DNA of 64,000 nt. Origin: an uncultured Selenomonadales bacterium. Its GTDB lineage: Bacteria > Bacillota > Negativicutes > Acidaminococcales > Acidaminococcaceae. Positions 1 to 64,000 of this stretch are shown here, piece by piece (the first letter of the stretch is position 1; each line of letters begins with the position of its first letter). Made by a program: the position numbers and the translations under genes. The stretch is from NCBI GenBank assembly GCA_900315925.1, contig ONAV01000002.1:1-64000 (forward strand). Direction: 5' to 3'. A model generated the notes under the pieces. The model was given only the letters and a program-made list of their open reading frames with translations, searched no databases and was not told where the DNA came from.

Positions 1-1208
1 CGGTTGTGCAGCGGGTTGCCATACACGATGACCGCATAATCTTTGTCGAGGATGTCCTGCATCTCCTGCAGGGTTTTTGCATTGTCGAAAGCAGGATTGT
101 TGTACCTGGTATGATTCTCCGGGCTTTTGCTGTCAAAATACAGACGGTAATAATTCTCCACAGTACCGCTCTGAATATTGGTTGTAGACGAAAGAACAAG
201 GTCATAATCGCCGCTCACTTCCACGTCGCGCAGCGCGTTCACGTGAACCGACTGCAGTTTGATGTCGATGCCTGCCTTTTTGGCCTGAAGCTGGGTGGCT
301 TCCGCAATTATTTTGAATTCCGGCCGGCTTTCGTAGAACACCATCTTCAGGGTGACCGGCTTATCTGCTTTTACCGGATTATAAATCCGATTGGATTTTG
401 TATAGCGGGAATAGTTAGGATTGCAGACCACATAACCCCGCAGCGGTTTTTCCATATCCTGCAGGTTGATGCACTCTGCAAGGATTTTGCGAAGCTTCGG
501 ATTACTTAACGGGCGGCCCGGCGCCATGTTCATCCGGCTCATGATGGTACGGGCACCGCCGACTTCTTCATGCTCGCGTCCTTTGTAATACTGCGGGTCA
601 ACATCGAACACAACATCTACATCTCCTGTTTCAATAGCCATGCCCCGGGTAGCATTATGCCCTATGGCAAGGTATTCATATTTTCTGTCGTTACGTTCTA
701 CCACCGCTTTCTCGGCAGAATAGGAAATTACCTTGCCGCCGGTATACACGTTGCCGCCTTTGACAATGCAGAACACCGGATCGGTAAGGACAGACTTCTC
801 GCCATTATATTCAAACTTGTTGTCCGTCAGCACTTTCCAGCTGCTTTTCTTCATCACTTCTCTGGCACGGACGTTCTTTGCGCAGGAATCGGTCAGGCTG
901 TCGCAGATATCTTTGGCAGTCACCTTGCTGCCGTCGGTAAATTTCACATCCTTCACCGTAAACACATTGCCGTCAAAGTCTGCCAGCCAGGGCACAAGTT
1001 TTCCGTCGGCATCGAACTTCAAAACGGTTTCGCCCACCCCGATACGCGTGGTGGACCAGCCGTCATACCCTTTCGTGTGATCGTACGTGGCCATTAAGTG
1101 GGGCACGCCCACCTTGAACACCGCCGCCTCTTTTTTCTTTTCCCCGCCGCAGCCGGACAATGCCAGCACAGCAAGCGTCAAAACGCATAAAACCTTTGTT
1201 ACCTTCAT
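1..1208 (-). CDS. ABC transporter peptide-binding lipoprotein (partial, 3' end missing)
   Basis: Extracellular solute-binding protein of the SBP_bac_5 (oligopeptide/nickel) family, lipid-anchored and handing substrate to an ABC permease. About 402 codons are visible and the frame runs off the left edge without a stop. The N-terminus is a lipoprotein signal with lipobox LSGC (Cys20), followed by a lysine-rich linker. Family-like stretches are the early TTRIGVGETV region and the later DKPVTLKMVFYES and YDLVLSSTTN stretches. Start ATG is at 1208, preceded by an AAGGGGAAG ribosome-binding site. A terminator upstream separates it from the next gene. The substrate cannot be told from sequence. Confidence 0.85.
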   Translation of the reverse strand, partial: MKVTKVLCVLTLAVLALSGCGGEKKKEAAVFKVGVPHLMATYDHTKGYDGWSTTRIGVGETVLKFDADGKLVPWLADFDGNVFTVKDVKFTDGSKVTAKDICDSLTDSCAKNVRAREVMKKSSWKVLTDNKFEYNGEKSVLTDPVFCIVKGGNVYTGGKVISYSAEKAVVERNDRKYEYLAIGHNATRGMAIETGDVDVVFDVDPQYYKGREHEEVGGARTIMSRMNMAPGRPLSNPKLRKILAECINLQDMEKPLRGYVVCNPNYSRYTKSNRIYNPVKADKPVTLKMVFYESRPEFKIIAEATQLQAKKAGIDIKLQSVHVNALRDVEVSGDYDLVLSSTTNIQSGTVENYYRLYFDSKSPENHTRYNNPAFDNAKTLQEMQDILDKDYAVIVYGNPLHN

Positions 1209-1380
1209 CTTTCTTCTTCCCCTTCCCAAAATGCCGGCATTCTCCATAAGTGCCGGTACCAATTTGTTCCGCTTTCACAATTTGCGCCCTGCCCAGCCGG
1301 AAATCCTGCACATTTGTCGGCATCATTGCCCGTTAGCAGCAAAACTGTTCCGGTCTCTCCTTCATTCCGCTGCACAGAAA

Positions 1381-1435
1381 AACAAAAAAGCTATGAAGCG
1401 GCTGGCTCCTTCCGGAACCGGTAAGCCTTCATAGC
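1381..1435 (-). terminator. Rho-independent terminator
   Basis: Inverted repeat GCTATGAAG (1390-1398) / CTTCATAGC (1427-1435). Read on the minus strand it is followed by a long T tract (1381-1389). It lies about 170 bases downstream of the S4-domain gene and 173 bases upstream of the binding-protein gene. It could end the upstream transcript or act as a leader attenuator; I see no T-box or other known riboswitch motif. The rest of 1209-1604 holds nothing else I can support. Confidence 0.75.
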
Positions 1436-1604
1436 TTTCATTCCTATTATTCAATTCATATGTACTGTAATGTACCGTCCATGCTCCGCTCCAGCGAAGC
1501 GCGTCACTCTTGTGACAATTTATTTTATCATGTGCGGGAAAAACAGTCAAGAAACGCGGAAGCTCCTCCTTCTTTTCCGCGCCCCCCTTTTCATGCCGAT
1601 GAAC

Positions 1605-1826
1605 TCACGATTCCGTTACATAAATAGCATATTCATGATTCAGAACCACCGTGCTTCCCGGCCGTACCTTTTTCCGTTTTTCTTTTAACACGACCCCGTC
1701 CATGGTTACGTGTCCCTGCTCAATTTCATAAGAGGCCTGTCCGCCGCTTTCCACAACGCCAGCCAGTTTCAACAGCGACGAAGCAGGAATATATTCTGTG
1801 TCTATTGTTACTGTTATTTTTTTCAT
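1605..1826 (-). CDS. S4-domain RNA-binding protein, YaaA-like
   Basis: Small protein of 73 residues made of one S4 RNA-binding fold. Family-like features are the DTEYI start, SLLKLAGVVESGGQA, the short basic stretch KEKRKKVRPG and the VVL end, as in the YaaA/YbcJ S4 family linked to ribosomes. The frame opens five codons earlier (1841), but those codons contain GGAGAG, which sits seven bases before the ATG at 1826 and serves as its ribosome-binding site, so 1826 is the better start. It lies just downstream of the L,D-transpeptidase gene in the same direction. The exact target RNA is unknown. Confidence 0.75.
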   Translation of the reverse strand: MKKITVTIDTEYIPASSLLKLAGVVESGGQASYEIEQGHVTMDGVVLKEKRKKVRPGSTVVLNHEYAIYVTES

Positions 1827-1852
1827 AGGTTCTCTCTCCAATCACGCTCTAT

Positions 1853-2560
1853 TTATAGTTTTCCCCCCAGATTCTCCAGCGAATCGATCACGATCAGGCA
1901 ATTCGGCCGCACATGTTTCATCACGTAACGCATCTTGTCTTTCGGCACGGCAATACAGCCGCCGGTAAAGGGCTTGTTCGGCCCGAAGCAGTGCATAAAG
2001 AGCGCCGATCCTTTCCCGGGTACGCGAAGGTGGTTATAGTTGATATTCAGGCAGTACTGATAATGTTCTTTGTAATCAATAATATGTTCGCTGTTTTCTT
2101 TGTCCAGGGTGGGATAGTTCCGGATATCCACCATGCGGTCATACTTCATGCCAGGCCGCTGATCACCCGACCAATAGATGTTATTATCAACCTGGGTATA
2201 TGGAATGGCACAGCCGGGATCCGGGGCAATCCCAAAGGCTTTATTAAAACGGAAAGTACCTGCAGGCGATTTCCAATCCCCCTCTTTTTCTTTCCCCAGT
2301 CCTTCTCTGCCGATAAAGCCCGGCGTAGTCATAATCTGGTGCCAGCGTCCGTCTTTTTCTTTCTCATGCATGGAAATCCAGGCTGTCGTTTTGCCAACGC
2401 CGCCTACCACGATGAGCTGCTCTGTCTTTGCCGCGGCAGGCAGCGCCGTCACCCATTCCGGAGACAGCGTTTCTTTCGCGTGTCCGGTTTGCCCCGGCAT
2501 GGAAAGAATCATAAGCGTAACCAACACCGCCAAACCAATTGAACGCATCTGTTTCATCAC
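1853..2560 (-). CDS. L,D-transpeptidase (YkuD family), exported
   Basis: Cell-wall enzyme that forms or exchanges 3-3 cross-links in peptidoglycan, or attaches proteins to it. It has an N-terminal signal peptide (residues about 5-28, ending near GHA) and a YkuD catalytic domain with the catalytic signature near residue 195: MHCFGP then FTGGCIAVP, with the nucleophile Cys in GGC (the family consensus is S/T-H/G-G-C). The length of 235 residues suits a one-domain enzyme. Start is GTG at 2560 or ATG at 2557; AGGAGG lies at a workable distance from both. In a diderm cell it should act in the periplasm. Confidence 0.85.
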   Translation of the reverse strand: MMKQMRSIGLAVLVTLMILSMPGQTGHAKETLSPEWVTALPAAAKTEQLIVVGGVGKTTAWISMHEKEKDGRWHQIMTTPGFIGREGLGKEKEGDWKSPAGTFRFNKAFGIAPDPGCAIPYTQVDNNIYWSGDQRPGMKYDRMVDIRNYPTLDKENSEHIIDYKEHYQYCLNINYNHLRVPGKGSALFMHCFGPNKPFTGGCIAVPKDKMRYVMKHVRPNCLIVIDSLENLGGKL

Positions 2561-2747
2561 TTGTTTTCCTCCTTATATTGCATTAATAGGCACAATTTTA
2601 GCGCGCAAGGCCGGACGGCTTCAAGGCCTTTCATCTTAACGCCCTGTAATATGGATTCATGGTCAGGTTCACGATGTATTTCTACTACAATATAGAACAT
2701 AAAAAGTCATCGCACCCGTTTTCCTGTCCTGTTTTTGGTGATATCTT

Positions 2748-3140
2748 TCATTTTCTTTTGTCCATGGCCTCTTTCCATGCCATGTATTCGTTCTTATCCA
2801 ATTCCATTGCAAACCGCCAGCCATTCGCCAGTTCACAGAGAACAACATGCTTTTCATACGCCGGGGTTCCACTCAACGCGACTCCGATGATTCCCCATAC
2901 CGGACCGCCCGCAAGATATCCAACCAAAGCGCCTGTCGCCGACCGGTTCGGAGAAGAATGGATTTCAGCGCTGACCTCTTCAACTTTTACAAGGGATTTA
3001 GCGATATCCAACTTTTGAACCGCCAACGTATCAAGCTGATAATTGTAGTATTGTATATCGAAACCCGATGAAAAGAAATGCTGTGATATGCCTACGATTT
3101 CTATATTTGAATCTTCGATTCCTCCTAAATATTTCGCCAT
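2748..3140 (-). CDS. Hypothetical protein with glycine-rich hydrophobic segment
   Basis: 130 residues; I do not recognise the family. The N-terminal half is soluble and mixed; residues about 69-90 form a glycine-rich hydrophobic stretch (GALVGYLAGG then WGIIGVALSG) of glycine-zipper type that could be a membrane hairpin. The C-terminal part is charged (FAMELDKNEYMAWKEAM). An AAGGAG ribosome-binding site precedes the ATG at 3140. It lies 15 bases downstream of the small ORF ending at 3156, so the two are probably co-transcribed. Confidence 0.6.
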   Translation of the reverse strand: MAKYLGGIEDSNIEIVGISQHFFSSGFDIQYYNYQLDTLAVQKLDIAKSLVKVEEVSAEIHSSPNRSATGALVGYLAGGPVWGIIGVALSGTPAYEKHVVLCELANGWRFAMELDKNEYMAWKEAMDKRK

Positions 3141-3155
3141 GGCGTCTCCTTCACA

Positions 3156-3479
3156 TCAGATTGCCACATCAATTTTGGCGCTTACACCTACTCCCTGGAC
3201 ACGAGTACAATGAGACGGATCAATCGAATCTACCGGTATCAATGCCTGTACACGGAATGATCGGTTCAGAAAATCCCCTTCCAGCGCCAACGCTCCCTTG
3301 CACTTGTCAACCAGAGAGCGAGGACCGCTGATCTGCGCCGCTCCTACATAACCTTTGGTGCCAACCGCAATAATCGGCACGACCTTGGTTGCATATGAAT
3401 CAGAAACAGGGTATTTTGCTGTCAGCTTGTTGATAAAGGTGTTCAGTTCGTTTCCATACTTGTCTACCAGCCAAACGAT
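3156..3479 (-). CDS. Hypothetical protein with no canonical start codon; possible pseudogene
   Basis: The frame encodes about 105 residues with good codon texture back to the strong ribosome-binding site AGGAGG (3481-3486), but there is no in-frame ATG, GTG or TTG near it. The first in-frame GTG is at 3380, well inside. Candidate starts after the ribosome-binding site are ATC (3479), GTT (3476) or CTG (3470); a well-placed TTG at 3474 is in another frame that stops after about 25 codons. So initiation is non-canonical, or a start mutation or small indel has broken the gene. The visible protein (VWLVDKYGNEL, then PIIAVGTKGYVGAAQ) is not one I recognise. Probably paired with the gene at 2748-3140. 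Confidence 0.5.
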   Translation of the reverse strand: MVWLVDKYGNELNTFINKLTAKYPVSDSYATKVVPIIAVGTKGYVGAAQISGPRSLVDKCKGALALEGDFLNRSFRVQALIPVDSIDPSHCTRVQGVGVSAKIDVAI

Positions 3480-3514
3480 ACCTCCTGTTTTAACCGCACA
3501 AGATTATTATACCA

Positions 3515-3546
3515 AAAAAAGAGGTGGCCATGCCAGCCATCTCCAA
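3515..3546 (-). terminator. Rho-independent terminator of the methyltransferase-STAS gene
   Basis: On the minus strand, GAGATGGCT pairs with GGCCACCTC (one mismatch, one GU) and is followed by seven T residues. It lies about 50 bases after the stop at 3598 and just before the ribosome-binding site of the next minus-strand ORF. Confidence 0.7.
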
Positions 3547-3597
3547 TTATATGATTCATTTGCAAGTGACGCCCAAACAACGCACTTTTCTAAGCTC

Positions 3598-4854
3598 CTA
3601 TTGTTCACAGATTTCAGTGAAACTGAGCTTTTCATTTTGTTCCAAAAGTTTCTTAACAAGCGGACTGACATGAATCAGCGTTACACCGCACCTCGTTTTT
3701 TCCTGCATGGTCAGCAGCACGCGAACACCTGCAGAGGAAATATACGTAAGCCTTTCACAATCCACAATCACCCTTTCAATATTTGTTGCAGTTTTTTCTT
3801 TCTCCCATTTCAGCAACAGCTCCGGTGCCGTGATGCTGTCGAGCCTGCCGCAAAGCGAAACACGGAACAATCCGTTTTCCATGGTATAGTGCATCGCAAA
3901 GGGTTGTTCCTTATTCGTTGTATCACTTCGGAGTTTGCGCGCCCCGTCCAGGGTGATGACCCAATAATAGCAATTACCTATCGCCTTCTTGAACTGTACT
4001 ATTTGTTCCGACGTAAGGAAGCGATACGTACTGAGTTCGGGCATATACTCCGCCAGATTAAGCTTTTCGGCCTTTAAGCCAAATTTTGCCAGAAACGCTT
4101 CTGTCCGCTTGACTGAACCGGGAATATCCGCCGCATCAATGATAAACGAATTGGAGAGGTTGGCCACATCTGACTGTTTCTTGGCAGCGTTCCCGGCCGC
4201 CTCCAGCTTTTTCATCCAGTCTTCCCCAAAGAGGGATTGAAACGTCAGGAAGAACTGGATCATAAATTCCGGGTCCGGTGTAAACCAGGCACCGCCATGC
4301 ACTTCCAGCAACGTGCAGACATTATTTACAACAGCCTCCAGCTCGCTTTCGGTAAAGTACATCATCATGCCTTCCGTTGTGATACACAGAGGCCCTGCCG
4401 TTTTTTCCAGCGCCGCGTCCAGCGAGTCATAATTAGTGGCATCGACCGGATGAAAGGCCATGCGCTCCGGATACGCTGTAAGGGAATGCATAACCGGTTC
4501 CATTTCCTGCACGACGATGGGAAGATCCAGCCCAATAAACTGAATCCCCTTAGCCGTCAAATGGAGTGCCTTCGGCGTATAGCCACAGGGCAGATCTACA
4601 CAGGTACGGTAACCGGAATTTTCAATCAGGGAACACATGGTGCGGTACTTTGCTTCCACCACCAGTGCGTTGCCAAGGATCACTGTGGAACCCGACAAAT
4701 CCTGAAGCGGTTCCTTATTTTCTATTTTCAGGGAACGGACAATGCGTTCAGCATCCGGTATTTCCGCCTGCGCCATCAGGCAAACCGCTGTTTTTGCTGT
4801 CACGAATACGGGATTGGTCCGTGCCATTGCGCTGTAATCAGATTCAGTGTTCAT
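3598..4854 (-). CDS. LCM-type SAM methyltransferase fused to a C-terminal STAS domain
   Basis: Two-domain protein of about 418 residues. The N-terminal part (about 1-300) resembles the leucine carboxyl methyltransferase-like class I SAM-dependent family: a motif I-like stretch CVDLPCGYTPKA, GLDLPIV, and TTEGMMMYFTESE. The C-terminal part (about 320-418) is a STAS domain: FRVSLCGRLDS, VIVDCERLTYISSAGVRVLL, with the Ser-Ser-Ala-Gly motif where anti-sigma-factor antagonists are phosphorylated. Start ATG at 4854 has AGGTG eight bases upstream; a GTG at 4866 is less likely. The fusion suggests methylation tied to partner-switching regulation, which is inference. No kinase or phosphatase partner is adjacent. 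Confidence 0.75.
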   Translation of the reverse strand: MNTESDYSAMARTNPVFVTAKTAVCLMAQAEIPDAERIVRSLKIENKEPLQDLSGSTVILGNALVVEAKYRTMCSLIENSGYRTCVDLPCGYTPKALHLTAKGIQFIGLDLPIVVQEMEPVMHSLTAYPERMAFHPVDATNYDSLDAALEKTAGPLCITTEGMMMYFTESELEAVVNNVCTLLEVHGGAWFTPDPEFMIQFFLTFQSLFGEDWMKKLEAAGNAAKKQSDVANLSNSFIIDAADIPGSVKRTEAFLAKFGLKAEKLNLAEYMPELSTYRFLTSEQIVQFKKAIGNCYYWVITLDGARKLRSDTTNKEQPFAMHYTMENGLFRVSLCGRLDSITAPELLLKWEKEKTATNIERVIVDCERLTYISSAGVRVLLTMQEKTRCGVTLIHVSPLVKKLLEQNEKLSFTEICEQ

Positions 4855-4933
4855 AAGAGAATACACCTGCTAATATATACAAAACAAAGTTGCCAAAATT
4901 GATATGGAAGCTAATCTATATTGCCAACAGAGT

Positions 4934-6574
4934 CTAGGAATTCTGCTCGCGCGCGGCGACGATATCTAAAAGGTAGCAGGGGGTAAAGAACTTGTCCATG
5001 AACTGGTAGTAGCCGACCAAGGGGAGGACGGCCTTGTACTGGTCAACCAGCAGGTCCTGTTCGATACGCATGTTACCCGGTCCGGCGATGACCATGACGT
5101 TCTGGTCGTCGGCCGAGTATGCCTTCCATTCGACCTTGTCTGTCGACGGGTTGCCGCAGCGTGCGAAATTTGTCCACATCTGCTGAACGGCCGTGAAGAC
5201 TTCATCGGAGACGTTTGTGCCGTTGAAGGGGCAGCTCGTCCCGACGCCGCGAAGATTGAACACGAATATGAGCTCCACGGAATGTGCTGCTCCAACCTCT
5301 GCATTGCTGCCCGGGTACGACCAGTAGTAGCAGAACGTCTTGTTGAAAGCACTTTGCGTGTCAAGCTGTTGGAGCATGGGGACTCTGAACATGAGATCAT
5401 TTATGAACTCCGTCTCAATCAGTCCCGGTTCCTGGGACCTGCAGACCCGCCAGAATTCCTCGTAATACTTCTTGTCCTCTTCCTTTAGGCAGTGGGCTGC
5501 GTCGCCCACGGCGCGCCGGGCAAATATCTTTTGCTCTTCCATGGTCAGACACGGGCCCTCGCCCATGAACAACCTGGCCTCGTCGGCCGTGCTGCCTGCC
5601 ATGATAGATATGTGCTTTGCATAGCCTTTCCGGTACAGCTCGATGGGCGCCTCGGGAAGCACCTCAGTTCCGTAGTAGGGACAGGACGTGAAATTGCCGA
5701 CCGCTCCGACATACGCCGCCTGGAGTTCCTCTTCAGTCAGCGCCATGATATCGTCCATGGTCTTGCAGCCGGTGTACTCGAGCAGCGCCTTCGTCTTGCC
5801 CTGCGCGGCTTCACAGTCGACCGGGAAGGCCAGGGTGGCCGAGCCGCTCTGGGCGATGACCTTCTGGAAATACCGGTTCGCCTCCTTCATGACCGGCAGA
5901 ATGGAGACCGAGCCGCCGCCGGCGCTTTGTCCGAAGATGGTCACGTTGTCGGGGTCGCCGCCGAAAGCGGCGATGTTCTCGTGCACCCACCTGAGCGCCA
6001 TAGCCTGGTCCAGCAGGCCGTTGCAGGGCGCTGTCTTGAAATTTTCGCCGCCGGGCACCGATGAGAAGTCCATAAAGCCGTACATATTCAGGCGGTAGTT
6101 GATATTCACCATGATGATGTCGCTATGCGCCTGAACGAGGTTGGCTCCGCTGTAGGAGATTTGTGAACCCGAGCCGATGACGTACGCCCCGCCGTGGATC
6201 CAGACCATCACCGGCTTCTTCTCGGTCTTGTCGTCGGCATTGACCCAGATATTCAGGTAGAGACAGTCCTCGGAGACCAGCTTCTGTATGCAATCCGGGT
6301 AGCCTAGTGAGCCGAAAGCACCCTTTCCGTAGTACCTGGCCTCGAAGACCCGGTCGCTCGCGTCCACGTACTCCGGCGCCTTGAAGCGGCGCTCGCCCAC
6401 AGGCGGCTTCGCGTAGGGGATGCCCAGCCACGACGCGACCCCGTGCTCCTCGGTTCCGACGAAGGTGCCGTTCACGCACTTCACTGCATGGGCCTTGTCG
6501 AAGCCTCCCGTGATTTCGCTGTTCAAGTACTCGTACGGCTCGTATCTGATTAGATCCTTGAATTCCCTTTTCAT
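4934..6574 (-). CDS. Carboxylesterase type B (PnbA-like)
   Basis: Alpha/beta-hydrolase of the carboxylesterase B family, 546 residues, about the usual length. The oxyanion-hole loop is HGGAYVIGSG (about residue 128), the nucleophile elbow is GQSAGGGS (about residue 214), and the catalytic histidine is likely in AAHSVELIFVF (about residue 433). No signal peptide, so cytoplasmic. The gene is more GC-rich than its left-hand neighbours and stands alone between intergenic gaps, which may point to acquisition. Start ATG at 6574 has AAGGAATT upstream. The natural substrate is unknown; family members hydrolyse simple esters and some drug esters. Confidence 0.9.
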   Translation of the reverse strand: MKREFKDLIRYEPYEYLNSEITGGFDKAHAVKCVNGTFVGTEEHGVASWLGIPYAKPPVGERRFKAPEYVDASDRVFEARYYGKGAFGSLGYPDCIQKLVSEDCLYLNIWVNADDKTEKKPVMVWIHGGAYVIGSGSQISYSGANLVQAHSDIIMVNINYRLNMYGFMDFSSVPGGENFKTAPCNGLLDQAMALRWVHENIAAFGGDPDNVTIFGQSAGGGSVSILPVMKEANRYFQKVIAQSGSATLAFPVDCEAAQGKTKALLEYTGCKTMDDIMALTEEELQAAYVGAVGNFTSCPYYGTEVLPEAPIELYRKGYAKHISIMAGSTADEARLFMGEGPCLTMEEQKIFARRAVGDAAHCLKEEDKKYYEEFWRVCRSQEPGLIETEFINDLMFRVPMLQQLDTQSAFNKTFCYYWSYPGSNAEVGAAHSVELIFVFNLRGVGTSCPFNGTNVSDEVFTAVQQMWTNFARCGNPSTDKVEWKAYSADDQNVMVIAGPGNMRIEQDLLVDQYKAVLPLVGYYQFMDKFFTPCYLLDIVAAREQNS

Positions 6575-6741
6575 AGCTCGAATTCCTTTCTTTCCCTATA
6601 ATGTAAAATACTTTGTCAGCGGGCAGGTACGCTCCCAGTCTATGATACCGTAATCGGCCATGTAATTACCTACGCCAAACTGGCGCACACCTTATTATTA
6701 ATTATAACAAAACAACCGCAGATAAATCTACGGCTTGAACC

Positions 6742-6777
6742 ACAAAAAATCACCGGACACTTTTATACGCCCGGTGA
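6742..6777 (-). terminator. Rho-independent terminator after comM
   Basis: Hairpin TCACCGG (6750-6756) / CCGGTGA (6771-6777), followed on the minus strand by TTTTTTG. It lies about 35 bases past the comM stop. The remaining intergenic DNA up to the esterase start at 6574 probably carries its promoter, but I see no clear -35/-10 pair. Confidence 0.8.
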
Positions 6778-6812
6778 GGAGATTAAAACCTAAAGCACTA
6801 CGAAGATATCTT

Positions 6813-8330
6813 TTACTGATTCACCTGTGTCCGCAACTGGATCGCCTCTGCAATATGTGACGGTTGAATATCGTCGCTGCCGGCCAGGTCAGCAATGGTA
6901 CGGGCCACTTTCAGAATCCGGTCGTAGCTGCGGGCACTGAGTCCCAATTTGCAAAAGGCGTTTTCCATCAACGTGTTGCAAGATGCATCCAGTTTGCAGA
7001 ATCGTTCCACCTGCCGGTGGTTCATGGCGGCATTACAGAAAACACCATACCGTTTTAAACGTTTCAGCTGAATCGTACAGGCCGCACAAACACGTTCACG
7101 AATCTGCGCTGATGTTTCTTCCGCTTCCGTGGTCCGCAAGTCTTCATATTTCACACGGGGCACATGAACCTGCAGGTCAATGCGGTCGGATAAAGGGCCG
7201 GAAATCTTGCGCTGATACCGTTCAATCTCAAAAGGACGGCAGGTACATTCTTTTGTCTCGTCACCAAAAAATCCGCAGGGACAAGGGTTCTGGGCGCAAC
7301 ACAAAAGGAACGAAGCAGGGAAAACATAGGATCCCTGCACCCGGCTGATTGTTACAGCGTGATCTTCCAGCGGCTGACGCAGCACTTCCAGCGCAGCCTT
7401 GGAAAACTCCGGGAACTCGTCCAGGAACAGCACACCGTTGTGGCTCAGCGTCACTTCCCCCGGAACGGGAACCGTTCCTCCGCCAATCAGGGCGCTTAAC
7501 GTAATGGTATGGTGCGGACTGCGGAACGGCCGCCGGTTCATCAGGTTCGATTTGTTGTTCAGGAGGCCCGCGATACTGTAGATTTTCGTAACCTCCAGGG
7601 CTTCTTCCTTGGTCATGGGCGGCAGAATGGTGGGCAGCCTGCGGGCCAGCATGGTTTTTCCGCTGCCGGGGGAACCTGTCAGCAGAATATTATGTCCTCC
7701 TGCCGCCGCAATTTCCAGTGCCCGTTTTACCACTTTCTGGCCGTGAACGTCTGCAAAGTCAATCTCCGCCCTCTCCGGTTCCGAAAGATCCAGTTCCTTA
7801 TGTTGCAGCGGTTCCAGACAGGGGCGCAGCAAATGGGTCACCAGCTGTTTTAAATGCACCGGCGTGAAAATTGCGATATCGTCTACCAGACGCCCTTCTT
7901 CCCCGTTACCTTGCGGAATGAAGACCTCAGGCATATGCTGACGACGGGCGTCCAGCACCATGGGAAGCACCCCGTTTACTTCTCTGATTGCTCCCTCAAG
8001 GGAAAGTTCCCCGACAAACACCCTGTCCTGAACTTTATCCTGAGGCAGCACTCCAAGAGAGACCAGGATCCCGATGGCAATGGGCAGGTCCAGCCCGCTG
8101 CCATCCTTTCGCAAATTGGCCGGCGCCAGGTTAACCGTGATCCGGTTCTGTGGAAAGGGAAAGCCTGAATTTTTCAGCGCCGTCCGCACCCGTTCCCGTG
8201 ATTCACGAATCGCCATGTCCGGCAGCCCCACGATCTCGAAGGCAGGCAGGCCCCGTTCGATATCCACCTCCACGATCACCCCCGCACCGTTTAAACCTAC
8301 GGGCGTTTCACCTAATACTCTTGCGTACAA
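6813..8330 (-). CDS. comM: YifB/ComM family Mg-chelatase-like AAA+ ATPase
   Basis: 505 residues, the usual length. The N-terminal region is the Lon-protease-like ChlI fold (from GVIVEVDIERGLPAFEIVGLPD). The AAA+ core has Walker A GSPGSGKTMLARRLP (about residue 217) and Walker B VLFLDEFPEF, with a cysteine-rich CAQNPCPCGFFGD segment typical of the family, and a Mg_chelatase C-terminal domain to the end. Proteobacterial ComM is a hexameric helicase promoting branch migration during natural transformation. It follows yraN on the same strand after a 187-base gap. The usual neighbour dprA is not here. Confidence 0.92.
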   Translation of the reverse strand: MYARVLGETPVGLNGAGVIVEVDIERGLPAFEIVGLPDMAIRESRERVRTALKNSGFPFPQNRITVNLAPANLRKDGSGLDLPIAIGILVSLGVLPQDKVQDRVFVGELSLEGAIREVNGVLPMVLDARRQHMPEVFIPQGNGEEGRLVDDIAIFTPVHLKQLVTHLLRPCLEPLQHKELDLSEPERAEIDFADVHGQKVVKRALEIAAAGGHNILLTGSPGSGKTMLARRLPTILPPMTKEEALEVTKIYSIAGLLNNKSNLMNRRPFRSPHHTITLSALIGGGTVPVPGEVTLSHNGVLFLDEFPEFSKAALEVLRQPLEDHAVTISRVQGSYVFPASFLLCCAQNPCPCGFFGDETKECTCRPFEIERYQRKISGPLSDRIDLQVHVPRVKYEDLRTTEAEETSAQIRERVCAACTIQLKRLKRYGVFCNAAMNHRQVERFCKLDASCNTLMENAFCKLGLSARSYDRILKVARTIADLAGSDDIQPSHIAEAIQLRTQVNQ

Positions 8331-8517
8331 ATAGCATCACTCTCCTGTCGATTAAATTTTTCAAATTTCCTGTTACACTGTTGGTTTCCTCAGCCATCAC
8401 CATTTCGACTGGTTGAATTCAATATTGGAGATTCGCTTCTTCTGATGGATAATCCCCATGAATCCCCAGACCCTGTTACTGTTAAGACCGGTTGAAGTCA
8501 CTATCGCAAAACAAAAC

Positions 8518-8955
8518 TCAAAAACAGCTCTGCAGCCAGCGGATTTTCGCCGTTTTACCCACGACCCACACTTCAATTACATCAAAGCAGAGGTCTGAAT
8601 AGTACTGTTCCTGCTCCTGCAGCCAGACCAGCGCGGTTTTGCGTAATTTCTGCTGTTTTGTATAGGTGACTGCAGCGCCCGGAGTACCGTACTCTGATCC
8701 GGTCCGGGTCTTCACTTCCACAAAATGTACGCCGTTTCCCTGCCCCATCGTCGCATCCGCATTCATCCCCTCCGCCGTTTCATCAAAATACATTTCATTT
8801 TCATAATCGCTCTCATTAATTTTTACCGCAATCAGGTCCAATTCTCCCCAGCGGCTGTGAAAATTCCGCTCCACAATTTGCAGACCTTTCCGCTCCAGAA
8901 ATTCCGCGGCGATTTCTTCTCCCCGTCTGCCGATTTCCTTTTTCGTTAGAATAAT
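8518..8955 (-). CDS. yraN: YraN family (UPF0102) nuclease-fold protein, apparent AUU start
   Basis: Predicted endonuclease-like protein of the YraN family, often next to rnhB. The conserved N-terminus TKKEIGRRGEEIAAEFLERKG is encoded from about 8946 downward, well upstream of the first in-frame GTG (8874). Core motifs GELDLIAV and HFVEVKTRTGSEYGTP are present. The codon right after the rnhB stop is ATT, followed by another ATT; the GGAGG of the rnhB 3' end is five or eight bases upstream of these. So translation appears to start at AUU (8955 or 8952), or the start is mutated. An acidic insertion of about 25 residues (NESDYENEMYFDETAEGMNA) sits between the two core motifs. Confidence 0.8.
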   Translation of the reverse strand: MILTKKEIGRRGEEIAAEFLERKGLQIVERNFHSRWGELDLIAVKINESDYENEMYFDETAEGMNADATMGQGNGVHFVEVKTRTGSEYGTPGAAVTYTKQQKLRKTALVWLQEQEQYYSDLCFDVIEVWVVGKTAKIRWLQSCF

Positions 8956-9810
8956 TTACGCCTCCAAATCTTCCAGCAGCGCTTTCAGTCCTGCATCTTC
9001 TTTTCCGTTTTCCGGCTCAAACAGGTAATTGTCCCGTTCCTCCACAGGGGTCAGGTTCATACTGCGGATCGGTTCGTAACTGCGGCGATGGATCTTCGTA
9101 GCGCCGAACTGGCGGATCGCGTCCATGTGCAGCTGACTGCCGTACCCTTTGTTCTGTGCCAGGCCGTATTGGGGATAAGCCAAAGCCAGCTCCTGCATGA
9201 GACGGTCACGGGTTACCTTTGCCACAACGGAAGCCGCGGCAATGGAAGCGCTAAGGGCATCGCCGTGAATGATGGGAACGGTCTCAATGCCTTCCACATG
9301 AGGATGCATGGCATCCACCAGCGCCACCTGGGGACGCACCCGGATCTGGCGCAGGATCTGCTCCATGCCTTCCTGGGTTGCGTGGTAAATATTCTCTTTA
9401 TCAATATTGGAAATACTGACAACATTGACCAGCACAGCAACCGCCTTTTCCAGAATCTCCGGATACAGCGCTTCCCGCTTTGCTTCACTGAGCTTTTTGC
9501 TGTCGTTCAGCCCGGCGATAAACACGTCCTCCTGCAAAATGACCCCGGCAATGACCAACGGACCAGCCAGGGGTCCCCGGCCTGCTTCGTCCACGCCCAC
9601 AATATATTGAATGCCTGGCAACACCATGTATTCTTTTTCATAACGCAGCATGTTGGCAAAACGCAGGCGTTCCTGCTTTTCCTTTTCCCGTTTTTTATCG
9701 TACGCTGCCAGCAGTTTCTGCACGCCGGCCCGCTCGTCTTTTTTCAGTTCCGTCAGCTGCTCTTCCGTCGGATTTCCGGCTAATATGGTTTTGATTTCTG
9801 CTAATTTCAT
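8956..9810 (-). CDS. rnhB: Ribonuclease HII
   Basis: Endonuclease that cuts RNA in RNA-DNA hybrids and at single ribonucleotides. The catalytic signature VDEAGRGPLAGP is at about residues 73-84, with further acidic residues in ALVDAMH and in SASVVAKVTRD-like DALSASIAAASVVAKVTRD. It carries an N-terminal extension of about 65 residues, helical and charged, seen in many Firmicute RNase HII proteins. Start ATG at 9810 is chosen because GGGGAGG lies eight bases upstream; the frame opens earlier at 9852. It follows rbgA after a terminator; yraN begins directly at its stop. Confidence 0.93.
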   Translation of the reverse strand: MKLAEIKTILAGNPTEEQLTELKKDERAGVQKLLAAYDKKREKEKQERLRFANMLRYEKEYMVLPGIQYIVGVDEAGRGPLAGPLVIAGVILQEDVFIAGLNDSKKLSEAKREALYPEILEKAVAVLVNVVSISNIDKENIYHATQEGMEQILRQIRVRPQVALVDAMHPHVEGIETVPIIHGDALSASIAAASVVAKVTRDRLMQELALAYPQYGLAQNKGYGSQLHMDAIRQFGATKIHRRSYEPIRSMNLTPVEERDNYLFEPENGKEDAGLKALLEDLEA

Positions 9811-9911
9811 ATGATTATCCTCCCCGGATGAAACCTGCCTGCGTTGCTTCATCCTGCCTTTTTAAATTGTACCGCCTTACCTGCCCTTTTGGCAACATCA
9901 TTCCCGGAAAT

Positions 9912-9934
9912 AAAAAAGCCGGCATTCAGCCGGC
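9912..9934 (-). terminator. Rho-independent terminator after rbgA
   Basis: GCCGGC (9918-9923), loop ATTCA, GCCGGC (9929-9934), followed on the minus strand by six T residues. A weaker T tract on the other side makes it potentially bidirectional. Confidence 0.8.
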
Positions 9935-9979
9935 AATTTTTGTTTGATTTATGCAGATTATGATCTGACACAGATAACG

Positions 9980-10843
9980 TTATTTTGGTTCGTCTAACGT
10001 GAAGCGACCCATCTTTGCAGTTTTAAATTCATAGAGGACCATCTGCTCCACTTTGTTCAGATCCAGCACACCGCCGGCTTTCACACAGCCCCGGGCGGCG
10101 CCGATCTTTTCCATGACGGTTTCCGCCGTATCTACCGAGTCCAGTGTGATATGGTAAAACATAGCCAGCTGCTGCGGATATTTCTCCAGCATTTCCTGAA
10201 GCAACAGAACCAGCGCGTCCCTGCGGTCATAGATATCATCTTTTACCGCTCCGGTCAGAGCCAGGTGCAGCCCGGTCTCCGGATCTTCAAATTTAGGCCA
10301 CAGCACCCCGGGCGTATCCAACAGCTGTAACCCTTTGGCAATGGTCACCCACTGCTTCTGTTTCGTCACGCCGGGACGGTCGGAAGCAATAGCCTTCACC
10401 TGCCCCGCCAGCCGGTTGATCAGCGTGGATTTTCCCACATTGGGCACGCCCACGATCATGAGCCGGACATCACGGTTCTTCACGCCCTTTTTCAGCCATT
10501 TCTCCGTAACGGGCCTTGCCGCTTCCTTCACCAGGCTGATCATCTGCTTGACACCTTTTCCCGTATGGCAGTCAATGGAACAGACCGGCACGCCCTCCTG
10601 TTTCAGCTTCTGCAACCAGGCTTCGGTTTTGACCGGGTCGGCCATATCCATCTTGTTCAACGCAATGACGCGGGGCTTGTTCCCTGCCATCTGCCGCAGC
10701 ATGGGGTTGATACTGGAATCGGGAATACGGGCATCCAGCAGTTCCACCACCACGTCCACCAGGCGCAGCTGATCCTCCATCATGCGCCGGGCCTTGGTCA
10801 TATGTCCGGGAAACCACTGAATCTTAAAATCTTTTACATCCAT
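9980..10843 (-). CDS. rbgA: Ribosome biogenesis GTPase RbgA (YlqF)
   Basis: Circularly permuted GTPase needed for late 50S subunit assembly. Motif order is the permuted one: G4 NKMD (about residue 63), then G1 GVPNVGKSTL (about residue 127), G2/G3 region RPGVTK and DTPGVLWP. Length 287 is typical. It begins MDVKDFKIQWFPGHMTKARR, a hallmark N-terminus. It lies between lepB and rnhB, the common Firmicute arrangement. Confidence 0.95.
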   Translation of the reverse strand: MDVKDFKIQWFPGHMTKARRMMEDQLRLVDVVVELLDARIPDSSINPMLRQMAGNKPRVIALNKMDMADPVKTEAWLQKLKQEGVPVCSIDCHTGKGVKQMISLVKEAARPVTEKWLKKGVKNRDVRLMIVGVPNVGKSTLINRLAGQVKAIASDRPGVTKQKQWVTIAKGLQLLDTPGVLWPKFEDPETGLHLALTGAVKDDIYDRRDALVLLLQEMLEKYPQQLAMFYHITLDSVDTAETVMEKIGAARGCVKAGGVLDLNKVEQMVLYEFKTAKMGRFTLDEPK

Positions 10844-10954
10844 AACGACCTCACGGCATTCCTATCGGTGAATCACAGAAGCTCGCGTCAAAACCGCAAT
10901 GCAAGCGCACGTCATATCCTTCACACTTCATCACAGTAAAAGCAACGCTGAAGC

Positions 10955-11506
10955 TTACGGCAGTTTCCGGAACCGTTCAAAAGGCCAGAACACAGCGGCA
11001 GCCTTGCCTTTCACCAGACGCAGCGGTACAAAATCCACGTCCGCAAAACGGCTGTCTTCCGAATTGTTGCGGTTATCGCCCAGCACGAAAATGTGGTCCT
11101 TGGGCACCAGGCTCTTGCGGTAATTGGAATGGTTCAGCCCTTTCGGGTCTTCTTTCCAGGTATAGGGTTCGTCGATTTTCTTCCCGTTGATCAGCACGGC
11201 TCCGTCGCGCATTTCCACCGTATCGCCGCCCACCGCGATAACACGTTTGATAAAATCGCGGCTTTCGTCTTTCGGATACCGGAACACGACGATCTCATTC
11301 CGTTTCGGATCTTCCAAAAAGTAAATGATTTTATTGACAATCAGCCGTTCCTGATGGAACAGCGTCGGGTACATGGATGTCCCTTCCACTTTATAGGGTT
11401 CAAAGATAAAAGTGCGGATACAAAAGGCCAGCGCCACCGCCACTATAATAGAAACAAGCCAGTCATTCAGCGAATCCTGAAAGGATTCTCCGGATTTATC
11501 GCTCAT
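10955..11506 (-). CDS. lepB: Signal peptidase I
   Basis: Membrane serine protease that removes signal peptides from exported proteins. One N-terminal membrane anchor (IIVAVALAFCIRTFIF), then the S26 catalytic core: Ser in VEGTSMYPTL, Lys in RDFIKRVIAVGGD, and the GDNRNNSEDSR box. Length about 183. Start ATG at 11506 is preferred; GAGGGG is nine bases upstream, and the frame opens six codons earlier. It lies between rplS and rbgA. Confidence 0.93.
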   Translation of the reverse strand: MSDKSGESFQDSLNDWLVSIIVAVALAFCIRTFIFEPYKVEGTSMYPTLFHQERLIVNKIIYFLEDPKRNEIVVFRYPKDESRDFIKRVIAVGGDTVEMRDGAVLINGKKIDEPYTWKEDPKGLNHSNYRKSLVPKDHIFVLGDNRNNSEDSRFADVDFVPLRLVKGKAAAVFWPFERFRKLP

Positions 11507-11641
11507 ACAGCTTACCCCTCTCAATAGACAAACCGATCCAGATACAGTGAGAAGCCCCGTTCACGCTGAAACATAATCCTCCTGCCTAAACCGGCACTTC
11601 CCAAAGCAATGAACCGAACGGTTCCTGTTTTTCCACGGTAA

Positions 11642-11671
11642 CAAAAAAGAGGACTGCCTTTGCAGCCCCCT
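11642..11671 (-). terminator. Rho-independent terminator after rplS
   Basis: A ten-base stem, AGAGGACTGC (11648-11657) with GCAGCCCCCT (11662-11671) allowing GU pairs, is followed on the minus strand by a T run. It ends the transcript just past rplS, so lepB at least partly needs its own promoter. Confidence 0.8.
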
Positions 11672-11683
11672 TTATGCACTACG

Positions 11684-12025
11684 TTAGCGACGTTCACGGA
11701 TACGAGCAGCTTTACCGGTAAGGTTACGCAGATAATACAGTTTGGCTCTGCGAACAACACCCTTGCGCGCTACTACGATCTTCTCCAGACGCGGGCTGTG
11801 TACCGGGAAAGTTCTTTCTACGCCAACGCCGTAGGAAATACGGCGGACGGTGAACATTTCGCGGACACCGGAACCACTCCGGGAGATTACAACGCCTTCA
11901 AATAACTGTACGCGTTCCCGTGTACCTTCAACAACCTTTACATAAACTTTAACGGTGTCGCCGGCACGGAACTCGGGGATATCAGAACGTAACTGTTCTT
12001 TATCCAGTGCTTCAATGATGTTCAT
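11684..12025 (-). CDS. rplS: 50S ribosomal protein L19
   Basis: 113 residues. [27 protein letters not shown] at the start and [20 protein letters not shown] in the middle are highly conserved L19 stretches. It sits at the 30S-50S interface. It is the end of the rpsP-khpA-ylqD-rimM-trmD-rplS run. An AGGAGG site precedes the ATG. The 110 bases upstream are AT-rich with a partly symmetrical GCAACACGATAGCTTGTGTG stretch that might be a leader structure, which I cannot confirm. Confidence 0.97.
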
Positions 12026-12135
12026 GTTTTCCTCCTAAACCACACAAGCTATCGTGTTGCAAGCTTTTTTTACAAAATTTGCAACAAAATTTACAAATTA
12101 ATAAAAACGAATCCTCAAACTGACAATAATCAGCT

Positions 12136-12888
12136 TCATTGACAGGAACTGTCATCCTGTGAAAGTTCTTCTTTAATTTCCTGCAGCAGTTTCGCGTCCT
12201 GCTTATCCGGTTCTGCCGGCAGCATATCCGGCCGCAGCAGATACGTAGCCTTCAGCGCTTCTTTTCTCCGCCACCGGGCAATCAGCTGGTGGTTGCCGTT
12301 TCGCAGCACTTCCGGCACTTCCATGCCTTCAAACACCACCGGACGGGTATACTGGGGATATTCCAGCAGCCCGCTGGAGAAGGAATCCTCCTCCGCGCTG
12401 GCCAGCTTACCCAGCACGCCGGGCACAAAACGGCTCACCGCGTCCATGATCAGCAGGGCCGGCAGCTCGCCGCCCGTCAACACAAAATCGCCGATGCTGA
12501 CCTTCCGGTCCACCCAGTGATAGATACGTTCGTCAAAGCCTTCATAATGCCCGCAGACAAAAATCAGGCCCGATTCATTTTTCGCCCAGGTTTCTGCCAG
12601 CGACTGTCGGAAGGTAACGCCTCCCGGACTCATGGCGATTACAGGAGCGCCCGGCGCTTTGGCCTTCGCTGCTTTAATCGCTTCCACCACCGGTTCCGGT
12701 TTCAGCACCATGCCCACGCCGCCCCCAAAAGGCGCGTCGTCCACCGAATGATGCCGGTCCAGGGAAAAGTCCCGGGGGTTGACACATTCCATCGCAATGA
12801 TGCCCGTGTCCAGGGCGCGCTTCAGCACACTGTGACCTGCCGCGGCTTCAATCTGTTCCGGAAACAGGGTGACAAAGACAAATTTCAT
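12136..12888 (-). CDS. trmD: tRNA (guanine-N1-)-methyltransferase
   Basis: SPOUT methyltransferase making m1G37 in tRNAs with a G36, which prevents frameshifting. N-terminus KFVFVTLFPEQIEA, the DDAPFGGGVGMVLKPEP loop and the knot motifs CGHYEGFDERI and SIGDFVLTGGELPAL are all present. Length 250 is typical. It follows rimM by 51 bases and precedes rplS. Confidence 0.96.
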   Translation of the reverse strand: MKFVFVTLFPEQIEAAAGHSVLKRALDTGIIAMECVNPRDFSLDRHHSVDDAPFGGGVGMVLKPEPVVEAIKAAKAKAPGAPVIAMSPGGVTFRQSLAETWAKNESGLIFVCGHYEGFDERIYHWVDRKVSIGDFVLTGGELPALLIMDAVSRFVPGVLGKLASAEEDSFSSGLLEYPQYTRPVVFEGMEVPEVLRNGNHQLIARWRRKEALKATYLLRPDMLPAEPDKQDAKLLQEIKEELSQDDSSCQ

Positions 12889-12939
12889 TGTATCTCTTCC
12901 TCATTGCCGATCCTTACGCAGGCATTTCACAAAGAACGG

Positions 12940-13458
12940 TTACCGTATTTCTTCCTCGTCCCATTCCGGCAGACGGACAATGATCCGCCGGTTCGGCAGA
13001 TCGATTTCCCGGATGTTTTCCGGAATGTTAGCCACCAGGATGTCCTTGCCTTCCGGGGGCTGGATCACATACACATCCCTGCTGCCGGTTTGCAGCACGT
13101 CCTTGAATACGCCGATTTGTCCGCCCTCTTCATCCAGCACCGGCAGACCGATCAGGTCGCCTACATAGTAACGGCCTTCCGGAAGCTCCGGCATATCTTC
13201 CCGGTACACGGACACTTTCTGGCCCCGGAGCATTTCCGCTTCCTCTATGGAGGTAACCTCTTTCACGGTAACCAGCATGATGTTTTTGTGAGGCCGGGCC
13301 TTTACGATCTGCAGCCGCCGTTCATCAGGCAGCAGCAGATAGTCCATGTCCATAAACAGCTGCGTGTTGGAAGTCAGCGGCATAATACGTAAATCGCCCC
13401 GCACACCGTGCGGAGCGACGATCTGACCTAATACAACTTTTTGCATTGCGTTTCTCAC
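12940..13458 (-). CDS. rimM: 16S rRNA processing protein RimM
   Basis: 30S maturation factor that binds S19. N-terminal RimM barrel (VVLGQIVAPHGVRGDLRI) and C-terminal PRC-barrel (YYVGDLIGLPVLDEEG, ending in PNRRIIVRLPEW). Length 172 is normal. Its start codon overlaps the ylqD stop by four bases (ATGA type), so the two are translationally coupled. Confidence 0.95.
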   Translation of the reverse strand: MRNAMQKVVLGQIVAPHGVRGDLRIMPLTSNTQLFMDMDYLLLPDERRLQIVKARPHKNIMLVTVKEVTSIEEAEMLRGQKVSVYREDMPELPEGRYYVGDLIGLPVLDEEGGQIGVFKDVLQTGSRDVYVIQPPEGKDILVANIPENIREIDLPNRRIIVRLPEWDEEEIR

Positions 13459-13865
13459 ATACGGAAAGCGATGATCTTTCCGTCTTCCGTTAAGATTTCC
13501 GCACCCATCAGCGCCTGCAGGTTGTCGCCCACTTTGACTTCAACCATGCGTTCCAACGGCGTACCGTAGCCGATTTCCGCGCCAAGCTGCAGATTTTGCG
13601 CCTGCTTCAGCTGTTCTTCCGCTTCCGCTTTCGCGTCGGTACGTTTCCGGCGTTCCACCTCAATCTGCTCGCGCAGACGGGGAGCTGCGGAAAGATCGTT
13701 GGCAGCCTGGTTCATCACCTGTTTCGCCTGGAAATCAAACTGATTCAGGTCTGCTTCCATTTGTTTTATTGTATTTTGGAGGTCTCCAATAATTTTCAGT
13801 TTCAAATCTTCCGTAACCTTTGCCTTCATGGCAACGGGAACACGGATCCACATAGAATCTGCCAT
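13455..13865 (-). CDS. ylqD: YlqD family protein
   Basis: 136 residues; a conserved Firmicute protein of unknown role found between khpA and rimM. N-terminal WIRVPVAMKAKVTEDLK, a long central coiled coil (about 30-100: repeated QIEVERRKRTDAKAEAEEQL-type heptads), and a C-terminal beta-rich part (PLERMVEVKVGDNL). Identity rests on gene order plus this architecture. Its stop overlaps the rimM start. Confidence 0.8.
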   Translation of the reverse strand: MADSMWIRVPVAMKAKVTEDLKLKIIGDLQNTIKQMEADLNQFDFQAKQVMNQAANDLSAAPRLREQIEVERRKRTDAKAEAEEQLKQAQNLQLGAEIGYGTPLERMVEVKVGDNLQALMGAEILTEDGKIIAFRM

Positions 13866-13899
13866 AATTAACCACCTTTACGTTTCAGCTGTGAATCAT

Positions 13900-14130
13900 T
13901 CACTCAACGATCTCTACGATAACTTTCACATTCTCACGGGTTGCAACCGCCTTCATAACGGAGCGGATCGCTTTTGCAATACGGCCCTGTTTACCGATTA
14001 CCTTACCCATATCTTCAGGGGCAACATGGAGGCGGAGTACAGTTGTTGTACCAGTAGTTTCCTCCTCCACTGTCACTGCAGACGGATCGCTAACCAGAGA
14101 CTTGGCCATAACTTCTACCAATTCCTTCAT
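13900..14130 (-). CDS. khpA: KH-domain RNA-binding protein KhpA
   Basis: 76 residues forming a single KH domain with the GKQG loop (GKVIGKQGRIAKAIRSV). KhpA with KhpB binds many transcripts and affects cell elongation in Firmicutes. Start ATG at 14130 is chosen over GTG 14139 because the family begins MKELVE and a GGGGG stretch is upstream. It lies directly after rpsP, the usual place. Confidence 0.92.
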   Translation of the reverse strand: MKELVEVMAKSLVSDPSAVTVEEETTGTTTVLRLHVAPEDMGKVIGKQGRIAKAIRSVMKAVATRENVKVIVEIVE

Positions 14131-14149
14131 GCAAATCACGCCCCCTTAC

Positions 14150-14422
14150 TTATTTCGCGCTTTTAACTTCCGCAAACTTCTTCATGATACCCTGTTTGCT
14201 GAACAGGTTTTTCACGGTATCAGTCGGCTGTGCGCCATTGCCCATCCATTTCAGGGCCTTTTCCTCGTCGATCTTTACGGCTGCCGGAGTGGTAGTCGGA
14301 TCATAGGTGCCGATGGTTTCGATAAATCTGCCGTCACGCGGGAAACGCGCGTCAGCTACAACTACACGGTAGAACGGAGCTTTTTTAGCACCCATACGTT
14401 TTAAACGAATCTTTACTGCCAT
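14150..14422 (-). CDS. rpsP: 30S ribosomal protein S16
   Basis: 90 residues. [25 protein letters not shown] and [13 protein letters not shown] are the conserved S16 signature. A perfect AAGGAGGTG precedes the start. Between ffh and khpA. Confidence 0.97.
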
Positions 14423-14550
14423 TTCAGTTTCACCTCCTTATCATGGAATTCAAACTTTTGACTTATTACCGGTTAATTAAATCGGGAGTTCAGACCTGAA
14501 ACACAGCGCCGTCTCTCCCCCAGGCTTCGGAACGGTACAGTCCCTTACGC

Positions 14551-15900
14551 CTATTTATGCATAAAGGGAAGCATTTTGCCGCCCTTTGAAGCAAACTTGG
14601 CCATTCCCTGCATCTTCTTCATCAGCTTCTTGCTGTCGTCAAAGTTCTTCAGCAGGCGGTTCACGTCCTGAACCTTCATACCGCAGCCGGCGGCAATGCG
14701 CTTGCGGCGGCTGCCATTGATGATCTCCGGTTTCTGCCGTTCTTTCGGCGTCATGGACCGGATGATCGCTTCTACTCTGGCGAATTCCTTTTCATCCACA
14801 TTGGCTTCTTTCAGCTTCTGGCTGATGCCGCCCATGCCGGGAATCATGCCCAGGATGGTATCCAGGGAGCCCAGCTTTTTAATCTGCTGCATCTGCTCCA
14901 GGAACTGTTCCAGGGTGAACTCGTCTTTCTTGAGCTTCTTCTCCATCTCCAGCGCTTTGGCCAGATCCGTGGTATCTTTGATCTTATCGATCAGGGACAG
15001 GATATCGCCCATGCCCAGGATACGGGAAGCCATACGGTCCGGATAGAACGGTTCCAGCGCGTCCAGCTTTTCACCCATACCTACGAATTTTACCGGACAG
15101 CCGGTCACTTCCCGCACGGAAAGCACCGCGCCGCCCCGGGCATCGCCGTCCAGTTTGGTCACCACCAGGCCCGTCAGGCCCAGGTCTTTATTGAAGGTGT
15201 CCGCCACGGTCACGGCGTCCTGGCCGGTCATAGCGTCCACGGTCAGCAGAATCTCGTGAGGCTGTACAGTTGCCTTGATATTCTGCAGTTCTTCCATCAG
15301 TTTCTCGTCAATGTGCAGACGACCGGCGGTATCGATGATGATCGTATCGCAGGCCAGGTGCGCCGCTTTTTCCAGCGACTGCCGGGCAATCTCAACCGGC
15401 GACACCTCGTTCCCCAGAGAGAACACCGGCACGCCAACCTGCTCGCCCAGTACCTGCAGCTGGGTAATCGCAGCCGGACGGTATACGTCGGCGGCCACCA
15501 GCAGCGGGCTCTTCTTCTTCTTTTTCAGGTTGAAGGCCAGCTTACCCACCGTGGTGGTTTTACCGGTACCCTGCAGACCTACCAGCATGATGATGGTAGG
15601 CGGCTTATCCGCCACCGTCAGCTTGGCCTGGGTTCCGCCCAGGAGCTCCGTCAGCTCTTCGTCAACAATCTTGATGATCTGCTGGCTGGGGCTCAGGTTC
15701 TGCTGAATCTCCGCGCCTAACGCGCGCTCTTTGATTTTTGCGACAAAGTTTTTAACTACTTTAAAGTTTACGTCAGCCTCCAACAGGGCCATGCGGACTT
15801 CCCGAAGGGGCGCCTTCAGATCCTCTTCCGTAATCTCCTTGGTGCCGCGGAACATCTTGATTGCGTTCTGCAACCGTTCTGATAAACTCTCAAAAGCCAT
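14551..15900 (-). CDS. ffh: Signal recognition particle protein Ffh (SRP54)
   Basis: GTPase that with 4.5S RNA delivers signal-sequence proteins to FtsY. N domain; G domain with G1 GLQGTGKTTTVGKLA (about 107), DTAGRLHID, TKLDGDARGG; and a methionine-rich M domain ending GMAKFASKGGKMLPFMHK. Length 449 is typical. Starts four bases after the ylxM stop, so co-translated. The 128 bases to rpsP show nothing notable. Confidence 0.97.
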   Translation of the reverse strand: MAFESLSERLQNAIKMFRGTKEITEEDLKAPLREVRMALLEADVNFKVVKNFVAKIKERALGAEIQQNLSPSQQIIKIVDEELTELLGGTQAKLTVADKPPTIIMLVGLQGTGKTTTVGKLAFNLKKKKKSPLLVAADVYRPAAITQLQVLGEQVGVPVFSLGNEVSPVEIARQSLEKAAHLACDTIIIDTAGRLHIDEKLMEELQNIKATVQPHEILLTVDAMTGQDAVTVADTFNKDLGLTGLVVTKLDGDARGGAVLSVREVTGCPVKFVGMGEKLDALEPFYPDRMASRILGMGDILSLIDKIKDTTDLAKALEMEKKLKKDEFTLEQFLEQMQQIKKLGSLDTILGMIPGMGGISQKLKEANVDEKEFARVEAIIRSMTPKERQKPEIINGSRRKRIAAGCGMKVQDVNRLLKNFDDSKKLMKKMQGMAKFASKGGKMLPFMHK

Positions 15901-15904
15901 TCAG

Positions 15905-16267
15905 TTACCTGCTTTCATCATTCAATTCCTGCATGATCTCCCGCAAACGGGATATCTTTGTATCTTTATGTTTTTCTGCCGCGCCGTCCAGGATTGCTTC
16001 CGCTTCAACCGTCAGCATCCTCATCTTTTCCACGCGCTGCAAAAAGCCCAACATTTCTTCGTAATGCTCCAGCGTCTGCTCCACCCGCTTCAGTAAATCG
16101 TGGATGGCCTGCCGGGACACGTTCATTTCTTCGGCGACTTCCGCCAGGGAATAATCTTCACAAAAATACAGCTCCAGGCACTGCCGCTGCTTTTCCGTCA
16201 GCAGGGCGCCATAGATTTCATACAGACTGCCGAACCGGATCCGGTCGTTAAAATCAGTTGCCGCCAT
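15905..16267 (-). CDS. ylxM: YlxM/p13-like helix-turn-helix protein
   Basis: 120 residues with a sigma-70 region-4-like helix-turn-helix (LTEKQRQCLELYFCEDYSLAEVAEEMNVSRQAIHDLLKR). This family stands just before ffh in Firmicutes and is thought to modulate the SRP pathway. A long C-terminal helix follows. First gene of the transcript that starts at the promoter at 16303-16331. Confidence 0.9.
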   Translation of the reverse strand: MAATDFNDRIRFGSLYEIYGALLTEKQRQCLELYFCEDYSLAEVAEEMNVSRQAIHDLLKRVEQTLEHYEEMLGFLQRVEKMRMLTVEAEAILDGAAEKHKDTKISRLREIMQELNDESR

Positions 16268-16302
16268 TGTGTCTATCTCATTCCCTTCTGCTCAACATGA
16301 GC

Positions 16303-16331
16303 ATTATACACGGATTAAGAAAAGCTGTCAA
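16303..16331 (-). promoter_or_regulatory. Consensus-like housekeeping promoter for ylxM-ffh
   Basis: On the minus strand, TTGACA (16326-16331), a 17-base spacer, then TATAAT (16303-16308): both hexamers are perfect. The -35 lies inside an 11-bp inverted repeat, AAGCTGTCAAG (16322-16332) / CTTGACAGCTT (16341-16351), which could be an operator or the terminator of the gene upstream. Confidence 0.85.
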
Positions 16332-16405
16332 GTATTTTTGCTTGACAGCTTAAAATATTATGGCTTACTGTATGTAGTTTTTAATACCAAAACTACAACC
16401 TGTTC

Positions 16406-16478
16406 CTTTCGTCCAAACCATCGATTTTCGTCCGAATTTAACATAATTTGGATGAAGGCTCAAGATGTTGGACGAAAG
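16406..16478. repeat. Four-fold TTCGTCCRAA repeat cluster
   Basis: Two direct copies (in 16406-16416 and 16427-16436) face two inverted copies (16447-16456 and 16468-16478). The outer pair CTTTCGTCCAA / TTGGACGAAAG is an exact 11-bp palindrome and the inner pair extends it. There is no T tract. It lies between the DUF554 stop and the ylxM promoter, so it could be an operator or an extended RNA hairpin. Confidence 0.6.
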
Positions 16479-16485
16479 ATATGAC

Positions 16486-17181
16486 TCAAAACCCCAGTGC
16501 CTGCATCAGCTTCAGCGCTAAAGGGACCACCAGCAGGCCCGGCAGGTAATTTAACACTTTCAATTTGGTTACACCCAGCATGTTAAAGCCGATGGCCAGG
16601 ATCATCAGGCTGCCGGTACTCACCAGTTCCTTAATCAGCGTTTCGGATAAATAAGGGGCAATGTATTCTGCCAGCAGCACGATACCGCCCTGGAAGACCA
16701 GCGTGAACAGCGCGGAACCCATAACTCCCACGCCCATAGCCGCCGCCATGGGGATGCCGGAAATCAGATCCAGCAGGGACTTTGTATACAGCATGCCGAA
16801 ATTGCCCCGCAGGCCTGCGTCAAGGGAACCCACAATGGTCATGGCCCCCACGTTCATAATCAGGCAGGATGTCACAAAGGCCTGAGCGATCTTCGCCCCT
16901 TCCCCTTTCCCGCTAAAACGGGAGGTCAGCCGTTCCGCAGCCCGGTTAATGCGTCCGTCCACATCCAGCAGTTCACCGATGACAATACCCACAATAGTAG
17001 ATAAAATCAAAACCAGAATATACTCTTCCTCGATCATCCCCTGGATACCGATGAAGATTGTACACAGACCAAGGCCTTTCATCATGGCATCGGAAACAGA
17101 CTCGGGCAGCCCCTTGCGAAGCAGGAGCCCCACGGAAGCGCCAATCAGTATTGTAATGGTATTGACAATAACCGCAAACAT
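16486..17181 (-). CDS. DUF554 family membrane protein (YdfK-like)
   Basis: 231 residues, strongly hydrophobic with about seven membrane segments. MFAVIVNTITILIGASVGLLLRKGLPE and the later DGRINRAAERL stretch match the DUF554 family, a putative transporter of unknown substrate. The gene is between ftsY and ylxM. A GAGGGG site precedes the start. Confidence 0.85.
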   Translation of the reverse strand: MFAVIVNTITILIGASVGLLLRKGLPESVSDAMMKGLGLCTIFIGIQGMIEEEYILVLILSTIVGIVIGELLDVDGRINRAAERLTSRFSGKGEGAKIAQAFVTSCLIMNVGAMTIVGSLDAGLRGNFGMLYTKSLLDLISGIPMAAAMGVGVMGSALFTLVFQGGIVLLAEYIAPYLSETLIKELVSTGSLMILAIGFNMLGVTKLKVLNYLPGLLVVPLALKLMQALGF

Positions 17182-17210
17182 AAAAATGCAATCCCCTCAA
17201 CGTGATGTAA

Positions 17211-17245
17211 TGCGGCGACGCCGGCAAAAAAGCCGGAGTCGCCGA
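17211..17245. terminator. Strong GC hairpin between ftsY and the DUF554 gene
   Basis: GGCGAC-GCCGGC pairs with GCCGGA-GTCGCC around a six-A loop, with a T run only on the plus side. All genes here are on the minus strand, for which no T tract follows, so it may be a processing or attenuation hairpin and not a clean terminator. Confidence 0.4.
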
Positions 17246-17324
17246 TTTTTCATGATTTACCGGACAAACGCAGGAACTTCTGACAGACAAAGCTCATGTA
17301 TCTTCAACCTTATCTTTACTCCTT

Positions 17325-18245
17325 TTATTCCTCATCCGTGGCAAACAACGCGTCCACAAACTTTTCCGGTTCAAAGGGACGGAAGTCCATGATTCCTTCC
17401 CCGATACCGATCCATTTTACCGGCAGGCCCAGTTCTTCCCGGATAGCCACCACCACGCCGCCTTTCGCCGTGCCGTCCAGTTTGGTCAGCACCACACCGG
17501 TAATCTTGGTGGTTTCCGTGAACACCTTGGCCTGGGTGATAGCATTCTGTCCGGTGGTGGCGTCCAGCACCAGGAACACTTCGTGGGGCGCTTCCGGAAT
17601 TTCCCGTTTGATGATCCGGTCAATCTTGCCCAGCTCGTTCATCAGGTTGACTTTGTTATGCAGACGCCCTGCCGTATCAATAAACAGCACGTCAATGCCC
17701 CGGGCCTTGGCCGCTTTCAGCGCATCAAACACAACCGCAGCCGGATCCGCCCCTTCCTCGTGTGCGATCACATCACACTGGGCCCGCTCGCCCCAGATTT
17801 TCAGCTGGGCGGACGCGGCAGCCCGGAAGGTATCCCCTGCCGCCATCATCACTTTGTAATTAAACAGACGGAAGTAGTTGGACAGTTTGCCGATGGTGGT
17901 GGTCTTCCCCACCCCGTTGACGCCTACCACCAGAATTACGGTGGGACGGGCTCCGATACGGGTCCGCACGCCGTCATCCTTTAACATGGCGGCAATCTGT
18001 TTCTTCAGGAACGGAAGCACATCCTCCGTCCCGTTGATTTCTCTTTTCTTAGCTGCCTGACGCACGTCCTCGATCAGTTTTTCCGTAGTCTTCACACCCA
18101 CGTCGGCCGTCAGCAGGATCATCTCCAGCTCTTCCAGAAAATCTTCATCCACTTTGGCAGACATACCCACCAGTTCCGTGATCCGGTCGGTGAAATTCTG
18201 GCGTGTCTTGGTCAGCCCCGACTTCAGTTTCTCAAAAAAGCCCAT
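17325..18245 (-). CDS. ftsY: SRP receptor FtsY
   Basis: Membrane-associated GTPase that docks SRP-ribosome complexes. NG domain with GVNGVGKTTTIGKLS (about 110), DTAGRLHNK, TKLDGTAKGG and the end GEGIMDFRPFEPEKFVDALF. Length 306 with no long acidic A domain, as in many Firmicutes. It begins 47 bases downstream of the smc stop, as expected for an smc-ftsY operon. Confidence 0.96.
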   Translation of the reverse strand: MGFFEKLKSGLTKTRQNFTDRITELVGMSAKVDEDFLEELEMILLTADVGVKTTEKLIEDVRQAAKKREINGTEDVLPFLKKQIAAMLKDDGVRTRIGARPTVILVVGVNGVGKTTTIGKLSNYFRLFNYKVMMAAGDTFRAAASAQLKIWGERAQCDVIAHEEGADPAAVVFDALKAAKARGIDVLFIDTAGRLHNKVNLMNELGKIDRIIKREIPEAPHEVFLVLDATTGQNAITQAKVFTETTKITGVVLTKLDGTAKGGVVVAIREELGLPVKWIGIGEGIMDFRPFEPEKFVDALFATDEE

Positions 18246-18292
18246 GGCGCTACTTCCTTTCTATATGTAAAATAAACTTTTAGTAACAATCA

Positions 18293-21200
18293 CTACACGC
18301 TGTCCTTAACCAGCTTGTCGCTCATCTTCACGGAAAGAATCTTGGATACGCCGGATTCCTCCATGGTCACCCCGTACATTACATTGGCCGCTTCCATGGT
18401 GCCCTTCCGGTGGGTGATGACGATAAACTGGGTCTGCATGGCATAGCCTTCCAGGAATTTGGAGAAGCGTCCGATATTAGCGTCGTCCAGCGGCGCATCA
18501 ATCTCATCCAGAATACAGAACGGCGAAGGATGGTAACTCAGCAGGGCAAACAACAGCGCAATGACCGTCAGCGCCCGCTCCCCGCCGGAAAGAAGGAACA
18601 GGCTCTGAAGTTTCTTCCCCGGAGGCTGCGCCTCGATGTCAATGCCGGACTCCAGAATATTATCCGGATCCGACAGTTTCAGTACTGCAGTGCCCCCGCC
18701 AAAGAGCTGCACATACGTGTTTTGGAAAAAGCCGTTGATTTTGCCGAAGGCTTCCTTGAACCGTTTCGTCATCCCCGCATTGATTTCCGAGATGACGGAC
18801 TCCAGCTTGTCCCGGGCCTCGCAGAGGTCGGTATACTGCTTCTGCAAAAACTCATAGCGTTCGCTGACCGCTTTGTACTCTTCAATGGCGCCGGGGTTCA
18901 CCGACCCCAGGTCATCCATCTGCCGCTGCAGCGAAGCCTGCATCCGGCGCAGGGCCGTTTCACTCTTGTCCTCCAGCACGCCTTCCGCTTTCGCCTCTTC
19001 TTTGGCTTCCGCCAGGTTCACTTTGTATTCCGAAGTCAGCTGCTCCAGCGCGTTCTGGTAATCGCTTTCCAGTTTGGCGTTGTCTACCTCGTTCTGATGC
19101 ACTTTGGCTTCCGCTTTGGCCAGCTCGCCCCGCAGGGTTTTCAGCTTTTCGCCTGCCGCCCCCTGCTTTTGGGTCAAATCCAGCCGCTGCTCCGTATAAT
19201 CGTGCTGACCGGTAAGGATATCTTGCAGTTCCTGCATGAGTGCCTTGCTCTGTTCCACCAGCTCTGTCTTTTTCTGTTTACTGCTTTCAATGGTCTTTTC
19301 TAACTTTTCGTGTTCGTCCGTATCCGCGTTAAACTCAGCTTGCAGCCGTCCCAGATCGCTGTCCAGCTGCTGCATGCGCTCGCTTTTCAGCTGCCGCTGG
19401 GTGTTGGCGGTCTCCGCCTGAACCCGTGCATCCTGCAATCGTAACGCCAGCGTTTCCAACGCGCTCTTGTCAGACGCTATCTTCTTCTGCAGCGCGTCCA
19501 GCGTATTCTTCGCTTCTTCGTTAGCCGCTTCCATCTCCTGCAGCGGCTTTCGTTTATCCGCCAGCAGCTGCCGCACGGACAGATATTCGTTTGCCAGCTG
19601 GCTGCGGGTGTCCATGGCCAGCTCCAGCGCCTCGTTCTCCCGTTTCAGCTCATCGGACAGGCGCTGCTCTTCCGCTTTCATCTCCGTCAGGCGGATGTTC
19701 TTCTGCTGTACGGTATCCCGCAACACGGAGAGCCGTTTTTCCTGTTCCTGCAGTTCATCTTCCAGGACTTCCTTTTCTTCCTGAATGGCCAGCAGGTTTT
19801 TATTGAATTTCCGTAACGCCGCTTCCTGCGCTTTCACATCCCGTTCCCGGGTCAGATAGCCGGACTCTTTCTTCGGGCGGCTGCCATCCATGGTTTCCGC
19901 CACCAGTACCCGGCCGATAAGGAACCGGATTGCTGGTTTCACTTCTTCCTTACACTGCAGCAGGTCCGCCGCAAAGCCACGGACTCCCGGCAGTCTGGCC
20001 AGCGCTTTTTCCTCCGCTTTCAGCACCGGCTCTTTTATGGTGTCCAGGGGCAGGAAAGTCGCCCGGCCCTCTTTGCGCTCCTTCAGATACCGGATGGCCT
20101 GCTTCGCCGCGTCCGCCGACTGAATTACGATATTTTGAGAGCCGGCGCCCAATGCCGTTTCCATCGCAGTCACATACTCCGGTTCCACGGAAATCAGCGC
20201 CGCAGCCGGCCCGATCACATCCGCATGCCAGCTTTCCCGGCTCTGCATGACCGCTTTTACACCGAAGCCGAAGCCTTCCAGAGATTGCTGCATATCCCGC
20301 AGCAGATGCAGCCGGGATTCCACCGCCGCAATCTGGGTCTGGCATTCATTGTATTTTTTATCCACGCCCTGAAAGGCCTGACGTTTTTCCGCCGCCCTGG
20401 CCGCCAGTTCGTTTCCTTCCTTTATATAGCGGGCTATATCCTGTTCCAGTTCCCCCTTGCGGGAAATCAGCCCCCGCTGTTCTTCCGTTAATTCCGCCAC
20501 CCGCTGTTCCGCGGCGTCCACGTCGTCTTTCAGCCGGTTGCGGCGGTTCATGCGTTGTTCCTGTTCCGTTTCCAGCTGCCGGATTTCATTGCGCAATTCC
20601 ACCATTTTGCGCATATCTTCAAAATTGCTGTCCGTCAGCTCCTGAATCTTTGCCTCGTTATCTTTCTGGGCCTGCAGACGTTCCTGCTGCTGCTGTTCCA
20701 GATTCGTAACCTGCTCAGCCGCCTCGTCCCGTTTGGCTTCCAGCACGTCAAACTCTTTGGCCAGCGTTTCCATCTGGGCCGTCCACTGCTTGATCTGTTC
20801 CTGCAGCTTCACGTCGCGTTTTGCAATATTGCCCTGCTGCCGGATGCTCTGCTCAATACGTTCGTCCAGCACGGCGTCTTCGCCCTTGATAGCTTCCAGC
20901 GCCTTTTCTTTTTCTGTAATGCCGGCCTGGATGTGGGACACCTGGTCGTTCAGCGCGTCCAGCTCCTGCTGCAATTCGGTCAGGAACGCCTCCTGCTCGC
21001 TCACTTCTGTGCTTTTTTCCAGAAAGATGAGGTTGCAGTCCTCCTGCTCCTGCTGCAGTTTGGCCCGGGCCTGCTCGATGGTTTCCACCCGCTGCACGAA
21101 CTGGGTCAGCTTGCAGAGCCGCAGTTTCCCGTTCAGTTCGTTGTAGCGCATGGTTCGCTCCGACTCGATCCGCAGCGGCTCTACCCGGCTCTCCACTTCG

Positions 21201-21787
21201 CTCTTGATGTCGTTGATGCGGGTCAGGTTGTTGGCCGTATCGTCCAGACGGCGCGTGGCTTCCTTCTTCCGCATACGGAACCGGGCGATGCCTGCCGCCT
21301 CCTCAAAGATAGAGCGCCGGTCTTCCGGACGGCTGTTCAGGATTTCGTCGATTTTATTCTGCCCGATGAGAAACATGGCGCCTTTGCCCATGCCCGTATC
21401 CGCCAGCAGATCCAGTATATCCTTTAATCTGCAGTTTTTCTTGTTGATGGCGTAATCGCTGTCGCCGGAACGGTACAGGCGACGGGTGATGCTCACCTCG
21501 TCAAAATCCAACGGCAGCATGTGGTCCCGGTTGTCGAAGACCAGGGTCACTTCTGCCACGCCTAAGGCACGGCGCCTGCTGGTACCTGAAAAGATAATAT
21601 CTTCCATTTTGCTGCCACGGAGATATTTGGCGCTCTGTTCGCCTAACACCCAGCGCACCGCATCGGATATATTACTTTTGCCTGAACCGTTGGGTCCTAC
21701 CACGGCGGTGATGCCCGCGCCGAATTCGAGGACGGTGCGGTCCGCGAAGGATTTGAACCCGAAGGCTGTAACTGATTTTAAAAACAA
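18293..21787 (-). CDS. smc: Chromosome segregation protein SMC
   Basis: 1164 residues, close to the family length. N-terminal Walker A GPNGSGKSNISDAVRWVLGE (about 32), long coiled coils, a hinge around residues 500-650 (GFGFGVKAVMQSRES onward), and C-terminal signature LLSGGERALTVIALLFAL with Walker B CILDEIDAPLDDANI. SMC with ScpAB condenses and segregates DNA. Followed by ftsY. Confidence 0.97.
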   Translation of the reverse strand: MFLKSVTAFGFKSFADRTVLEFGAGITAVVGPNGSGKSNISDAVRWVLGEQSAKYLRGSKMEDIIFSGTSRRRALGVAEVTLVFDNRDHMLPLDFDEVSITRRLYRSGDSDYAINKKNCRLKDILDLLADTGMGKGAMFLIGQNKIDEILNSRPEDRRSIFEEAAGIARFRMRKKEATRRLDDTANNLTRINDIKSEVESRVEPLRIESERTMRYNELNGKLRLCKLTQFVQRVETIEQARAKLQQEQEDCNLIFLEKSTEVSEQEAFLTELQQELDALNDQVSHIQAGITEKEKALEAIKGEDAVLDERIEQSIRQQGNIAKRDVKLQEQIKQWTAQMETLAKEFDVLEAKRDEAAEQVTNLEQQQQERLQAQKDNEAKIQELTDSNFEDMRKMVELRNEIRQLETEQEQRMNRRNRLKDDVDAAEQRVAELTEEQRGLISRKGELEQDIARYIKEGNELAARAAEKRQAFQGVDKKYNECQTQIAAVESRLHLLRDMQQSLEGFGFGVKAVMQSRESWHADVIGPAAALISVEPEYVTAMETALGAGSQNIVIQSADAAKQAIRYLKERKEGRATFLPLDTIKEPVLKAEEKALARLPGVRGFAADLLQCKEEVKPAIRFLIGRVLVAETMDGSRPKKESGYLTRERDVKAQEAALRKFNKNLLAIQEEKEVLEDELQEQEKRLSVLRDTVQQKNIRLTEMKAEEQRLSDELKRENEALELAMDTRSQLANEYLSVRQLLADKRKPLQEMEAANEEAKNTLDALQKKIASDKSALETLALRLQDARVQAETANTQRQLKSERMQQLDSDLGRLQAEFNADTDEHEKLEKTIESSKQKKTELVEQSKALMQELQDILTGQHDYTEQRLDLTQKQGAAGEKLKTLRGELAKAEAKVHQNEVDNAKLESDYQNALEQLTSEYKVNLAEAKEEAKAEGVLEDKSETALRRMQASLQRQMDDLGSVNPGAIEEYKAVSERYEFLQKQYTDLCEARDKLESVISEINAGMTKRFKEAFGKINGFFQNTYVQLFGGGTAVLKLSDPDNILESGIDIEAQPPGKKLQSLFLLSGGERALTVIALLFALLSYHPSPFCILDEIDAPLDDANIGRFSKFLEGYAMQTQFIVITHRKGTMEAANVMYGVTMEESGVSKILSVKMSDKLVKDSV

Positions 21788-21823
21788 AACGAATCACCTG
21801 TATACCGGTCAGGAAAAGACTTT

Positions 21824-21960
21824 GCAAAACCGTACACGATTGCGATTCCATGGACTCATTCGCCTATGGCTTCGAAACTCGGGGCTACGCCCCTCAGACA
21901 ATCTCGCCATAACGGCGAATTTCATCTCATGGAATGAAGCAATCGTTCCCGATGTTTTGC
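21824..21960. repeat. 137-bp palindromic repeat, copy 1
   Basis: Imperfect palindrome: arms begin and end GCAAAAC / GTTTTGC and share ACGATTGC, ATTCCATG and ATTCGCC blocks in mirrored order, about 45 bp each side. The centre contains GGGGCTACGCCCC. A second copy of equal length is at 23503-23639. No coding potential. It lies between smc and the helicase gene; the rest of 21788-22087 holds only a further GC-rich hairpin near 22010-22030. Confidence 0.85.
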
Positions 21961-22087
21961 TTCAGTCTTTTTCTGACTACAAATTCTATTTACACTTTTT
22001 TAATGAACAAGCCCTCGCGCCCTCAGGGAGGACGCTCCGCATATTCAAAGGATCCCGGCCCTTTCTTTCAACGTAAACAAACACTAC

Positions 22088-23437
22088 TTATGCTTTGTTG
22101 CTGCCTTTTTTCGCATTCTTCGCCGCTTTTTTGGCTTTTTCTTTTAATGCCATGGAGGCTTCCCGGGCTGCCTGGCGGCTGACCTGCCGGCGATTGGACC
22201 CGGTCTTGGGAGCGTGGCGTTTGTCCGCTACGGAGTTGCGACCTCTGGATTTCGGGGCTTCTTTTTTCTGTTCCGCTTCCCGTCTCCGGGCGGCGGCGAT
22301 CCGGGTCCGGCGCACGATTTTGCGGCCGGTTGCCGTCTGCTTTTCCAGTGTCACACCCAGCTTTTTCTCTATATTGTGCAGCCAGCGCAGTTCTTCCGGC
22401 GTGTACAGGGTAACGGCGACGCCGTCTTTGCCGGCGCGGCCTGTACGGCCTACCCGGTGCACATACCAGTCCGCGTCATGGGGCACGTCGTAGTTGATGA
22501 CGTGGGTCACGCCTTCTACGTCCAGTCCCCGGGCCGCAATATCGCTGGCCGCCAGAATCTGGATTTTGGCGTCACGGAACTCTTTCATCACCGTTTTACG
22601 TTTTGCCGCGCTCATGTCGCCGGTGAGCACGGCCACATTATAGCCATGCTCGCCCAAAAAGGCGTCCACTTCTTTCGCCCGCTCTTTGCTGATGCAGAAG
22701 ACCAGCATCAGATAGGGGTTCAGGCGGTCGATGAGCTTCATGAGAAGCTCCGGTTTCTTTTCTTCCGTGGTGCGGATGCAAATCTGCTGAATCGCCTTTA
22801 CCACCGTTTCTGCCGGCGTAACATCAATGACCTGACAGTTGGTGGTCATGCTCCGTCCCAGCTTGTTGATTTCTTCCGAAACGGTAGCGGAACACAGCAT
22901 GGTCTGCCGTTCCGGACCGGTCATGGCAATCAGCTTCGCCGCATCGTCCATAAAGCCCTGGGCCAGCATTTCGTCTACTTCGTCCAGCACCAGGAACTTG
23001 ACGCCGCCCAAGTCCGTATTGCCTTTTTCAATATGGTCCAGCAGTCGTCCCGGGGTGCCGATCAGCACCTGGGCCTTGCCTGCCAGCTTGTTCTTCTGGG
23101 TTTCAAAATCACGGCCGCCGATGACCGCCAGCGTAGAGATCTCCAGTCCTTCCAGCACCTGCTTCATCACTTCATTGACCTGCTGGGCCAGTTCCCGGGT
23201 CGGCGTGATGACCAATGCCTGCACGTACTTTTTTGCCGGGTCGATCTTCTGGGCCAGGGGAATCAGAAAGGCCAGCGTCTTACCGGTTCCCGTCTGGGCC
23301 CGGGCCAGCACGTCCCGCCCTTTCAGCAAAGCAGGAATCGCCTGCTGCTGCACCGGCATGGGCGTTTTAATCCCCATCTTCTGCAAATTTTCCCTCACTT
23401 TGGGAAGTATGTTTATCTGTTCAAAAAAAGTGCTCAT
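22088..23437 (-). CDS. DEAD-box ATP-dependent RNA helicase
   Basis: 449 residues. Q motif and motif I ARAQTGTGKTLAFLIP, Ia TPTRELAQQ, motif II VLDEVDEML (DEVD in place of DEAD), motif III SAT, motif VI HRVGRTGRAG. A basic, disordered C-terminal tail (about 370-449, rich in Lys, Arg and Ala) resembles RhlE/CshA-type RNA-binding tails. Role: RNA unwinding in ribosome assembly or RNA decay. The gene stands alone, with a 137-bp palindromic repeat on each side. Confidence 0.93.
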   Translation of the reverse strand: MSTFFEQINILPKVRENLQKMGIKTPMPVQQQAIPALLKGRDVLARAQTGTGKTLAFLIPLAQKIDPAKKYVQALVITPTRELAQQVNEVMKQVLEGLEISTLAVIGGRDFETQKNKLAGKAQVLIGTPGRLLDHIEKGNTDLGGVKFLVLDEVDEMLAQGFMDDAAKLIAMTGPERQTMLCSATVSEEINKLGRSMTTNCQVIDVTPAETVVKAIQQICIRTTEEKKPELLMKLIDRLNPYLMLVFCISKERAKEVDAFLGEHGYNVAVLTGDMSAAKRKTVMKEFRDAKIQILAASDIAARGLDVEGVTHVINYDVPHDADWYVHRVGRTGRAGKDGVAVTLYTPEELRWLHNIEKKLGVTLEKQTATGRKIVRRTRIAAARRREAEQKKEAPKSRGRNSVADKRHAPKTGSNRRQVSRQAAREASMALKEKAKKAAKNAKKGSNKA

Positions 23438-23502
23438 TTTTTACCTCAAAATCCTACACTAAAAATATCAATCCCTAACTCCTGCCGAAAGGGAAAAACA
23501 TC

Positions 23503-23639
23503 GCAAACCCGTCAACGATTTCTATTCCATGGACTCATTCGCCTGTGGCTTCGAAACTCGAGGCTGCGCCTCTCAAACAGTCTCGCCACAACGGCGAATT
23601 TCATCTCATGGAATCACGCAATCGTTTCCGATGGTTTGC
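23503..23639. repeat. 137-bp palindromic repeat, copy 2
   Basis: Same element as 21824-21960, same orientation and length, with scattered substitutions. In several places changes on one arm are matched by changes on the other or fall at unpaired positions (for example GGGGCTACGCCCC becomes GAGGCTGCGCCTC, preserving the central stem). It lies between the helicase start and the glycosylase stop. Confidence 0.85.
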
Positions 23640-23682
23640 TCATGTTCTCCCTTTCAGCATAATTCAGGCACGATACTGCGCC

Positions 23683-24312
23683 TTATGGTTTTTTCTTACT
23701 TTCCGCACTGTGCTGCCACAGATACCATACGGCCAGGCTCCGCCAGGGCCGCCAGGGTTCCATCAGTTTGTTCAGCTGTCCCCGTTTAGGAACTTCTTTC
23801 AGTTTGCACAGCTTCTGCATTTCCTTTTTCAGCAGAAAATCATCTCCCGGCAGCACGTCCGGGCGGCACAGGGAAAGCAGCAGGAACATTTCGATAGTCC
23901 ACTGCCCCAACCCCCGCACGGTTTTCAGCAGCTTGACGATCTGGGCGTCCGTCATCTCTGCAAAAGCCGTAAAATCAATGGTACGATCCAACACCAGCCG
24001 GGCGAATTCCTTCATATACGTTATCTTGATTGCCGAGAGGCCGCAGGTGGCAATGGTCTCGTCCGTGAGGGCCAGCAGCTTCTCCGGTATCACCGGGTTC
24101 CCCGCCAGATGCCGCAGCTGTTCCATGATCTTTGCGCTGGACTCCGGGGGCAGCTGCTGGGCCGCGATACCCGTCAGCAGCACCTCAAAATACCGCTCCA
24201 GTCCATCCGGTTCCAGCGTACAGTGTCCGTATTCGTTTATGAAAGGAAGCAGCTCTTTTGCATTTTCACGCAAAAAAGATTCACCGGCCAGCCAGTCTGT
24301 GTTTTTCTGCAT
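23683..24312 (-). CDS. DNA-3-methyladenine glycosylase (AlkA-like, HhH-GPD)
   Basis: Base-excision repair glycosylase of about 209 residues. The helix-hairpin-helix region VRGLGQWTIEMFLLL is followed by the catalytic-Asp region LPGDDFLLKKEM, and the EPWRPWRSLAVWYLW end is typical of AlkA relatives. It lacks the extra N-terminal domain of E. coli AlkA. Start ATG at 24312 is chosen because GGAGGG lies eight bases upstream; the frame opens 24 codons earlier. Last clearly chromosomal gene before the mobile element. Confidence 0.9.
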   Translation of the reverse strand: MQKNTDWLAGESFLRENAKELLPFINEYGHCTLEPDGLERYFEVLLTGIAAQQLPPESSAKIMEQLRHLAGNPVIPEKLLALTDETIATCGLSAIKITYMKEFARLVLDRTIDFTAFAEMTDAQIVKLLKTVRGLGQWTIEMFLLLSLCRPDVLPGDDFLLKKEMQKLCKLKEVPKRGQLNKLMEPWRPWRSLAVWYLWQHSAESKKKP

Positions 24313-24581
24313 TAACGCGCCCTCCATCACGCAGAAGCCTGAACATCTTCCGCAAACAATGTAAAACAGTTTGCGCCGCATCATACCATAATAAGCTCCG
24401 GTTTTCCGTTACTCTTATAGCAAATCAAACGTAAACTACCCCATATTAATTAGTATATTATACCACAAGTAATCCGATGCATTCAATAAGAAACTATGCC
24501 CTTCCCCCGCATAACGAAAAAGTCAGACCAGGAAGATGGTCTGGCTCCTGTTTTGTAGTGCGCCTGGCATTGGCGCACAAC

Positions 24582-24620
24582 AAAAAACCTGCCCTTTCAC
24601 TGAAAGGACAGGCAATTTTT
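24582..24620. terminator. Bidirectional Rho-independent terminator
   Basis: CCTGCCCTTTC (24588-24598) / GAAAGGACAGG (24602-24612), with A6 before it and T6 after it, so T tracts on both strands. It ends relaxase transcription on the minus strand. Confidence 0.8.
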
Positions 24621-24728
24621 TACTGGTGCCGGGGACACCATTGTCATCAAACCGGCAAATTAAAATCCGTGTACCTGTTAATTTGCATAAACATTATAAC
24701 ACAACAAGAAAACTATGCATATAGCTTT

Positions 24729-26840
24729 TTACAGTTTCCAACCGGAATACATTTTATTTTCTGCCAGTTTCAACTCATTTATTGGCTCATCAGTATCATT
24801 GTGCCAGTAAGCTTCTAATTTTGGAATATCTCCTTTTGTTAATTTGTCTGTAATTTCTTCTATTTTCCTGTCAATATCTGCTTTAAGTTGTGGTGGTTGC
24901 TGTGTATGTGTTTTACCAGTTTTTTCTTTGGCTGCATAGAATTTAAATTTATCTCTTCCGTCTTTTGATTCAGGAACCAGTTTAATCTGGTCTTTTTGGA
25001 TCTGGTACAGCTGCGCTTTTCCTTTCACGATTATATCATTATCTTTGACTGCAATTTGTATGCCTTTTTCTTCTCGTATCACATAATAAATATCGCCCCG
25101 TATGACACGTTTCGGATACTCTTTTAATTGCGTCACTCCCTCTACCCGGCTTCGGTACGTTACTGTGGCCGGGATTTTTTCTGCAAAGATGACAGTTTCA
25201 TTATCTAACTCTCTCGTCTTCGCCAGCAGATCGTTATAGTGTTCTATCATCTTCTTTTGTTGATTATTTTTTCTGTAAATCTGGTTGGCTTTGACAATAG
25301 TTGATTCGATATTTTCTCTGATATTCTTTTCGGTAAATTCCAATACTCCTTTATGAGTTGTTTCAGCTGCATTTTTATAATGGGTAATTAATTTACCTGC
25401 ACGTTCTTTTTCCTGTTTAATTTGCGCCCATGTTTGTACATAATTTTCTCTGATTTCGTCAAAATTATCCGGATGTTCTTTTACCGCTTTGCTCCAAATA
25501 TCTTTGTTTCGTTGTTCAGCAATCTTCGCATTTCTATAATCCCGTTTTGCTTTATTGTATTCACCCTGGAATACAATATCCAATGTTATATCACGAATAA
25601 TTGTTTCCTGTTTATTTTTATTGGTTTTCAGGTTGGCTGTCAGTTCCTGCAAAAGGTTCTGATCTACTGGTTGCTTTTCTCCTGTAATCTTGATTTTTTT
25701 ACGGATATTCCCTTCTTCGATCCGTAGCTTGATAAATGCCGGATTAACATTTTTATATAGGTGCTTATATTGTAATTTATATTCCTCTGATTTTTGGACA
25801 GCTGCATTGACCTTTTCCTGTAATTTTTCCTGAATATCTGCCACGGTAATAACATACGGATTATCTTCTTTTTCACCGTACATTGCCTGCCATTCTTCTT
25901 CATCCTGTCTGCGCAGCAGGTCGCGTTCTCTTTGTATCTCTTTGGCAAGTTTGCGCAACACAATATCCTGGACAAAATTGACCAGTTTAATTTCTTCTTT
26001 GGACATGTTTTCAACGTCATATTCTTTAGCCGGCAGCTCTTCAGCAATTTCGTTGTCCAGTTCCTGCTCTACTTCCAACTGCATCTGACGTATTTTTTTT
26101 ATTGTTTTTGGATTTCTGTAAGCGTTTCCCATGTGTGGAGCCGGTTCACGATCCAGAAGCTTTGCTTCTTCAAATTTTCCCTGAGCTTCCAGATTAGTTT
26201 TTTGCTTTTTCAGTGTTTGGTGATCAATGTGCAGATTCAGCCCCTTCTCCCTAAATTTTTCATTGCACATATCAGCCCACATTTTACGCAATTCAAGGGT
26301 CGTGGAGTCCTGATCGAAGTATTGGGAAGTACGGTATCCCTGTGTTGGTTCTCCTTTCCGGTTCCGCGCATAGTTTTTAAAATATTTTTCTGGCCCTAAC
26401 GGTCTGTCTTTTTCAATAATTTTTTCATTGAACATCAGATGTACATGAGGATTTCTTTGCGCCGGATCAAATGCTGATTCTTTGTCATGGATTGCATAGG
26501 TAAAGGCATGATGCTCGCTGATTCCTGTCCGCGCTAAAAACTGTTCAACCAGTTCCTGGTTTTCCGCCAGCGTAAATTCTGCTTGCAGCGCAATAATATA
26601 TTCCCTGTATCCCCGGCCTTCCGGATTACGGTACTGCTCAACCTTCTGCCAAAAATCAGCTGCGCTGTCAGCCCATGCAGGCATGTTCCCGGATGCTTTA
26701 TATACCAGGTCTTCTTCCCGTCCCCGTATATGTTCGTATTTGTTTTCCCGGCAGATGTAATCAAAGTGCAGTCCGGTATTCAGTTTTCCGCCGTTTTTCA
26801 TTCGCCCGTGCGGGATTGTGGTAAAGGAATAATGTGCCAT
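24729..26840 (-). CDS. MobA/MobL-family relaxase (MobQ)
   Basis: 703 residues. The N-terminal 220 residues are a MobA_MobL domain: Tyr28 (HFDYICRE) is the likely nicking tyrosine and NPHVHLMFNEK (His132, His134) is the HUH metal site. The C-terminal 480 residues are mostly charged alpha-helix and coiled coil, without a visible helicase or primase. It nicks oriT and leads the strand into the recipient. The oriT-like hairpin array is directly upstream, and a 17-bp operator lies 27 bases before the ATG. Transcribed away from the T4SS operon. Confidence 0.93.
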   Translation of the reverse strand: MAHYSFTTIPHGRMKNGGKLNTGLHFDYICRENKYEHIRGREEDLVYKASGNMPAWADSAADFWQKVEQYRNPEGRGYREYIIALQAEFTLAENQELVEQFLARTGISEHHAFTYAIHDKESAFDPAQRNPHVHLMFNEKIIEKDRPLGPEKYFKNYARNRKGEPTQGYRTSQYFDQDSTTLELRKMWADMCNEKFREKGLNLHIDHQTLKKQKTNLEAQGKFEEAKLLDREPAPHMGNAYRNPKTIKKIRQMQLEVEQELDNEIAEELPAKEYDVENMSKEEIKLVNFVQDIVLRKLAKEIQRERDLLRRQDEEEWQAMYGEKEDNPYVITVADIQEKLQEKVNAAVQKSEEYKLQYKHLYKNVNPAFIKLRIEEGNIRKKIKITGEKQPVDQNLLQELTANLKTNKNKQETIIRDITLDIVFQGEYNKAKRDYRNAKIAEQRNKDIWSKAVKEHPDNFDEIRENYVQTWAQIKQEKERAGKLITHYKNAAETTHKGVLEFTEKNIRENIESTIVKANQIYRKNNQQKKMIEHYNDLLAKTRELDNETVIFAEKIPATVTYRSRVEGVTQLKEYPKRVIRGDIYYVIREEKGIQIAVKDNDIIVKGKAQLYQIQKDQIKLVPESKDGRDKFKFYAAKEKTGKTHTQQPPQLKADIDRKIEEITDKLTKGDIPKLEAYWHNDTDEPINELKLAENKMYSGWKL

Positions 26841-26866
26841 TGTCGAATGCCTTTGTGTAAGTTAAA

Positions 26867-26883
26867 TATCATATTTTATGATA
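26867..26883. promoter_or_regulatory. Operator-like 17-bp palindrome before the relaxase gene
   Basis: TATCATATTTTATGATA is a near-perfect palindrome, the best copy of a motif also found at 27157, 42610 and 47952. Probably a repressor site; the XRE protein at 42170-42574 is the likely binder (inference). Confidence 0.7.
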
Positions 26884-27032
26884 ATCTGCTGAGGCAGATT
26901 CCAAAGGGCTGAAAGCCCTTCACCCGAAGAAAAATCTTTGATTTTTCGTAAGGGGCCGGCTGTGCCGGTCGGTCCAGCGTGTGGCTGGCGCATGGAAAAC
27001 TCGGAACGAGTTTTCCGTAAATGCGCATTCCC
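26883..27032. other. oriT-like region: six tandem hairpins and an IncQ-like nic site
   Basis: Six consecutive inverted repeats: AATCTGC/GCAGATT (26883-26900), AAGGGCT/AGCCCTT (26904-26920), GAAAAATC/GATTTTTC (26929-26947), GGCCGGC/GCCGGTC (26954-26970), CCAGC/GCTGG (26974-26988), GGAAAACTC/GAGTTTTCC (26994-27016). The last is followed by GTAAATGCGC (27017-27026), very close to the GTAAGTGCGC nic core of IncQ-type oriTs that MobQ relaxases cut; the predicted nick is after 27026. An outer GCGCAT/ATGCGC pair brackets the last hairpin. Confidence 0.8.
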
Positions 27033-27156
27033 AATTTTCGTATTTTATTTTAGCATTTTTCCGGATTAAATTCAACTCATTTTCTTTTTTATTATCGAAT
27101 TATAAAATTTTAAAAATTTGTTTTGTCAAAAATAATCGCAGTTTACTATTGTTAAA

Positions 27157-27173
27157 AATTTTATTTTATGATA
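27157..27173. promoter_or_regulatory. Operator-like half palindrome before the T4SS operon
   Basis: AATTTTATTTTATGATA keeps the ATTTTATGATA half of the motif at 26867. A weak promoter TTGTCA (27123) ... TATTGT lies just upstream, so binding here would block T4SS transcription. Confidence 0.5.
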
Positions 27174-27211
27174 CCATTTAGAAAATAAATCTTCACAAAG
27201 GAGTTTTTGTT

Positions 27212-27913
27212 ATGAATGTGAAAGGCTTTTTTAAACCGAAAGGAAATCCGACAGATATTTTAAAACAAGGTATGCGTGGCCCCTACCAGCGATCTTTGGA
27301 AAATCTCACGTATAAGCTGGAACAGTCCCACCGGATTATCATTGTGCTGATCGTCTGTTTGGTGATCGCAATCCTGTCCATCGTCTTCATCAGCCTTACG
27401 GCCAATTATAAAACCTATGTCGTGCGGGTGGATTCATTGACAGGCCAGGTTGAAGCGGCACAGGAATTGAAGGCGACAAATTATTCTCCCAGGGATGCGG
27501 AAATCAAATATTTTCTTACCTCTCTTGTCGTAGATACCCGGACAATCGGACTGGATCCGGTCGCATATAAACAAAACTGGATGAAGGCTCAATATTTTCT
27601 GACGCCGTCTGCAGCACAGAAGCTGAACAGCATGGTTGCAAAGGAAAATCCGGTTGCAAAGATCAACAAGAAAGAAACGGTACACGTACAAATTAAAAGT
27701 GTAAATCTGCAACCAGGTACGCAGTCCACGTATCAGGTACGCTGGTCAGAAGATAATTTCAACCAAAACGGTATCCTGACACGACGGGATGATTACATCG
27801 GCTTATATACCGTGCAGGTTGTTCCGCCTAAAAAGGAAGATGAGCTGGCGATCAATCCGTTAGGTCTCCGGATCATAGATCTGAATTACAGCAAAGAAGC
27901 AGTAAAGGAGTGA
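27212..27913 (+). CDS. trbF: T4SS protein TrbF/VirB8
   Basis: Inner-membrane assembly factor of the type IV secretion system. 233 residues: a short cytoplasmic N-terminus, one membrane helix (about 43-66, IIIVLIVCLVIAILSIVFI), and a periplasmic NTF2-like domain (from NYKTYVVRVDSLTG to NPLGLRIIDLNYSKE). The end INPLG...D resembles the TrbF subgroup. AAGGAG precedes the ATG. First gene of the T4SS operon, seven bases before trbG. Confidence 0.92.
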   Translation: MNVKGFFKPKGNPTDILKQGMRGPYQRSLENLTYKLEQSHRIIIVLIVCLVIAILSIVFISLTANYKTYVVRVDSLTGQVEAAQELKATNYSPRDAEIKYFLTSLVVDTRTIGLDPVAYKQNWMKAQYFLTPSAAQKLNSMVAKENPVAKINKKETVHVQIKSVNLQPGTQSTYQVRWSEDNFNQNGILTRRDDYIGLYTVQVVPPKKEDELAINPLGLRIIDLNYSKEAVKE

Positions 27914-27919
27914 CCTGAC

Positions 27920-28702
27920 ATGAAAAAGATTTTGCTGTCCGCCGCTTTGCTCGCCGCTATATCCGTAACGTGTTTTGCGGATGAGCCGAAAGCTGTGTTC
28001 CGTGCAGACGATGCCAACATTACTGCCTCTCAGATGGTTTATGAATACGCTCCGGAAAGTTTGTATCATGTAGATACCCAGGTCGGATATATTACCGATA
28101 TCATGTTGAAACCGGGCGAAGTCGTCCAGCATATTGCAGGGGGTGACACAGTACAATGGCTCGTAGACCAGGCAACGGTTAACGGTGTGGCTCATGTATA
28201 TATTAAGCCGAAAGCCAAAGGTATTATGACAAACATGATCATCTCCACTGCGACACATTCCTATCGTCTCGTATTATCTTCTACCGATCAGTTTAATCCG
28301 ATTGTTTCCTGGCGGTTTACGAATGAAGATAATGCAGCTGCTCAAAAGAGGGAAAGCCTGATCCGTTCAGCTAAAGGAATTCCACAGGATATTCCTGTAT
28401 TTTCAGATGGAAATACCAAAAAGTTAAACTTCCATTACCGGTATATAAAAATGAAGAATCTGACTGATGATATGATTCCCATTTCTGTGTTCGATGACGG
28501 TGTACGAACCTATATCCGGATGAAGTCTTCCAACCGGTATGATCTGCCAGTTTTATATAACGTAGATAATCTGGATAAGAATAAGCTGACTTTGGTGAAT
28601 TATCGAGTCAAAGGTAACATGTTCATTGCTGACAGATGCTTTACCAGGGCAAGGTTGAGTTTCGCAGCCAAACGCAGCTTAGATTTTGTACCGGAAAGTT
28701 GA
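27920..28702 (+). CDS. trbG: T4SS protein TrbG/VirB9
   Basis: Outer-membrane core component. 260 residues with a signal peptide (cleavage after VTCFA), an N-terminal domain around YTPESLYHVDTQ-like YAPESLYHVDTQVGYITDIML, and the C-terminal CagX fold (LNFHYRYIKM, VFDDGVRTYIRMK, VNYRVKGNMFIADRCF). The C-terminal domain should pair with TrbI. Overlaps the early part of the following frame but the real trbI start lies after its stop. Confidence 0.92.
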   Translation: MKKILLSAALLAAISVTCFADEPKAVFRADDANITASQMVYEYAPESLYHVDTQVGYITDIMLKPGEVVQHIAGGDTVQWLVDQATVNGVAHVYIKPKAKGIMTNMIISTATHSYRLVLSSTDQFNPIVSWRFTNEDNAAAQKRESLIRSAKGIPQDIPVFSDGNTKKLNFHYRYIKMKNLTDDMIPISVFDDGVRTYIRMKSSNRYDLPVLYNVDNLDKNKLTLVNYRVKGNMFIADRCFTRARLSFAAKRSLDFVPES

Positions 28703-28712
28703 GGAAAATGCC

Positions 28713-29951
28713 ATGGGATTATTTAAAGATATTAAGAATTATATCAACCGTAAAAATCTTAAAAATGAGGATGATTCTTATAAAAATGAAGATGCAGAAT
28801 TGGACAGCCGCTACATGCAGGATCCTGACGAAAATCCGGATGAAAACATTACTGATTATACTCCGGATCCTGATACCGGAAAAATCATTCGTGCGGAAGA
28901 AGAAAAGAATACGGGTACTCGCTTACAGAGCCAACGTATTTTGTTGATTGCTGCGGCAGTTGTTGTTCTTGGTTTTACGTTGCTGTTCGCAGCTGGAAAA
29001 GGCAAGCGGGTAAAGACGCAGCAGAACCCGGATTTGTCTATCAATACCAGCAAGACAAATAACCCTGCAGCATCATTGCCTGACAGCTACGGTCAGTTAT
29101 CCAGATATGAGCAGCAGGCAAAGCCGAAAGAGCCGCCAGTCAGGCAGGTGATTCCGCAACCTGTACAGCAGCAGTATATACAGCCTTCACCGCCTCCGCA
29201 AGTTGCGCAAAATCGTAATGCTGCTCTTGATTTAGAGAAACAGATTTTATCATCTCCTATCTCGTTTAAACTGGATCAAACCTCGCAACAAAATTCAAAC
29301 CAGAATACAGCAAACAATTACTCTGCTCCAACGGTGTATAACAACAATGAACAGGCGGTTTTTTCCAACGGGAACCGCTACGTCCTACACGCCGGGACAG
29401 TGATTCCCGCAACGATGCTGACAGGCGCGACCAGTGATTCCCCGCAAAGCGATATCGTGGCACAGGTCAGGCAGGATGTCTACGACTCTCTTACCGGTGA
29501 ACATTTATTGATTCCCCAGGGCACACGATTGATTGGTCAAAGCGGAAGCGCAGGATCGAGGGGCAATAAACGATTGGGTGTTGTATTCACCCGTATCATT
29601 TTCCCGGACGGACGTTCCATAAATCTTCCAAAACAGCAGGGAATTGACGGTGCAGGGTATCCGGGTCTCAAGGATAAATACGACAGTCATTCCAGCACGT
29701 TATATCGCACCGCTTTCTTGTCTGCTATTTTTGCAGCGGCAGCACAAAGCGCAACTGGTAATACATCCGGAACTGATACCAGGTCACCCGGACAGGAAGC
29801 GGTTTCCGGAGCGGTTGCCGATGTGTTGCGCACAGCAAAAACCATTGTGGATCGTGATGCAAGCATCAATCCCACAATAGAAATCCGTCCAGGTTATCGT
29901 TTCAGTGTATTTATTAATCAGGATTTTGCGTTGAACGCATATTATCAGTAA
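28713..29951 (+). CDS. trbI: T4SS protein TrbI/VirB10
   Basis: Core-complex protein that spans both membranes. Start ATG at 28713, with GAGGAAAA upstream. 412 residues: acidic cytoplasmic N-terminus, membrane helix (RILLIAAAVVVLGFTLLFAA), a Pro/Gln-rich periplasmic linker, then the beta-barrel domain with LHAGTVIPATMLTG, VRQDVYDSLTGEHLLIPQGTRLIG and RPGYRFSVFINQDFAL, all classical VirB10/TrbI motifs. Confidence 0.94.
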   Translation: MGLFKDIKNYINRKNLKNEDDSYKNEDAELDSRYMQDPDENPDENITDYTPDPDTGKIIRAEEEKNTGTRLQSQRILLIAAAVVVLGFTLLFAAGKGKRVKTQQNPDLSINTSKTNNPAASLPDSYGQLSRYEQQAKPKEPPVRQVIPQPVQQQYIQPSPPPQVAQNRNAALDLEKQILSSPISFKLDQTSQQNSNQNTANNYSAPTVYNNNEQAVFSNGNRYVLHAGTVIPATMLTGATSDSPQSDIVAQVRQDVYDSLTGEHLLIPQGTRLIGQSGSAGSRGNKRLGVVFTRIIFPDGRSINLPKQQGIDGAGYPGLKDKYDSHSSTLYRTAFLSAIFAAAAQSATGNTSGTDTRSPGQEAVSGAVADVLRTAKTIVDRDASINPTIEIRPGYRFSVFINQDFALNAYYQ

Positions 29952-29953
29952 AA

Positions 29954-32143
29954 ATGATTCTATTTAAACTATTATTTTCTGTATTTCCTTTTATTATCTC
30001 GTTATGGTATGCCACACAGAAGATTGCGGCTTCATGCCAGTATGATCCGTTGTTGGGTGCCCCGTTTTACTCGGATGCCATTTCGCCTATATATTTGCCT
30101 TGGATGTGGTTCACTTGGCGAAGCCGTTTTGGTTCATATCTTCCGCAGCTGTTCCGGCAGACCGAATTTTATCTTGTTTTGGGACTGTGCTTTTCTTTGT
30201 TGGTTGCATTTTTTGTTTTTGCCGGAGAGAAGAAATTTGATTCCCATGGTTCCGCCCATTGGGCCGGTTGGTTTGACATCGTCAAGATGGATTTCTTTGG
30301 TAAACACGGTATAGTAATCGGTCGCTGGGACAGTCCTTTGATGGCCGTTTATGTCCGGTTTATGAACAGTATCGGGGATCTTTCCAAAGCCTATCCCCTC
30401 GGGCTGCTAAAAAGAATCCATAAAATTCTTACCACGATTTACGGCAAGATCCCCCCTACCCTTTTGATGGATAACAGTAACCTGCATGCAGCACTGACAG
30501 CCGGGACACGAACCGGCAAAGGTGTGTCGTCCATTATCAATACCCAGCTGGGCGGATGGAATGACTCCATGGTAGTCAACGATATCAAATCCGAAAACTG
30601 GGGGGTCACATCCGGTTACCGGAAACAGGTGATGAGGCAGAAAGTCATCAAATTTGAACCGACACAGGGCGATGGATCCTCGGCACGATGGAACCCGTTG
30701 GACGAAATCCCGGTCGGTTCTCCCGATGAAGTATCCTCTGCAATGAATATGGCCCTGACGCTGGCAGACAGCGAAGGGAAAGGAAAGCTGGATCATTGGG
30801 GAGCCAATGCGGCTACCGTGATATCGACAGTCATATTGCACCTGAAATATGCCCATTATTCTGATCCTGAACATTATCCGTATGAACCTTCCCTGTCATC
30901 TGTCGCCTCTTTCCTGAAACAGAATTATGTGACTGTTTGGGAAGATAATAAAGGAAAGTTTGTTCCAGCAGATACGCCTGGGGCAAAAAAAACAGAAAAA
31001 GCAGTCGGTTTTTTAGATACGCTGCGCGTACTGAAATTTTACAAATTCCAGCATGTACCAAAAGATGGAATTAATATCCGGGAATGGAACAGCGAAAAAG
31101 GATGTTTTGAAACACGTAATTTTAAGCCTGAAGATCTGAAGAAACTGTATCCGCAGGCAAGGGCCTTGGACTTTGATCCCTATTCACATCCAATTGTTTC
31201 ATCTGCTTTTGATGAAATACTGGCTAAACCGGAAGATGAATGCGGCTCCATTATTTCTACAGCGAATACTGCATTGAAAGAATATCTGGATCCGATTTTG
31301 GCAGCCAATACGTCATGCAGCGATTTTTGCATTAATGATGTGTTGAATTATAAGGATCCCGTTTCCTTATATCTTGTCACACCTCCGGCGGATCTGATCC
31401 GACTCTCCCCTATCTTCCGTTTGTTCTTTGAATATATGATTAAGGTTCACACTAAAAAAATCGGTGCCTTTGAAAAAGGCCAGGTGAAAGCACTGTATAA
31501 ACATCGCTGCCTTTTATTGATTGATGAATTTTCTTCTCTCGGCAATCTGCAGGCATTTGCGGCCACACTTTCCTTTTCAGCCGGTTACGGTATTAAAGTT
31601 TACTTGGTCAACCAGGGATTAAAGCAGATCAGGCAGAATTACGGCCCGGATAACAATATCCTGTTGAATTGCGGTGTACAGGTTTTCTTTGGTTTAAACG
31701 ATGATGATACGCCAAAATATGTGTCTGAGCGCCTGGGAACGCAGACCATTTTGGAATACAGTGAAACAGATTCCGGATTATTCAAACGTCGGCAAAAGAC
31801 ATATAACAAGATTTCCCGGCCTTTGATGTATCCGGATGAAGTTTCCGGCATGGCGGACACGGAAATCATTTCTATGACTACGTTTCCACCGATCCATTGC
31901 AATAAGGCCCGGTATTATGAATATGATATGTTCCGGAAACGTCTCATGGATGCTCCTGCTGTTTCGGATATTATCCGTTATAAGGATTATAAAAAAGGTG
32001 AAACTGCTGCCTATCCCGGTTATCCGGATTTTCAGGAGCCATTGGTCGAAAATGAGATGCGGCGTAAAAAGATTGATGAATATTTGGCAGCCAAAAGAAA
32101 AAAGGATGAGTATATTCCTTTTTCGTACACTTATAAAATTTGA
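29954..32143 (+). CDS. traG: Conjugative coupling protein TraG/VirD4
   Basis: Hexameric ATPase that brings the relaxosome to the T4SS. 729 residues: two membrane segments near the N-terminus (about 1-20 and 71-91), Walker A LTAGTRTGKGVSSI (about 181-194), Walker B RCLLLIDEFSSLG (about 515), and PVSLYLVTPPADL. Starts two bases after the trbI stop. In RP4 traG lies in a different operon; here it is inserted between the FGI and BCDE blocks. Confidence 0.94.
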   Translation: MILFKLLFSVFPFIISLWYATQKIAASCQYDPLLGAPFYSDAISPIYLPWMWFTWRSRFGSYLPQLFRQTEFYLVLGLCFSLLVAFFVFAGEKKFDSHGSAHWAGWFDIVKMDFFGKHGIVIGRWDSPLMAVYVRFMNSIGDLSKAYPLGLLKRIHKILTTIYGKIPPTLLMDNSNLHAALTAGTRTGKGVSSIINTQLGGWNDSMVVNDIKSENWGVTSGYRKQVMRQKVIKFEPTQGDGSSARWNPLDEIPVGSPDEVSSAMNMALTLADSEGKGKLDHWGANAATVISTVILHLKYAHYSDPEHYPYEPSLSSVASFLKQNYVTVWEDNKGKFVPADTPGAKKTEKAVGFLDTLRVLKFYKFQHVPKDGINIREWNSEKGCFETRNFKPEDLKKLYPQARALDFDPYSHPIVSSAFDEILAKPEDECGSIISTANTALKEYLDPILAANTSCSDFCINDVLNYKDPVSLYLVTPPADLIRLSPIFRLFFEYMIKVHTKKIGAFEKGQVKALYKHRCLLLIDEFSSLGNLQAFAATLSFSAGYGIKVYLVNQGLKQIRQNYGPDNNILLNCGVQVFFGLNDDDTPKYVSERLGTQTILEYSETDSGLFKRRQKTYNKISRPLMYPDEVSGMADTEIISMTTFPPIHCNKARYYEYDMFRKRLMDAPAVSDIIRYKDYKKGETAAYPGYPDFQEPLVENEMRRKKIDEYLAAKRKKDEYIPFSYTYKI

Positions 32144-32160
32144 GGAAGGACGTGGTTTAT

Positions 32161-32496
32161 ATGACAGGCAGCCGGTTCCGGCTTGACCAGAAAAAAGAAA
32201 AAGCCAAAAAACTTGCGGAACGCCGCAAGAAATTTTTGGCGAAAGTACAAAAAGCTGATAATGAGTACAAGCGGCAGGAACGGGAGCTGCAACGTTCCAT
32301 TGACGCAGAGACCGATATCTATATCGGGCAGTTCATTCGAAAGATCGGCTTTCCCGTTGATAATGAAGGATTGTTGATCGGCGTCTTGCTGGATGCAAAA
32401 AAACGGTTGGAAGAAGATACCACCGGTTCTTTGATGAATACTTTTATCTCACGGTATTCAGAATTTATAAAAGAGAAGGTTCCCGTCAATGAGTGA
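32161..32496 (+). CDS. Small conjugation protein, TraD-like (tentative)
   Basis: 111 residues. The N-terminal half is a basic helix (KKEKAKKLAERRKKFLAKVQ) and the C-terminal half contains IYIGQFIRKIGFPVDNEGLLIGVLLDAKKRL. That layout recalls the small TraC/TraD relaxosome accessory family (PF06412-type), with a G-x-L-x-G-x-L core, but I cannot verify it. Start ATG at 32161. Its end overlaps trbB by eight bases. Could assist relaxase or coupling protein. Confidence 0.5.
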   Translation: MTGSRFRLDQKKEKAKKLAERRKKFLAKVQKADNEYKRQERELQRSIDAETDIYIGQFIRKIGFPVDNEGLLIGVLLDAKKRLEEDTTGSLMNTFISRYSEFIKEKVPVNE

Positions 32497-33475
32497 GACA
32501 ACAGATTTACGATCCATCAATGTATTATTGGGAGATTTTACCGTTAAACTTATGCAGCGCGATGATGTTACCGATATATGGGTAAATGCAGACGGTAGAA
32601 TCTGGTATCGCAGCCATGACGAAGGCGATGTCTTGACTGAAGAAACGTTAAATCCGGAAAAACGCCTGGCCATTATACGGTATTTTGCCGGTTGTGATCA
32701 GAAATTCTGTACCCGCGACGATCCGTCGGTCGGGCTGGATATCCCAGGATATGACGCCCGTTTTCAGGGCATGATTCCCCCTATCGTAGATGAACCGGCA
32801 TTCCTGATTCGGAAACGTGCCATCCGGATTTATCCCTTGGACGATTATGTTGCCAACGGGACTTTATCGAAAAGTCATTATGATTTCATTCGCAAAGCCA
32901 TTAAAGACAGAAAAAACATTTTGGTCGTTGGGGGGACAGGAACCGGAAAAACCACATTTTTAAACGCCATACTGAAATCTGCATCTGAAATCAGTCCGAA
33001 CCATCGGTTTGTGATTCTGCAGGACGTTAAAGAATTACAATGTGATGCAATCAATACGTTATATATGTACACGAAGCAAGATGACGGCAGAGCTGCTGTC
33101 CGGTATGACATGACAAAACTGCTGGCTATCGCGATGCGCTGTAATCCGGACAGGATTGTAGTCGGTGAAGTCCGCAACGGTGCTGCGTTCACGATGCTAA
33201 AAAGTTGGAACACCGGCCATCCCGGCGGAGCCTGTACCGTCCATGCGGATGATGCGGAACGGGGCCTGACCCGGATCAAATCATTGGCCCAGGAAGATCC
33301 GGATGCCGCAGGCGATCTGAAGGATTTAATTGGCGAAGCAGTCAATGTCGTGATCGTCATCCGCCACGTAGAGCTTCCGGACGGGCGGAGAAGCCGTCAG
33401 ATAAGCGAAATCATAGAAGTCAACGGTTATGACGCCGTTACTGATAAATATTTAATTAATCACATAAAAAGGTAA
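32489..33475 (+). CDS. trbB: T4SS ATPase TrbB/VirB11
   Basis: Hexameric secretion ATPase of 328 residues. Walker A VVGGTGTGKTTFLNA (146-160), Asp box LQDVKELQ, Walker B-like RIVVGEVRNGAAF, and His box TGHPGGACTVHADD. Cytoplasmic. Overlaps the small gene before it; trbC follows 12 bases later. Confidence 0.95.
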   Translation: MSETTDLRSINVLLGDFTVKLMQRDDVTDIWVNADGRIWYRSHDEGDVLTEETLNPEKRLAIIRYFAGCDQKFCTRDDPSVGLDIPGYDARFQGMIPPIVDEPAFLIRKRAIRIYPLDDYVANGTLSKSHYDFIRKAIKDRKNILVVGGTGTGKTTFLNAILKSASEISPNHRFVILQDVKELQCDAINTLYMYTKQDDGRAAVRYDMTKLLAIAMRCNPDRIVVGEVRNGAAFTMLKSWNTGHPGGACTVHADDAERGLTRIKSLAQEDPDAAGDLKDLIGEAVNVVIVIRHVELPDGRRSRQISEIIEVNGYDAVTDKYLINHIKR

Positions 33476-33487
33476 AGGAGTGAAAGT

Positions 33488-33853
33488 ATGAAAAAAGTAA
33501 AATTTCGTAATGCAATTCTTATGGCCATGGCTTTAACCATGATTCCTTGTGTCGCTTTTGCCAGTGCGACCAGTTTGACGGTCGGTGGAAGTACGATGAC
33601 AGCTGCATCTATCCAGTGGCCATGGATGGGTACTCTTACATCGTTAGCATTAAATATAATCGGCCCGTTGTCTATTGTATGTGCTTTATGCGGTATTTTT
33701 GTTACGGTCGGCGGCGCGCTGATGGGTTATGGACGCCAGGGAATCGGTGCCGGTATCGGTTTCCTGATTGCGTTTGCAGTGTTGCGCTATTCTCCGGATA
33801 TCTTGGCTGCAATCGGCGGCGCAACGGAAGGTTTAACTATTTTGGGGTTATAA
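33488..33853 (+). CDS. trbC: T4SS pilin TrbC/VirB2
   Basis: Major pilus subunit, 121 residues. Basic N-terminus and long signal peptide ending near FASA, followed by two hydrophobic helices with a tight loop between them (IGPLSIVCALCGIFVTVGGAL and GAGIGFLIAFAVL). TrbC-type pilins are cyclised by a TraF-type peptidase, and such a peptidase gene is present at 40084. trbD begins three bases later. Confidence 0.88.
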   Translation: MKKVKFRNAILMAMALTMIPCVAFASATSLTVGGSTMTAASIQWPWMGTLTSLALNIIGPLSIVCALCGIFVTVGGALMGYGRQGIGAGIGFLIAFAVLRYSPDILAAIGGATEGLTILGL

Positions 33854-33856
33854 GTT

Positions 33857-34123
33857 ATGCGTAGCGTTAATGATGTGGAAGGGTTTTCTATCCCTATTCA
33901 CCGTTCTTTGATCAGTCCTATGTATTGGATGGGTGTTCCCCGAAAGCTGCTTTTGATAGAAGTTGGCGCATCGGTCTTTGCATTTGTGTTTTTTAAGAAT
34001 TACTATGTTGCAATCCTGATGATCCTTTTGCATATGGTCTTTATGGTTTTAGGCCGCCGGGATCCTCAGTTTCATCAGGTCTTCTGGCGGTATTTGTTGC
34101 ACAGTCCATATTATTACAGGTGA
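33857..34123 (+). CDS. trbD: T4SS protein TrbD/VirB3
   Basis: 88-residue inner-membrane protein with two adjacent hydrophobic helices (LLLIEVGASVFAFVFF and VAILMILLHMVFMVL). FSIPIHRSLISPMYWMGVPRKL is the typical VirB3/TrbD opening. Located directly before the VirB4 homologue, with which VirB3 works or is sometimes fused. Confidence 0.9.
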   Translation: MRSVNDVEGFSIPIHRSLISPMYWMGVPRKLLLIEVGASVFAFVFFKNYYVAILMILLHMVFMVLGRRDPQFHQVFWRYLLHSPYYYR

Positions 34124-34128
34124 TTAAC

Positions 34129-36618
34129 ATGTTTTTTGACAGACTATTTGGTAACAAGAATCCAAAGATTAAAGCCCAATCCTTTGCGGATATGGATAAG
34201 GATGATTTGCGGTATATCCTGAATTGGGGCTGGATTGATCCAGAATCCGGTACAGTTTTCGGAAAGGATGGATCTTTTATGGTCTCTTTCCGTTTCCGTG
34301 GCCCGGATATGGAATCCAGTACGCCGGAAGAGCTGATCTTCTATGTGGCGCAATTAAACGACATCATAAAGAATCTGCCGACCGGTTATTCCCTTTATGT
34401 GGAATCGCAACGGTGTTTTGAGGACAGTTATGATAAAGCAAAAATGCCGTCCCCGTTGCTGCAAAAATTTGAGGATGAACGTTCAGTTTATTATAGCAGC
34501 AAGAAACATTTTGAGTCTCATCACTTCTTTACAATCTGCTATCTGCCGCCGAAAATAGTACGTTCCAAGATTGACAGTTTTCTGATCAAGGATGCCCGGC
34601 AGGAAGAGCATAAGGAAGAAACAGAAATTGCAGCTAAAAATATTATGGAATTCGGAAAGCAAGTAGAACGGATTGTTAACCTGTTAGGTTCCTGCTTCCC
34701 TTCCATCGAACCGATGAATGGTGAAGATATGCTTTCTTACCTGCACAGCTGCATTTCCAATTCGAGATTTACGGTAGGCATTAATAATGATCTTACGATT
34801 TCCGATTATATCTGTGACTGTAATATCGTAACCGGTTCTAAACCCATGCTTGGTGACAGGCATATGCGTGTGATCAGCATCCATCCAAACGGCATGAAAG
34901 GATTTCCGTTTGAATCCAATCCGGGTATCCTCGATGTTTTGGACAAACTCAATTTTGAATACCGCTGGGTGGTACGCTTTATCCCGTTGGCCAAGCAGGA
35001 TGCCCAAAAGGCGTTGGATGATTTTTATGACCGGTATGACGAACAGACAAAATCCATCAAGCAGATCATCGGTGACAAGCTTTCCGATGTCCCTTCCGAT
35101 AAGCAAAACGATCTGGCCGTTTCCAATAAAGAGGATACACGTGTAGCCAAACAGGAATTGGACAATGAGCTTGCTTCGTATGGATATTTTACGATGACGA
35201 TCGTTGTTAAAGATATCAACCAGTCCCGTTGTGAGGAAAAGGCTAACGCTGTTCTCCACGCTATGCAATCCTGCAAATTTGTGGGATATATAGAAGGATT
35301 TAACAGCATTGATGCCTGGTATGGATCTTTGCCCGGTCAGCTGTACGCCAACGTCCGCAGGCCGATTATTAATTCGCTAAATTTCTGCCATTTCGCACCG
35401 TTTCTGGCGCAATGGCCCGGCGAACGACGCAACCAGCATTTGAATGGCCCTGTATTGTTATATACCGATACAACCGGTAACACACCGTTCCGCTTGTCGC
35501 TGCACGAAGGCGATAACGGTCACACTATGGTAGTCGGCCCGTCCGGTTCCGGCAAATCTGTATTATTGAATACCATCGAAGCACATTTCCCCAAATATAA
35601 AGGGGCAAAGGTTTTTGTGTTTGACAAAGGCATGTCCAGCCGCGCGTTATGCCTGGCTGCAGGAGGCAACTTCTATAATCTCGCCCAGGAAGGGAAAGGC
35701 GAACTCAGCTTTCAGCCCCTTGCCCGTATTGACGATGATACGGAAGAAGCATGGTGCCAGGAATGGATCCTCTCCTTCTGCGAACAGATGAAGATGGATG
35801 TGAAACCGCAGCACCGTACATTGGTGTGGGATGCGCTGGAAAGTCTCAAAACCATGCCGGTAGAGGAACGTACTATCAGCAATTTTTATAATTTCGTGCA
35901 GAGCCAGGATATTAAAGACGCGCTGGTTATGCTGACAAAGACCGGAAGCTACGGCAGGTTATTTGATAATTCAATTGACTTTTTCGGTACAGGGAATTGG
36001 CAGTGCTTTGAGATGGAAACCATTATGAATATGCCATCCATTGTGCCTTTAACGTTGGATTATTTGTTCCATCGCATCGAAGGCAGCATTAACGAGGCAG
36101 CCGGGCCGTCCATGATCGTGCTGGATGAATGCTGGCTGTTCTTCGATAATCCGATTTTCCAGAAAAAATTAAAAGATTATTTCAAAACTATGCGGAAAAA
36201 AAATTGCCAGCTCGTTTTTGCCACTCAGAACTTATCGGATATTGCTAATAAACCGGAGCTGCTAAATACGCTGATGGACTCCTGCCCTTCCCGTATTTAT
36301 CTGCCTAATGTCCATGCCGGTAATGATAATAACCGGGAACTGTATCATATGTTCGGCCTGAATGACAGTCAGATCCGGATTATTTCGCAAATCAAGCCAA
36401 AACAGGATTATTATTTTTCTGGCGGACGTGGCAACCGTGTATTCCGGCTGGCATTGCAGGAATCGGAGTTACCGTTTGTAACGGCGACATATAAAGAAGA
36501 TCAGCAGGAAATCGACCGTTTCCTTTCCGTGAACAACCGTAAAGATTTTGTGAAATTCTGGCTACAGAAATATGGGAAAGACGCTGTTTGGCATGATCTG
36601 GAAGCAAACTATTCCTGA
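34129..36618 (+). CDS. trbE: T4SS ATPase TrbE/VirB4
   Basis: 829 residues. N-terminal CagE_TrbE_VirB domain (to about residue 430) and C-terminal ATPase: Walker A VVGPSGSGKSVLLN (about 466), Walker B SMIVLDECWLFFDN (about 660), and FATQNLSDIAN. It powers pilus assembly. Start ATG at 34129, with AGGTG ten bases upstream from the trbD end; GTG at 34120 is less likely. Ends the first block of the operon. Confidence 0.95.
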   Translation: MFFDRLFGNKNPKIKAQSFADMDKDDLRYILNWGWIDPESGTVFGKDGSFMVSFRFRGPDMESSTPEELIFYVAQLNDIIKNLPTGYSLYVESQRCFEDSYDKAKMPSPLLQKFEDERSVYYSSKKHFESHHFFTICYLPPKIVRSKIDSFLIKDARQEEHKEETEIAAKNIMEFGKQVERIVNLLGSCFPSIEPMNGEDMLSYLHSCISNSRFTVGINNDLTISDYICDCNIVTGSKPMLGDRHMRVISIHPNGMKGFPFESNPGILDVLDKLNFEYRWVVRFIPLAKQDAQKALDDFYDRYDEQTKSIKQIIGDKLSDVPSDKQNDLAVSNKEDTRVAKQELDNELASYGYFTMTIVVKDINQSRCEEKANAVLHAMQSCKFVGYIEGFNSIDAWYGSLPGQLYANVRRPIINSLNFCHFAPFLAQWPGERRNQHLNGPVLLYTDTTGNTPFRLSLHEGDNGHTMVVGPSGSGKSVLLNTIEAHFPKYKGAKVFVFDKGMSSRALCLAAGGNFYNLAQEGKGELSFQPLARIDDDTEEAWCQEWILSFCEQMKMDVKPQHRTLVWDALESLKTMPVEERTISNFYNFVQSQDIKDALVMLTKTGSYGRLFDNSIDFFGTGNWQCFEMETIMNMPSIVPLTLDYLFHRIEGSINEAAGPSMIVLDECWLFFDNPIFQKKLKDYFKTMRKKNCQLVFATQNLSDIANKPELLNTLMDSCPSRIYLPNVHAGNDNNRELYHMFGLNDSQIRIISQIKPKQDYYFSGGRGNRVFRLALQESELPFVTATYKEDQQEIDRFLSVNNRKDFVKFWLQKYGKDAVWHDLEANYS

Positions 36619-36638
36619 GTGGGTTCTATATAACAACT

Positions 36639-36670
36639 TATACATTTTATACAAACATCTAAAATGTATA
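36639..36670. promoter_or_regulatory. AT-rich inverted repeat before trbJ
   Basis: TATACATTTT / AAAATGTATA with a 12-base loop, in the 123-base gap between trbE and trbJ. It contains a variant (TATACATTTTATA) of the 13-mer TATACATTTCATA repeated at 41671, 42653 and 42725. No T tract follows, so more likely a binding site than a terminator. Confidence 0.5.
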
Positions 36671-36741
36671 AAATATATGAATTGTATGAATCGTGATAAA
36701 TATAACAAATATTATGTTTCATACAGGGAAGGACAAACAAA

Positions 36742-37530
36742 ATGAGATTTAAGAGTATTGCTCTTGCATTAGTTTTGACATTATCTGTACCGGCAACTTC
36801 ACATGCTGCCATTGCGGTTATAGATAGTCAAAATATTGCGCAACAGTTAAAGACATATGTAGAGGCAGAATTAATCAAACGATTTAATGAAGCACAACTG
36901 GCTTTGATGCAGCGCGAAAATGAACCGTTGTCCAATGATTACGGTATACCTGACGGGATTATCAGCTCATCTAATAATGTAACAACAATTTTGCAAAGAG
37001 TTTCCGGTATTTTTAGCGGCGGCAACATCGGAACATACTGGACGCAACGTTTTCCCCGCATCTCCATTCCCAGTGATCCTACAGAATGGTACAGGACGGT
37101 ACAGGATTCTGAGATTGCTGCCAACAATCTGATGGAAAAGCAGTCACAGGATAACCAGAAAACCATCGAAGCGATTCAGTCACTGATGAAGGAGCTGGAA
37201 GAAGAACAGAAACGGCTGCAGAAGCTGCAACAGATTGAGACAATCGGTAACATGCAGGCCCAGGAAGTGGAACGGATCATCGCAGTATCCAGAGGCAACA
37301 TCGCCAGAATTCATGCTTCGATTGATGCATTGTCCACGAAACATCAGGTAGAGACCAATGAAATGAAAATCAACATAGAACAGAATCATGAAGCAGCCAT
37401 GAAGATTGCCGGTGAAGGTGAAATCAAAGCCATTGAAAAGATGCGCGAAGAATCATCGACATTGCAACCGGCACTGGTAGATCCTATAGGTGACTACTAT
37501 AGGAAAAACAACACAACCAGTCTTTGGTAA
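36742..37530 (+). CDS. trbJ: T4SS protein TrbJ/VirB5-like
   Basis: Minor pilus component, 262 residues. Signal peptide MRFKSIALALVLTLSVPATSHA, then an alpha-helical, coiled-coil-rich body: VIDSQNIAQQLKTY near the start and LQKLQQIETIGNMQAQEVERI in the middle are TrbJ-like. The C-terminal tail AIEKMREESSTLQPALVDPIGDYYRK is nearly repeated at the end of the lipoprotein encoded at 41725-42177. Ribosome-binding site GGAAGGA. Confidence 0.85.
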   Translation: MRFKSIALALVLTLSVPATSHAAIAVIDSQNIAQQLKTYVEAELIKRFNEAQLALMQRENEPLSNDYGIPDGIISSSNNVTTILQRVSGIFSGGNIGTYWTQRFPRISIPSDPTEWYRTVQDSEIAANNLMEKQSQDNQKTIEAIQSLMKELEEEQKRLQKLQQIETIGNMQAQEVERIIAVSRGNIARIHASIDALSTKHQVETNEMKINIEQNHEAAMKIAGEGEIKAIEKMREESSTLQPALVDPIGDYYRKNNTTSLW

Positions 37531-37542
37531 GGTGGTGGTGAC

Positions 37543-38667
37543 ATGAATACACAGATTGAAAGCTTTGCCAGCGCAGGCTTTTTTACCAGTCTCTGTAAAT
37601 TTTTTGAAGACCATTCAGTAATCGGATTGATCGCATTATACCCGCATATGCTCCGCTTATTGCTGGTACTGGCTATTATTGACATCGGAATTACCTGGTC
37701 TGTTTATGAAGGGAAAGCACGTTTTAATACGCTGATCACTAAAGTTATTAAATACGGATTTATCTTATTTTTGCTTTCCAATTATGATTTTCTTACGCGT
37801 GAGACTCAGCTATTCTTCCAGTATGCCGGATTTACTGCAGCAGGTCTTGACCCAGCTACCTCAAGTTTGATACAGCCTTCCGGAATTATAGATATGGGTT
37901 TTAATTCCTGTTCAAAATTATTTCAAGCCATGAAAGACATTAGCATTTTATCTGCCGGCGGACTTGGGAAACTGTTAATTTACTTAATCACGATTATCCT
38001 GACCCTTGTCGCTTTCTTCTTCATGGCTATACAGGTCATGCTTACCCGCATCGAATTCAGTATCTTTTCCACGCTGGCTATTGTATTCATTCCGTTTGGC
38101 GTTTTGAGCCACACACAGTTTCTTTTCCAGCGCGCCATATCCGGCACAATCGGTTTCGGTGTAAAATTCATGGTCTTGTCTTTTATTATAGGATTGGTTA
38201 ATACTTACATCCACGAACTTACACTTTCTTCCACAGCAGAATTCAGTGCCTTATTGAAACAATCGTTAGGCATGCTTTCCCTTGGCCTGATCGTCTGGAA
38301 GATTGCAGATTTGGCACAGAACGTCATGTCCGGATCCGCTTCCATGAGCGCAGGCGGTGTTATTGGCACAGCCGTCGGCGTAGCCACAGGAACTGCTGCA
38401 GTTGGGGCAGCCGTTGCTGGTGTGGCCGCAGGCGCAGCCGGTTACAAAAGTACTTCAGTAGCATCTGCCGGCGGAAGCGGCGGCGGTTCGTCTGGCGGTG
38501 GCGGTTCCGGTGGCAAGAGTGGTTTCATGCACGGTATGAAACGCATGGGAGCCAACTATCTGATGCAGAACACAAAAGCCGGCCGCGCATGGCGCAGATC
38601 CACAGACCTTTACCTTTCAGATGAAGAATATGCACAGAAATACGGCGGGAACATGGATTCCGTTTAA
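37543..38667 (+). CDS. trbL: T4SS protein TrbL/VirB6
   Basis: Polytopic inner-membrane channel protein of 374 residues with about six hydrophobic segments in the first 290 residues, followed by a Gly/Ser/Ala-rich low-complexity stretch (about 265-330) and a basic tail, the usual TrbL layout. GGTGGTG ribosome-binding site. 12 bases after trbJ. Confidence 0.9.
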   Translation: MNTQIESFASAGFFTSLCKFFEDHSVIGLIALYPHMLRLLLVLAIIDIGITWSVYEGKARFNTLITKVIKYGFILFLLSNYDFLTRETQLFFQYAGFTAAGLDPATSSLIQPSGIIDMGFNSCSKLFQAMKDISILSAGGLGKLLIYLITIILTLVAFFFMAIQVMLTRIEFSIFSTLAIVFIPFGVLSHTQFLFQRAISGTIGFGVKFMVLSFIIGLVNTYIHELTLSSTAEFSALLKQSLGMLSLGLIVWKIADLAQNVMSGSASMSAGGVIGTAVGVATGTAAVGAAVAGVAAGAAGYKSTSVASAGGSGGGSSGGGGSGGKSGFMHGMKRMGANYLMQNTKAGRAWRRSTDLYLSDEEYAQKYGGNMDSV

Positions 38668-38672
38668 TCATC

Positions 38673-40094
38673 ATGAGATATCTTATCATTTTCCTGATCT
38701 GCATTTTAGCACAATTTAATATGCTGCATACTGCCTTTGCTGAAACGCCGTTTGTCGCTGGCGGTTCCATAACGTCCCATTACGGATGGCGCGGCGACCC
38801 GAAAACCGGCAGCCAGAAATTTCATGCCGGGGTTGATGTAGGCGTACCGCAGGGAACAATCATCCGCGCCCCCTATGACGGTTGTATTGTGGAGCATGAA
38901 TTAGGGGCCGGTTATGTCTGTTCCGTCCTGATCCGGACACCGGATGGTCTCGGCTGGCGTATCGGAGACTGCGACCCTGCTTCTATGGATATGGCAGAAG
39001 GGATTGTCATGGAAGGTACGCCTATTGCCATGGTAGGCGGCGCATATAACGGGCCTTTGGGTTATTCAACCGGGCCACATATGCACATTGAGGTTTTTCC
39101 TGATGGCAATATCGGATACGGAGGCAGTACCGATCCGGTTCCTTATCTGTTGGCTATGGGCATGGTGTTGGATGGATCCGTCATCGCCAATGATCCGTCC
39201 GGATTGCCTTTTGGTGCATCTGCAGATGACGATCAGGATCTGCCCTGGGGTGTGGAAGGCATGTACCAGATTGGCGAAAACATCAATAAAGACATGAAGT
39301 ATTTTGCAGAAAAAGCTGGTGAAGGTTTTTCTTACCTGTATCCTATCGCCTTGCAGCTGCTGTTCCTGTTTGCCCTTATAGATATCGGATTGCCGATCGT
39401 CTTAACCGGCAAGATTAACCTGGAGTTCGCAGTAACAAAACTGCTGAAATACGGCCTCTTATACATAGTCATCGCTAACTGGAATTCAGTAATTAATGAT
39501 TTCTTTTTGAGTTTTATTGAAAGTGTTTCCGGTACGCTGACTAATGATCTGGATATCATCAAAGAACATATCTCGCAGCCGCAGATCATTTTGCAGAAAT
39601 GTATCTATATGATGACTCCGGCATTAAACAAGATCGCCAGTTATAAATCGGTCGGTTTTGTAATCAATCTTCCGCTGATCCTTCCGTTGTTTGTTTTTAC
39701 GTGGCTGACGATTTTGATTTATTTTCTCTTCGCCATGGGCGTTGCTATCATGTATATTGAATTTTACCTGACTGCACTTTTCAATATAATTTCCTTGCCT
39801 TTCAGCATGTCACGTTTTACCAAATTTTTGCCGGAAGGCACGCTTGGCCATCTTGTAGCGGTAACAATGCAGCTGGTAACAATTTCGTTCATGGTCTTTC
39901 TGATGGTCTCCATAGTAAAAGACGCTAATCCGAATGAAGTTTTTCAGATCAACGATGTGGCAGGTATCATCATCAATCCGGATATTGTCGCTAAACATAT
40001 TCTGATGTGCATCAATCTTATCGGTCTTGCTTTGGTAGCCGGTATTGTATCACGGAAAATCGGCAATCTGCTGGGTGGTAGCGTTGAACTTTAA
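38673..40094 (+). CDS. M23 peptidase fused to a TrbL/VirB6-like membrane domain
   Basis: 473 residues. Signal peptide (about 1-23), then an M23/LytM endopeptidase domain (about 25-165) with the zinc ligands His51, Asp55 (KFHAGVDVG) and His136/His138 (TGPHMHIEV). From about residue 210 there are several hydrophobic segments like those of the preceding TrbL (FLFALIDIGLPIVLTGKINLEF parallels LVLAIIDIGITWSVYEGKARF). So a peptidoglycan hydrolase is joined to a second VirB6-type channel. It should open the wall locally for the T4SS. Five bases after trbL. Confidence 0.85.
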   Translation: MRYLIIFLICILAQFNMLHTAFAETPFVAGGSITSHYGWRGDPKTGSQKFHAGVDVGVPQGTIIRAPYDGCIVEHELGAGYVCSVLIRTPDGLGWRIGDCDPASMDMAEGIVMEGTPIAMVGGAYNGPLGYSTGPHMHIEVFPDGNIGYGGSTDPVPYLLAMGMVLDGSVIANDPSGLPFGASADDDQDLPWGVEGMYQIGENINKDMKYFAEKAGEGFSYLYPIALQLLFLFALIDIGLPIVLTGKINLEFAVTKLLKYGLLYIVIANWNSVINDFFLSFIESVSGTLTNDLDIIKEHISQPQIILQKCIYMMTPALNKIASYKSVGFVINLPLILPLFVFTWLTILIYFLFAMGVAIMYIEFYLTALFNIISLPFSMSRFTKFLPEGTLGHLVAVTMQLVTISFMVFLMVSIVKDANPNEVFQINDVAGIIINPDIVAKHILMCINLIGLALVAGIVSRKIGNLLGGSVEL

Positions 40095-40626
40095 AATAAG
40101 CGTATTTAAGTTATTGGCGCGGGGCTGTTGGATGGTTGGATGGATGGTCGGGATCCTTTTAATTTTTTCTCGCTTTGTCTGCCCTGTCATCTGGTGGAAT
40201 TTTTCTCCGTCTGCTCCAGAAGGAATATATATATATGCGCCCAGCCAAAAATTGCATTATGGAGATTTTGTCATAGTTTCGCTCCCTATCGATGTAGCAG
40301 CCTTGCATGTCAAACAGGGCCACAGGATGCTAAAACGTGTTCAGGGATTTCCAGGCGATTCCTATACTGTTACAAACGACTCATTGCTGTTGCGGAACAG
40401 GGATTACCCTATTGCAAATAAGATGCAGCTGCCGCACATTCCACCAGGTGATTATGTAGTAAATAAAGCAAATCTTCTCTTCCTCAACGATCCGGATATT
40501 TCCTTTGATTCCCGTTATCTTGGCCAGTTTCCGGAAAAGAATGTAATTTGCAAAGTTCTTTTCCTGATATCTTTCCAAAAAATTACTGACTTTGTAAATG
40601 GAGTAAAACAGTATGCGAATTGGTAA
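40084..40626 (+). CDS. traF: TraF-type conjugal S26 signal peptidase
   Basis: About 180 residues. N-terminal membrane helix, catalytic Ser in SPSAPEGIY (residue 43 from this start) and Lys in MLKRVQGFPGD (residue 84), as in RP4 TraF, which cyclises the TrbC pilin. No good ATG lies near the beginning; TTG at 40084, overlapping the previous stop with GGTGG just before it, is the best start; GTG at 40075 is an alternative. The N-terminal part is Trp-rich (CWMVGWMVG). Confidence 0.85.
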   Translation: MNFKISVFKLLARGCWMVGWMVGILLIFSRFVCPVIWWNFSPSAPEGIYIYAPSQKLHYGDFVIVSLPIDVAALHVKQGHRMLKRVQGFPGDSYTVTNDSLLLRNRDYPIANKMQLPHIPPGDYVVNKANLLFLNDPDISFDSRYLGQFPEKNVICKVLFLISFQKITDFVNGVKQYANW

Positions 40627-41368
40627 AAAAATTTTAATTTTATTGCTGATTGGAGTATTTTTGATTGCCCTTCCGGTTGCTAATGCAAGAATTAAGCTTC
40701 GTAACGGCGATCATGTTTTTGACGCAAAACGGTTTGCGGACAGTGTAAAAGTGACAGCAGAATTCACTGCAGCTAAAGTCGCTTCCCAGGGAAAACTGCT
40801 ATTGCAGCAATTTATTAATACTGGTACAGATCTGTTCTTTTTCAAAAATACAATTTTAGGCTTCTTTTTTCCGGAAACCTCTTCCGCCACAACACCTGTC
40901 AATCCCAATGTGAAATGGGAGAATACCCTGGTCAACCGGCCATGGACTCCTGTAGAAGCAATAGAAGATAATACCTTTGAAGACCGTCTTCTGCAAGAGA
41001 ACGCCACATTGAATAAAGAATCTGCCCAGGCGCTCGCCAGCACAGCAGACCGGACAGATACAAGAAACGAATTACAGCAGCAGCTCCTTCAGGAAACTCC
41101 GGAAGGCGTACTGGCCGTTAAGCAACGCAGCTATTCTGTTAAAATCGCAACTGCGCTGGATGAGGTAGAATCTGCACGTAATTCAGGGATCAAGTTAATT
41201 GATAAAGTCTATTCCCAGGAATTAGATTTCTCCAGAGAACGGCTGCAGGGCTTTAAATCCCGTCAGTTTACTAAATCAGGATATGATCCCTTCCATCCGA
41301 CCGAACAGGACAAAATCGCAAATCCGGGCAATTCTGAGAATTTTGGGTTCATTCGTGTTGGACAATAA
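40613..41368 (+). CDS. Exported protein of the T4SS operon, function unknown
   Basis: 251 residues. Clear signal peptide (KKILILLLIGVFLIALPVANA). The mature part is helical and polar (TAEFTAAKVASQGKLLLQQF, NELQQQLLQETPEG), somewhat like TrbJ/VirB5 proteins, but I see no decisive motif. It overlaps traF by 14 bases and is the last gene of the transfer operon. Likely periplasmic or pilus-associated. Confidence 0.7.
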   Translation: MRIGKKILILLLIGVFLIALPVANARIKLRNGDHVFDAKRFADSVKVTAEFTAAKVASQGKLLLQQFINTGTDLFFFKNTILGFFFPETSSATTPVNPNVKWENTLVNRPWTPVEAIEDNTFEDRLLQENATLNKESAQALASTADRTDTRNELQQQLLQETPEGVLAVKQRSYSVKIATALDEVESARNSGIKLIDKVYSQELDFSRERLQGFKSRQFTKSGYDPFHPTEQDKIANPGNSENFGFIRVGQ

Positions 41369-41470
41369 ATAAAGCTCCCGTATAAGAGCAGTAAATCTAG
41401 TCCGTTACACTCCTTCCGTCCACCTCGCAACCAAGCCGAAACAAAAAACAAGGCACTCTCTGGCAACCAG

Positions 41471-41489
41471 ATGCCCGAAGGGCATTTTT
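41471..41489 (+). terminator. Terminator of the T4SS operon
   Basis: ATGCCC (41471-41476), loop GAA, GGGCAT (41480-41485), then TTTT. About 100 bases after the last transfer gene. The rest of 41369-41724 is a GC-richer stretch with no convincing gene. Confidence 0.7.
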
Positions 41490-41613
41490 AGGCGTGAATT
41501 TGCACGTAACTACCAAGCGGAACAGACCGAACCCCCCCGCCATCTTTCCCTTTTCAGGATGCGCCGCAGGCACTGGAACTAACAGTTGAACCAACCCATT
41601 ATCAAACGCAACA

Positions 41614-41645
41614 CAGAAAAAAGAAACCGCCTCTATTGAGACGGC
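41614..41645 (-). terminator. Terminator of the XRE-lipoprotein operon
   Basis: Minus strand GCCGTCTC / GAGGCGGT with a four-base loop, followed by TTTCTTTTTTC. It is about 80 bases past the lipoprotein stop and faces the T4SS transcript. Confidence 0.75.
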
Positions 41646-41670
41646 TGCCATTCGATATTTTATCACATCT

Positions 41671-41683
41671 TATACATTTCATA
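41671..41683. repeat. TATACATTTCATA motif, copy A
   Basis: Exact copy of a 13-mer also found at 42653 and 42725, and with one change at 36639. Sits between the lipoprotein stop and its terminator, in AT-rich DNA. Confidence 0.4.
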
Positions 41684-41724
41684 CATTTGTATAAACTATA
41701 ACAATTTATATAAATAATATTCCA

Positions 41725-42177
41725 TTATTTCGGGCCAAGTGGTATTCCTTTCTTTTTATAATAATCACCAATCGGATCTATTAATCCTTGTTTACTTGTG
41801 GAAGATTCCTGTCGCATTTTTTCAATAGCTTTCGCTTCTCTTATCATTTCATATCTAATTTTTATTCTTTCATCAAATTCTTTTTGAACTTTTAGGTAAT
41901 CGTTGTTGAGATTGGTGTCTTTAGCAGCAATTTTTTTCATTTCATCCAATTTTTTTTGCATTTCTGCAGAAGTTTCTTTCAAAAATTTTTCTTGTTCTGG
42001 TATTGGTACGCTTTTGTCAGAAAGCATTAAATCATCTGCTTTCTGTTTCCAATCTTTAAACATAGCTACATATTCGTTTTTAGCTTTATTATATGCTTCT
42101 TCTTCTCCGCAGCCAGCGGTGAACAGACAGCCCATGACGCACAACGTCACGACTAATAATCGTAATAATTTATTCAT
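41725..42177 (-). CDS. Lipoprotein sharing its C-terminal tail with TrbJ; candidate entry-exclusion protein
   Basis: 150 residues. Lipoprotein signal with lipobox FTAGC (Cys23), then a charged, helical body with coiled-coil character (about 30-120). The C-terminus AKAIEKMRQESSTSKQGLIDPIGDYYKKK closely matches the TrbJ-like C-terminus. In RP4-type systems the lipoprotein TrbK, next to TrbJ, is the entry-exclusion factor; a similar role here is inference. Co-transcribed with the XRE repressor (eight-base overlap), so made when transfer is repressed, as expected of an immunity protein. Confidence 0.8.
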   Translation of the reverse strand: MNKLLRLLVVTLCVMGCLFTAGCGEEEAYNKAKNEYVAMFKDWKQKADDLMLSDKSVPIPEQEKFLKETSAEMQKKLDEMKKIAAKDTNLNNDYLKVQKEFDERIKIRYEMIREAKAIEKMRQESSTSKQGLIDPIGDYYKKKGIPLGPK

Positions 42178-42574
42178 TTCGCTTTTTCCTTTTCTTTTTT
42201 TGATGATGTTTCACATAAATTTCAATGGCCTCCTGCAGATACATAAGGTCTTCCGCAGGCAGATCCTTCAGGTCAGCAAAAATACTTAACAATAATTTTT
42301 TATTGTTATCCAAATGGTTGATCAAATCGCTTAACGCATTGTCATCCGTCGTACCGTAGATGATCCAGTTTAAATCGAAACCCATATTTCCGTATGCCTG
42401 AATCATCTCGATCGGCACTTTCCTGTTTCCCTGTTCTATTTCGCAGATCGTATTCTGTGGTTTGCCTATCCGTGCAGCAACCTCTTTCTGACTTAATTTC
42501 AAGGCAGCCCTTGCGATACGGACCCGGTCATTAATCGTGTCTGCTTTGTCGGTTACAGGAGTGATACGGTTCAT
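42170..42574 (-). CDS. XRE-family transcriptional regulator
   Basis: 134 residues. Helix-turn-helix at about 18-70: RVRIARAALKLSQKEVAARIGKPQNTICEIEQGNRKVPIEM. Its C-terminal half may serve for dimerisation. The palindrome TATCACAAAATATGATA (42610-42626) is 36 bases upstream of its start and overlaps a TAGAAT -10, so autorepression is likely. It is the best candidate for the master repressor of the element. Very basic C-terminus KHHQKKKRKKRNE. Confidence 0.85.
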   Translation of the reverse strand: MNRITPVTDKADTINDRVRIARAALKLSQKEVAARIGKPQNTICEIEQGNRKVPIEMIQAYGNMGFDLNWIIYGTTDDNALSDLINHLDNNKKLLLSIFADLKDLPAEDLMYLQEAIEIYVKHHQKKKRKKRNE

Positions 42575-42609
42575 ATTTTCACCCCGCTTTCTCTTATTTT
42601 CCTATATTC

Positions 42610-42626
42610 TATCACAAAATATGATA
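42610..42626. promoter_or_regulatory. Operator-like palindrome before the XRE gene
   Basis: TATCACAAAATATGATA differs from the relaxase copy TATCATAAAATATGATA at one position. It overlaps the putative -10 (TAGAAT on the minus strand) of the XRE promoter. Confidence 0.7.
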
Positions 42627-42652
42627 GTTTTCCATATATTTTTAGAGAATCT

Positions 42653-42737
42653 TATACATTTCATATAATTATCACATTTATATAAAACGTAACAAGTGTA
42701 TAAAGTTATATAAACATAACAAGCTATACATTTCATA
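42653..42737. promoter_or_regulatory. AT-rich XRE-topB intergenic control region
   Basis: Contains two exact TATACATTTCATA copies (42653-42665, 42725-42737) and the 17-mer ACATTTATATAAAACGT (42674-42690), which recurs exactly at 51526-51542. Lies between divergent XRE and topB. Likely protein-binding sites; the binder is unknown. Confidence 0.5.
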
Positions 42738-42770
42738 CAAATTATATTTTAAAGATAGGAGTTGGTTTGG

Positions 42771-44981
42771 TTGAGCGAATTATATATCGCAGAAAAAAAA
42801 GATATCGCAGACGCTATCGCCTCTTACATCTGGCCTGACGGACAGTTTGAAAAAAGGCTTTCCGGAAAAGGTAACGGATATTACCGCAAGGACGATACTT
42901 TTGTCAGCTGGGCAAAAGGCCATGTGCTTGCCCTGGTAAATCCGGATGCATATGGCCAGCAATTCTTAAAATGGGAAGAATACCGTTGCTTCCCCCAGCA
43001 ATGGCTGCTATATTCCCCTTCAGATAAAAAGGATCAGTTCAATATCCTGAGAGAATTATTAAAGACAAAATATGATACCCTGTATCATTGCGGCGATGCC
43101 GACCGTGAAGGCCAGCTGCTGATTGATGAAATCTTACAGTATTGCGGTTATAAGGGAACCGTGAAGCGTATCCTGATCAACTCCAAAGATAACGCCGGTT
43201 TAAAAAGAGCTTTTGATTCTATTGAAGATAACAGGAATTATCAAAACCTGTTATTAGCTGGTTTGGCGCGGGAACAGTGGGACTGGCTGATCGGTTTCAA
43301 TCTTACCCGTTGCGCAACGGTCTGTGCAAGACGTTTCGGCTACCGGAACACCTGGAACATCGGCGGGGTCAAGACTCCTACTTTGGCACTGGTGGTAAAC
43401 CGGGAGCGTGAGATCCAAAATTTCAAAAAGACAAATTATTTTACATTGAAAGCGTTCTTTCGGAAAGATAATATTTCTTTTAATGCGATGTGGCAACCTG
43501 GTGATTCTGTTCCGCAGGATCCGGAAGGCCGTGTGCTTGACCGCTCTATCGCGGACATGATCCGGAAGAAGGTTGAGAATCACGACGGTATTGTCGTTAC
43601 GGTAGAAAAGAAAAAAGGAACATCCAAACCGCCCTTGCCTTATTCGTTGGCCGCGCTGCAGGTCGATGCCGGTAAATTATGCAAGCTTTCCCTTACCCGG
43701 ACGTTGGATATTACGGAAAAGCTGTATATGGATAAGCTTGTATCTTATCCCCGTTCTGACTGCAAATATCTTCCGGAAGCGCAGCTGGCAGATGCATCCG
43801 GTATCCTGGATAAACTTACAGCGATCGGTATAAAGGGAGCTGCCGGGGCAAATCCGGATTTAAAATCTCCTGCCTGGAATGATAATAAGATATCTGCCCA
43901 TCATGCTATCATTCCGACCGGTGTTGCACCCAAAGATTTGAAAGAAGATGAAGCGGCGGTTTACCGTCTGATCTGTGAACGGTATGTATTGCAATTCTAT
44001 CCGGATTGCCAGTATGAAACCACAAAATTTTCTCTAAATATCAGTGATGAAACTTTTACCGGTTCCGGCAAAATTATCCTGTTCCCAGGTTACACTTCAC
44101 TGTTGCGGAAAGATGTTACAGAGGATATTGAGAACAATGAAAACATCCGGCTGCCGAATCTTTCCCAGGGAGAAAATCTTGGTGTGCCACAGAATGTTGA
44201 TCTGCAGGCTAAAGAGACCAAACCGCCTAAACGGTTTACCGAAGTTTCTCTGCTCGATGCCATGATCAACATATATAGATTTATGGACAAAGATAATCCG
44301 TACCGGAAAAAGATGATGGAAGTAAAAGAAGGCGCCAGCGCAGATTCTAAGGGTATCGGTACACCGGCGACCCGTAACGTAATCATTGCCAGCTTATATG
44401 ATAATCAAAAGAACAGAAAGCTTCCAACGTTCTGCAGCTTAAATAAAAAAGGAGAAATTGTTCCGACTGATATCGGTTTTTCTCTGATTGATAATGTGCC
44501 TGCAGAGCTTGGCCAGCCGGATACCAGGGCTATGATGGAAATGGAACTGGATTCAATCGAAGCCGGTGAAGGTTCCTATCCGAAATTTCTTGATGAAGCA
44601 AAGGAAATGGTTTTGAAGAACATCGCCTTTTTTGAAAATCATAAATTTACCGAGCCGGTCATGAAACATTTCAAATGCCCGGTCTGCAAAAACGGAGAGC
44701 TGCTGCTGCGTTATTCGCCGGCAACGAAAAATAAATTCTTTGTTTGTGAAAATGAGAATTGTATCCATCCTGATTCCGGAAGGAAAGTCTATTATAATTG
44801 TACGGCCGAGGAAGAACCGGTCATAGAATTTTGCCCGGACGACCAAAGCGTACTGATCAGGATCAACGGTAAGAACGGTTTTTTCTGGAGCTGTCCGAAG
44901 TGCAGGAAAACATTTAATGACATAAACGGGCGTCCGGATTTAACCGGCAAGAAAAAAAGTATGAAAGGCGGTAAGAAATAA
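42771..44981 (+). CDS. topB: DNA topoisomerase III (type IA)
   Basis: 736 residues. TOPRIM domain with acidic motif LYHCGDADREGQLLIDE (about 105-121), the catalytic Tyr in KLVSYPRSD (about residue 325), and C-terminal zinc-binding repeats (FKCPVCKNGELLLRY ... CENENC and WSCPKCRKTF). Conjugative elements such as RP4 (TraE) carry such enzymes to resolve strands during transfer or replication. Start is TTG at 42771, ten bases after AGGAG; the family opens with S-E-L-Y-I-A-E-K. Its stop overlaps the next start (TAATG). Confidence 0.94.
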   Translation: MSELYIAEKKDIADAIASYIWPDGQFEKRLSGKGNGYYRKDDTFVSWAKGHVLALVNPDAYGQQFLKWEEYRCFPQQWLLYSPSDKKDQFNILRELLKTKYDTLYHCGDADREGQLLIDEILQYCGYKGTVKRILINSKDNAGLKRAFDSIEDNRNYQNLLLAGLAREQWDWLIGFNLTRCATVCARRFGYRNTWNIGGVKTPTLALVVNREREIQNFKKTNYFTLKAFFRKDNISFNAMWQPGDSVPQDPEGRVLDRSIADMIRKKVENHDGIVVTVEKKKGTSKPPLPYSLAALQVDAGKLCKLSLTRTLDITEKLYMDKLVSYPRSDCKYLPEAQLADASGILDKLTAIGIKGAAGANPDLKSPAWNDNKISAHHAIIPTGVAPKDLKEDEAAVYRLICERYVLQFYPDCQYETTKFSLNISDETFTGSGKIILFPGYTSLLRKDVTEDIENNENIRLPNLSQGENLGVPQNVDLQAKETKPPKRFTEVSLLDAMINIYRFMDKDNPYRKKMMEVKEGASADSKGIGTPATRNVIIASLYDNQKNRKLPTFCSLNKKGEIVPTDIGFSLIDNVPAELGQPDTRAMMEMELDSIEAGEGSYPKFLDEAKEMVLKNIAFFENHKFTEPVMKHFKCPVCKNGELLLRYSPATKNKFFVCENENCIHPDSGRKVYYNCTAEEEPVIEFCPDDQSVLIRINGKNGFFWSCPKCRKTFNDINGRPDLTGKKKSMKGGKK

Positions 44982-45739
44982 TGTCTGAAAAAGAAAATCA
45001 GGGCAGTTTGTTTGGCAAAGCAGCAGAAGGATATCAGCCGGAAGAATTAACCAGTGGTAACGGTGAGAGCGATTCAGATGCTGAATTGCAAGAAGTCCCT
45101 GAAAAAGAAAATAACAATCCGGAAGATAACGCCGATAACAGTTCTTCAGAAGATGACAGGAGTAATTATATCCCGGATGACAGTGATGATGAAGTTCCTG
45201 GAGACGGTGTTCCTCCGGATGCCCAGGAATATATTGATCATCCAGTAAAAAATGTTCCTGGTACACCCGGCGTAATAAATACAGAGGAAGAATCTTCCAG
45301 AATGCAGGCAGAATGCCAACAGAAGCCTGTTCCTTTAATGCCGGAAAAAGAGCAGATTCCAGATAAACTTGATGAAAATACAATCTTGAAAATTGATACA
45401 CTTTTGGAAACATATCAACACCTGGCAGACGATCAGAAGAAAATTCATGCTGATATCCAAAAGTTAATTCAGGAGCTTGCGGAAAATAACGCAAAACTAA
45501 ACAGTAACCTGAACAACATGCCGGTACTCGTTAAGAATCATGTTGATTTTATGTTCAAGAATTATTTTGAAAAAGTTGTCAAGAATTTCAATGCCATGAA
45601 AAAAGCTTCTTTCGTGTGGTACAAAAATATGGACAACGAAAAAAGCGAAGCTGCCAGGAAGATCTATAGCTCAGCAAAACTGATCCCTTACGCAACAGCC
45701 CTGATTTTTGCTTGTCTGATTGCGATTATAATCAAATAA
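44981..45739 (+). CDS. Acidic tail-anchored membrane protein, unknown
   Basis: 252 residues. The N-terminal 115 residues are acidic, low-complexity and probably disordered (ESDSDAELQEVPEKENNN); residues about 125-175 form a coiled coil; the last 20 residues (IPYATALIFACLIAIIIK) are a single C-terminal membrane anchor. No known domain recognised. Translationally coupled to topB and 17 bases before the VirB9-like gene, so it probably serves the transfer machinery at the inner membrane. Confidence 0.75.
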   Translation: MSEKENQGSLFGKAAEGYQPEELTSGNGESDSDAELQEVPEKENNNPEDNADNSSSEDDRSNYIPDDSDDEVPGDGVPPDAQEYIDHPVKNVPGTPGVINTEEESSRMQAECQQKPVPLMPEKEQIPDKLDENTILKIDTLLETYQHLADDQKKIHADIQKLIQELAENNAKLNSNLNNMPVLVKNHVDFMFKNYFEKVVKNFNAMKKASFVWYKNMDNEKSEAARKIYSSAKLIPYATALIFACLIAIIIK

Positions 45740-45756
45740 AAATAAGGAGTGTATAA

Positions 45757-46605
45757 ATGATGATGTCTTTGAAAAAACATATTTTCCCTGTTATCTTATC
45801 CTTTACCCTTTTACTACCGGCGGGTTCCGGATTGGCCGCAGAACAAACTAATCCGGCAGCTGCTCCAGCGAAGGGTCAGACTCAAAAAATACGTCTTTCT
45901 GCAGATCAGATTGCAAAATTGAAAATATTGCTTGCTGCGAAAAAGCAAGAACAGGAAAAACTTGCCAGGGAAAAAGCATTGCAGAAAGAACAGGAATCAA
46001 TTCAGAAACAAGTGCAGCGACAGCGTGAACTGGAAGCTCAAAAACGTGAACAACGTTTAAAAGAATATGAAGAAAAGATGGCTGCCAAACGGGAGGCTGA
46101 ATTGAAAGCAAAAAAACAAGAAGAATTAGAAAAAGCATTGGCAGCACAAAAAGAAGCCGATCGCCAGGCAGAACTTTCGGCCAAGGAAGCAATTCGTCGT
46201 AAAGTTTTTGAAGATAAAAAAGCTGCATCAATGACCAATACTCCTAAAGTTACAGATAGAATTCTTCCGGAACGCAGGACAATTTATCGTTCCAATGCGC
46301 CGGTTGAAATTGACAGTATCGAGCAGTTGAATTTTAATTATATCCAGAGTTCTGACAAAATCGCCTGGTCACCTACTCTTGTGTTCGATAATGGCGCAGA
46401 GACGTATCTCCGGATACCTGAGAAACATTTAGATGATAACTTTGCAGTAACCGGCATTCATTCTAACGGGGATACATTTACAGGGGCTTACAGGATCCAG
46501 CAGGATTTTATCGTCGTCCCCGGTATCTATGATCATATCCGTATCCGTAAAGGAGATCAAACTTTGATTGTTCGGTATAAGCTTCCTGATAACCTGGGTT
46601 GGTAA
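45757..46605 (+). CDS. Second VirB9/TrbG-like protein with long coiled-coil N-terminus
   Basis: 282 residues. Signal peptide ending near GLAA, then a charged helix rich in Lys, Glu, Gln and Ala (about 45-150), then a domain resembling the VirB9 C-terminal fold: LNFNYIQSS, SPTLVFDNGAETYLRIPEKH, YRIQQDFIVVPGIYDHIRIRKGDQTLIVRY. Compare LNFHYRYIKM and VFDDGVRTYIRMK of the TrbG at 27920. It lacks the TrbG N-terminal domain. It may be an alternative outer-membrane collar or linker. GGAG ribosome-binding site. Confidence 0.75.
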   Translation: MMMSLKKHIFPVILSFTLLLPAGSGLAAEQTNPAAAPAKGQTQKIRLSADQIAKLKILLAAKKQEQEKLAREKALQKEQESIQKQVQRQRELEAQKREQRLKEYEEKMAAKREAELKAKKQEELEKALAAQKEADRQAELSAKEAIRRKVFEDKKAASMTNTPKVTDRILPERRTIYRSNAPVEIDSIEQLNFNYIQSSDKIAWSPTLVFDNGAETYLRIPEKHLDDNFAVTGIHSNGDTFTGAYRIQQDFIVVPGIYDHIRIRKGDQTLIVRYKLPDNLGW

Positions 46606-46649
46606 GGATATTTACTGTAAGAATTTATTTGTGGAGCTTAATAAAAATC

Positions 46650-46678
46650 TTGCAATATCTATTAGCTTATTGTATAAT
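46650..46678 (+). promoter_or_regulatory. Promoter of the type III toxin-antitoxin locus
   Basis: TTGCAA (46650-46655), 17-base spacer, TATAAT (46673-46678). Predicted RNA start near 46685, just ahead of the antitoxin repeats. Confidence 0.8.
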
Positions 46679-46684
46679 TTAGTT

Positions 46685-46850
46685 GCGGATATGTTCATAT
46701 CCGATGTCTGTCGCTCCCGGATGCAGCGACTAATAAATGCTTCGGATCAAATATGTGTCGCTCCCGGATGCAGCGACTAATAAATGCTCCGGATCAAATA
46801 TGTGTCGCTTCCGGGTGCAGCGACTAACAAGTGCCCCGGTTCAAATGTTG
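46685..46850 (+). ncRNA. RNA antitoxin: three 47-nt tandem repeats (type III TA, CptI-like)
   Basis: Three direct repeats of exactly 47 nt start at 46710, 46757 and 46804, each beginning GTCGCT and containing a short stem GTCGCT / AGCGAC and the block GACTAAYAARTGC. They lie between a strong promoter and a terminator, followed by a toxin gene. This is the layout of type III systems (ToxIN, CptIN, TenpIN), in which the toxin RNase cuts the precursor into repeat units that bind and inhibit it. Copies 1 and 2 are nearly identical; copy 3 has several changes. Confidence 0.85.
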
Positions 46851-46853
46851 AAA

Positions 46854-46886
46854 AGCTCCGTAAGTATTAGCGGGGCTTTTTTTTTT
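46854..46886 (+). terminator. Attenuating terminator between RNA antitoxin and toxin
   Basis: AGCTCCG (46854-46860) / CGGGGCT (46871-46877) and a ten-base T run. In type III TA loci such a terminator sets a high antitoxin-to-toxin ratio by partial readthrough. Confidence 0.9.
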
Positions 46887-46909
46887 ATTTTATGCGGAGG
46901 ATTAATATA

Positions 46910-47509
46910 ATGATACAAGGTCATTTCTATTTTTTAAAGGAAGATTATTTTAACGATTTTCCGGATCCTGCAATTATGAAAAATAAAGAAAAGATTGATG
47001 GTAAAACTCATAATCGCCCCTGTTATTATGCATTCAGGGATTCTTCTACCGGATTGTATTGGGTAATTCCTATATCTTCAAAAATTGCAAAGTTTCAAAA
47101 AGTCTATAACTCTAAAACTAAACTTAATGGACGGTGTGATACATTGGTTTTCGGCGACGTTATGGGTTCGCAAAAAGCTTTTTTGATTCAAAATATGTGT
47201 CCTGTAACTGATGACTATATTAAGAATGAATACATAGACGCTACTTCAAGTAAGCCTGTACGCATTTCTCCTGAATTGGAAAAGAAAATCAATCAAAGTG
47301 CAAAGCTTGTTCTTGGTTTGAAACGCAGGGGGTATAAGGTTATTTTTCCTGATGTTTTATCCATAGAAAAGAAACTCATAGAAAACCTACAAAATGACAG
47401 GAGTAAAACAAATTCCGAAACTGTTTTAACACTTAAAGGCGATAACAGTGATGTACTTGATTTAAATAAATACACTAATCCCAATAAGAAGAAGCCAAAA
47501 CGTCCATAG
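46910..47509 (+). CDS. Type III toxin, CptN/ToxN-like endoribonuclease
   Basis: 199 residues. Family-like stretches: GHFYFLKEDYFNDFPD, MKNKEKIDGKTHNRPCYYAFRD, TGLYWVIPISSKIAKFQKVY, CDTLVFGDVMGSQKAFLIQN, MCPVTDDYIKNEYID. These fit the CptN branch of ToxN-type RNases (recalled from the family, not searched). Start ATG at 46910 has GGAGG nine bases upstream; an ATG at 46892 lacks one. Such loci stabilise plasmids and defend against phage by abortive infection. C-terminal 40 residues are variable and basic. About 25 bases after the terminator. Confidence 0.85.
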   Translation: MIQGHFYFLKEDYFNDFPDPAIMKNKEKIDGKTHNRPCYYAFRDSSTGLYWVIPISSKIAKFQKVYNSKTKLNGRCDTLVFGDVMGSQKAFLIQNMCPVTDDYIKNEYIDATSSKPVRISPELEKKINQSAKLVLGLKRRGYKVIFPDVLSIEKKLIENLQNDRSKTNSETVLTLKGDNSDVLDLNKYTNPNKKKPKRP

Positions 47510-47898
47510 ACCGTTTTTCTTTAGTCGTGCGATAAAAAATATTGTATTGAGTGTTTTGCGTTCGTTACAGGGCATTTTACGAAGTATGTTTTTCTTAATC
47601 AGCCCAATTTTTATAAAAGTGTAAACCAACACCAGGTGAATTAATCGCCCATGGCCAAAGATCAACTTCTGCAGAAATGGTACGTTCTGTTTTTGTATGT
47701 TCAATGAAATAGAACGTCCAATCTTAAAATACACTGAGTTTACAATACTTATTTTAATATTGGCATTCGAAAGGTTTGCCTTTTTTATTTCTGTAATAAA
47801 ACCTTATCAAAAAGTAGACTTACTGGCATACTGCAGATCCGGCTGTAATTCTGTGTCAAAACTTCGATATAAACTTTTGAAATATATATCAAAATATT
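47510..47898. other. Gene-poor stretch between the TA locus and the recombinase
   Basis: About 390 bases, AT-rich. A minus-strand frame of 90 codons (47462-47734) overlaps the toxin end and has no ribosome-binding site or recognisable motif. I see no repeats or terminators. It could be the remains of a lost gene. Confidence 0.4.
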
Positions 47899-47927
47899 TT
47901 GCCATTTTGACACACTTTTGTTATAAT
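47899..47927 (+). promoter_or_regulatory. Promoter of the serine recombinase gene
   Basis: TTGCCA (47899-47904), 17-base spacer, TATAAT (47922-47927). The operator-like motif at 47952 lies just downstream of the expected start. Confidence 0.7.
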
Positions 47928-47951
47928 TTATAGTAGTTAAAGATTTATCAA

Positions 47952-47968
47952 AATCTTATTTTATGATA
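47952..47968. promoter_or_regulatory. Operator-like motif before the recombinase
   Basis: AATCTTATTTTATGATA, matching the relaxase-side motif TATCATATTTTATGATA at all but three positions; an overlapping TTTATCA/TGATAAA inverted repeat flanks it. Confidence 0.6.
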
Positions 47969-47979
47969 AAGGTGGTATT

Positions 47980-48606
47980 ATGGAAAATAAAACCTTTGCT
48001 TATGTACGTGTCAGCAGCAAAGAGCAGAACCTGTCAAGGCAGATCGATTCCATGCTGCAGTATGTTAAAGATCCCCGCGATATTTACTGTGATAAGCAAT
48101 CCGGAAAGAATTTCGAACGCCCCGGATACCAGGCTCTTTTTTACAATCTTCGTTCCGGAGATGAATTATATATTCACACTTTATCCCGGTTGGGCCGAAA
48201 CAAAACAGAAACAAAAAATCAGCTGATCGAGCTGCAGAAAAAAGGAGTCCTTGTCCGTGTGCTGGATATCCCTACTACGTTAATGGATTTTTCCGCATTT
48301 GGCTCCCTGCAGCGATCCATTATGGAGATGGTTAACAACATCCTGATCGAAGTCCTTTCCACCATCGCGGAGGTAGAACGGGATAATATCCGGACAGCCC
48401 AGAAAGAAGGTATACAGTCAGCCAAAAAGCGCGGCATACACTTTGGACGTTCTCTTACACCGTATCCGGATTCCTGGTCTGCAGATTACAAAGCATGGAA
48501 AAATGATCAGTGTAGCGCAATATCCCTCATCCGGAAATATAACTTTTCTGCCAGCACGTTTTACCGTCTTGTACGGCGTTGGGAAAAATCACAAAAAATC
48601 CACTAA
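47980..48606 (+). CDS. Serine recombinase (resolvase/invertase family)
   Basis: 208 residues. Catalytic Ser in AYVRVSSKEQNLSRQ (about residue 11-12), the Arg motif LSRLGRNKTE, the long E helix with AEVERDNIRTAQKEGIQSAKKRG, and a C-terminal helix-turn-helix (SLIRKYNFSASTFYRLV). Size fits plasmid resolvases (multimer resolution) or DNA invertases, not large integrases. It could maintain monomers of the element, or act on the cassette locus at 57-59 kb; neither is shown. The GGTGG site precedes the ATG. Confidence 0.9.
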   Translation: MENKTFAYVRVSSKEQNLSRQIDSMLQYVKDPRDIYCDKQSGKNFERPGYQALFYNLRSGDELYIHTLSRLGRNKTETKNQLIELQKKGVLVRVLDIPTTLMDFSAFGSLQRSIMEMVNNILIEVLSTIAEVERDNIRTAQKEGIQSAKKRGIHFGRSLTPYPDSWSADYKAWKNDQCSAISLIRKYNFSASTFYRLVRRWEKSQKIH

Positions 48607-48640
48607 GCTATATTACTACAACTTAGTGGATTTCTCTTTT
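48600..48640. terminator. Bidirectional terminator between recombinase and PIN gene
   Basis: CCACTAAG (48600-48607) / CTTAGTGG (48622-48629) with T-rich DNA on both sides. The stem includes the recombinase stop codon. It serves the two convergent genes. Confidence 0.75.
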
Positions 48641-48645
48641 GCTTT

Positions 48646-49065
48646 TTATATTTCAATACTGTTACCTAAAATTGCCAGCATTTCGCGTGGCGTAACTATA
48701 AAAGGTTTCAACGGAAAATGTTTTATATTGCCGGTAACAAGATAAGCATCTTCAGATGATCTTGCTTCCATTGTAACTGCATAAAAAACAATATCCGAAG
48801 TATGAGGAAGAGATTCATCTATTGCAGCCGGGTTAAATGCTACACCACGCTTTTTTATTCCTTCAATCAATATCTGTATATCATTTTCTTTAAAAGGAAA
48901 TTTTTTGCGCCGCAGCACTTCATCATATTCTGCAATTATTTTTTCATTTAAGATTGGAGTTATCTTGCCAACAAGTGCATGTTCGACGACCTTCCCTGGT
49001 ATGGAATCCCAGCGTAATAATGCGGAGACAAGCACATTTGTATCAATTACCGCATATTTTTTCAT
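48646..49065 (-). CDS. PIN-domain toxin (VapC-like)
   Basis: 139 residues. PIN RNase fold with acidic residues in VIDTNVLVSALL (Asp7), IAEYDEVL, SSEDAYLVTGNIKHF: consistent with the COG1569-type PIN family. Likely cuts RNA, with the small gene upstream as antitoxin (ATGA overlap of start and stop). Length is normal. Confidence 0.88.
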   Translation of the reverse strand: MKKYAVIDTNVLVSALLRWDSIPGKVVEHALVGKITPILNEKIIAEYDEVLRRKKFPFKENDIQILIEGIKKRGVAFNPAAIDESLPHTSDIVFYAVTMEARSSEDAYLVTGNIKHFPLKPFIVTPREMLAILGNSIEI

Positions 49066-49358
49066 TGCTGTTGACTCCTGACTGCGTTGATTTCCGCATT
49101 AATCTCTTCCAGTGTCATATTTGCGATACCGGCTTTTTGCGCCTCATCACTCATGCGTTTCATGGCTTGTATTGCTTCATAAGCCATATATTCTTTATCC
49201 GGAAGCTGCATGCTGAACGGAATCCCTTTCATCTGCACGGAACGCGTCAGAAAAATCCGGATCGCAGTAGGAAGGTCAAGACCAAGCTGAGAATAGATTT
49301 CTGTTGCTTCCTGTTTCAACTTTTCATCAATCCGGAGTTGCAATAAATTATTTGCCAT
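49062..49358 (-). CDS. RelB/DinJ-like antitoxin
   Basis: 98 residues. N-terminal ribbon-helix-helix: LLQLRIDEKLKQEATEIYSQLGLDLPTAIRIFLTRSV, typical of the RelB/DinJ family; the C-terminal part is helical and would bind the toxin. Start ATG at 49358, with AAGGGGAG eight bases upstream. Normally paired with YafQ/RelE-type toxins; here paired with a PIN protein. Probably represses its own promoter. Confidence 0.88.
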   Translation of the reverse strand: MANNLLQLRIDEKLKQEATEIYSQLGLDLPTAIRIFLTRSVQMKGIPFSMQLPDKEYMAYEAIQAMKRMSDEAQKAGIANMTLEEINAEINAVRSQQQ

Positions 49359-49434
49359 AGTCAAGTCTCCCCTTTCATCTGAATTTATTTGTAATGCAAT
49401 TGTATCATCAATCCTGTTCATATTCAAGCCCCTT

Positions 49435-49689
49435 TTAATCATTTCTCTTATTTCCTTTGAGCTGTTCTGTTGCATATTTCAGACGCTGAATACATACATC
49501 AAGGGATGTTTGCAATGATTCGGACATACAGTTCATGTTATCCTTGTTTTCTTGCAAACCATCTTTCATGATTTCAAAAATAATGAATTTCAGTCTGGTG
49601 AGTTCAACAATGACATTGTTTAGAATATCCATCGGTTCATAGTTGTTAGATTCTTTAACATAAAATTTAATCAAATTTGTTTTTTCCAT
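49435..49689 (-). CDS. Small helical protein, unknown
   Basis: 84 residues. Start ATG at 49689, with AGGAGG upstream. Predicted mostly alpha-helical (VIVELTRLKFIIFEIMKDG, SLDVCIQRLKYATEQLKG). No family recognised. One base after the stop of the gene at 49691. Confidence 0.6.
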   Translation of the reverse strand: MEKTNLIKFYVKESNNYEPMDILNNVIVELTRLKFIIFEIMKDGLQENKDNMNCMSESLQTSLDVCIQRLKYATEQLKGNKRND

Positions 49690-49690
49690 T

Positions 49691-49990
49691 TTATTTCCTC
49701 CTGAGTTGTTCAAACAGTTTTTTTATTTCTTCTTTCGCGCCTAATGCATTTTGCGTCAATTTCCGCACCCATGCCTTGCGTGTTGGAGACCATTTAAACG
49801 AATATTTCTTTAAAATATCTCTATATTCAATTGCCGGTTTTTCCGGAAAAATAAATTGTATCCTGTTTTCCCGGATTGCAATGTAAAACCCGTCCGTCTT
49901 TTCTTCCGGAACAGGTATGTTCGTCACCCCCTTTCGCATAGCCATATTTTTGTTCACGACATAGTTTTTATCCGGATTGAAATCTTCCAT
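49691..49990 (-). CDS. Small protein, unknown
   Basis: 99 residues. The segment YRDILKKYSFKWSPTRKAWVRKLTQNALGAKEEIKKLF resembles a short module (old-residue-to-W-S-P-T-x-K-A-W-x-R-x-L) seen in many plasmid and phage accessory proteins, but I do not know its role. Start ATG at 49990 with AAAGGA upstream. Forms an operon with 49435-49689. Confidence 0.6.
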   Translation of the reverse strand: MEDFNPDKNYVVNKNMAMRKGVTNIPVPEEKTDGFYIAIRENRIQFIFPEKPAIEYRDILKKYSFKWSPTRKAWVRKLTQNALGAKEEIKKLFEQLRRK

Positions 49991-50051
49991 AGTTTATCCT
50001 TTCTTCATCTCGTAATATGACCGGTTCAGTACCAAAAGAGCCGGTTATACA

Positions 50052-50153
50052 TCAATCACCAAAAATGGCAGCAAGCACCAGTATTAAATAGACCAGCATA
50101 GCTTTTTCGTCTTCAATGGCAACCAGGTTTTTTCTTGTAATTTTCCTAAACAT
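50052..50153 (-). CDS. Very small membrane peptide
   Basis: 33 residues: a basic start (MFRKITRKNLVAIEDEKA) then one hydrophobic helix (MLVYLILVLAAIFGD). A good GGGAGGG ribosome-binding site lies six bases before the ATG at 50153. Too short to assign; size and shape suit a small toxin or a regulator of a membrane complex. Confidence 0.55.
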   Translation of the reverse strand: MFRKITRKNLVAIEDEKAMLVYLILVLAAIFGD

Positions 50154-50209
50154 TTTTCACCCTCCCGTTTATCAGTTTTCTATTTTCCTTTCTGTTTATT
50201 CCACAGGCT

Positions 50210-50238
50210 GGCCGATTCTTGAGAACCGGCCTCTTTTT
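50210..50238 (+). terminator. Hairpin with T tract
   Basis: GGCCGATTCT / AGAACCGGCC (one mismatch), then TCTTTTT on the plus side. No plus-strand gene is nearby, so its role is unclear. Confidence 0.4.
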
Positions 50239-50249
50239 AATGACGAAAC

Positions 50250-50486
50250 TTATTTCATCTTCATCCTGTTTTCCAGTTCCAACCTGATAAACTCATCTAT
50301 CTGACAAACATCAGGTAGAAGTTTTGCTTCATCCCATCCGGATACATGGAAATTCTCTGAGATACATTGTAAAACAGGTTCTTCTTTTCCTTGCGCGCTC
50401 ATCGTTTTCATGATTTTCTGCGCTTCTGTACCCATGTACTCGAATAACTCCCAAAAGCCAAGTTCCATTGATACCATAATGTTCAT
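50250..50486 (-). CDS. Small protein, unknown
   Basis: 78 residues, mixed composition (MELGFWELFEYMGTEAQKIMKTM; DEFIRLELENRMKMK). No family recognised. AAGGAG lies about 12 bases before the ATG at 50486; a later ATG at 50474 is possible. Follows radC, separated by a perfect GGGGCGGC/GCCGCCCC hairpin (50516-50534). Confidence 0.5.
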   Translation of the reverse strand: MNIMVSMELGFWELFEYMGTEAQKIMKTMSAQGKEEPVLQCISENFHVSGWDEAKLLPDVCQIDEFIRLELENRMKMK

Positions 50487-50543
50487 TTTTTATCACTGCT
50501 CCTTTCTCTGTAAGGTGGGGCGGCGAGCCGCCCCATTTCATGT

Positions 50544-51206
50544 TTATATGTCGCCATGCTCTTTAAAGCTGTAGTAGCGTGCATCACCTATAACAAGATG
50601 GTCTAACAAGGGGATTCCCATCACATTCCCTGCTTCTTCCAGCGCTTTTGTCAGTTCCCTGTCCTGTGTACTGGGGTAAGGGTCTCCGGAAGGATGGTTA
50701 TGCGCTACCAAAATACATGCCGCATGGTTAACGACCGCATACTGATAAACTTCCCTGGGGTGTACTACTGCGCTGGTCAGGCTTCCCTGCGCTATCTGTT
50801 TCACACCGATAATCCTGTTTTTGGTGTTAAGTGCCATGACCATGAATATTTCCTGATTTTCATGCCGGAGTCTTGGCATAAACCATGCAGCTCCATCGCC
50901 CGGGCTTGTTATATGTTCTGCTTCTATTGCGTCCGCTGTCACTATCCGTCGTCCTAATTCAATGCTTGCCAATATCGCAGCGGCCTGATTTCCTGTTACC
51001 TGATAGGTTTCCATCAGTTCATTGACCTGATGTATACGGGCGACGGTTTTATACAGACCGTGATTTTTTGTCATGTTTTTTGCGATTTCATGCGTATCAT
51101 TTTTCCCTTTATGATTTCCCAGGATAATGCTTACCAGTTCTGCATTGCTCAACATGCCAGCACCATACTTTTTGATTCTCTCTACTTCCTGATTAACACG
51201 CACCAC
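50544..51206 (-). CDS. radC: RadC-family JAB-domain protein
   Basis: 220 residues. N-terminal helix-hairpin-helix-like region (GAGMLSNAELVSIIL) and a JAB/MPN metal-binding domain: VVHPREVYQ, then LVAHNHPSGDPYPSTQD (HxH...D zinc ligands). Despite the name, a repair role is unproven; copies are very common on mobile elements, often near antirestriction genes. Begins LxxVNQEVERIKKYG, shorter at the N-terminus than chromosomal RadC. Confidence 0.9.
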   Translation of the reverse strand: MVRVNQEVERIKKYGAGMLSNAELVSIILGNHKGKNDTHEIAKNMTKNHGLYKTVARIHQVNELMETYQVTGNQAAAILASIELGRRIVTADAIEAEHITSPGDGAAWFMPRLRHENQEIFMVMALNTKNRIIGVKQIAQGSLTSAVVHPREVYQYAVVNHAACILVAHNHPSGDPYPSTQDRELTKALEEAGNVMGIPLLDHLVIGDARYYSFKEHGDI

Positions 51207-51239
51207 TTAAGATTCCACCTTTCTAAATTTAAACGTTGG

Positions 51240-51297
51240 GAATAAGCCGCAAGGCTTATTGGGGTTTGGGGATGAATCCCCAAAAAGGGTTTTGCCG
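51240..51297. repeat. Hairpins upstream of radC
   Basis: AATAAGCC/GGCTTATT (51241-51260) and GGGGAT/ATCCCC (51270-51281), adjoining the large palindrome at 51308. Together they form a run of hairpins like that at oriT. Confidence 0.6.
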
Positions 51298-51307
51298 GGG
51301 TTGGATT

Positions 51308-51463
51308 GTTCCACCCTTTTTTGCAAGGGTGGTTCCTGGGCGTGAGAAACCATATCCGCCAGAAAATGCTGAAGGGCGCAACGCGCCGCAAGGGAACCCT
51401 TCACATTTTCTGGCGGATATGGTCGAATGCCAAAAGGAACCGCTCTTGCAAAAAGAGTGGAAC
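51308..51463. repeat. 156-bp compound palindrome (nested hairpins)
   Basis: Outer arms 51308-51336 and 51436-51463 (GTTCCACYCTTTTT...GGTTCC and its complement) and inner arms 51349-51368 and 51404-51423 (exact 20-bp inverted repeat beginning ACCATATCCGCC). Each outer arm is itself a hairpin. No coding potential. It could be a single-strand origin, a second transfer-related site, or a small non-autonomous element. Confidence 0.8.
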
Positions 51464-51464
51464 T

Positions 51465-51488
51465 AAAAAAGCCGCCTCGCGGCGGCTT
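51465..51488 (-). terminator. Terminator of the parA operon
   Basis: AAGCCGCC (51469-51476), loop TCGC, GGCGGCTT (51481-51488); six T residues follow on the minus strand. About 100 bases after the last small gene of the operon. Confidence 0.8.
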
Positions 51489-51525
51489 ACCTTCAGTACT
51501 ATTATTAAAGTTTCATATGTTTATA

Positions 51526-51542
51526 ACATTTATATAAAACGT
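51526..51542. repeat. 17-mer shared with the XRE-topB region
   Basis: ACATTTATATAAAACGT, an exact copy of 42674-42690, in AT-rich DNA between the parA operon and its terminator. Similar AT-rich TATATAA-type DNA is at 53030-53100 before parA. Confidence 0.5.
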
Positions 51543-51588
51543 TATAAATTATATAGGTTATATGTTTGTTATGGATTATACAAAATAT

Positions 51589-51744
51589 TTATTTTTCCAG
51601 TTTTTCCTGAATCGCTTCCTGGACAAATTCCTGGATGGTCTGATCTTTTTCCAGATGTTTTATAATTCGATCCAGCAAAACTTTAGGTAAAGAAACATTG
51701 ATATCTTCCAGCTGATTATTTTCATAATTGATTTTGTCAGTCAT
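51589..51744 (-). CDS. Small ribbon-helix-helix-like protein
   Basis: 51 residues, M-T-D-K-I-N-Y start, then INVSLPKVLLDRIIKHLEKD, QTIQEFVQEAIQEKLEK. A beta strand followed by two helices with 'LPKVLLDRI' and 'VQEAIQEKL' fits the Arc/CopG ribbon-helix-helix fold. It overlaps the upstream gene by eight bases and so belongs to the parA operon; such proteins often act as the DNA-binding partner of small ParA ATPases. Confidence 0.65.
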   Translation of the reverse strand: MTDKINYENNQLEDINVSLPKVLLDRIIKHLEKDQTIQEFVQEAIQEKLEK

Positions 51745-51985
51745 TGGATTTCCTCTTTTCGTTTGCTTCTATGATAGCATTTATATAGTATTCTGCCAAT
51801 CCGATATTTTCTTTGACCGCATTCAATTTTGCTTCCTGATATATATCCAGCGGCACTGCTAAATTGTACATCTTGGTTTGCCGGTTTGCTTTTCTTTCTG
51901 CAGCTTTGCGTTCGCCGCCATGGATAAACTGTTCCATAGCTTGGTTTTTTTCTTTTTCGGTCATTACAGGTTTGTTCGGTATCAT
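51737..51985 (-). CDS. Small DNA-binding-like protein of the parA operon
   Basis: 82 residues. Basic middle (GGERKAAERKANRQTKMYNLAVPLDIYQEAKLNAV) then helices with IGLAEYYINAIIEANEKR; the LAVPLDIYQEAK... segment looks like a ribbon-helix-helix strand plus helix. Start ATG at 51985 overlaps the previous stop by four bases. A candidate ParB-like partner. Confidence 0.6.
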   Translation of the reverse strand: MIPNKPVMTEKEKNQAMEQFIHGGERKAAERKANRQTKMYNLAVPLDIYQEAKLNAVKENIGLAEYYINAIIEANEKRKSND

Positions 51986-52299
51986 TCTTTCATTACCTCC
52001 ATTTTTTCAAGAATTGCCTGTTCAAATTCAATTTTGCATCCATGACTTTTTTCCCATCTTTTACAAAGATAAATTGTATCGCAGTGTGACAGGATCGTAA
52101 GGCACATTTTTATGATTTCGTTGTAGGTCAATTTTCCTGTAGTCCAGTAAAACAGATCCAACGGGTTTACGATACAGGAATCCGGATATTGCATTTTTAA
52201 TTTCAATGCAATTTTTCTTGCGTCCTGCCGGTTAAATTCTTCATTGCCGGTATAGGGATGACAAATATAAATTACTTTTTGTTTTTGGGTCAGTTCCAT
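51982..52299 (-). CDS. DUF4406-like (nucleoside deoxyribosyltransferase fold) protein
   Basis: 105 residues. YICHPYTGNEEFNRQDARKIALKL at the start and LSHCDTIYLCKRWEKSHGCKIEFEQAIL at the end match the layout of DUF4406 proteins, related to nucleoside 2-deoxyribosyltransferases and frequent on phages and plasmids. Function unknown; may act on nucleotides. Between parA and the small DNA-binding gene. Confidence 0.7.
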   Translation of the reverse strand: MELTQKQKVIYICHPYTGNEEFNRQDARKIALKLKMQYPDSCIVNPLDLFYWTTGKLTYNEIIKMCLTILSHCDTIYLCKRWEKSHGCKIEFEQAILEKMEVMKE

Positions 52300-52323
52300 G
52301 ATGATTCCTTTCGCTGAGCATGA

Positions 52324-53004
52324 TCATTTTAATATTTCTTTAATTTCTTTGACTAAATCATTTAATTCTTCAGCAGCTTTATCTGCTGTTATTTTCATTT
52401 GCGCATATTCCTGGACGTTCATGCCATATCCTACCGATTCCCTGTAAGCTGTACGGTCATAGATTTCGGTTTTAAGCGTTTTTACATTATGGGCCTGACA
52501 AATATCATGGAGGGCTTTTTTTGCATCGTCTGTGAGCCGTATACGGCGGTTCGGATTGATTCGGTTTAGGATAAGATATCCTTGCATATTATCAAAACCC
52601 GGGATTGTCCGGCATTCATCCAGCATCTTTAATGTATCTTCTGTTGCCCATACATCATATACTGACGGTTGTACAGGAATGATCAGGATGCCATGGATGG
52701 CACAGTACATGGAAGCCCGAACCAGCTCGTTATCCCCTGCGCCTGCATCAATGATTACATAATCGCTGCTGGAATAAGCTTTGATATCCTTGGCAATGCT
52801 TTTGTTCGCTGCAAAGGCTGCTATATCTGCCAGTTTTTTATCTGTATTCCGGATCTGCGCAAAGGATAGTGAGGATTCCTGCTTTTTATCTGTATCCAGT
52901 AAGACCACTTTGTATCCTTCCTGTGCCAGCGCGGTTGCCAAATTGACCGCAATGGTACTTTTTCCCGCCCCGCCTTTGGTGTTGACAATTGATATAACTT
53001 TCAT
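52324..53004 (-). CDS. parA: ParA/Soj-type partition ATPase
   Basis: 226 residues. Deviant Walker A NTKGGAGKSTIAVNLATALA (about 7), Walker A' VVLLDTDKKQE, and YVIIDAGAGDNELV. Start ATG at 53004 has AGGAG eight bases upstream. A small ParA without the N-terminal helix-turn-helix, so its partner must bind DNA; the two ribbon-helix-helix-like genes downstream fit. Upstream 130 bases are extremely AT-rich with an ATAAGCCG/CGGCTTAT hairpin (53100-53128). Confidence 0.92.
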   Translation of the reverse strand: MKVISIVNTKGGAGKSTIAVNLATALAQEGYKVVLLDTDKKQESSLSFAQIRNTDKKLADIAAFAANKSIAKDIKAYSSSDYVIIDAGAGDNELVRASMYCAIHGILIIPVQPSVYDVWATEDTLKMLDECRTIPGFDNMQGYLILNRINPNRRIRLTDDAKKALHDICQAHNVKTLKTEIYDRTAYRESVGYGMNVQEYAQMKITADKAAEELNDLVKEIKEILK

Positions 53005-53148
53005 GTGCTTCACTCCTTTGTATTATTTTTTATATATTTGTATAATTCCATATGTTTTATATAACTTATATAATTTATATATAAACTGTAACCTTTTATA
53101 TAAGCCGCTCCTTGAAGAAACGGCTTATATTTTTTGTTACAGATGTTT

Positions 53149-53412
53149 TCAGCGTATCAGTTTCCGGCTTCTGCTTCTCCCGATCCGTTTAGCGTCTTCT
53201 TTGTCCGGATCTGATTTATAATATTCTGCCGGTAACGGTATTTTGCAATCATCACAGAGCTGTTTGATATGTTGTTTGGTCTCTGTGATCTTGCTGATGA
53301 TATTGTCCAGGCTGCTTTCTACAAAGAACATGGCGGCTGCCTGTTGGTCAAATAATAAATACCAGTTGTCAAGCTGTTCTGTCATCCGCTTCAGATCATT
53401 TCGCGAATACAT
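53149..53412 (-). CDS. Small protein, unknown
   Basis: 87 residues, helical N-terminal part (LKRMTEQLDNWYLLFDQQAAAMFFVE; ISKITETKQHIKQL) and a basic C-terminus (DAKRIGRSRSRKLIR). No recognised domain. It follows the large helical-repeat gene by 26 bases and probably shares its transcript. Confidence 0.6.
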   Translation of the reverse strand: MYSRNDLKRMTEQLDNWYLLFDQQAAAMFFVESSLDNIISKITETKQHIKQLCDDCKIPLPAEYYKSDPDKEDAKRIGRSRSRKLIR

Positions 53413-53438
53413 TTTTACCTCGCTTTTCAGAAAAAATA

Positions 53439-54707
53439 TTATTTTTTCTTTCTTCCCCTGCTATTGTTTTTTTGTTGTTCAATAGCATTTTCTTTGGTTG
53501 TTTCAATAGTTTTCTCTGCTTTTTTGGTCTGTTGCTCTTTTGCAGAGTTGTCCAGATTTTGGTCTTGTTCCTTTTTCTTGTCGATTTCGTTTTTGCATTT
53601 ATCAACGAATTCTTCCAAAAATTCTGCGCTTCCGTCAGCCTTCTTACTTTTTGCCAGCCTGGGGGATTTTTCATCCAGCGCATTTACAATATCTTTCTTT
53701 TCAAAGCCTTCTGTAAGCATCTGTTGGACAATGGGTTTGTCATGGAAGTTTTCAATTTTTTTCTCTGCTGACTTGTATGCTTCGACCGCCAGCTGCGTGT
53801 ATCTTTCTTCCGCCGGTGTTTTTCCTTTTGCCGGTTGTTTGGCGTTCAGGTTGTATTCGCACATCTTCCGGGTAATCATACGGAACGCATCGGCTTTGCT
53901 GGTCGCTTCGGTGTGGGAAATTCCCATGTTGTTCATAGCTTTAACCTGGGCTTCCGTAGCCGGTTTGAAATTCTTGGCATGTTCAGCCAGAGCTTCCTGC
54001 ACTTTGGGATCTTTTGCGGCTTGTTGCAGCATATAATCAATATTCTTCACGGTATTTTTTGCATTGACCGGCGAATGTTCCTGTACCGCTTTGATAATAT
54101 TGTCTTTTTTGATACCGTCTTTCAGCATTTCACGCATGATCGCGATATCATTAAATTTAGTTAGGTCACCATTTACCTTTTTTAGTTCCGCAGCAGCCAG
54201 TTCGTTGTACCGGTCTTCAACAGAGATGAACTTACTGTCCGGTTTTTTGTAGTTTTCCAGAAACTTTCTGTTAGAGTTCCGGCTGATAATTTTGTTGGCA
54301 TTTTTCTTGGTCAGCTTATCCTCATCGTACTGGATCTTGTTTTCTTCCAAATACTTTTTCTGGTCCGGAGTCGCTTTTTCCGTAGAAAAATTGTCATGCA
54401 TCCGGAGCATGTCGCTGGCTTCCCCCATGGTCAGTTGCTTTTGAATTTCGATGCCCCGGTCTTCCAATGCTTTTAACTGTCTTTCACTGGCAGGGTTCGC
54501 GCGCCACTCTTCCCTGTTTTTTTCTTTGAACGCTTCATAGTCCAACAGCATCTGAGCAGCTTCCGCATTGGTCAGATTGGCTTCTGACATATCGCCCAAT
54601 CCTTCTTTCATTGCCATACGGTCTTTCAGCCATTGTTCTGCCGGTGCCTGCGCTATTTCCTCCGGCGCATTCACCATGTCCTTGAGTGTGTCGAGATACT
54701 TTGCCAT
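53439..54707 (-). CDS. Large helical-repeat protein of the element, unknown
   Basis: 422 residues, hydrophilic, mostly alpha-helical. Two internal repeat types: a short one at about 73-101, 112-141 and 249-277 (A-S/T-x3-Q-x-K-x-L/M, ... G-I, ... A-x4-I/L) and a longer one at about 160-212 and 295-347 (RY-x2-LA ... ML-x2-G-x2-K-x-I ... A-x4-SP). The tail (about 370-422) is Lys/Glu/Gln-rich and ends NNSRGRKKK. Similar modules occur in large element-borne proteins (recall, not searched). AAAGGAGAG precedes the ATG. Confidence 0.7.
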   Translation of the reverse strand: MAKYLDTLKDMVNAPEEIAQAPAEQWLKDRMAMKEGLGDMSEANLTNAEAAQMLLDYEAFKEKNREEWRANPASERQLKALEDRGIEIQKQLTMGEASDMLRMHDNFSTEKATPDQKKYLEENKIQYDEDKLTKKNANKIISRNSNRKFLENYKKPDSKFISVEDRYNELAAAELKKVNGDLTKFNDIAIMREMLKDGIKKDNIIKAVQEHSPVNAKNTVKNIDYMLQQAAKDPKVQEALAEHAKNFKPATEAQVKAMNNMGISHTEATSKADAFRMITRKMCEYNLNAKQPAKGKTPAEERYTQLAVEAYKSAEKKIENFHDKPIVQQMLTEGFEKKDIVNALDEKSPRLAKSKKADGSAEFLEEFVDKCKNEIDKKKEQDQNLDNSAKEQQTKKAEKTIETTKENAIEQQKNNSRGRKKK

Positions 54708-54799
54708 TTGTCGTCTCTCCTTTCATGATGTACCGCTTTGCGGTGATTTTATTGATCAACGCTTATGATTTATTTGCGCTGATTTTTGATTTTTTGGAC

Positions 54800-57211
54800 T
54801 TACCTTGGATGGTTTGCGTTATAGGCTTGTCCGAATGCCTGTGTATCTGCATCCTGTTGTACTGTGGTAGTTGTTATACCCTGCGAAGATTTTTTGTCAT
54901 TCTTAGGTTTGTTACCACGTACTCGTTCTGCATTAATTTTGTGCAGTTCCGGTGCATATTCTTCCAGTTGTGCCTGATCGACTTTTGCCCCCTTGCTCAA
55001 TGCGTTATACAGCATTTCTGCGTATTCATACCGGGTCATTTGGCGGTCGCCCTTAAATTCGCCATCAGGGTATCCTTGAACAAAACCATTTCCATGCAGC
55101 GTCTCTACTGCTTTGTTGGCCCAATGCGATTTTTCCACATCTGGGAACGCTGCACGTTTTTCTGTAATCAGAGACAAACTCTGGATTTTCTTTTCAACAG
55201 CTTTCAGGCGTTTGTTAAGCATGTCATTTTCTGCACGCAGTGCATCATTATCTTTCTGATATTTGGATCTCGGCGTACCAAAACGGAAGGTTAAACCTGC
55301 AGATATCATGTTTTCACCATTACCGATCGTACCGGCGAGGTTCATACTGACATTTCTACTAAAATGGTACTGCCCGCCGACAGCTGCAGCAGTCTTCCCT
55401 TTATAGTGGCCCATGCCCATCGCCATGCTGAACTTACTGCCCGGGTCAAATTCAGCGTATTGCAGACCAGCCAATGCCGCAGCCCCAGCACCAACTTTGT
55501 CAATCCTCGTATCCATATTATCCATCCGCCTGTTTAAAGAACCACTCGGAAGCTGTATATCATTTGTAACTACCTTATCCGCAGTTAGGGTTCCGCTCAC
55601 ATTCGCATCACCATCAACCTGAAGATTTTTACCAACATGGGCATTACCTTTCAGATTGCTGTCACCTTCTACAGTTAGATCTCCACCATAGCGGCCATTC
55701 CCATGAATATTGGAATTTCCTAATACTTCCAAATCTTTTTCAATGGTAGTGTTGCCGGAAAGGTTTGTATCACCGTCTACCTGTAAGTTTTGATAAATAT
55801 GGGCATCACCTTTTAGGTTGCTATCGCCTTCTACCGTCAGATTTTTTTCAATGGTGGTGTTACCGGAAATGTTTGTGTCTCCATCCACCTGTAAGTTTTG
55901 ATAAACATGGGCATTGCCTTCCAAATTGCTGTCGCCCTTTACCGTCAGATCCTTTTCAATGGTGGTGTTGCCGGAAATGTTCGTGTCTCCGTCTACCTGT
56001 AAGTTACTCTTTAAATGAGTGTCCCCATCCACATTCAGTTTTCCACCAATATTGGCATCGCCTTCGGTAAGAATTGATGCAAATTCCGGATTTTTGTCCA
56101 AATCAATTTCTATTTGTGTATTTCCGTTTTCGTCTTGGACAATGATTGTTTTAATATTTTTACTGTCATATTCGTTATCCGCTTTAGTTCCGCCACCAAT
56201 GATTGATACTTTAGACCCAATTTTGTTCGTAACATCATCACCAGAATTGGCACCGAACTGCAAGCCGGAATTTACAACATCATCAATTGCGTTATCTAAA
56301 GCTGCCAAATTTTGAGAAACATTATTGTTTTTTTGGATATATTCACCATCTTCATTTAATGCGCCAATCTGTAAATCCAAAGCCTTCAGATTAGCATTAA
56401 CAGTATTTTCAGTCTTTATATATGTGCCATTTGCAACTGACTCAGCACCAATCTTATCATCTAAAACTTTCAAATTAGCACCAGTCGTATTCGTCGTTTT
56501 AACATAATTTCCGTTTGCGTACGAACGGACTTCATCGTACAGCTTGTCACCGTTAATTAAGCCAGTATTACCGTCGTCAACGGAACCGTTACCGGTGACA
56601 GATACGCCGTTGCTGTTCACGGTAACGTTGGTTCCGGCTTTTACAGCAACACCGTTAGAACCCACGTCAATGCCGTAGCCAGTTTTAACAGAAACCTTGT
56701 TATCGGAACTAATGGTGATACCGTTACCGGCAGAATAAGAAGTACCTCCTATAACTGCAGCGATTCTATTTGATATATCAGAACCATAAATACTTTGGAC
56801 TTCATTTAAAGTTGCACTTCTATATACATCAACTGGATTACCACCAGCATCTACTTCGTCAGTAAGATAATATGCCAAAGCCCCCGAATTAACATCTTTT
56901 CTAACAATCAACTGACTGGTTACATACCCAGAATTACCTTTAACAAACTGATAATACGTATAAGTACCATTACCGGAAACATAAAGATTATTATCTGACT
57001 GAGCATTGCCTACATCAAGTGTTTCAAAAGGAGTAGCTTGAGAAGCTGCAAACACATTTCCACATGATATAACCGTCACTAATAACCCGGCAACCAATAT
57101 TTTACTAAATACATTACTTTTCGGTGCTTTCGTCCGGCTTTTCGCTAATTCCGAAGCCACCACATAGCATTGTTTCACTGTTGACCACACAATCTTATAA
57201 ATTTTGTTCAT
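54800..57211 (-). CDS. Trimeric autotransporter adhesin (YadA type) with C-terminal SLH domain
   Basis: 803 residues. Extended signal peptide (MNKIYKIVWSTVKQCYVVASELAKS, then a signal core ending VFAAS), a head region with SAGNGITISSDNKVSV and NVTVNSNGVSVTGNGS, a stalk with three to four repeats of about 36 residues (QVDGDTNISGNTTIEKDL pattern), then the YadA anchor (LNRRMDNMDTRIDKVGAGAAALAGLQ ... NMISAGLTFRFG), a coiled coil and an SLH domain (FPDVEKSHWANKAVETLH ... GYPDGEFKGDRQMTRYEYAEMLYNAL). The SLH end would sit in the periplasm and bind peptidoglycan. Confidence 0.93.
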   Translation of the reverse strand: MNKIYKIVWSTVKQCYVVASELAKSRTKAPKSNVFSKILVAGLLVTVISCGNVFAASQATPFETLDVGNAQSDNNLYVSGNGTYTYYQFVKGNSGYVTSQLIVRKDVNSGALAYYLTDEVDAGGNPVDVYRSATLNEVQSIYGSDISNRIAAVIGGTSYSAGNGITISSDNKVSVKTGYGIDVGSNGVAVKAGTNVTVNSNGVSVTGNGSVDDGNTGLINGDKLYDEVRSYANGNYVKTTNTTGANLKVLDDKIGAESVANGTYIKTENTVNANLKALDLQIGALNEDGEYIQKNNNVSQNLAALDNAIDDVVNSGLQFGANSGDDVTNKIGSKVSIIGGGTKADNEYDSKNIKTIIVQDENGNTQIEIDLDKNPEFASILTEGDANIGGKLNVDGDTHLKSNLQVDGDTNISGNTTIEKDLTVKGDSNLEGNAHVYQNLQVDGDTNISGNTTIEKNLTVEGDSNLKGDAHIYQNLQVDGDTNLSGNTTIEKDLEVLGNSNIHGNGRYGGDLTVEGDSNLKGNAHVGKNLQVDGDANVSGTLTADKVVTNDIQLPSGSLNRRMDNMDTRIDKVGAGAAALAGLQYAEFDPGSKFSMAMGMGHYKGKTAAAVGGQYHFSRNVSMNLAGTIGNGENMISAGLTFRFGTPRSKYQKDNDALRAENDMLNKRLKAVEKKIQSLSLITEKRAAFPDVEKSHWANKAVETLHGNGFVQGYPDGEFKGDRQMTRYEYAEMLYNALSKGAKVDQAQLEEYAPELHKINAERVRGNKPKNDKKSSQGITTTTVQQDADTQAFGQAYNANHPR

Positions 57212-57331
57212 AGATTTTCCCCTTTCAAAAAAATATTGATTATTTTTGCTGCTATATCAACACATTGCATCAAGTGTGCTGATACAGGAACAAAAGTTTC
57301 CAAAGAAAACCCTTTCAAGGAGGATTATTGC

Positions 57332-57799
57332 ATGAAAAAACTATTTAGACCAAAACAGTTTAATTCCGGAATGATAGGCAAAACACTGGCAGCGGGGATT
57401 TTATTCTGTGCATTAAGCTGCAGTACAGTTTTATCAGTAAAAGCTGCTACTTTTGCTGATGGTTTTTTGTCAGTTGATAAAACTGCCTTAGCACAGGTTA
57501 TTGGTAGTCACAAAGATAGCCAAGGCCTTATTGATGGTAATGTTGTTAACGAGAGTTCTGCGGCATATAATTCATCGATTGTTGTTAATATAAATCCTCA
57601 AAGCGGTGCTATTACTGTCATTTGTGGTTGGGAATATCAAGGCCCCGGAGATAATCAACCGTTTTATTCTGGCTCTATTACTTTAACTGATGCGGATTTA
57701 TCTGCATTAGGTATTGATCGTTCTAAACTTTCCCGTGGTACAACCTATACCGCCGGTACCGGTATCACCATTGGTTCCGATAACAAGGTTTATGTTTAA
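57332..57799 (+). CDS. Truncated autotransporter N-terminal cassette 1
   Basis: 155 residues. Signal peptide (MIGKTLAAGILFCALSCSTVLSVKA) without the ESPR block, a variable region, then TTYTAGTGITIGSDNKVYV and a stop. DNA up to the stop matches the full-length gene around 56691-56708 (TCCGATAACAAGGTTT shared), after which similarity ends. No stalk or anchor, so it cannot form an adhesin alone. Has its own AAGGAGG site. Divergent from the full-length gene. Confidence 0.75.
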   Translation: MKKLFRPKQFNSGMIGKTLAAGILFCALSCSTVLSVKAATFADGFLSVDKTALAQVIGSHKDSQGLIDGNVVNESSAAYNSSIVVNINPQSGAITVICGWEYQGPGDNQPFYSGSITLTDADLSALGIDRSKLSRGTTYTAGTGITIGSDNKVYV

Positions 57800-58458
57800 A
57801 GTAAAGTACTGAATTTTTCTTCATAATTTCCGTTATCGGACGGGCGGACTTCGGTGTAGAGTTTACCGCCGTCAATTAGGCCAGTATTCCCACTGGCAAC
57901 TGTACCGTTACCGGTAACAGAGATGCCGTTGGAATTTACCGTAACGTTGGTCCCGGCTATGGCGGAAAAGGTTGTTCCACTTAACGCAAGACCATTACCA
58001 GCGGTATATTTGGTATCGGTGTCCTGCGTGGTAATCGTACCTTTTGTACCGTCTGCTTTGGTGTAGGTAATGGTTTTACCACTGACAGACAAGCCGGTAA
58101 TAGCATTAGAACCAGAACCAGAAACATCCCCAATTACTACCCATGCATCCGTACCACCGTCACCTTCACCACTTGAATTGCCGCTTGGATTAAGTAAATG
58201 TAAAGTTCCAGTAGCAACATCATATGTTAAGTAAACATTATTTGTTGAGTAATTCCAAGCGCCTCCGCCATGGTCTCCAACAGCGGCATTAACTGGAATT
58301 ACAATTCCGCAATTTAACACACAGCTCAATATTCCTGCAATAAGCGCTTTGCTGAACATTCTACTCCTCGGTGCTTTCGTCCTATGTTTTGCCAGCTCAC
58401 TGGCAACTACATAGCAGTTCCTTGCCTTGCTCCAAATGATTTTAAATGTCTTGTTCAT
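57796..58458 (-). CDS. Truncated autotransporter N-terminal cassette 2
   Basis: 220 residues. ESPR-type signal (MNKTFKIIWSKARNCYVVASELAKH), variable head, then TKYTAGNGLALSGTTFSAIAGTNVTVNSNGISVTGNG, LIDGGKLYTEVRPSDNGNY and a short unrelated end EEKFSTLL. Similarity to the full gene stops at AACGGAAATTATG (57822-57834). AAAGGAG site. Its end overlaps cassette 1 by four bases, tail to tail. Confidence 0.78.
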   Translation of the reverse strand: MNKTFKIIWSKARNCYVVASELAKHRTKAPRSRMFSKALIAGILSCVLNCGIVIPVNAAVGDHGGGAWNYSTNNVYLTYDVATGTLHLLNPSGNSSGEGDGGTDAWVVIGDVSGSGSNAITGLSVSGKTITYTKADGTKGTITTQDTDTKYTAGNGLALSGTTFSAIAGTNVTVNSNGISVTGNGTVASGNTGLIDGGKLYTEVRPSDNGNYEEKFSTLL

Positions 58459-58569
58459 GTACATTTCTCCTTTCAAAAAACAATTTAAAAGCCAAATATT
58501 TGTCCTTACGGAGTAAAGCCAAATATTTAGTTTTTAAATTTAAAATTTTTAATAGGGGGTATTTGATTT

Positions 58570-59313
58570 ATGAACAAAATCTACAAACTGGTATGGTCGA
58601 AAGTGAAAAATTGTTATGTGGTTGTATCTGAATTGGCGAAGTCCCATACGAAATCGCCGAAGTCGGGGATAATGAGTCGTTCTTTGGTTGCTGGTGTGTT
58701 AGCTTCTGTTTTAAGTTTTAGTGTTGTTCCGTCAGTTTTTGCTTATGTTAATACTTATTATGTTGAAGACCCTATGCATAAAAATGGCTATAGATATGTT
58801 ATTTTTGATGATATTTATGATGGTGATACTGGTGATACTGGTTATGTTTCATTAGCAGTTCGTGATTCTGATGGAGCGTTAGGTATACTTGTTTCATCTG
58901 GAAATGGTCAACCTTCAAATGCTACTTCTTTTCGTTTTGGGGCTATACCAGATGCATATGTAAGTTCTTCCGGTAGTTCAAGTGGTTCTGTTGCTATAAA
59001 TGGTTTGTCTGCAAATGGCAGAACTATTACATATACTAAAACGGATGGGTCTACTGGTACCATTACTACCCAAGATACTGATACTACATATTCCGCAGGC
59101 CATGGCGTTTCGTTAAGCGGCACTACGTTTTCCGCCAAAGCCGGGACCAACGTTACGGTAAATTCCAACGGTATTTCCGTAACCGGTAACGGCTCCGTCG
59201 CTTCCGGAAACACCGGTCTCATAGACGGCGGCAAACTGTATACGGAAGTCCGCCCGTCCGATAACGGAAATTATGTTATTTTTTTATCCCCGTTTCCGGA
59301 ATTTTTTCTTTGA
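58570..59313 (+). CDS. Truncated autotransporter N-terminal cassette 3
   Basis: 247 residues. ESPR (MNKIYKLVWSKVKNCYVVVSELAKS), signal ending PSVFA, a distinct head region, then TKTDGSTGTITTQDTDTTYS, NVTVNSNGISVTGNGSVASGNTG, LIDGGKLYTEVRPSDNGNY and a foreign end VIFLSPFPEFFL. Similarity to the full gene ends at AACGGAAATTATGTTA (from 59263). Head to head with cassette 2; its last 30 bases overlap the 3' end of the antirestriction gene. Confidence 0.78.
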   Translation: MNKIYKLVWSKVKNCYVVVSELAKSHTKSPKSGIMSRSLVAGVLASVLSFSVVPSVFAYVNTYYVEDPMHKNGYRYVIFDDIYDGDTGDTGYVSLAVRDSDGALGILVSSGNGQPSNATSFRFGAIPDAYVSSSGSSSGSVAINGLSANGRTITYTKTDGSTGTITTQDTDTTYSAGHGVSLSGTTFSAKAGTNVTVNSNGISVTGNGSVASGNTGLIDGGKLYTEVRPSDNGNYVIFLSPFPEFFL

Positions 59314-60492
59314 CGAATTTCCACCCAGCTGCAACGTCCTCACCGGTTCTTGTTTAGAATCTACGTCAATTTCTTCTACTTTTTTACCGCTTGTCAGTGT
59401 AACTTTTTGTTCTTCTTTGGGCTTCAGTGCTTCAATTTGCTCTTTGGTTAAATCTTTTTCAATCATCCGGCTGATAATATATTGCGATGCTTTATCTGCG
59501 TCATTGGCAGCTTTGGCTAATTCATTCGGATCTCCGCGTAAAATTTCACCCCATTGCTCATAGACGTCTTCTTCTTTTTTTAATCCCTTTGACCAGTTCT
59601 GCAGATATGCGATATGATTTTTGTAGTTAAGCTGCACTCCGTACTCCATCTGCAGGAACATGGCAGTCAGTTCTGCCCGCAGTTCCTCTTTCGCATATTC
59701 AACACTTCCGAATTTGTTAGGTTTGGTAATGCCCGATCGATCAAGCCGGTCTGCAGCTCCAGTGGAATGTCCGATTTCATGGGCGACAGTTCCATAAAAT
59801 GCGGGAAGATCCTCAAATTTATGCCGTTCCATAACATGGATTTCATCTTTTGCCGGATCATATTCATTGCTGCGCGATTGGTCGAATACAATCTTAGCCT
59901 CACTGTTCTGTATCATCAGTTCCATGGCCTGATTGGGTTCGTTTTCATCCACATGGCTTACAAATTCTTTTTGTTTCTCCGGCTCAATACCTTCAATCTG
60001 GCTTACGTTGAAAACCACAAAATAATCGACATACGGAACGTTTTTCATTTTTTGCACCATGTTACCGTCTTTATCTTGAATCATGTCCGGTACGATCTGC
60101 TGTGTGTCCGGATCAATTTTATAAACCGGTTTCTGAATGGTGCCCCACTTTTCAATGAGTACGCCTTTCTCTCCCTTCCGGACATGTGCGCCTAACTTTT
60201 TTGCAAAGTTGTAGGTACACCACCGGTTATCCGGATAATTTTTCTCCATGGCAATCATGAACAGTTTAATCGCATTATATCCGTGGTAATACGGGCTTTC
60301 CTTTTGGGTTCCTTCCCTGGCCTGCTGGTTTTTGACCATAGCGCGTAAACTTTTGGGCCGGATGGGAATACCGCAATGCTGGCTGCTCCATTCAAATAAT
60401 TTGCCGGTCGTCACATCATTGATGATCTGATCTACAAACTCCTGACGGTGCTGTGTCAGCTTTTCATAAGAATTTGCCTTATTTTCCGCCAT
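59284..60492 (-). CDS. ArdC-like antirestriction protein with zincin motif
   Basis: 402 residues. N-terminal ArdC domain (ssDNA-binding; YYHGYNAIKLFM, NRWCTYNFAKKLGAHVRKGEKG) and a metallopeptidase-like domain with HEIGHSTGAADRL (about residue 242). ArdC relatives shield incoming DNA from restriction; plasmid ones are homologous to the N-terminal part of the RP4 TraC primase, which is carried into recipients. The C-terminus ...PVRTLQLGGNSSKKKFRKRG matches the end of the protein at 60866. Start overlaps the small upstream gene. Confidence 0.88.
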   Translation of the reverse strand: MAENKANSYEKLTQHRQEFVDQIINDVTTGKLFEWSSQHCGIPIRPKSLRAMVKNQQAREGTQKESPYYHGYNAIKLFMIAMEKNYPDNRWCTYNFAKKLGAHVRKGEKGVLIEKWGTIQKPVYKIDPDTQQIVPDMIQDKDGNMVQKMKNVPYVDYFVVFNVSQIEGIEPEKQKEFVSHVDENEPNQAMELMIQNSEAKIVFDQSRSNEYDPAKDEIHVMERHKFEDLPAFYGTVAHEIGHSTGAADRLDRSGITKPNKFGSVEYAKEELRAELTAMFLQMEYGVQLNYKNHIAYLQNWSKGLKKEEDVYEQWGEILRGDPNELAKAANDADKASQYIISRMIEKDLTKEQIEALKPKEEQKVTLTSGKKVEEIDVDSKQEPVRTLQLGGNSSKKKFRKRG

Positions 60493-60649
60493 TTTTTGCG
60501 TCTCCCATCTGTAGCTCTTGTAGTTCTGCCTGCCGGATATCTTCTTCGGTGAATTCTAGCGTTTCTTCCGGCTCGTCATCAAAAAGATGATCTTCCGGCT
60601 TCTCCCATCCGCCTAATATGGCAATAGCACTACTTTTGCTGTTTTTCAT
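60479..60649 (-). CDS. Small acidic protein before the antirestriction gene
   Basis: 56 residues: short basic start with A-I-A-I-L-G-G-W-E-K-P, then an acidic helix (DDEPEETLEFTEEDIRQAEL). No family recognised. Overlaps the start of the ArdC-like gene by 14 bases and the stop of the preceding gene by four, so one operon. The acidity could suit a DNA mimic or an antitoxin, which is speculation. Confidence 0.6.
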   Translation of the reverse strand: MKNSKSSAIAILGGWEKPEDHLFDDEPEETLEFTEEDIRQAELQELQMGDAKNGGK

Positions 60650-60834
60650 GTCGTGGCACCTCGCTTGTTTGATATCAGCGCAATCCGGATAACCGGCTCA
60701 CTCATTTCCGTTTTCATAAATTCAATTTTGACCAGCCTGTTATCCTGGTATGCAAAAATTAAATTATTTTTTGGCTGTTGCGCATTGTCGAACGCCAGAA
60801 GTTCTTTATCGTTCTGGATTACTATTTTCATCAT
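60646..60834 (-). CDS. Small protein, unknown
   Basis: 62 residues, beta-rich (KIVIQNDKELLAF, NLIFAYQDNRLVKIEFMK). No recognised domain. GGAGG lies four to seven bases before the double ATG at 60834/60831. Stop overlaps the next start by four bases. Confidence 0.6.
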   Translation of the reverse strand: MMKIVIQNDKELLAFDNAQQPKNNLIFAYQDNRLVKIEFMKTEMSEPVIRIALISNKRGATT

Positions 60835-60865
60835 CGTTCCTCCATACTGCGGTTAATTATCAGAG

Positions 60866-61819
60866 TTACATTTTACGTTTGCTTTTTTTGGCGCCGGTTC
60901 CGCCCAGCTGCAACGTTTCCACAGGTTTTTGGTTTGAAAGGTTTAAACTAACCGGTGAATTAGATCCGTCACTAACCGTTTTATTTTTGTTTTTTTCGTC
61001 AACCATAACGTACTGTACTCTTGTTTCCCAGGAAGGAATTTTCATCGCCTTTCCTAACGCTGCGCCATCTATAGCACAATAACGGACATCCGCTTCTGTG
61101 CCCTCACGGATATCATCCCTGTGGCCATCATACTGATACGTTGTAATCTTAAAAACACCGTCCACATCCCCCAAAGACTTGATTTCCTGCCGCAAACAAT
61201 CCACATCATGAAACTCCATGCCAAGGCCGTAATTCAAATCATGGGACAAACCGTTTTCAACATACGATCCAGATAAATCTATTCTGCAAAATTCTTGTTC
61301 CGTAATTTCTCCTGAATTTAATTTGTTCAATGCTTTCTGTAATGGAGCAGTACACTTTCCCGGAAAATCACGTAGATCATATCCATCAAAACTGTCATAC
61401 AAATTTGTATCCAAAACTACGGCTGTAACAATACGTTCTTCAGAATAATTAACGCTGTTTTCCAAAAAACACACCTCCTGCTCCTTATTGCATTCAACAG
61501 GCGGAAAGTAACGGTTTTTAATGTTTTCTGCTTCTTCGTTACTTTTCTTACGCATAGTGTCTGATTCTTTAGCCGTAATCAGCTCCGCCATCTGTAATGC
61601 ACTAATTGCACCGTTCATATTGCAACGGAACGTTAGACAGTCTTCCCTTGTCCTGTCATAAATAAAATATTCGCTGTAATAATCTTTTTCCGCTCTTTGT
61701 TTGAATTCCCGAAGATTCTGATCAAGCATGTAGCTTTCAATTTTTAGCAATGCATTAAAACATCTTATGCCCTTTTTCTCATTCTTGACTTTCGAGGTTA
61801 CGTTCTTACCATTGACCAT
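60866..61819 (-). CDS. Unknown protein sharing a basic C-terminal tail with the ArdC-like protein
   Basis: 317 residues from the ATG at 61819 (AAGGA seven bases upstream; the frame opens at 61888). No recognised domain; moderately acidic, with DLRDFPGKCTAPLQKALNKLNSGEITEQEF and LNYGLGMEFHDVDCLRQEI. It contains an internal part with ATYQYDGHRDDIREGTEADV-like sequence. The end KPVETLQLGGTGAKKSKRKM aligns with the end of the ArdC-like protein, hinting at a shared export signal or partner. Confidence 0.65.
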   Translation of the reverse strand: MVNGKNVTSKVKNEKKGIRCFNALLKIESYMLDQNLREFKQRAEKDYYSEYFIYDRTREDCLTFRCNMNGAISALQMAELITAKESDTMRKKSNEEAENIKNRYFPPVECNKEQEVCFLENSVNYSEERIVTAVVLDTNLYDSFDGYDLRDFPGKCTAPLQKALNKLNSGEITEQEFCRIDLSGSYVENGLSHDLNYGLGMEFHDVDCLRQEIKSLGDVDGVFKITTYQYDGHRDDIREGTEADVRYCAIDGAALGKAMKIPSWETRVQYVMVDEKNKNKTVSDGSNSPVSLNLSNQKPVETLQLGGTGAKKSKRKM

Positions 61820-61930
61820 GACGTATTCCTTTCTAATTTTGTCTGGCAACGCATTTTTTGTGTTCACGCAACTCTTTATACCTGTCACGGTTTAAGCAGC
61901 CCTTAAAAACAAAATTTGGGCTTTTTACGG

Positions 61931-63334
61931 CTATGTCTGCGTATCTCTGCTGTATAACTTTTTATAGCGATCCTGGCAATCACAGTACGTCATAATGGTT
62001 CGACCGGTACTGTCTTTATCTTCGTAGATGCCTTTGCCATGGCATTTAGGGCAATGTTCGCGGTAGACCGGTATGTAACGTACCCATGTCAGTTCGGTCA
62101 GGAAATTTTGCGGCATTTTTATAAACCGTTCCTTTGTTTCTTCGTTCTTGACATGTTCTGCGTACTTCGCAGCAGCCGTGGCCAGATCGTAGGGATCTAT
62201 CCTATGCAGATAGACCATTTCTCTGAAAATCTTTTTGATCACAGCCAGTTTACCGGCACGCCTTGGGTAGTTTTCCCTGAACATCTGGAATACCGTTTCC
62301 AGTTCGCTTTCCGGCATTGCAACATTTTCTTTTGAACCGTCCATCCAACCATCCAGCGACTGACTTTCGTCCTGGACAGGATCACCTGTCTGCGTAGACG
62401 GTTCTTCCGGATGATCTGCGTCCGTTTTTGCACTTTCTTCTATAGTACGCGCGTTCACGCGTGTTATATTATTATTACTATCTACTGCACTCTTTAAACT
62501 ACTTATATCTTCGTTGGATGGATGGTTGGATAAAAGAATATCTTTATCTTTATCTATCTCTATCTCTTTATGCTCGTCACTATTTTGCACATTTTTGCAC
62601 AATGTGACGCTCGTATCAGTTGTTGAATCGTCTAAACCCAGAGCTGTAGCGGCCTCAAGGCTATTTTTGACCTTTTGACTACCATTTTCTGGAGCGGGCA
62701 TATTAGGAATTATTCCTATCTTGCCACTTTCGGAAGCGGGCATATTAGGAATCATTCCTGTTTTGCCCTCGTTACACTCCGTTACAGTTCCGTTACAATG
62801 TAACGCGTCACTTTTTGTTACCTCGTCGTTACACTCTGTTACATCTCCGTTACAATGTAACGCTTCCTGTTTCGTAACTTCGGTATCAGATTGTGGATCG
62901 GACTTATCCTCTGCAGCTGGAAGTAATTTTTGAGAAGCAGCTTCAAGCTGTTTCTGCTCTTCTAGTTTCCGGTTTTCCCGCATCCGCCGTACCCGTTCCG
63001 CCGACTCGCTTTCTGATCCGGTCATCTTCACTGCGTCCGGAAGGAAGAAATCCCCGTTTTTGCAGTCTTCCAAAAGATTCATCATTCTAAGCATGCTGAC
63101 GGTCATCTTCACCGCATTGACATCTTCATCCAGCGTTAGGGCCAGTTCTTCTTCCGGAGTGCTTTCAATGTTTTCATAGTAAATGACGCCTTCTGTTTCC
63201 GTGGCGATGGTCAGCATTTCCAGAAAGATCAGCGCATATACTTCCCCGCCAGGAAGCTGCCTCATCTTTTTGATCGTCTTTTGCTTGAAGAACTCCTTTT
63301 TGAGTTTCAGCCAGTAATATTTTTTGTTCGCCAT
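61931..63334 (-). CDS. Replication protein with replisome-organizer N-terminal domain
   Basis: 467 residues. The N-terminal ~120 residues (YYWLKLKKEFFKQKTIKKMRQLPGGEVYALIFLEML) match the Rep_Org_N type found in plasmid and phage initiators. The middle (about 150-330) is low-complexity and holds repeats of 19 and 14 residues. The C-terminal part contains FQMFRENYPRRAGKLAVIKKIF and a zinc-finger-like CPKCHGKGIYEDKDS ... YCDC. The coding repeats double as DNA iterons (62694-62884). Just upstream of ssb products and probably expressed with them. Confidence 0.85.
   Translation of the reverse strand: MANKKYYWLKLKKEFFKQKTIKKMRQLPGGEVYALIFLEMLTIATETEGVIYYENIESTPEEELALTLDEDVNAVKMTVSMLRMMNLLEDCKNGDFFLPDAVKMTGSESESAERVRRMRENRKLEEQKQLEAASQKLLPAAEDKSDPQSDTEVTKQEALHCNGDVTECNDEVTKSDALHCNGTVTECNEGKTGMIPNMPASESGKIGIIPNMPAPENGSQKVKNSLEAATALGLDDSTTDTSVTLCKNVQNSDEHKEIEIDKDKDILLSNHPSNEDISSLKSAVDSNNNITRVNARTIEESAKTDADHPEEPSTQTGDPVQDESQSLDGWMDGSKENVAMPESELETVFQMFRENYPRRAGKLAVIKKIFREMVYLHRIDPYDLATAAAKYAEHVKNEETKERFIKMPQNFLTELTWVRYIPVYREHCPKCHGKGIYEDKDSTGRTIMTYCDCQDRYKKLYSRDTQT
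62694..62884. repeat. Iteron-like repeats inside the rep gene (candidate origin)
   Basis: Two 57-bp direct repeats (62771-62827, 62828-62884), each with several GTTACA boxes and one GTTACAATGTAAC palindrome, preceded by two 42-bp repeats starting GCGGGCATATTAGGAAT (62694 and 62736). Lengths are multiples of three, so the frame is kept. Iterons within the initiator gene are known for theta plasmids and phages. Confidence 0.7.
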
Positions 63335-63346
63335 ATTCCGCCTCTG

Positions 63347-63760
63347 TTAAAAGTTTTCGTCTTCCGGGAAACCCTCTGGCAACAATCCCCTGTAATCGTT
63401 TTCCGGCATATCTTCCGGGATAGGAACCATATCCGGATCATCGTCATCTTTTTGCGGGTAATCAATCAGCGTAATGTTGCTGCCGACAATCTGCATGTTT
63501 TTGATGTTCTGTCCGTTCTCGTTGGTCAGGAACGTCCGGATCCGTCCTTCGATGATGGCCCGGCTTCCCTTCCGGCAATATTTTTGGATATAGTCAGGGG
63601 ATTTGTAAAAGACGATGTTCGGAAAATCAGCTTCATATTCGCCGGTTTCCTTATTTTTCCATGTCCGCGTCACCGCCAGCGTAATATACGCCTTTGTGGT
63701 ATCCCCTGTTTTGATTGTCGGATCTTTAGTCAGCCGACCGTAAAGTTTGACACTGTTCAT
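63347..63760 (-). CDS. ssb: Single-stranded DNA-binding protein
   Basis: 137 residues. OB fold: MNSVKLYGRLTKDPTIKTG, AYITLAVTRTWKNKETGEYEADF, VFYKSPDYIQKYCRKGSRAIIEGRIRT. The C-terminal tip is acidic (GFPEDENF) but lacks the usual DDDIPF. Start ATG at 63760 with GAGGAG upstream; the longer frame to 63865 has no support. Accompanies rep, as on many conjugative elements. Confidence 0.92.
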   Translation of the reverse strand: MNSVKLYGRLTKDPTIKTGDTTKAYITLAVTRTWKNKETGEYEADFPNIVFYKSPDYIQKYCRKGSRAIIEGRIRTFLTNENGQNIKNMQIVGSNITLIDYPQKDDDDPDMVPIPEDMPENDYRGLLPEGFPEDENF

Positions 63761-63914
63761 ACTGGATGCTCCTCTCGGTTGATATTTTTTCGATATTCTG
63801 TTTTTTATATTTATTTTCCAGATACCAGGAAGCGAAGATAGAGGCAATTTCATGCTTTCCCTCAACTGACAGGCTGCCGGTTACCTGGATGTTTTTAAAA
63901 GTTTTGGTTTTCAT
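63726..63914 (-). CDS. Small protein overlapping ssb start
   Basis: 62 residues: KTFKNIQVTGSLSVEGKHEIASIFASWYLENKYKK, then a polar tail. No family known. AAGGA lies before the ATG at 63914; its end overlaps the ssb start by about 35 bases, which suggests translational coupling. Upstream DNA (63915-64000) is AT-rich and would contain the promoter. Confidence 0.55.
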   Translation of the reverse strand: MKTKTFKNIQVTGSLSVEGKHEIASIFASWYLENKYKKQNIEKISTERSIQYEQCQTLRSAD

Positions 63915-64000
63915 GGCGTCCTTATTATTGACTTCAATACCCTTTATAGCTTGTGATATAATTAATTATTATTGCATTGTTATGACATGATTTATATTCA

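Follow-up and report, generated by a model that had tools for sequence, protein, structure and literature searches.

A putative head-switching array for a trimeric autotransporter, bounded by dif-like sites, on an integrative conjugative element

A trimeric autotransporter gene on an integrative conjugative element of a Negativicutes bacterium is accompanied by three truncated copies of its N-terminal part. The ends of homology between the copies lie on 28-bp sites that resemble the chromosomal dif site of the genus, a coincidence that is beyond chance. The locus is most probably a head-switching array for the autotransporter, operated in all likelihood by the host recombinases XerC and XerD; we give this reading a probability of roughly 0.63.

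In the proposed mechanism, a single constant part, comprising stalk and anchor, could carry any one of four heads, of which three belong to the cassettes c1, c2 and c3 and the fourth is now in place. Each boundary between head and stalk coincides with a dif-like site whose XerC arm faces the head and whose XerD arm lies outside. Inversion between sites of opposite orientation that have an equal central hexamer (S1 x S4 and S3 x S4, both CGGAAA; S1' x S2, CAAGGT) would exchange the N-terminal signal and head together while retaining the reading frame. The enzyme would most likely be host XerC/XerD and not the serine recombinase of the element. The likely benefit would be an altered adhesion target of the donor cell during mating, as with PilV shufflons.

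Layout of the locus and its host element

The window, that is, the whole 64-kb stretch of DNA that was analysed, is part of an 85-kb contig in a genome of 2.56 Mb that is 88% complete. On this contig, an integrative conjugative element begins near 24.7 kb and stops near 71 kb, where its end adjoins a tRNA cluster. Its genes include those for a MobA/MobL relaxase, VirB8, TrbI, a T4SS coupling protein and a large serine integrase. The adhesin locus lies inside this element, at 54.8-59.3 kb. The first-pass annotation had also placed the locus on a conjugative element.

On one contig of the nearest relative (G012:C42), homologues of the two genes that flank the locus here are adjacent, without the adhesin; therefore, the adhesin locus is an insertion in the present element. 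The stop codon of the ArdC-like gene begins 3 bp past S4, and thus S4, the end of c3, is the right edge of the insertion. In G012, G102 and G095, a related autotransporter is found within the T4SS gene cluster, beside virB4.

Pfam matches divide the full-length gene into an ESPR signal, a head, a neck, a bactofilin-like stalk, a YadA anchor and SLH. With ESPR (PF13018), a passenger and a YadA-like anchor (PF03895), it is a type Vc autotransporter. Open reading frames, Pfam matches and alignment confirm what had been noticed from the sequence at first: beside this gene lie three N-terminal cassettes, all truncated, whose orientation alternates. Each cassette has its own signal peptide, and the two reported to have ESPR are c2 and c3; that of c1 is without it. 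The start of c2 has been corrected to 58458. All three cassettes are open from the start codon to beyond the end of their homology to the full gene. The homology of c1 with the full gene's head extends up to SDNKV, and the reading frame of c3 continues into the ArdC-like gene at its 3' end.

Table 1. Features of the adhesin locus and its surroundings (positions in the window)
Feature	Position	Strand	Description
Sin/Tn3-type serine recombinase of the element	47980..48606	+	Pfam Resolvase, PDB Sin
Conjugative-element gene, left of the adhesin locus	53439..54707	-	RepB-primase C-terminal helical domain
Full-length trimeric autotransporter adhesin	54800..57211	-	803 aa; ORF and Pfam
Constant part (stalk, anchor, SLH), downstream of S1	54800..56507	-	Sequence and breakpoint alignment
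S1, in the full gene	56497..56524	-	TCGTACGCAAA-CGGAAA-TTATGTTAAAA; 16/22 against the arms of the genus dif; degenerate at the ATAA position
S1', inside the full gene's neck	56683..56710	-	AGTTCCGATAA-CAAGGT-TTCTGTTAAAA; 17/22; TTAT position degenerate
Cassette c1: signal peptide and head, truncated	57332..57799	+	155 aa; signal peptide without ESPR
S2, end of c1	57773..57800	+	GGTTCCGATAA-CAAGGT-TTATGTTTAAA; 16/22
Cassette c2: ESPR, head and neck, truncated	57796..58458	-	220 aa
Gap from the XerD arm of S2 to that of S3	57801..57815	.	15 bp; 'empty D module' in pdif terms
S3, end of c2	57816..57843	-	CCGTCCGATAA-CGGAAA-TTATGAAGAAA; 18/22
Cassette c3: ESPR, head and neck, truncated	58570..59313	+	247 aa
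S4, end of c3	59254..59281	+	CCGTCCGATAA-CGGAAA-TTATGTTATTT; 18/22
ArdC-like antirestriction/zincin gene	59284..60492	-	Pfam ArdcN, MPTase-PolyVal

The heads are arranged as two divergent pairs, one formed by the full gene's head and c1, the other by c2 and c3. Inverted homology connects 57822-58114 with 58983-59275 (78%), 56500-56641 with 59137-59278 (74%), and 56683-56746 with 57737-57800 (86%). The layout is of the shufflon type, in which a constant part is accompanied by partial ORFs that point in opposite directions and are bounded by inverted sites; here, as in a mirror image, it is the N-terminus that varies. A promoter scan was uninformative, with 13 promoters found against 12.9 expected.

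A cassette-profile search of about 380 Negativicutes genomes found no second array, and among the related loci sought in IMG/VR, in plasmids and in the named genome collection none had this array. Cassette candidates in G347, G010, G053, G348 and others turned out to be autotransporters that were frame-shifted, cut by the end of a contig or interrupted by an IS, and were rejected.

dif-like sites at the breakpoints

The 13-mer AACGGAAATTATG had been put forward as the common end of homology. This holds in the full gene (56503-56515), in c2 (57822-57834) and in c3 (59263-59275), and the 13-mer has exactly three copies in the window and three in the whole genome. Searched for as a bare sequence with 2 mismatches allowed, it does not stand out beyond chance, and it is only the core of a longer, dif-like signal. 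The breakpoint of c1 is a different one: the equivalent site there is GATAA-CAAGGT-TTATG, and its partner lies inside the full gene at 56683-56710.

At the ends of c1, c2 and c3 the junction core consists of GATAA, six bases and TTATG, with GCAAA in place of GATAA in the full gene. Since Xer sites have GATAA-N6-TTATG at their core, the dif site of the genus was sought. It was defined from other loci and genomes and not from the adhesin locus. The arms of the chromosomal site in the genus are ACGTCCGATAA-N6-TTATGTAAAAT, and in this genome, as in most congeners, the site reads TTTTACGTCCGATAA-TATATA-TTATGTAAAATC.

The 22 arm positions were scored over about 128,000 positions of the window. The top five matches are S4, S3, S1', S2 and S1 (18, 18, 17, 16 and 16); one unrelated position ties at 16, the lowest score of the five breakpoints. 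Random 64-kb sequences give a best score of 15-17, and a control of 640 kb of adhesin and conjugative-element DNA from relatives has one match of at least 17 and seven of at least 16. The pattern TCCGATAA-N6-TTATG has 58 matches in 59 family genomes, mostly at chromosomal dif, compared with 2 for the reversed control, and so is almost specific to dif within the family. Five of its matches are in this genome, and three of these are S2, S3 and S4.

The XerC arm CCGTCCGATAA of the c2 and c3 sites agrees with the genus dif at 10/11 positions. This agreement is independent, since ACGTCCG was absent from the pattern used in the dif search. For S3 and S4, the match in the XerD arms is just 8/11, which weighs against the Xer reading. 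The adhesin of G012, which has no cassettes, contains the same protein motif, RPADGNYI, and the DNA there scores only 8/22; thus, constraint on the protein alone does not create a dif-like site.

The central hexamer is CGGAAA in S1, S3 and S4 and CAAGGT in S1' and S2. These two sets explain why homology with the full gene stops 62 codons earlier in c1 than in c2 and c3. The orientation of the sites alternates from S1 (-) through S2 (+) and S3 (-) to S4 (+). The XerC arms lie inside both head pairs, and the XerD arms face each other across the gap between S2 and S3.

Selection, predicted inversions and candidate recombinases

The necks of c2 and c3, compared over 45 codons, have a dS of 0.93 and a dN of 0.031; over 94 codons the values are 1.38 and 0.084. 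Stops and frameshifts are absent, and about half of the synonymous sites differ. The pairwise dN/dS is about 0.03-0.06, a measure that does not distinguish selection preceding truncation from selection following it. Judged by these substitutions, the cassettes appear to be under strong purifying selection, with no decay. The last ten codons of c2 and c3 ahead of the junction are identical at the DNA level (p about 0.0008 for the terminal run, by stratified permutation), and a second identical run of ten codons lies further upstream.

Gene decay after duplication had been named as the alternative to cassette switching. The adhesin would have been duplicated in tandem or inverted copies that were truncated by chance and are now pseudogenes, which agrees with the missing stalk and anchor in the three copies and with the observation that no relative has an alternative order. 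It fits poorly, however, with breakpoints that agree to a few nucleotides and fall on dif-like sites, and with intact frames that are under purifying selection and can all be fused in frame with the stalk. Such decay hardly deserves credence as an explanation.

The predicted inversions were simulated with the crossover within the central hexamers, where a random join stays open one time in three. Inversion of S1 x S4 places c3 on the stalk in an open frame of 802 aa, the in-frame joining of the full gene and c3 that the first-pass annotation had predicted. S1' x S2 places c1 on the stalk (783 aa, open), and for c2 this takes two steps, S3 x S4 and then S1 x S4 (779 aa, open). The idea that heads are switched by inversion at a shared sequence finds good support in the anatomy, namely in the sites, hexamers, orientation and frames, and in the purifying selection on the cassettes; present-day switching is presumed. 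The assembly contains a single arrangement, with no alternative junctions and only the three copies of the 13-mer.

Recombination might also proceed without site-specific enzymes, through RecA-dependent exchange or gene conversion via the homologous necks, like that of silent pilin cassettes. The copies do share 137-293 nt of neck homology, but the identity is just 74-78%, with perfect stretches of 13-30 bp. Moreover, the homology stops exactly at the dif-like sites, and the synonymous sites of c2 and c3 are near saturation and have not been homogenised. A RecA route is therefore quite improbable.

The first-pass annotation had not identified a recombination system. Both xerC and xerD are present in the host, with matches to TIGR02224 and TIGR02225 above the cut-off. 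A search of the element's contig for tyrosine recombinases (PF00589) gave no match, and hence there is no Rci-like gene on the element. A point against this route is that XerCD recombination at dif usually requires FtsK. We infer that XerC and XerD act on the five sites.

The element's own serine recombinase could instead be a dedicated invertase of the locus. Its gene is on the element, 6 kb from the locus, and its family includes invertases; a search of the element stretches of G102 and G095, which are free of cassettes, gave no homologue, and members of the family adjoin adhesin clusters in congeners. On the other hand, among proteins of known structure it is closest to Sin and to Tn3-type resolvases. 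Five TRTCAAAA motifs, resembling a res site, lie within about 150 bp directly upstream of its own gene; the motif is absent from the cassette junctions, which match dif. The chromosomal loci of the relatives are without inverted cassettes, and the congeners' serine recombinases beside adhesin clusters were rejected as dedicated invertases on this ground. Taken together, a serine invertase is very improbable here. The serine recombinase and adhesin loci of congeners often have a TnpB/Cas12f-like neighbour.

The array may now be frozen in the arrangement seen here, or it may switch rarely. In a locked array, which would have arisen at Xer sites and switched in the past, the two sites of the expressed gene would have decayed; only c2 and c3 could still trade places, leaving the expressed protein unaffected. 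S1 has CAAA for ATAA and S1' has TTCT for TTAT, while S2, S3 and S4 keep both motifs intact on either side of the centre. The ATAA/TTAT motif is necessary for binding and cutting, and a natural Acinetobacter site that had diverged in it did not support catalysis (PMC11705084). Against locking, the cassettes are free of stops and frameshifts and the dN/dS of c2 and c3 is very low, so that locking would have to be recent. Poor XerC arms are also frequent in natural pdif sites (PMC11705084), so S1 may still function. We consider a locked array unlikely, but it deserves serious attention.

Relation to known systems and significance

The closest parallel to the sites is found in the pdif (dif) modules of Acinetobacter (PMC13141974, PMC11705084). 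These too have sites in alternating orientation that consist of arm, hexamer and arm and resemble the host dif. C and D modules alternate, and experiments have revealed inversions where two inversely oriented sites have the same 6-bp spacer (PMC13141974). In both systems, segments with the XerC arms inside alternate with segments with the XerD arms inside, the hexamers differ but match in pairs, and a dedicated recombinase is unnecessary. The pdif modules, however, belong to Rep_3 plasmids and have whole genes between their sites. In the present locus, the sites are within coding sequence, inversion would swap the N-terminus of one protein, and the carrier is a T4SS conjugative element in Negativicutes.

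The head-switching array also resembles the R64/TP114 shufflon (Rci, pilV; PMC9045228), which has a constant part, opposed partial ORFs, inverted sites and an adhesin of a conjugative element. There, inversion alters binding specificity, and PilV shufflons change the recipients that a conjugative plasmid binds (PMC9045228); a counterpart is proposed here, and by analogy with PilV a role in recipient binding is plausible. In the shufflon it is a pilin that changes, at its C-terminus, by means of its own Rci and sfx sites, which have a 7-bp core and a conserved right arm of 12 bp. In the present array, a type V autotransporter would change in its N-terminal signal and head, at dif-like sites and with no Rci-like gene on the element.

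In the mba system of Ureaplasma parvum (PMC3599477), parts of a surface-antigen gene are likewise flipped at short inverted repeats by a recombinase of the Xer family. That XerC is specialised and acts at IRmba, which is not dif-like, and there is neither a head array nor a conjugative element. E. coli UpaE (PMC6083910) is another autotransporter subject to DNA inversion by a tyrosine recombinase; it is an on/off promoter switch, in contrast to the exchange of protein heads proposed here. A literature search, in which most subscription journals were lacking, found no report of Xer combined with adhesin inversion or a shufflon, the nearest being mba (PMC3599477).

The best reading of the locus is an N-terminal mirror image of the plasmid shufflon, driven by host XerCD; its earlier label, antigenic or receptor switching, would describe the presumed outcome. 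We are evenly divided over the fuller account, in which the element borrows XerC and XerD from its host, shuffles heads by means of dif-like sites in coding sequence and two hexamer codes, and so lets donors vary their binding in mating. An autotransporter beside virB4 in related elements hints at a role of the adhesin in mating.

If true, this reading would join Xer site arrays of the pdif type with adhesin variation of the shufflon type. Dif-like arms at points of gene truncation provide a quick handle for genome searches. Dif-like sites inside an ORF could then serve as points for protein swapping, and an element could diversify a surface protein without a recombinase of its own.

Recombinases and adhesin genes

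Directly upstream of the element's serine recombinase gene lie five TRTCAAAA motifs, on both strands, which resemble a res site belonging to the element. The element also carries a gene pair for a PIN-domain protein and a RelB-like antitoxin. Serine recombinases of ~200 aa are present in the chromosomal adhesin clusters of congeners. Often they are adjoined by an ORF of ~420 aa that carries a Cas12f1/TnpB-like TNB domain, and the two may form a pair that is IS607-like or domesticated.

Cassettes c2 and c3 start divergently, and the region separating their starts holds an imperfect 28-nt palindrome. The T4SS gene cluster of related conjugative elements contains a single trimeric autotransporter gene, adjoining virB4, without cassettes. 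In genome G053, an ESPR autotransporter fragment occurs in two oppositely oriented copies about 126 kb apart, adjoining a transposase gene.

Locations of the features (G, genome; C, contig; L, locus; plain coordinates, window)
Feature	Location
TRTCAAAA motifs	47805-47953
PIN/RelB-like pair	48646-49475
c2/c3 palindrome region	58482-58540
Congener recombinases/TNB ORFs	L150:10737-11339 and L150:8907-10160; L152:8297-9577; L153; L095
virB4-adjoining autotransporter	L045:9675-12254
virB4-adjoining autotransporter	L112 = G102:C1 about 268.3-273.2 kb
virB4-adjoining autotransporter	L116 = G095:C6 about 459.8-462.2 kb
G053 fragment copies	L099:6561-7571 and L100:5831-6841
Extra dif-like sites	G000:C59:8200-8218; G002:C74; G001:C17; G013:C14
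Extra dif-like sites	G045:C2:24097 and 49232; G031:C4:28478 and 53619

Further dif-like sites

The family has further dif-like sites, with different central hexamers. One such site in each of G045 and G031 lies about 25 kb away from dif and shares its orientation, as would be expected of Xer-integrated elements.
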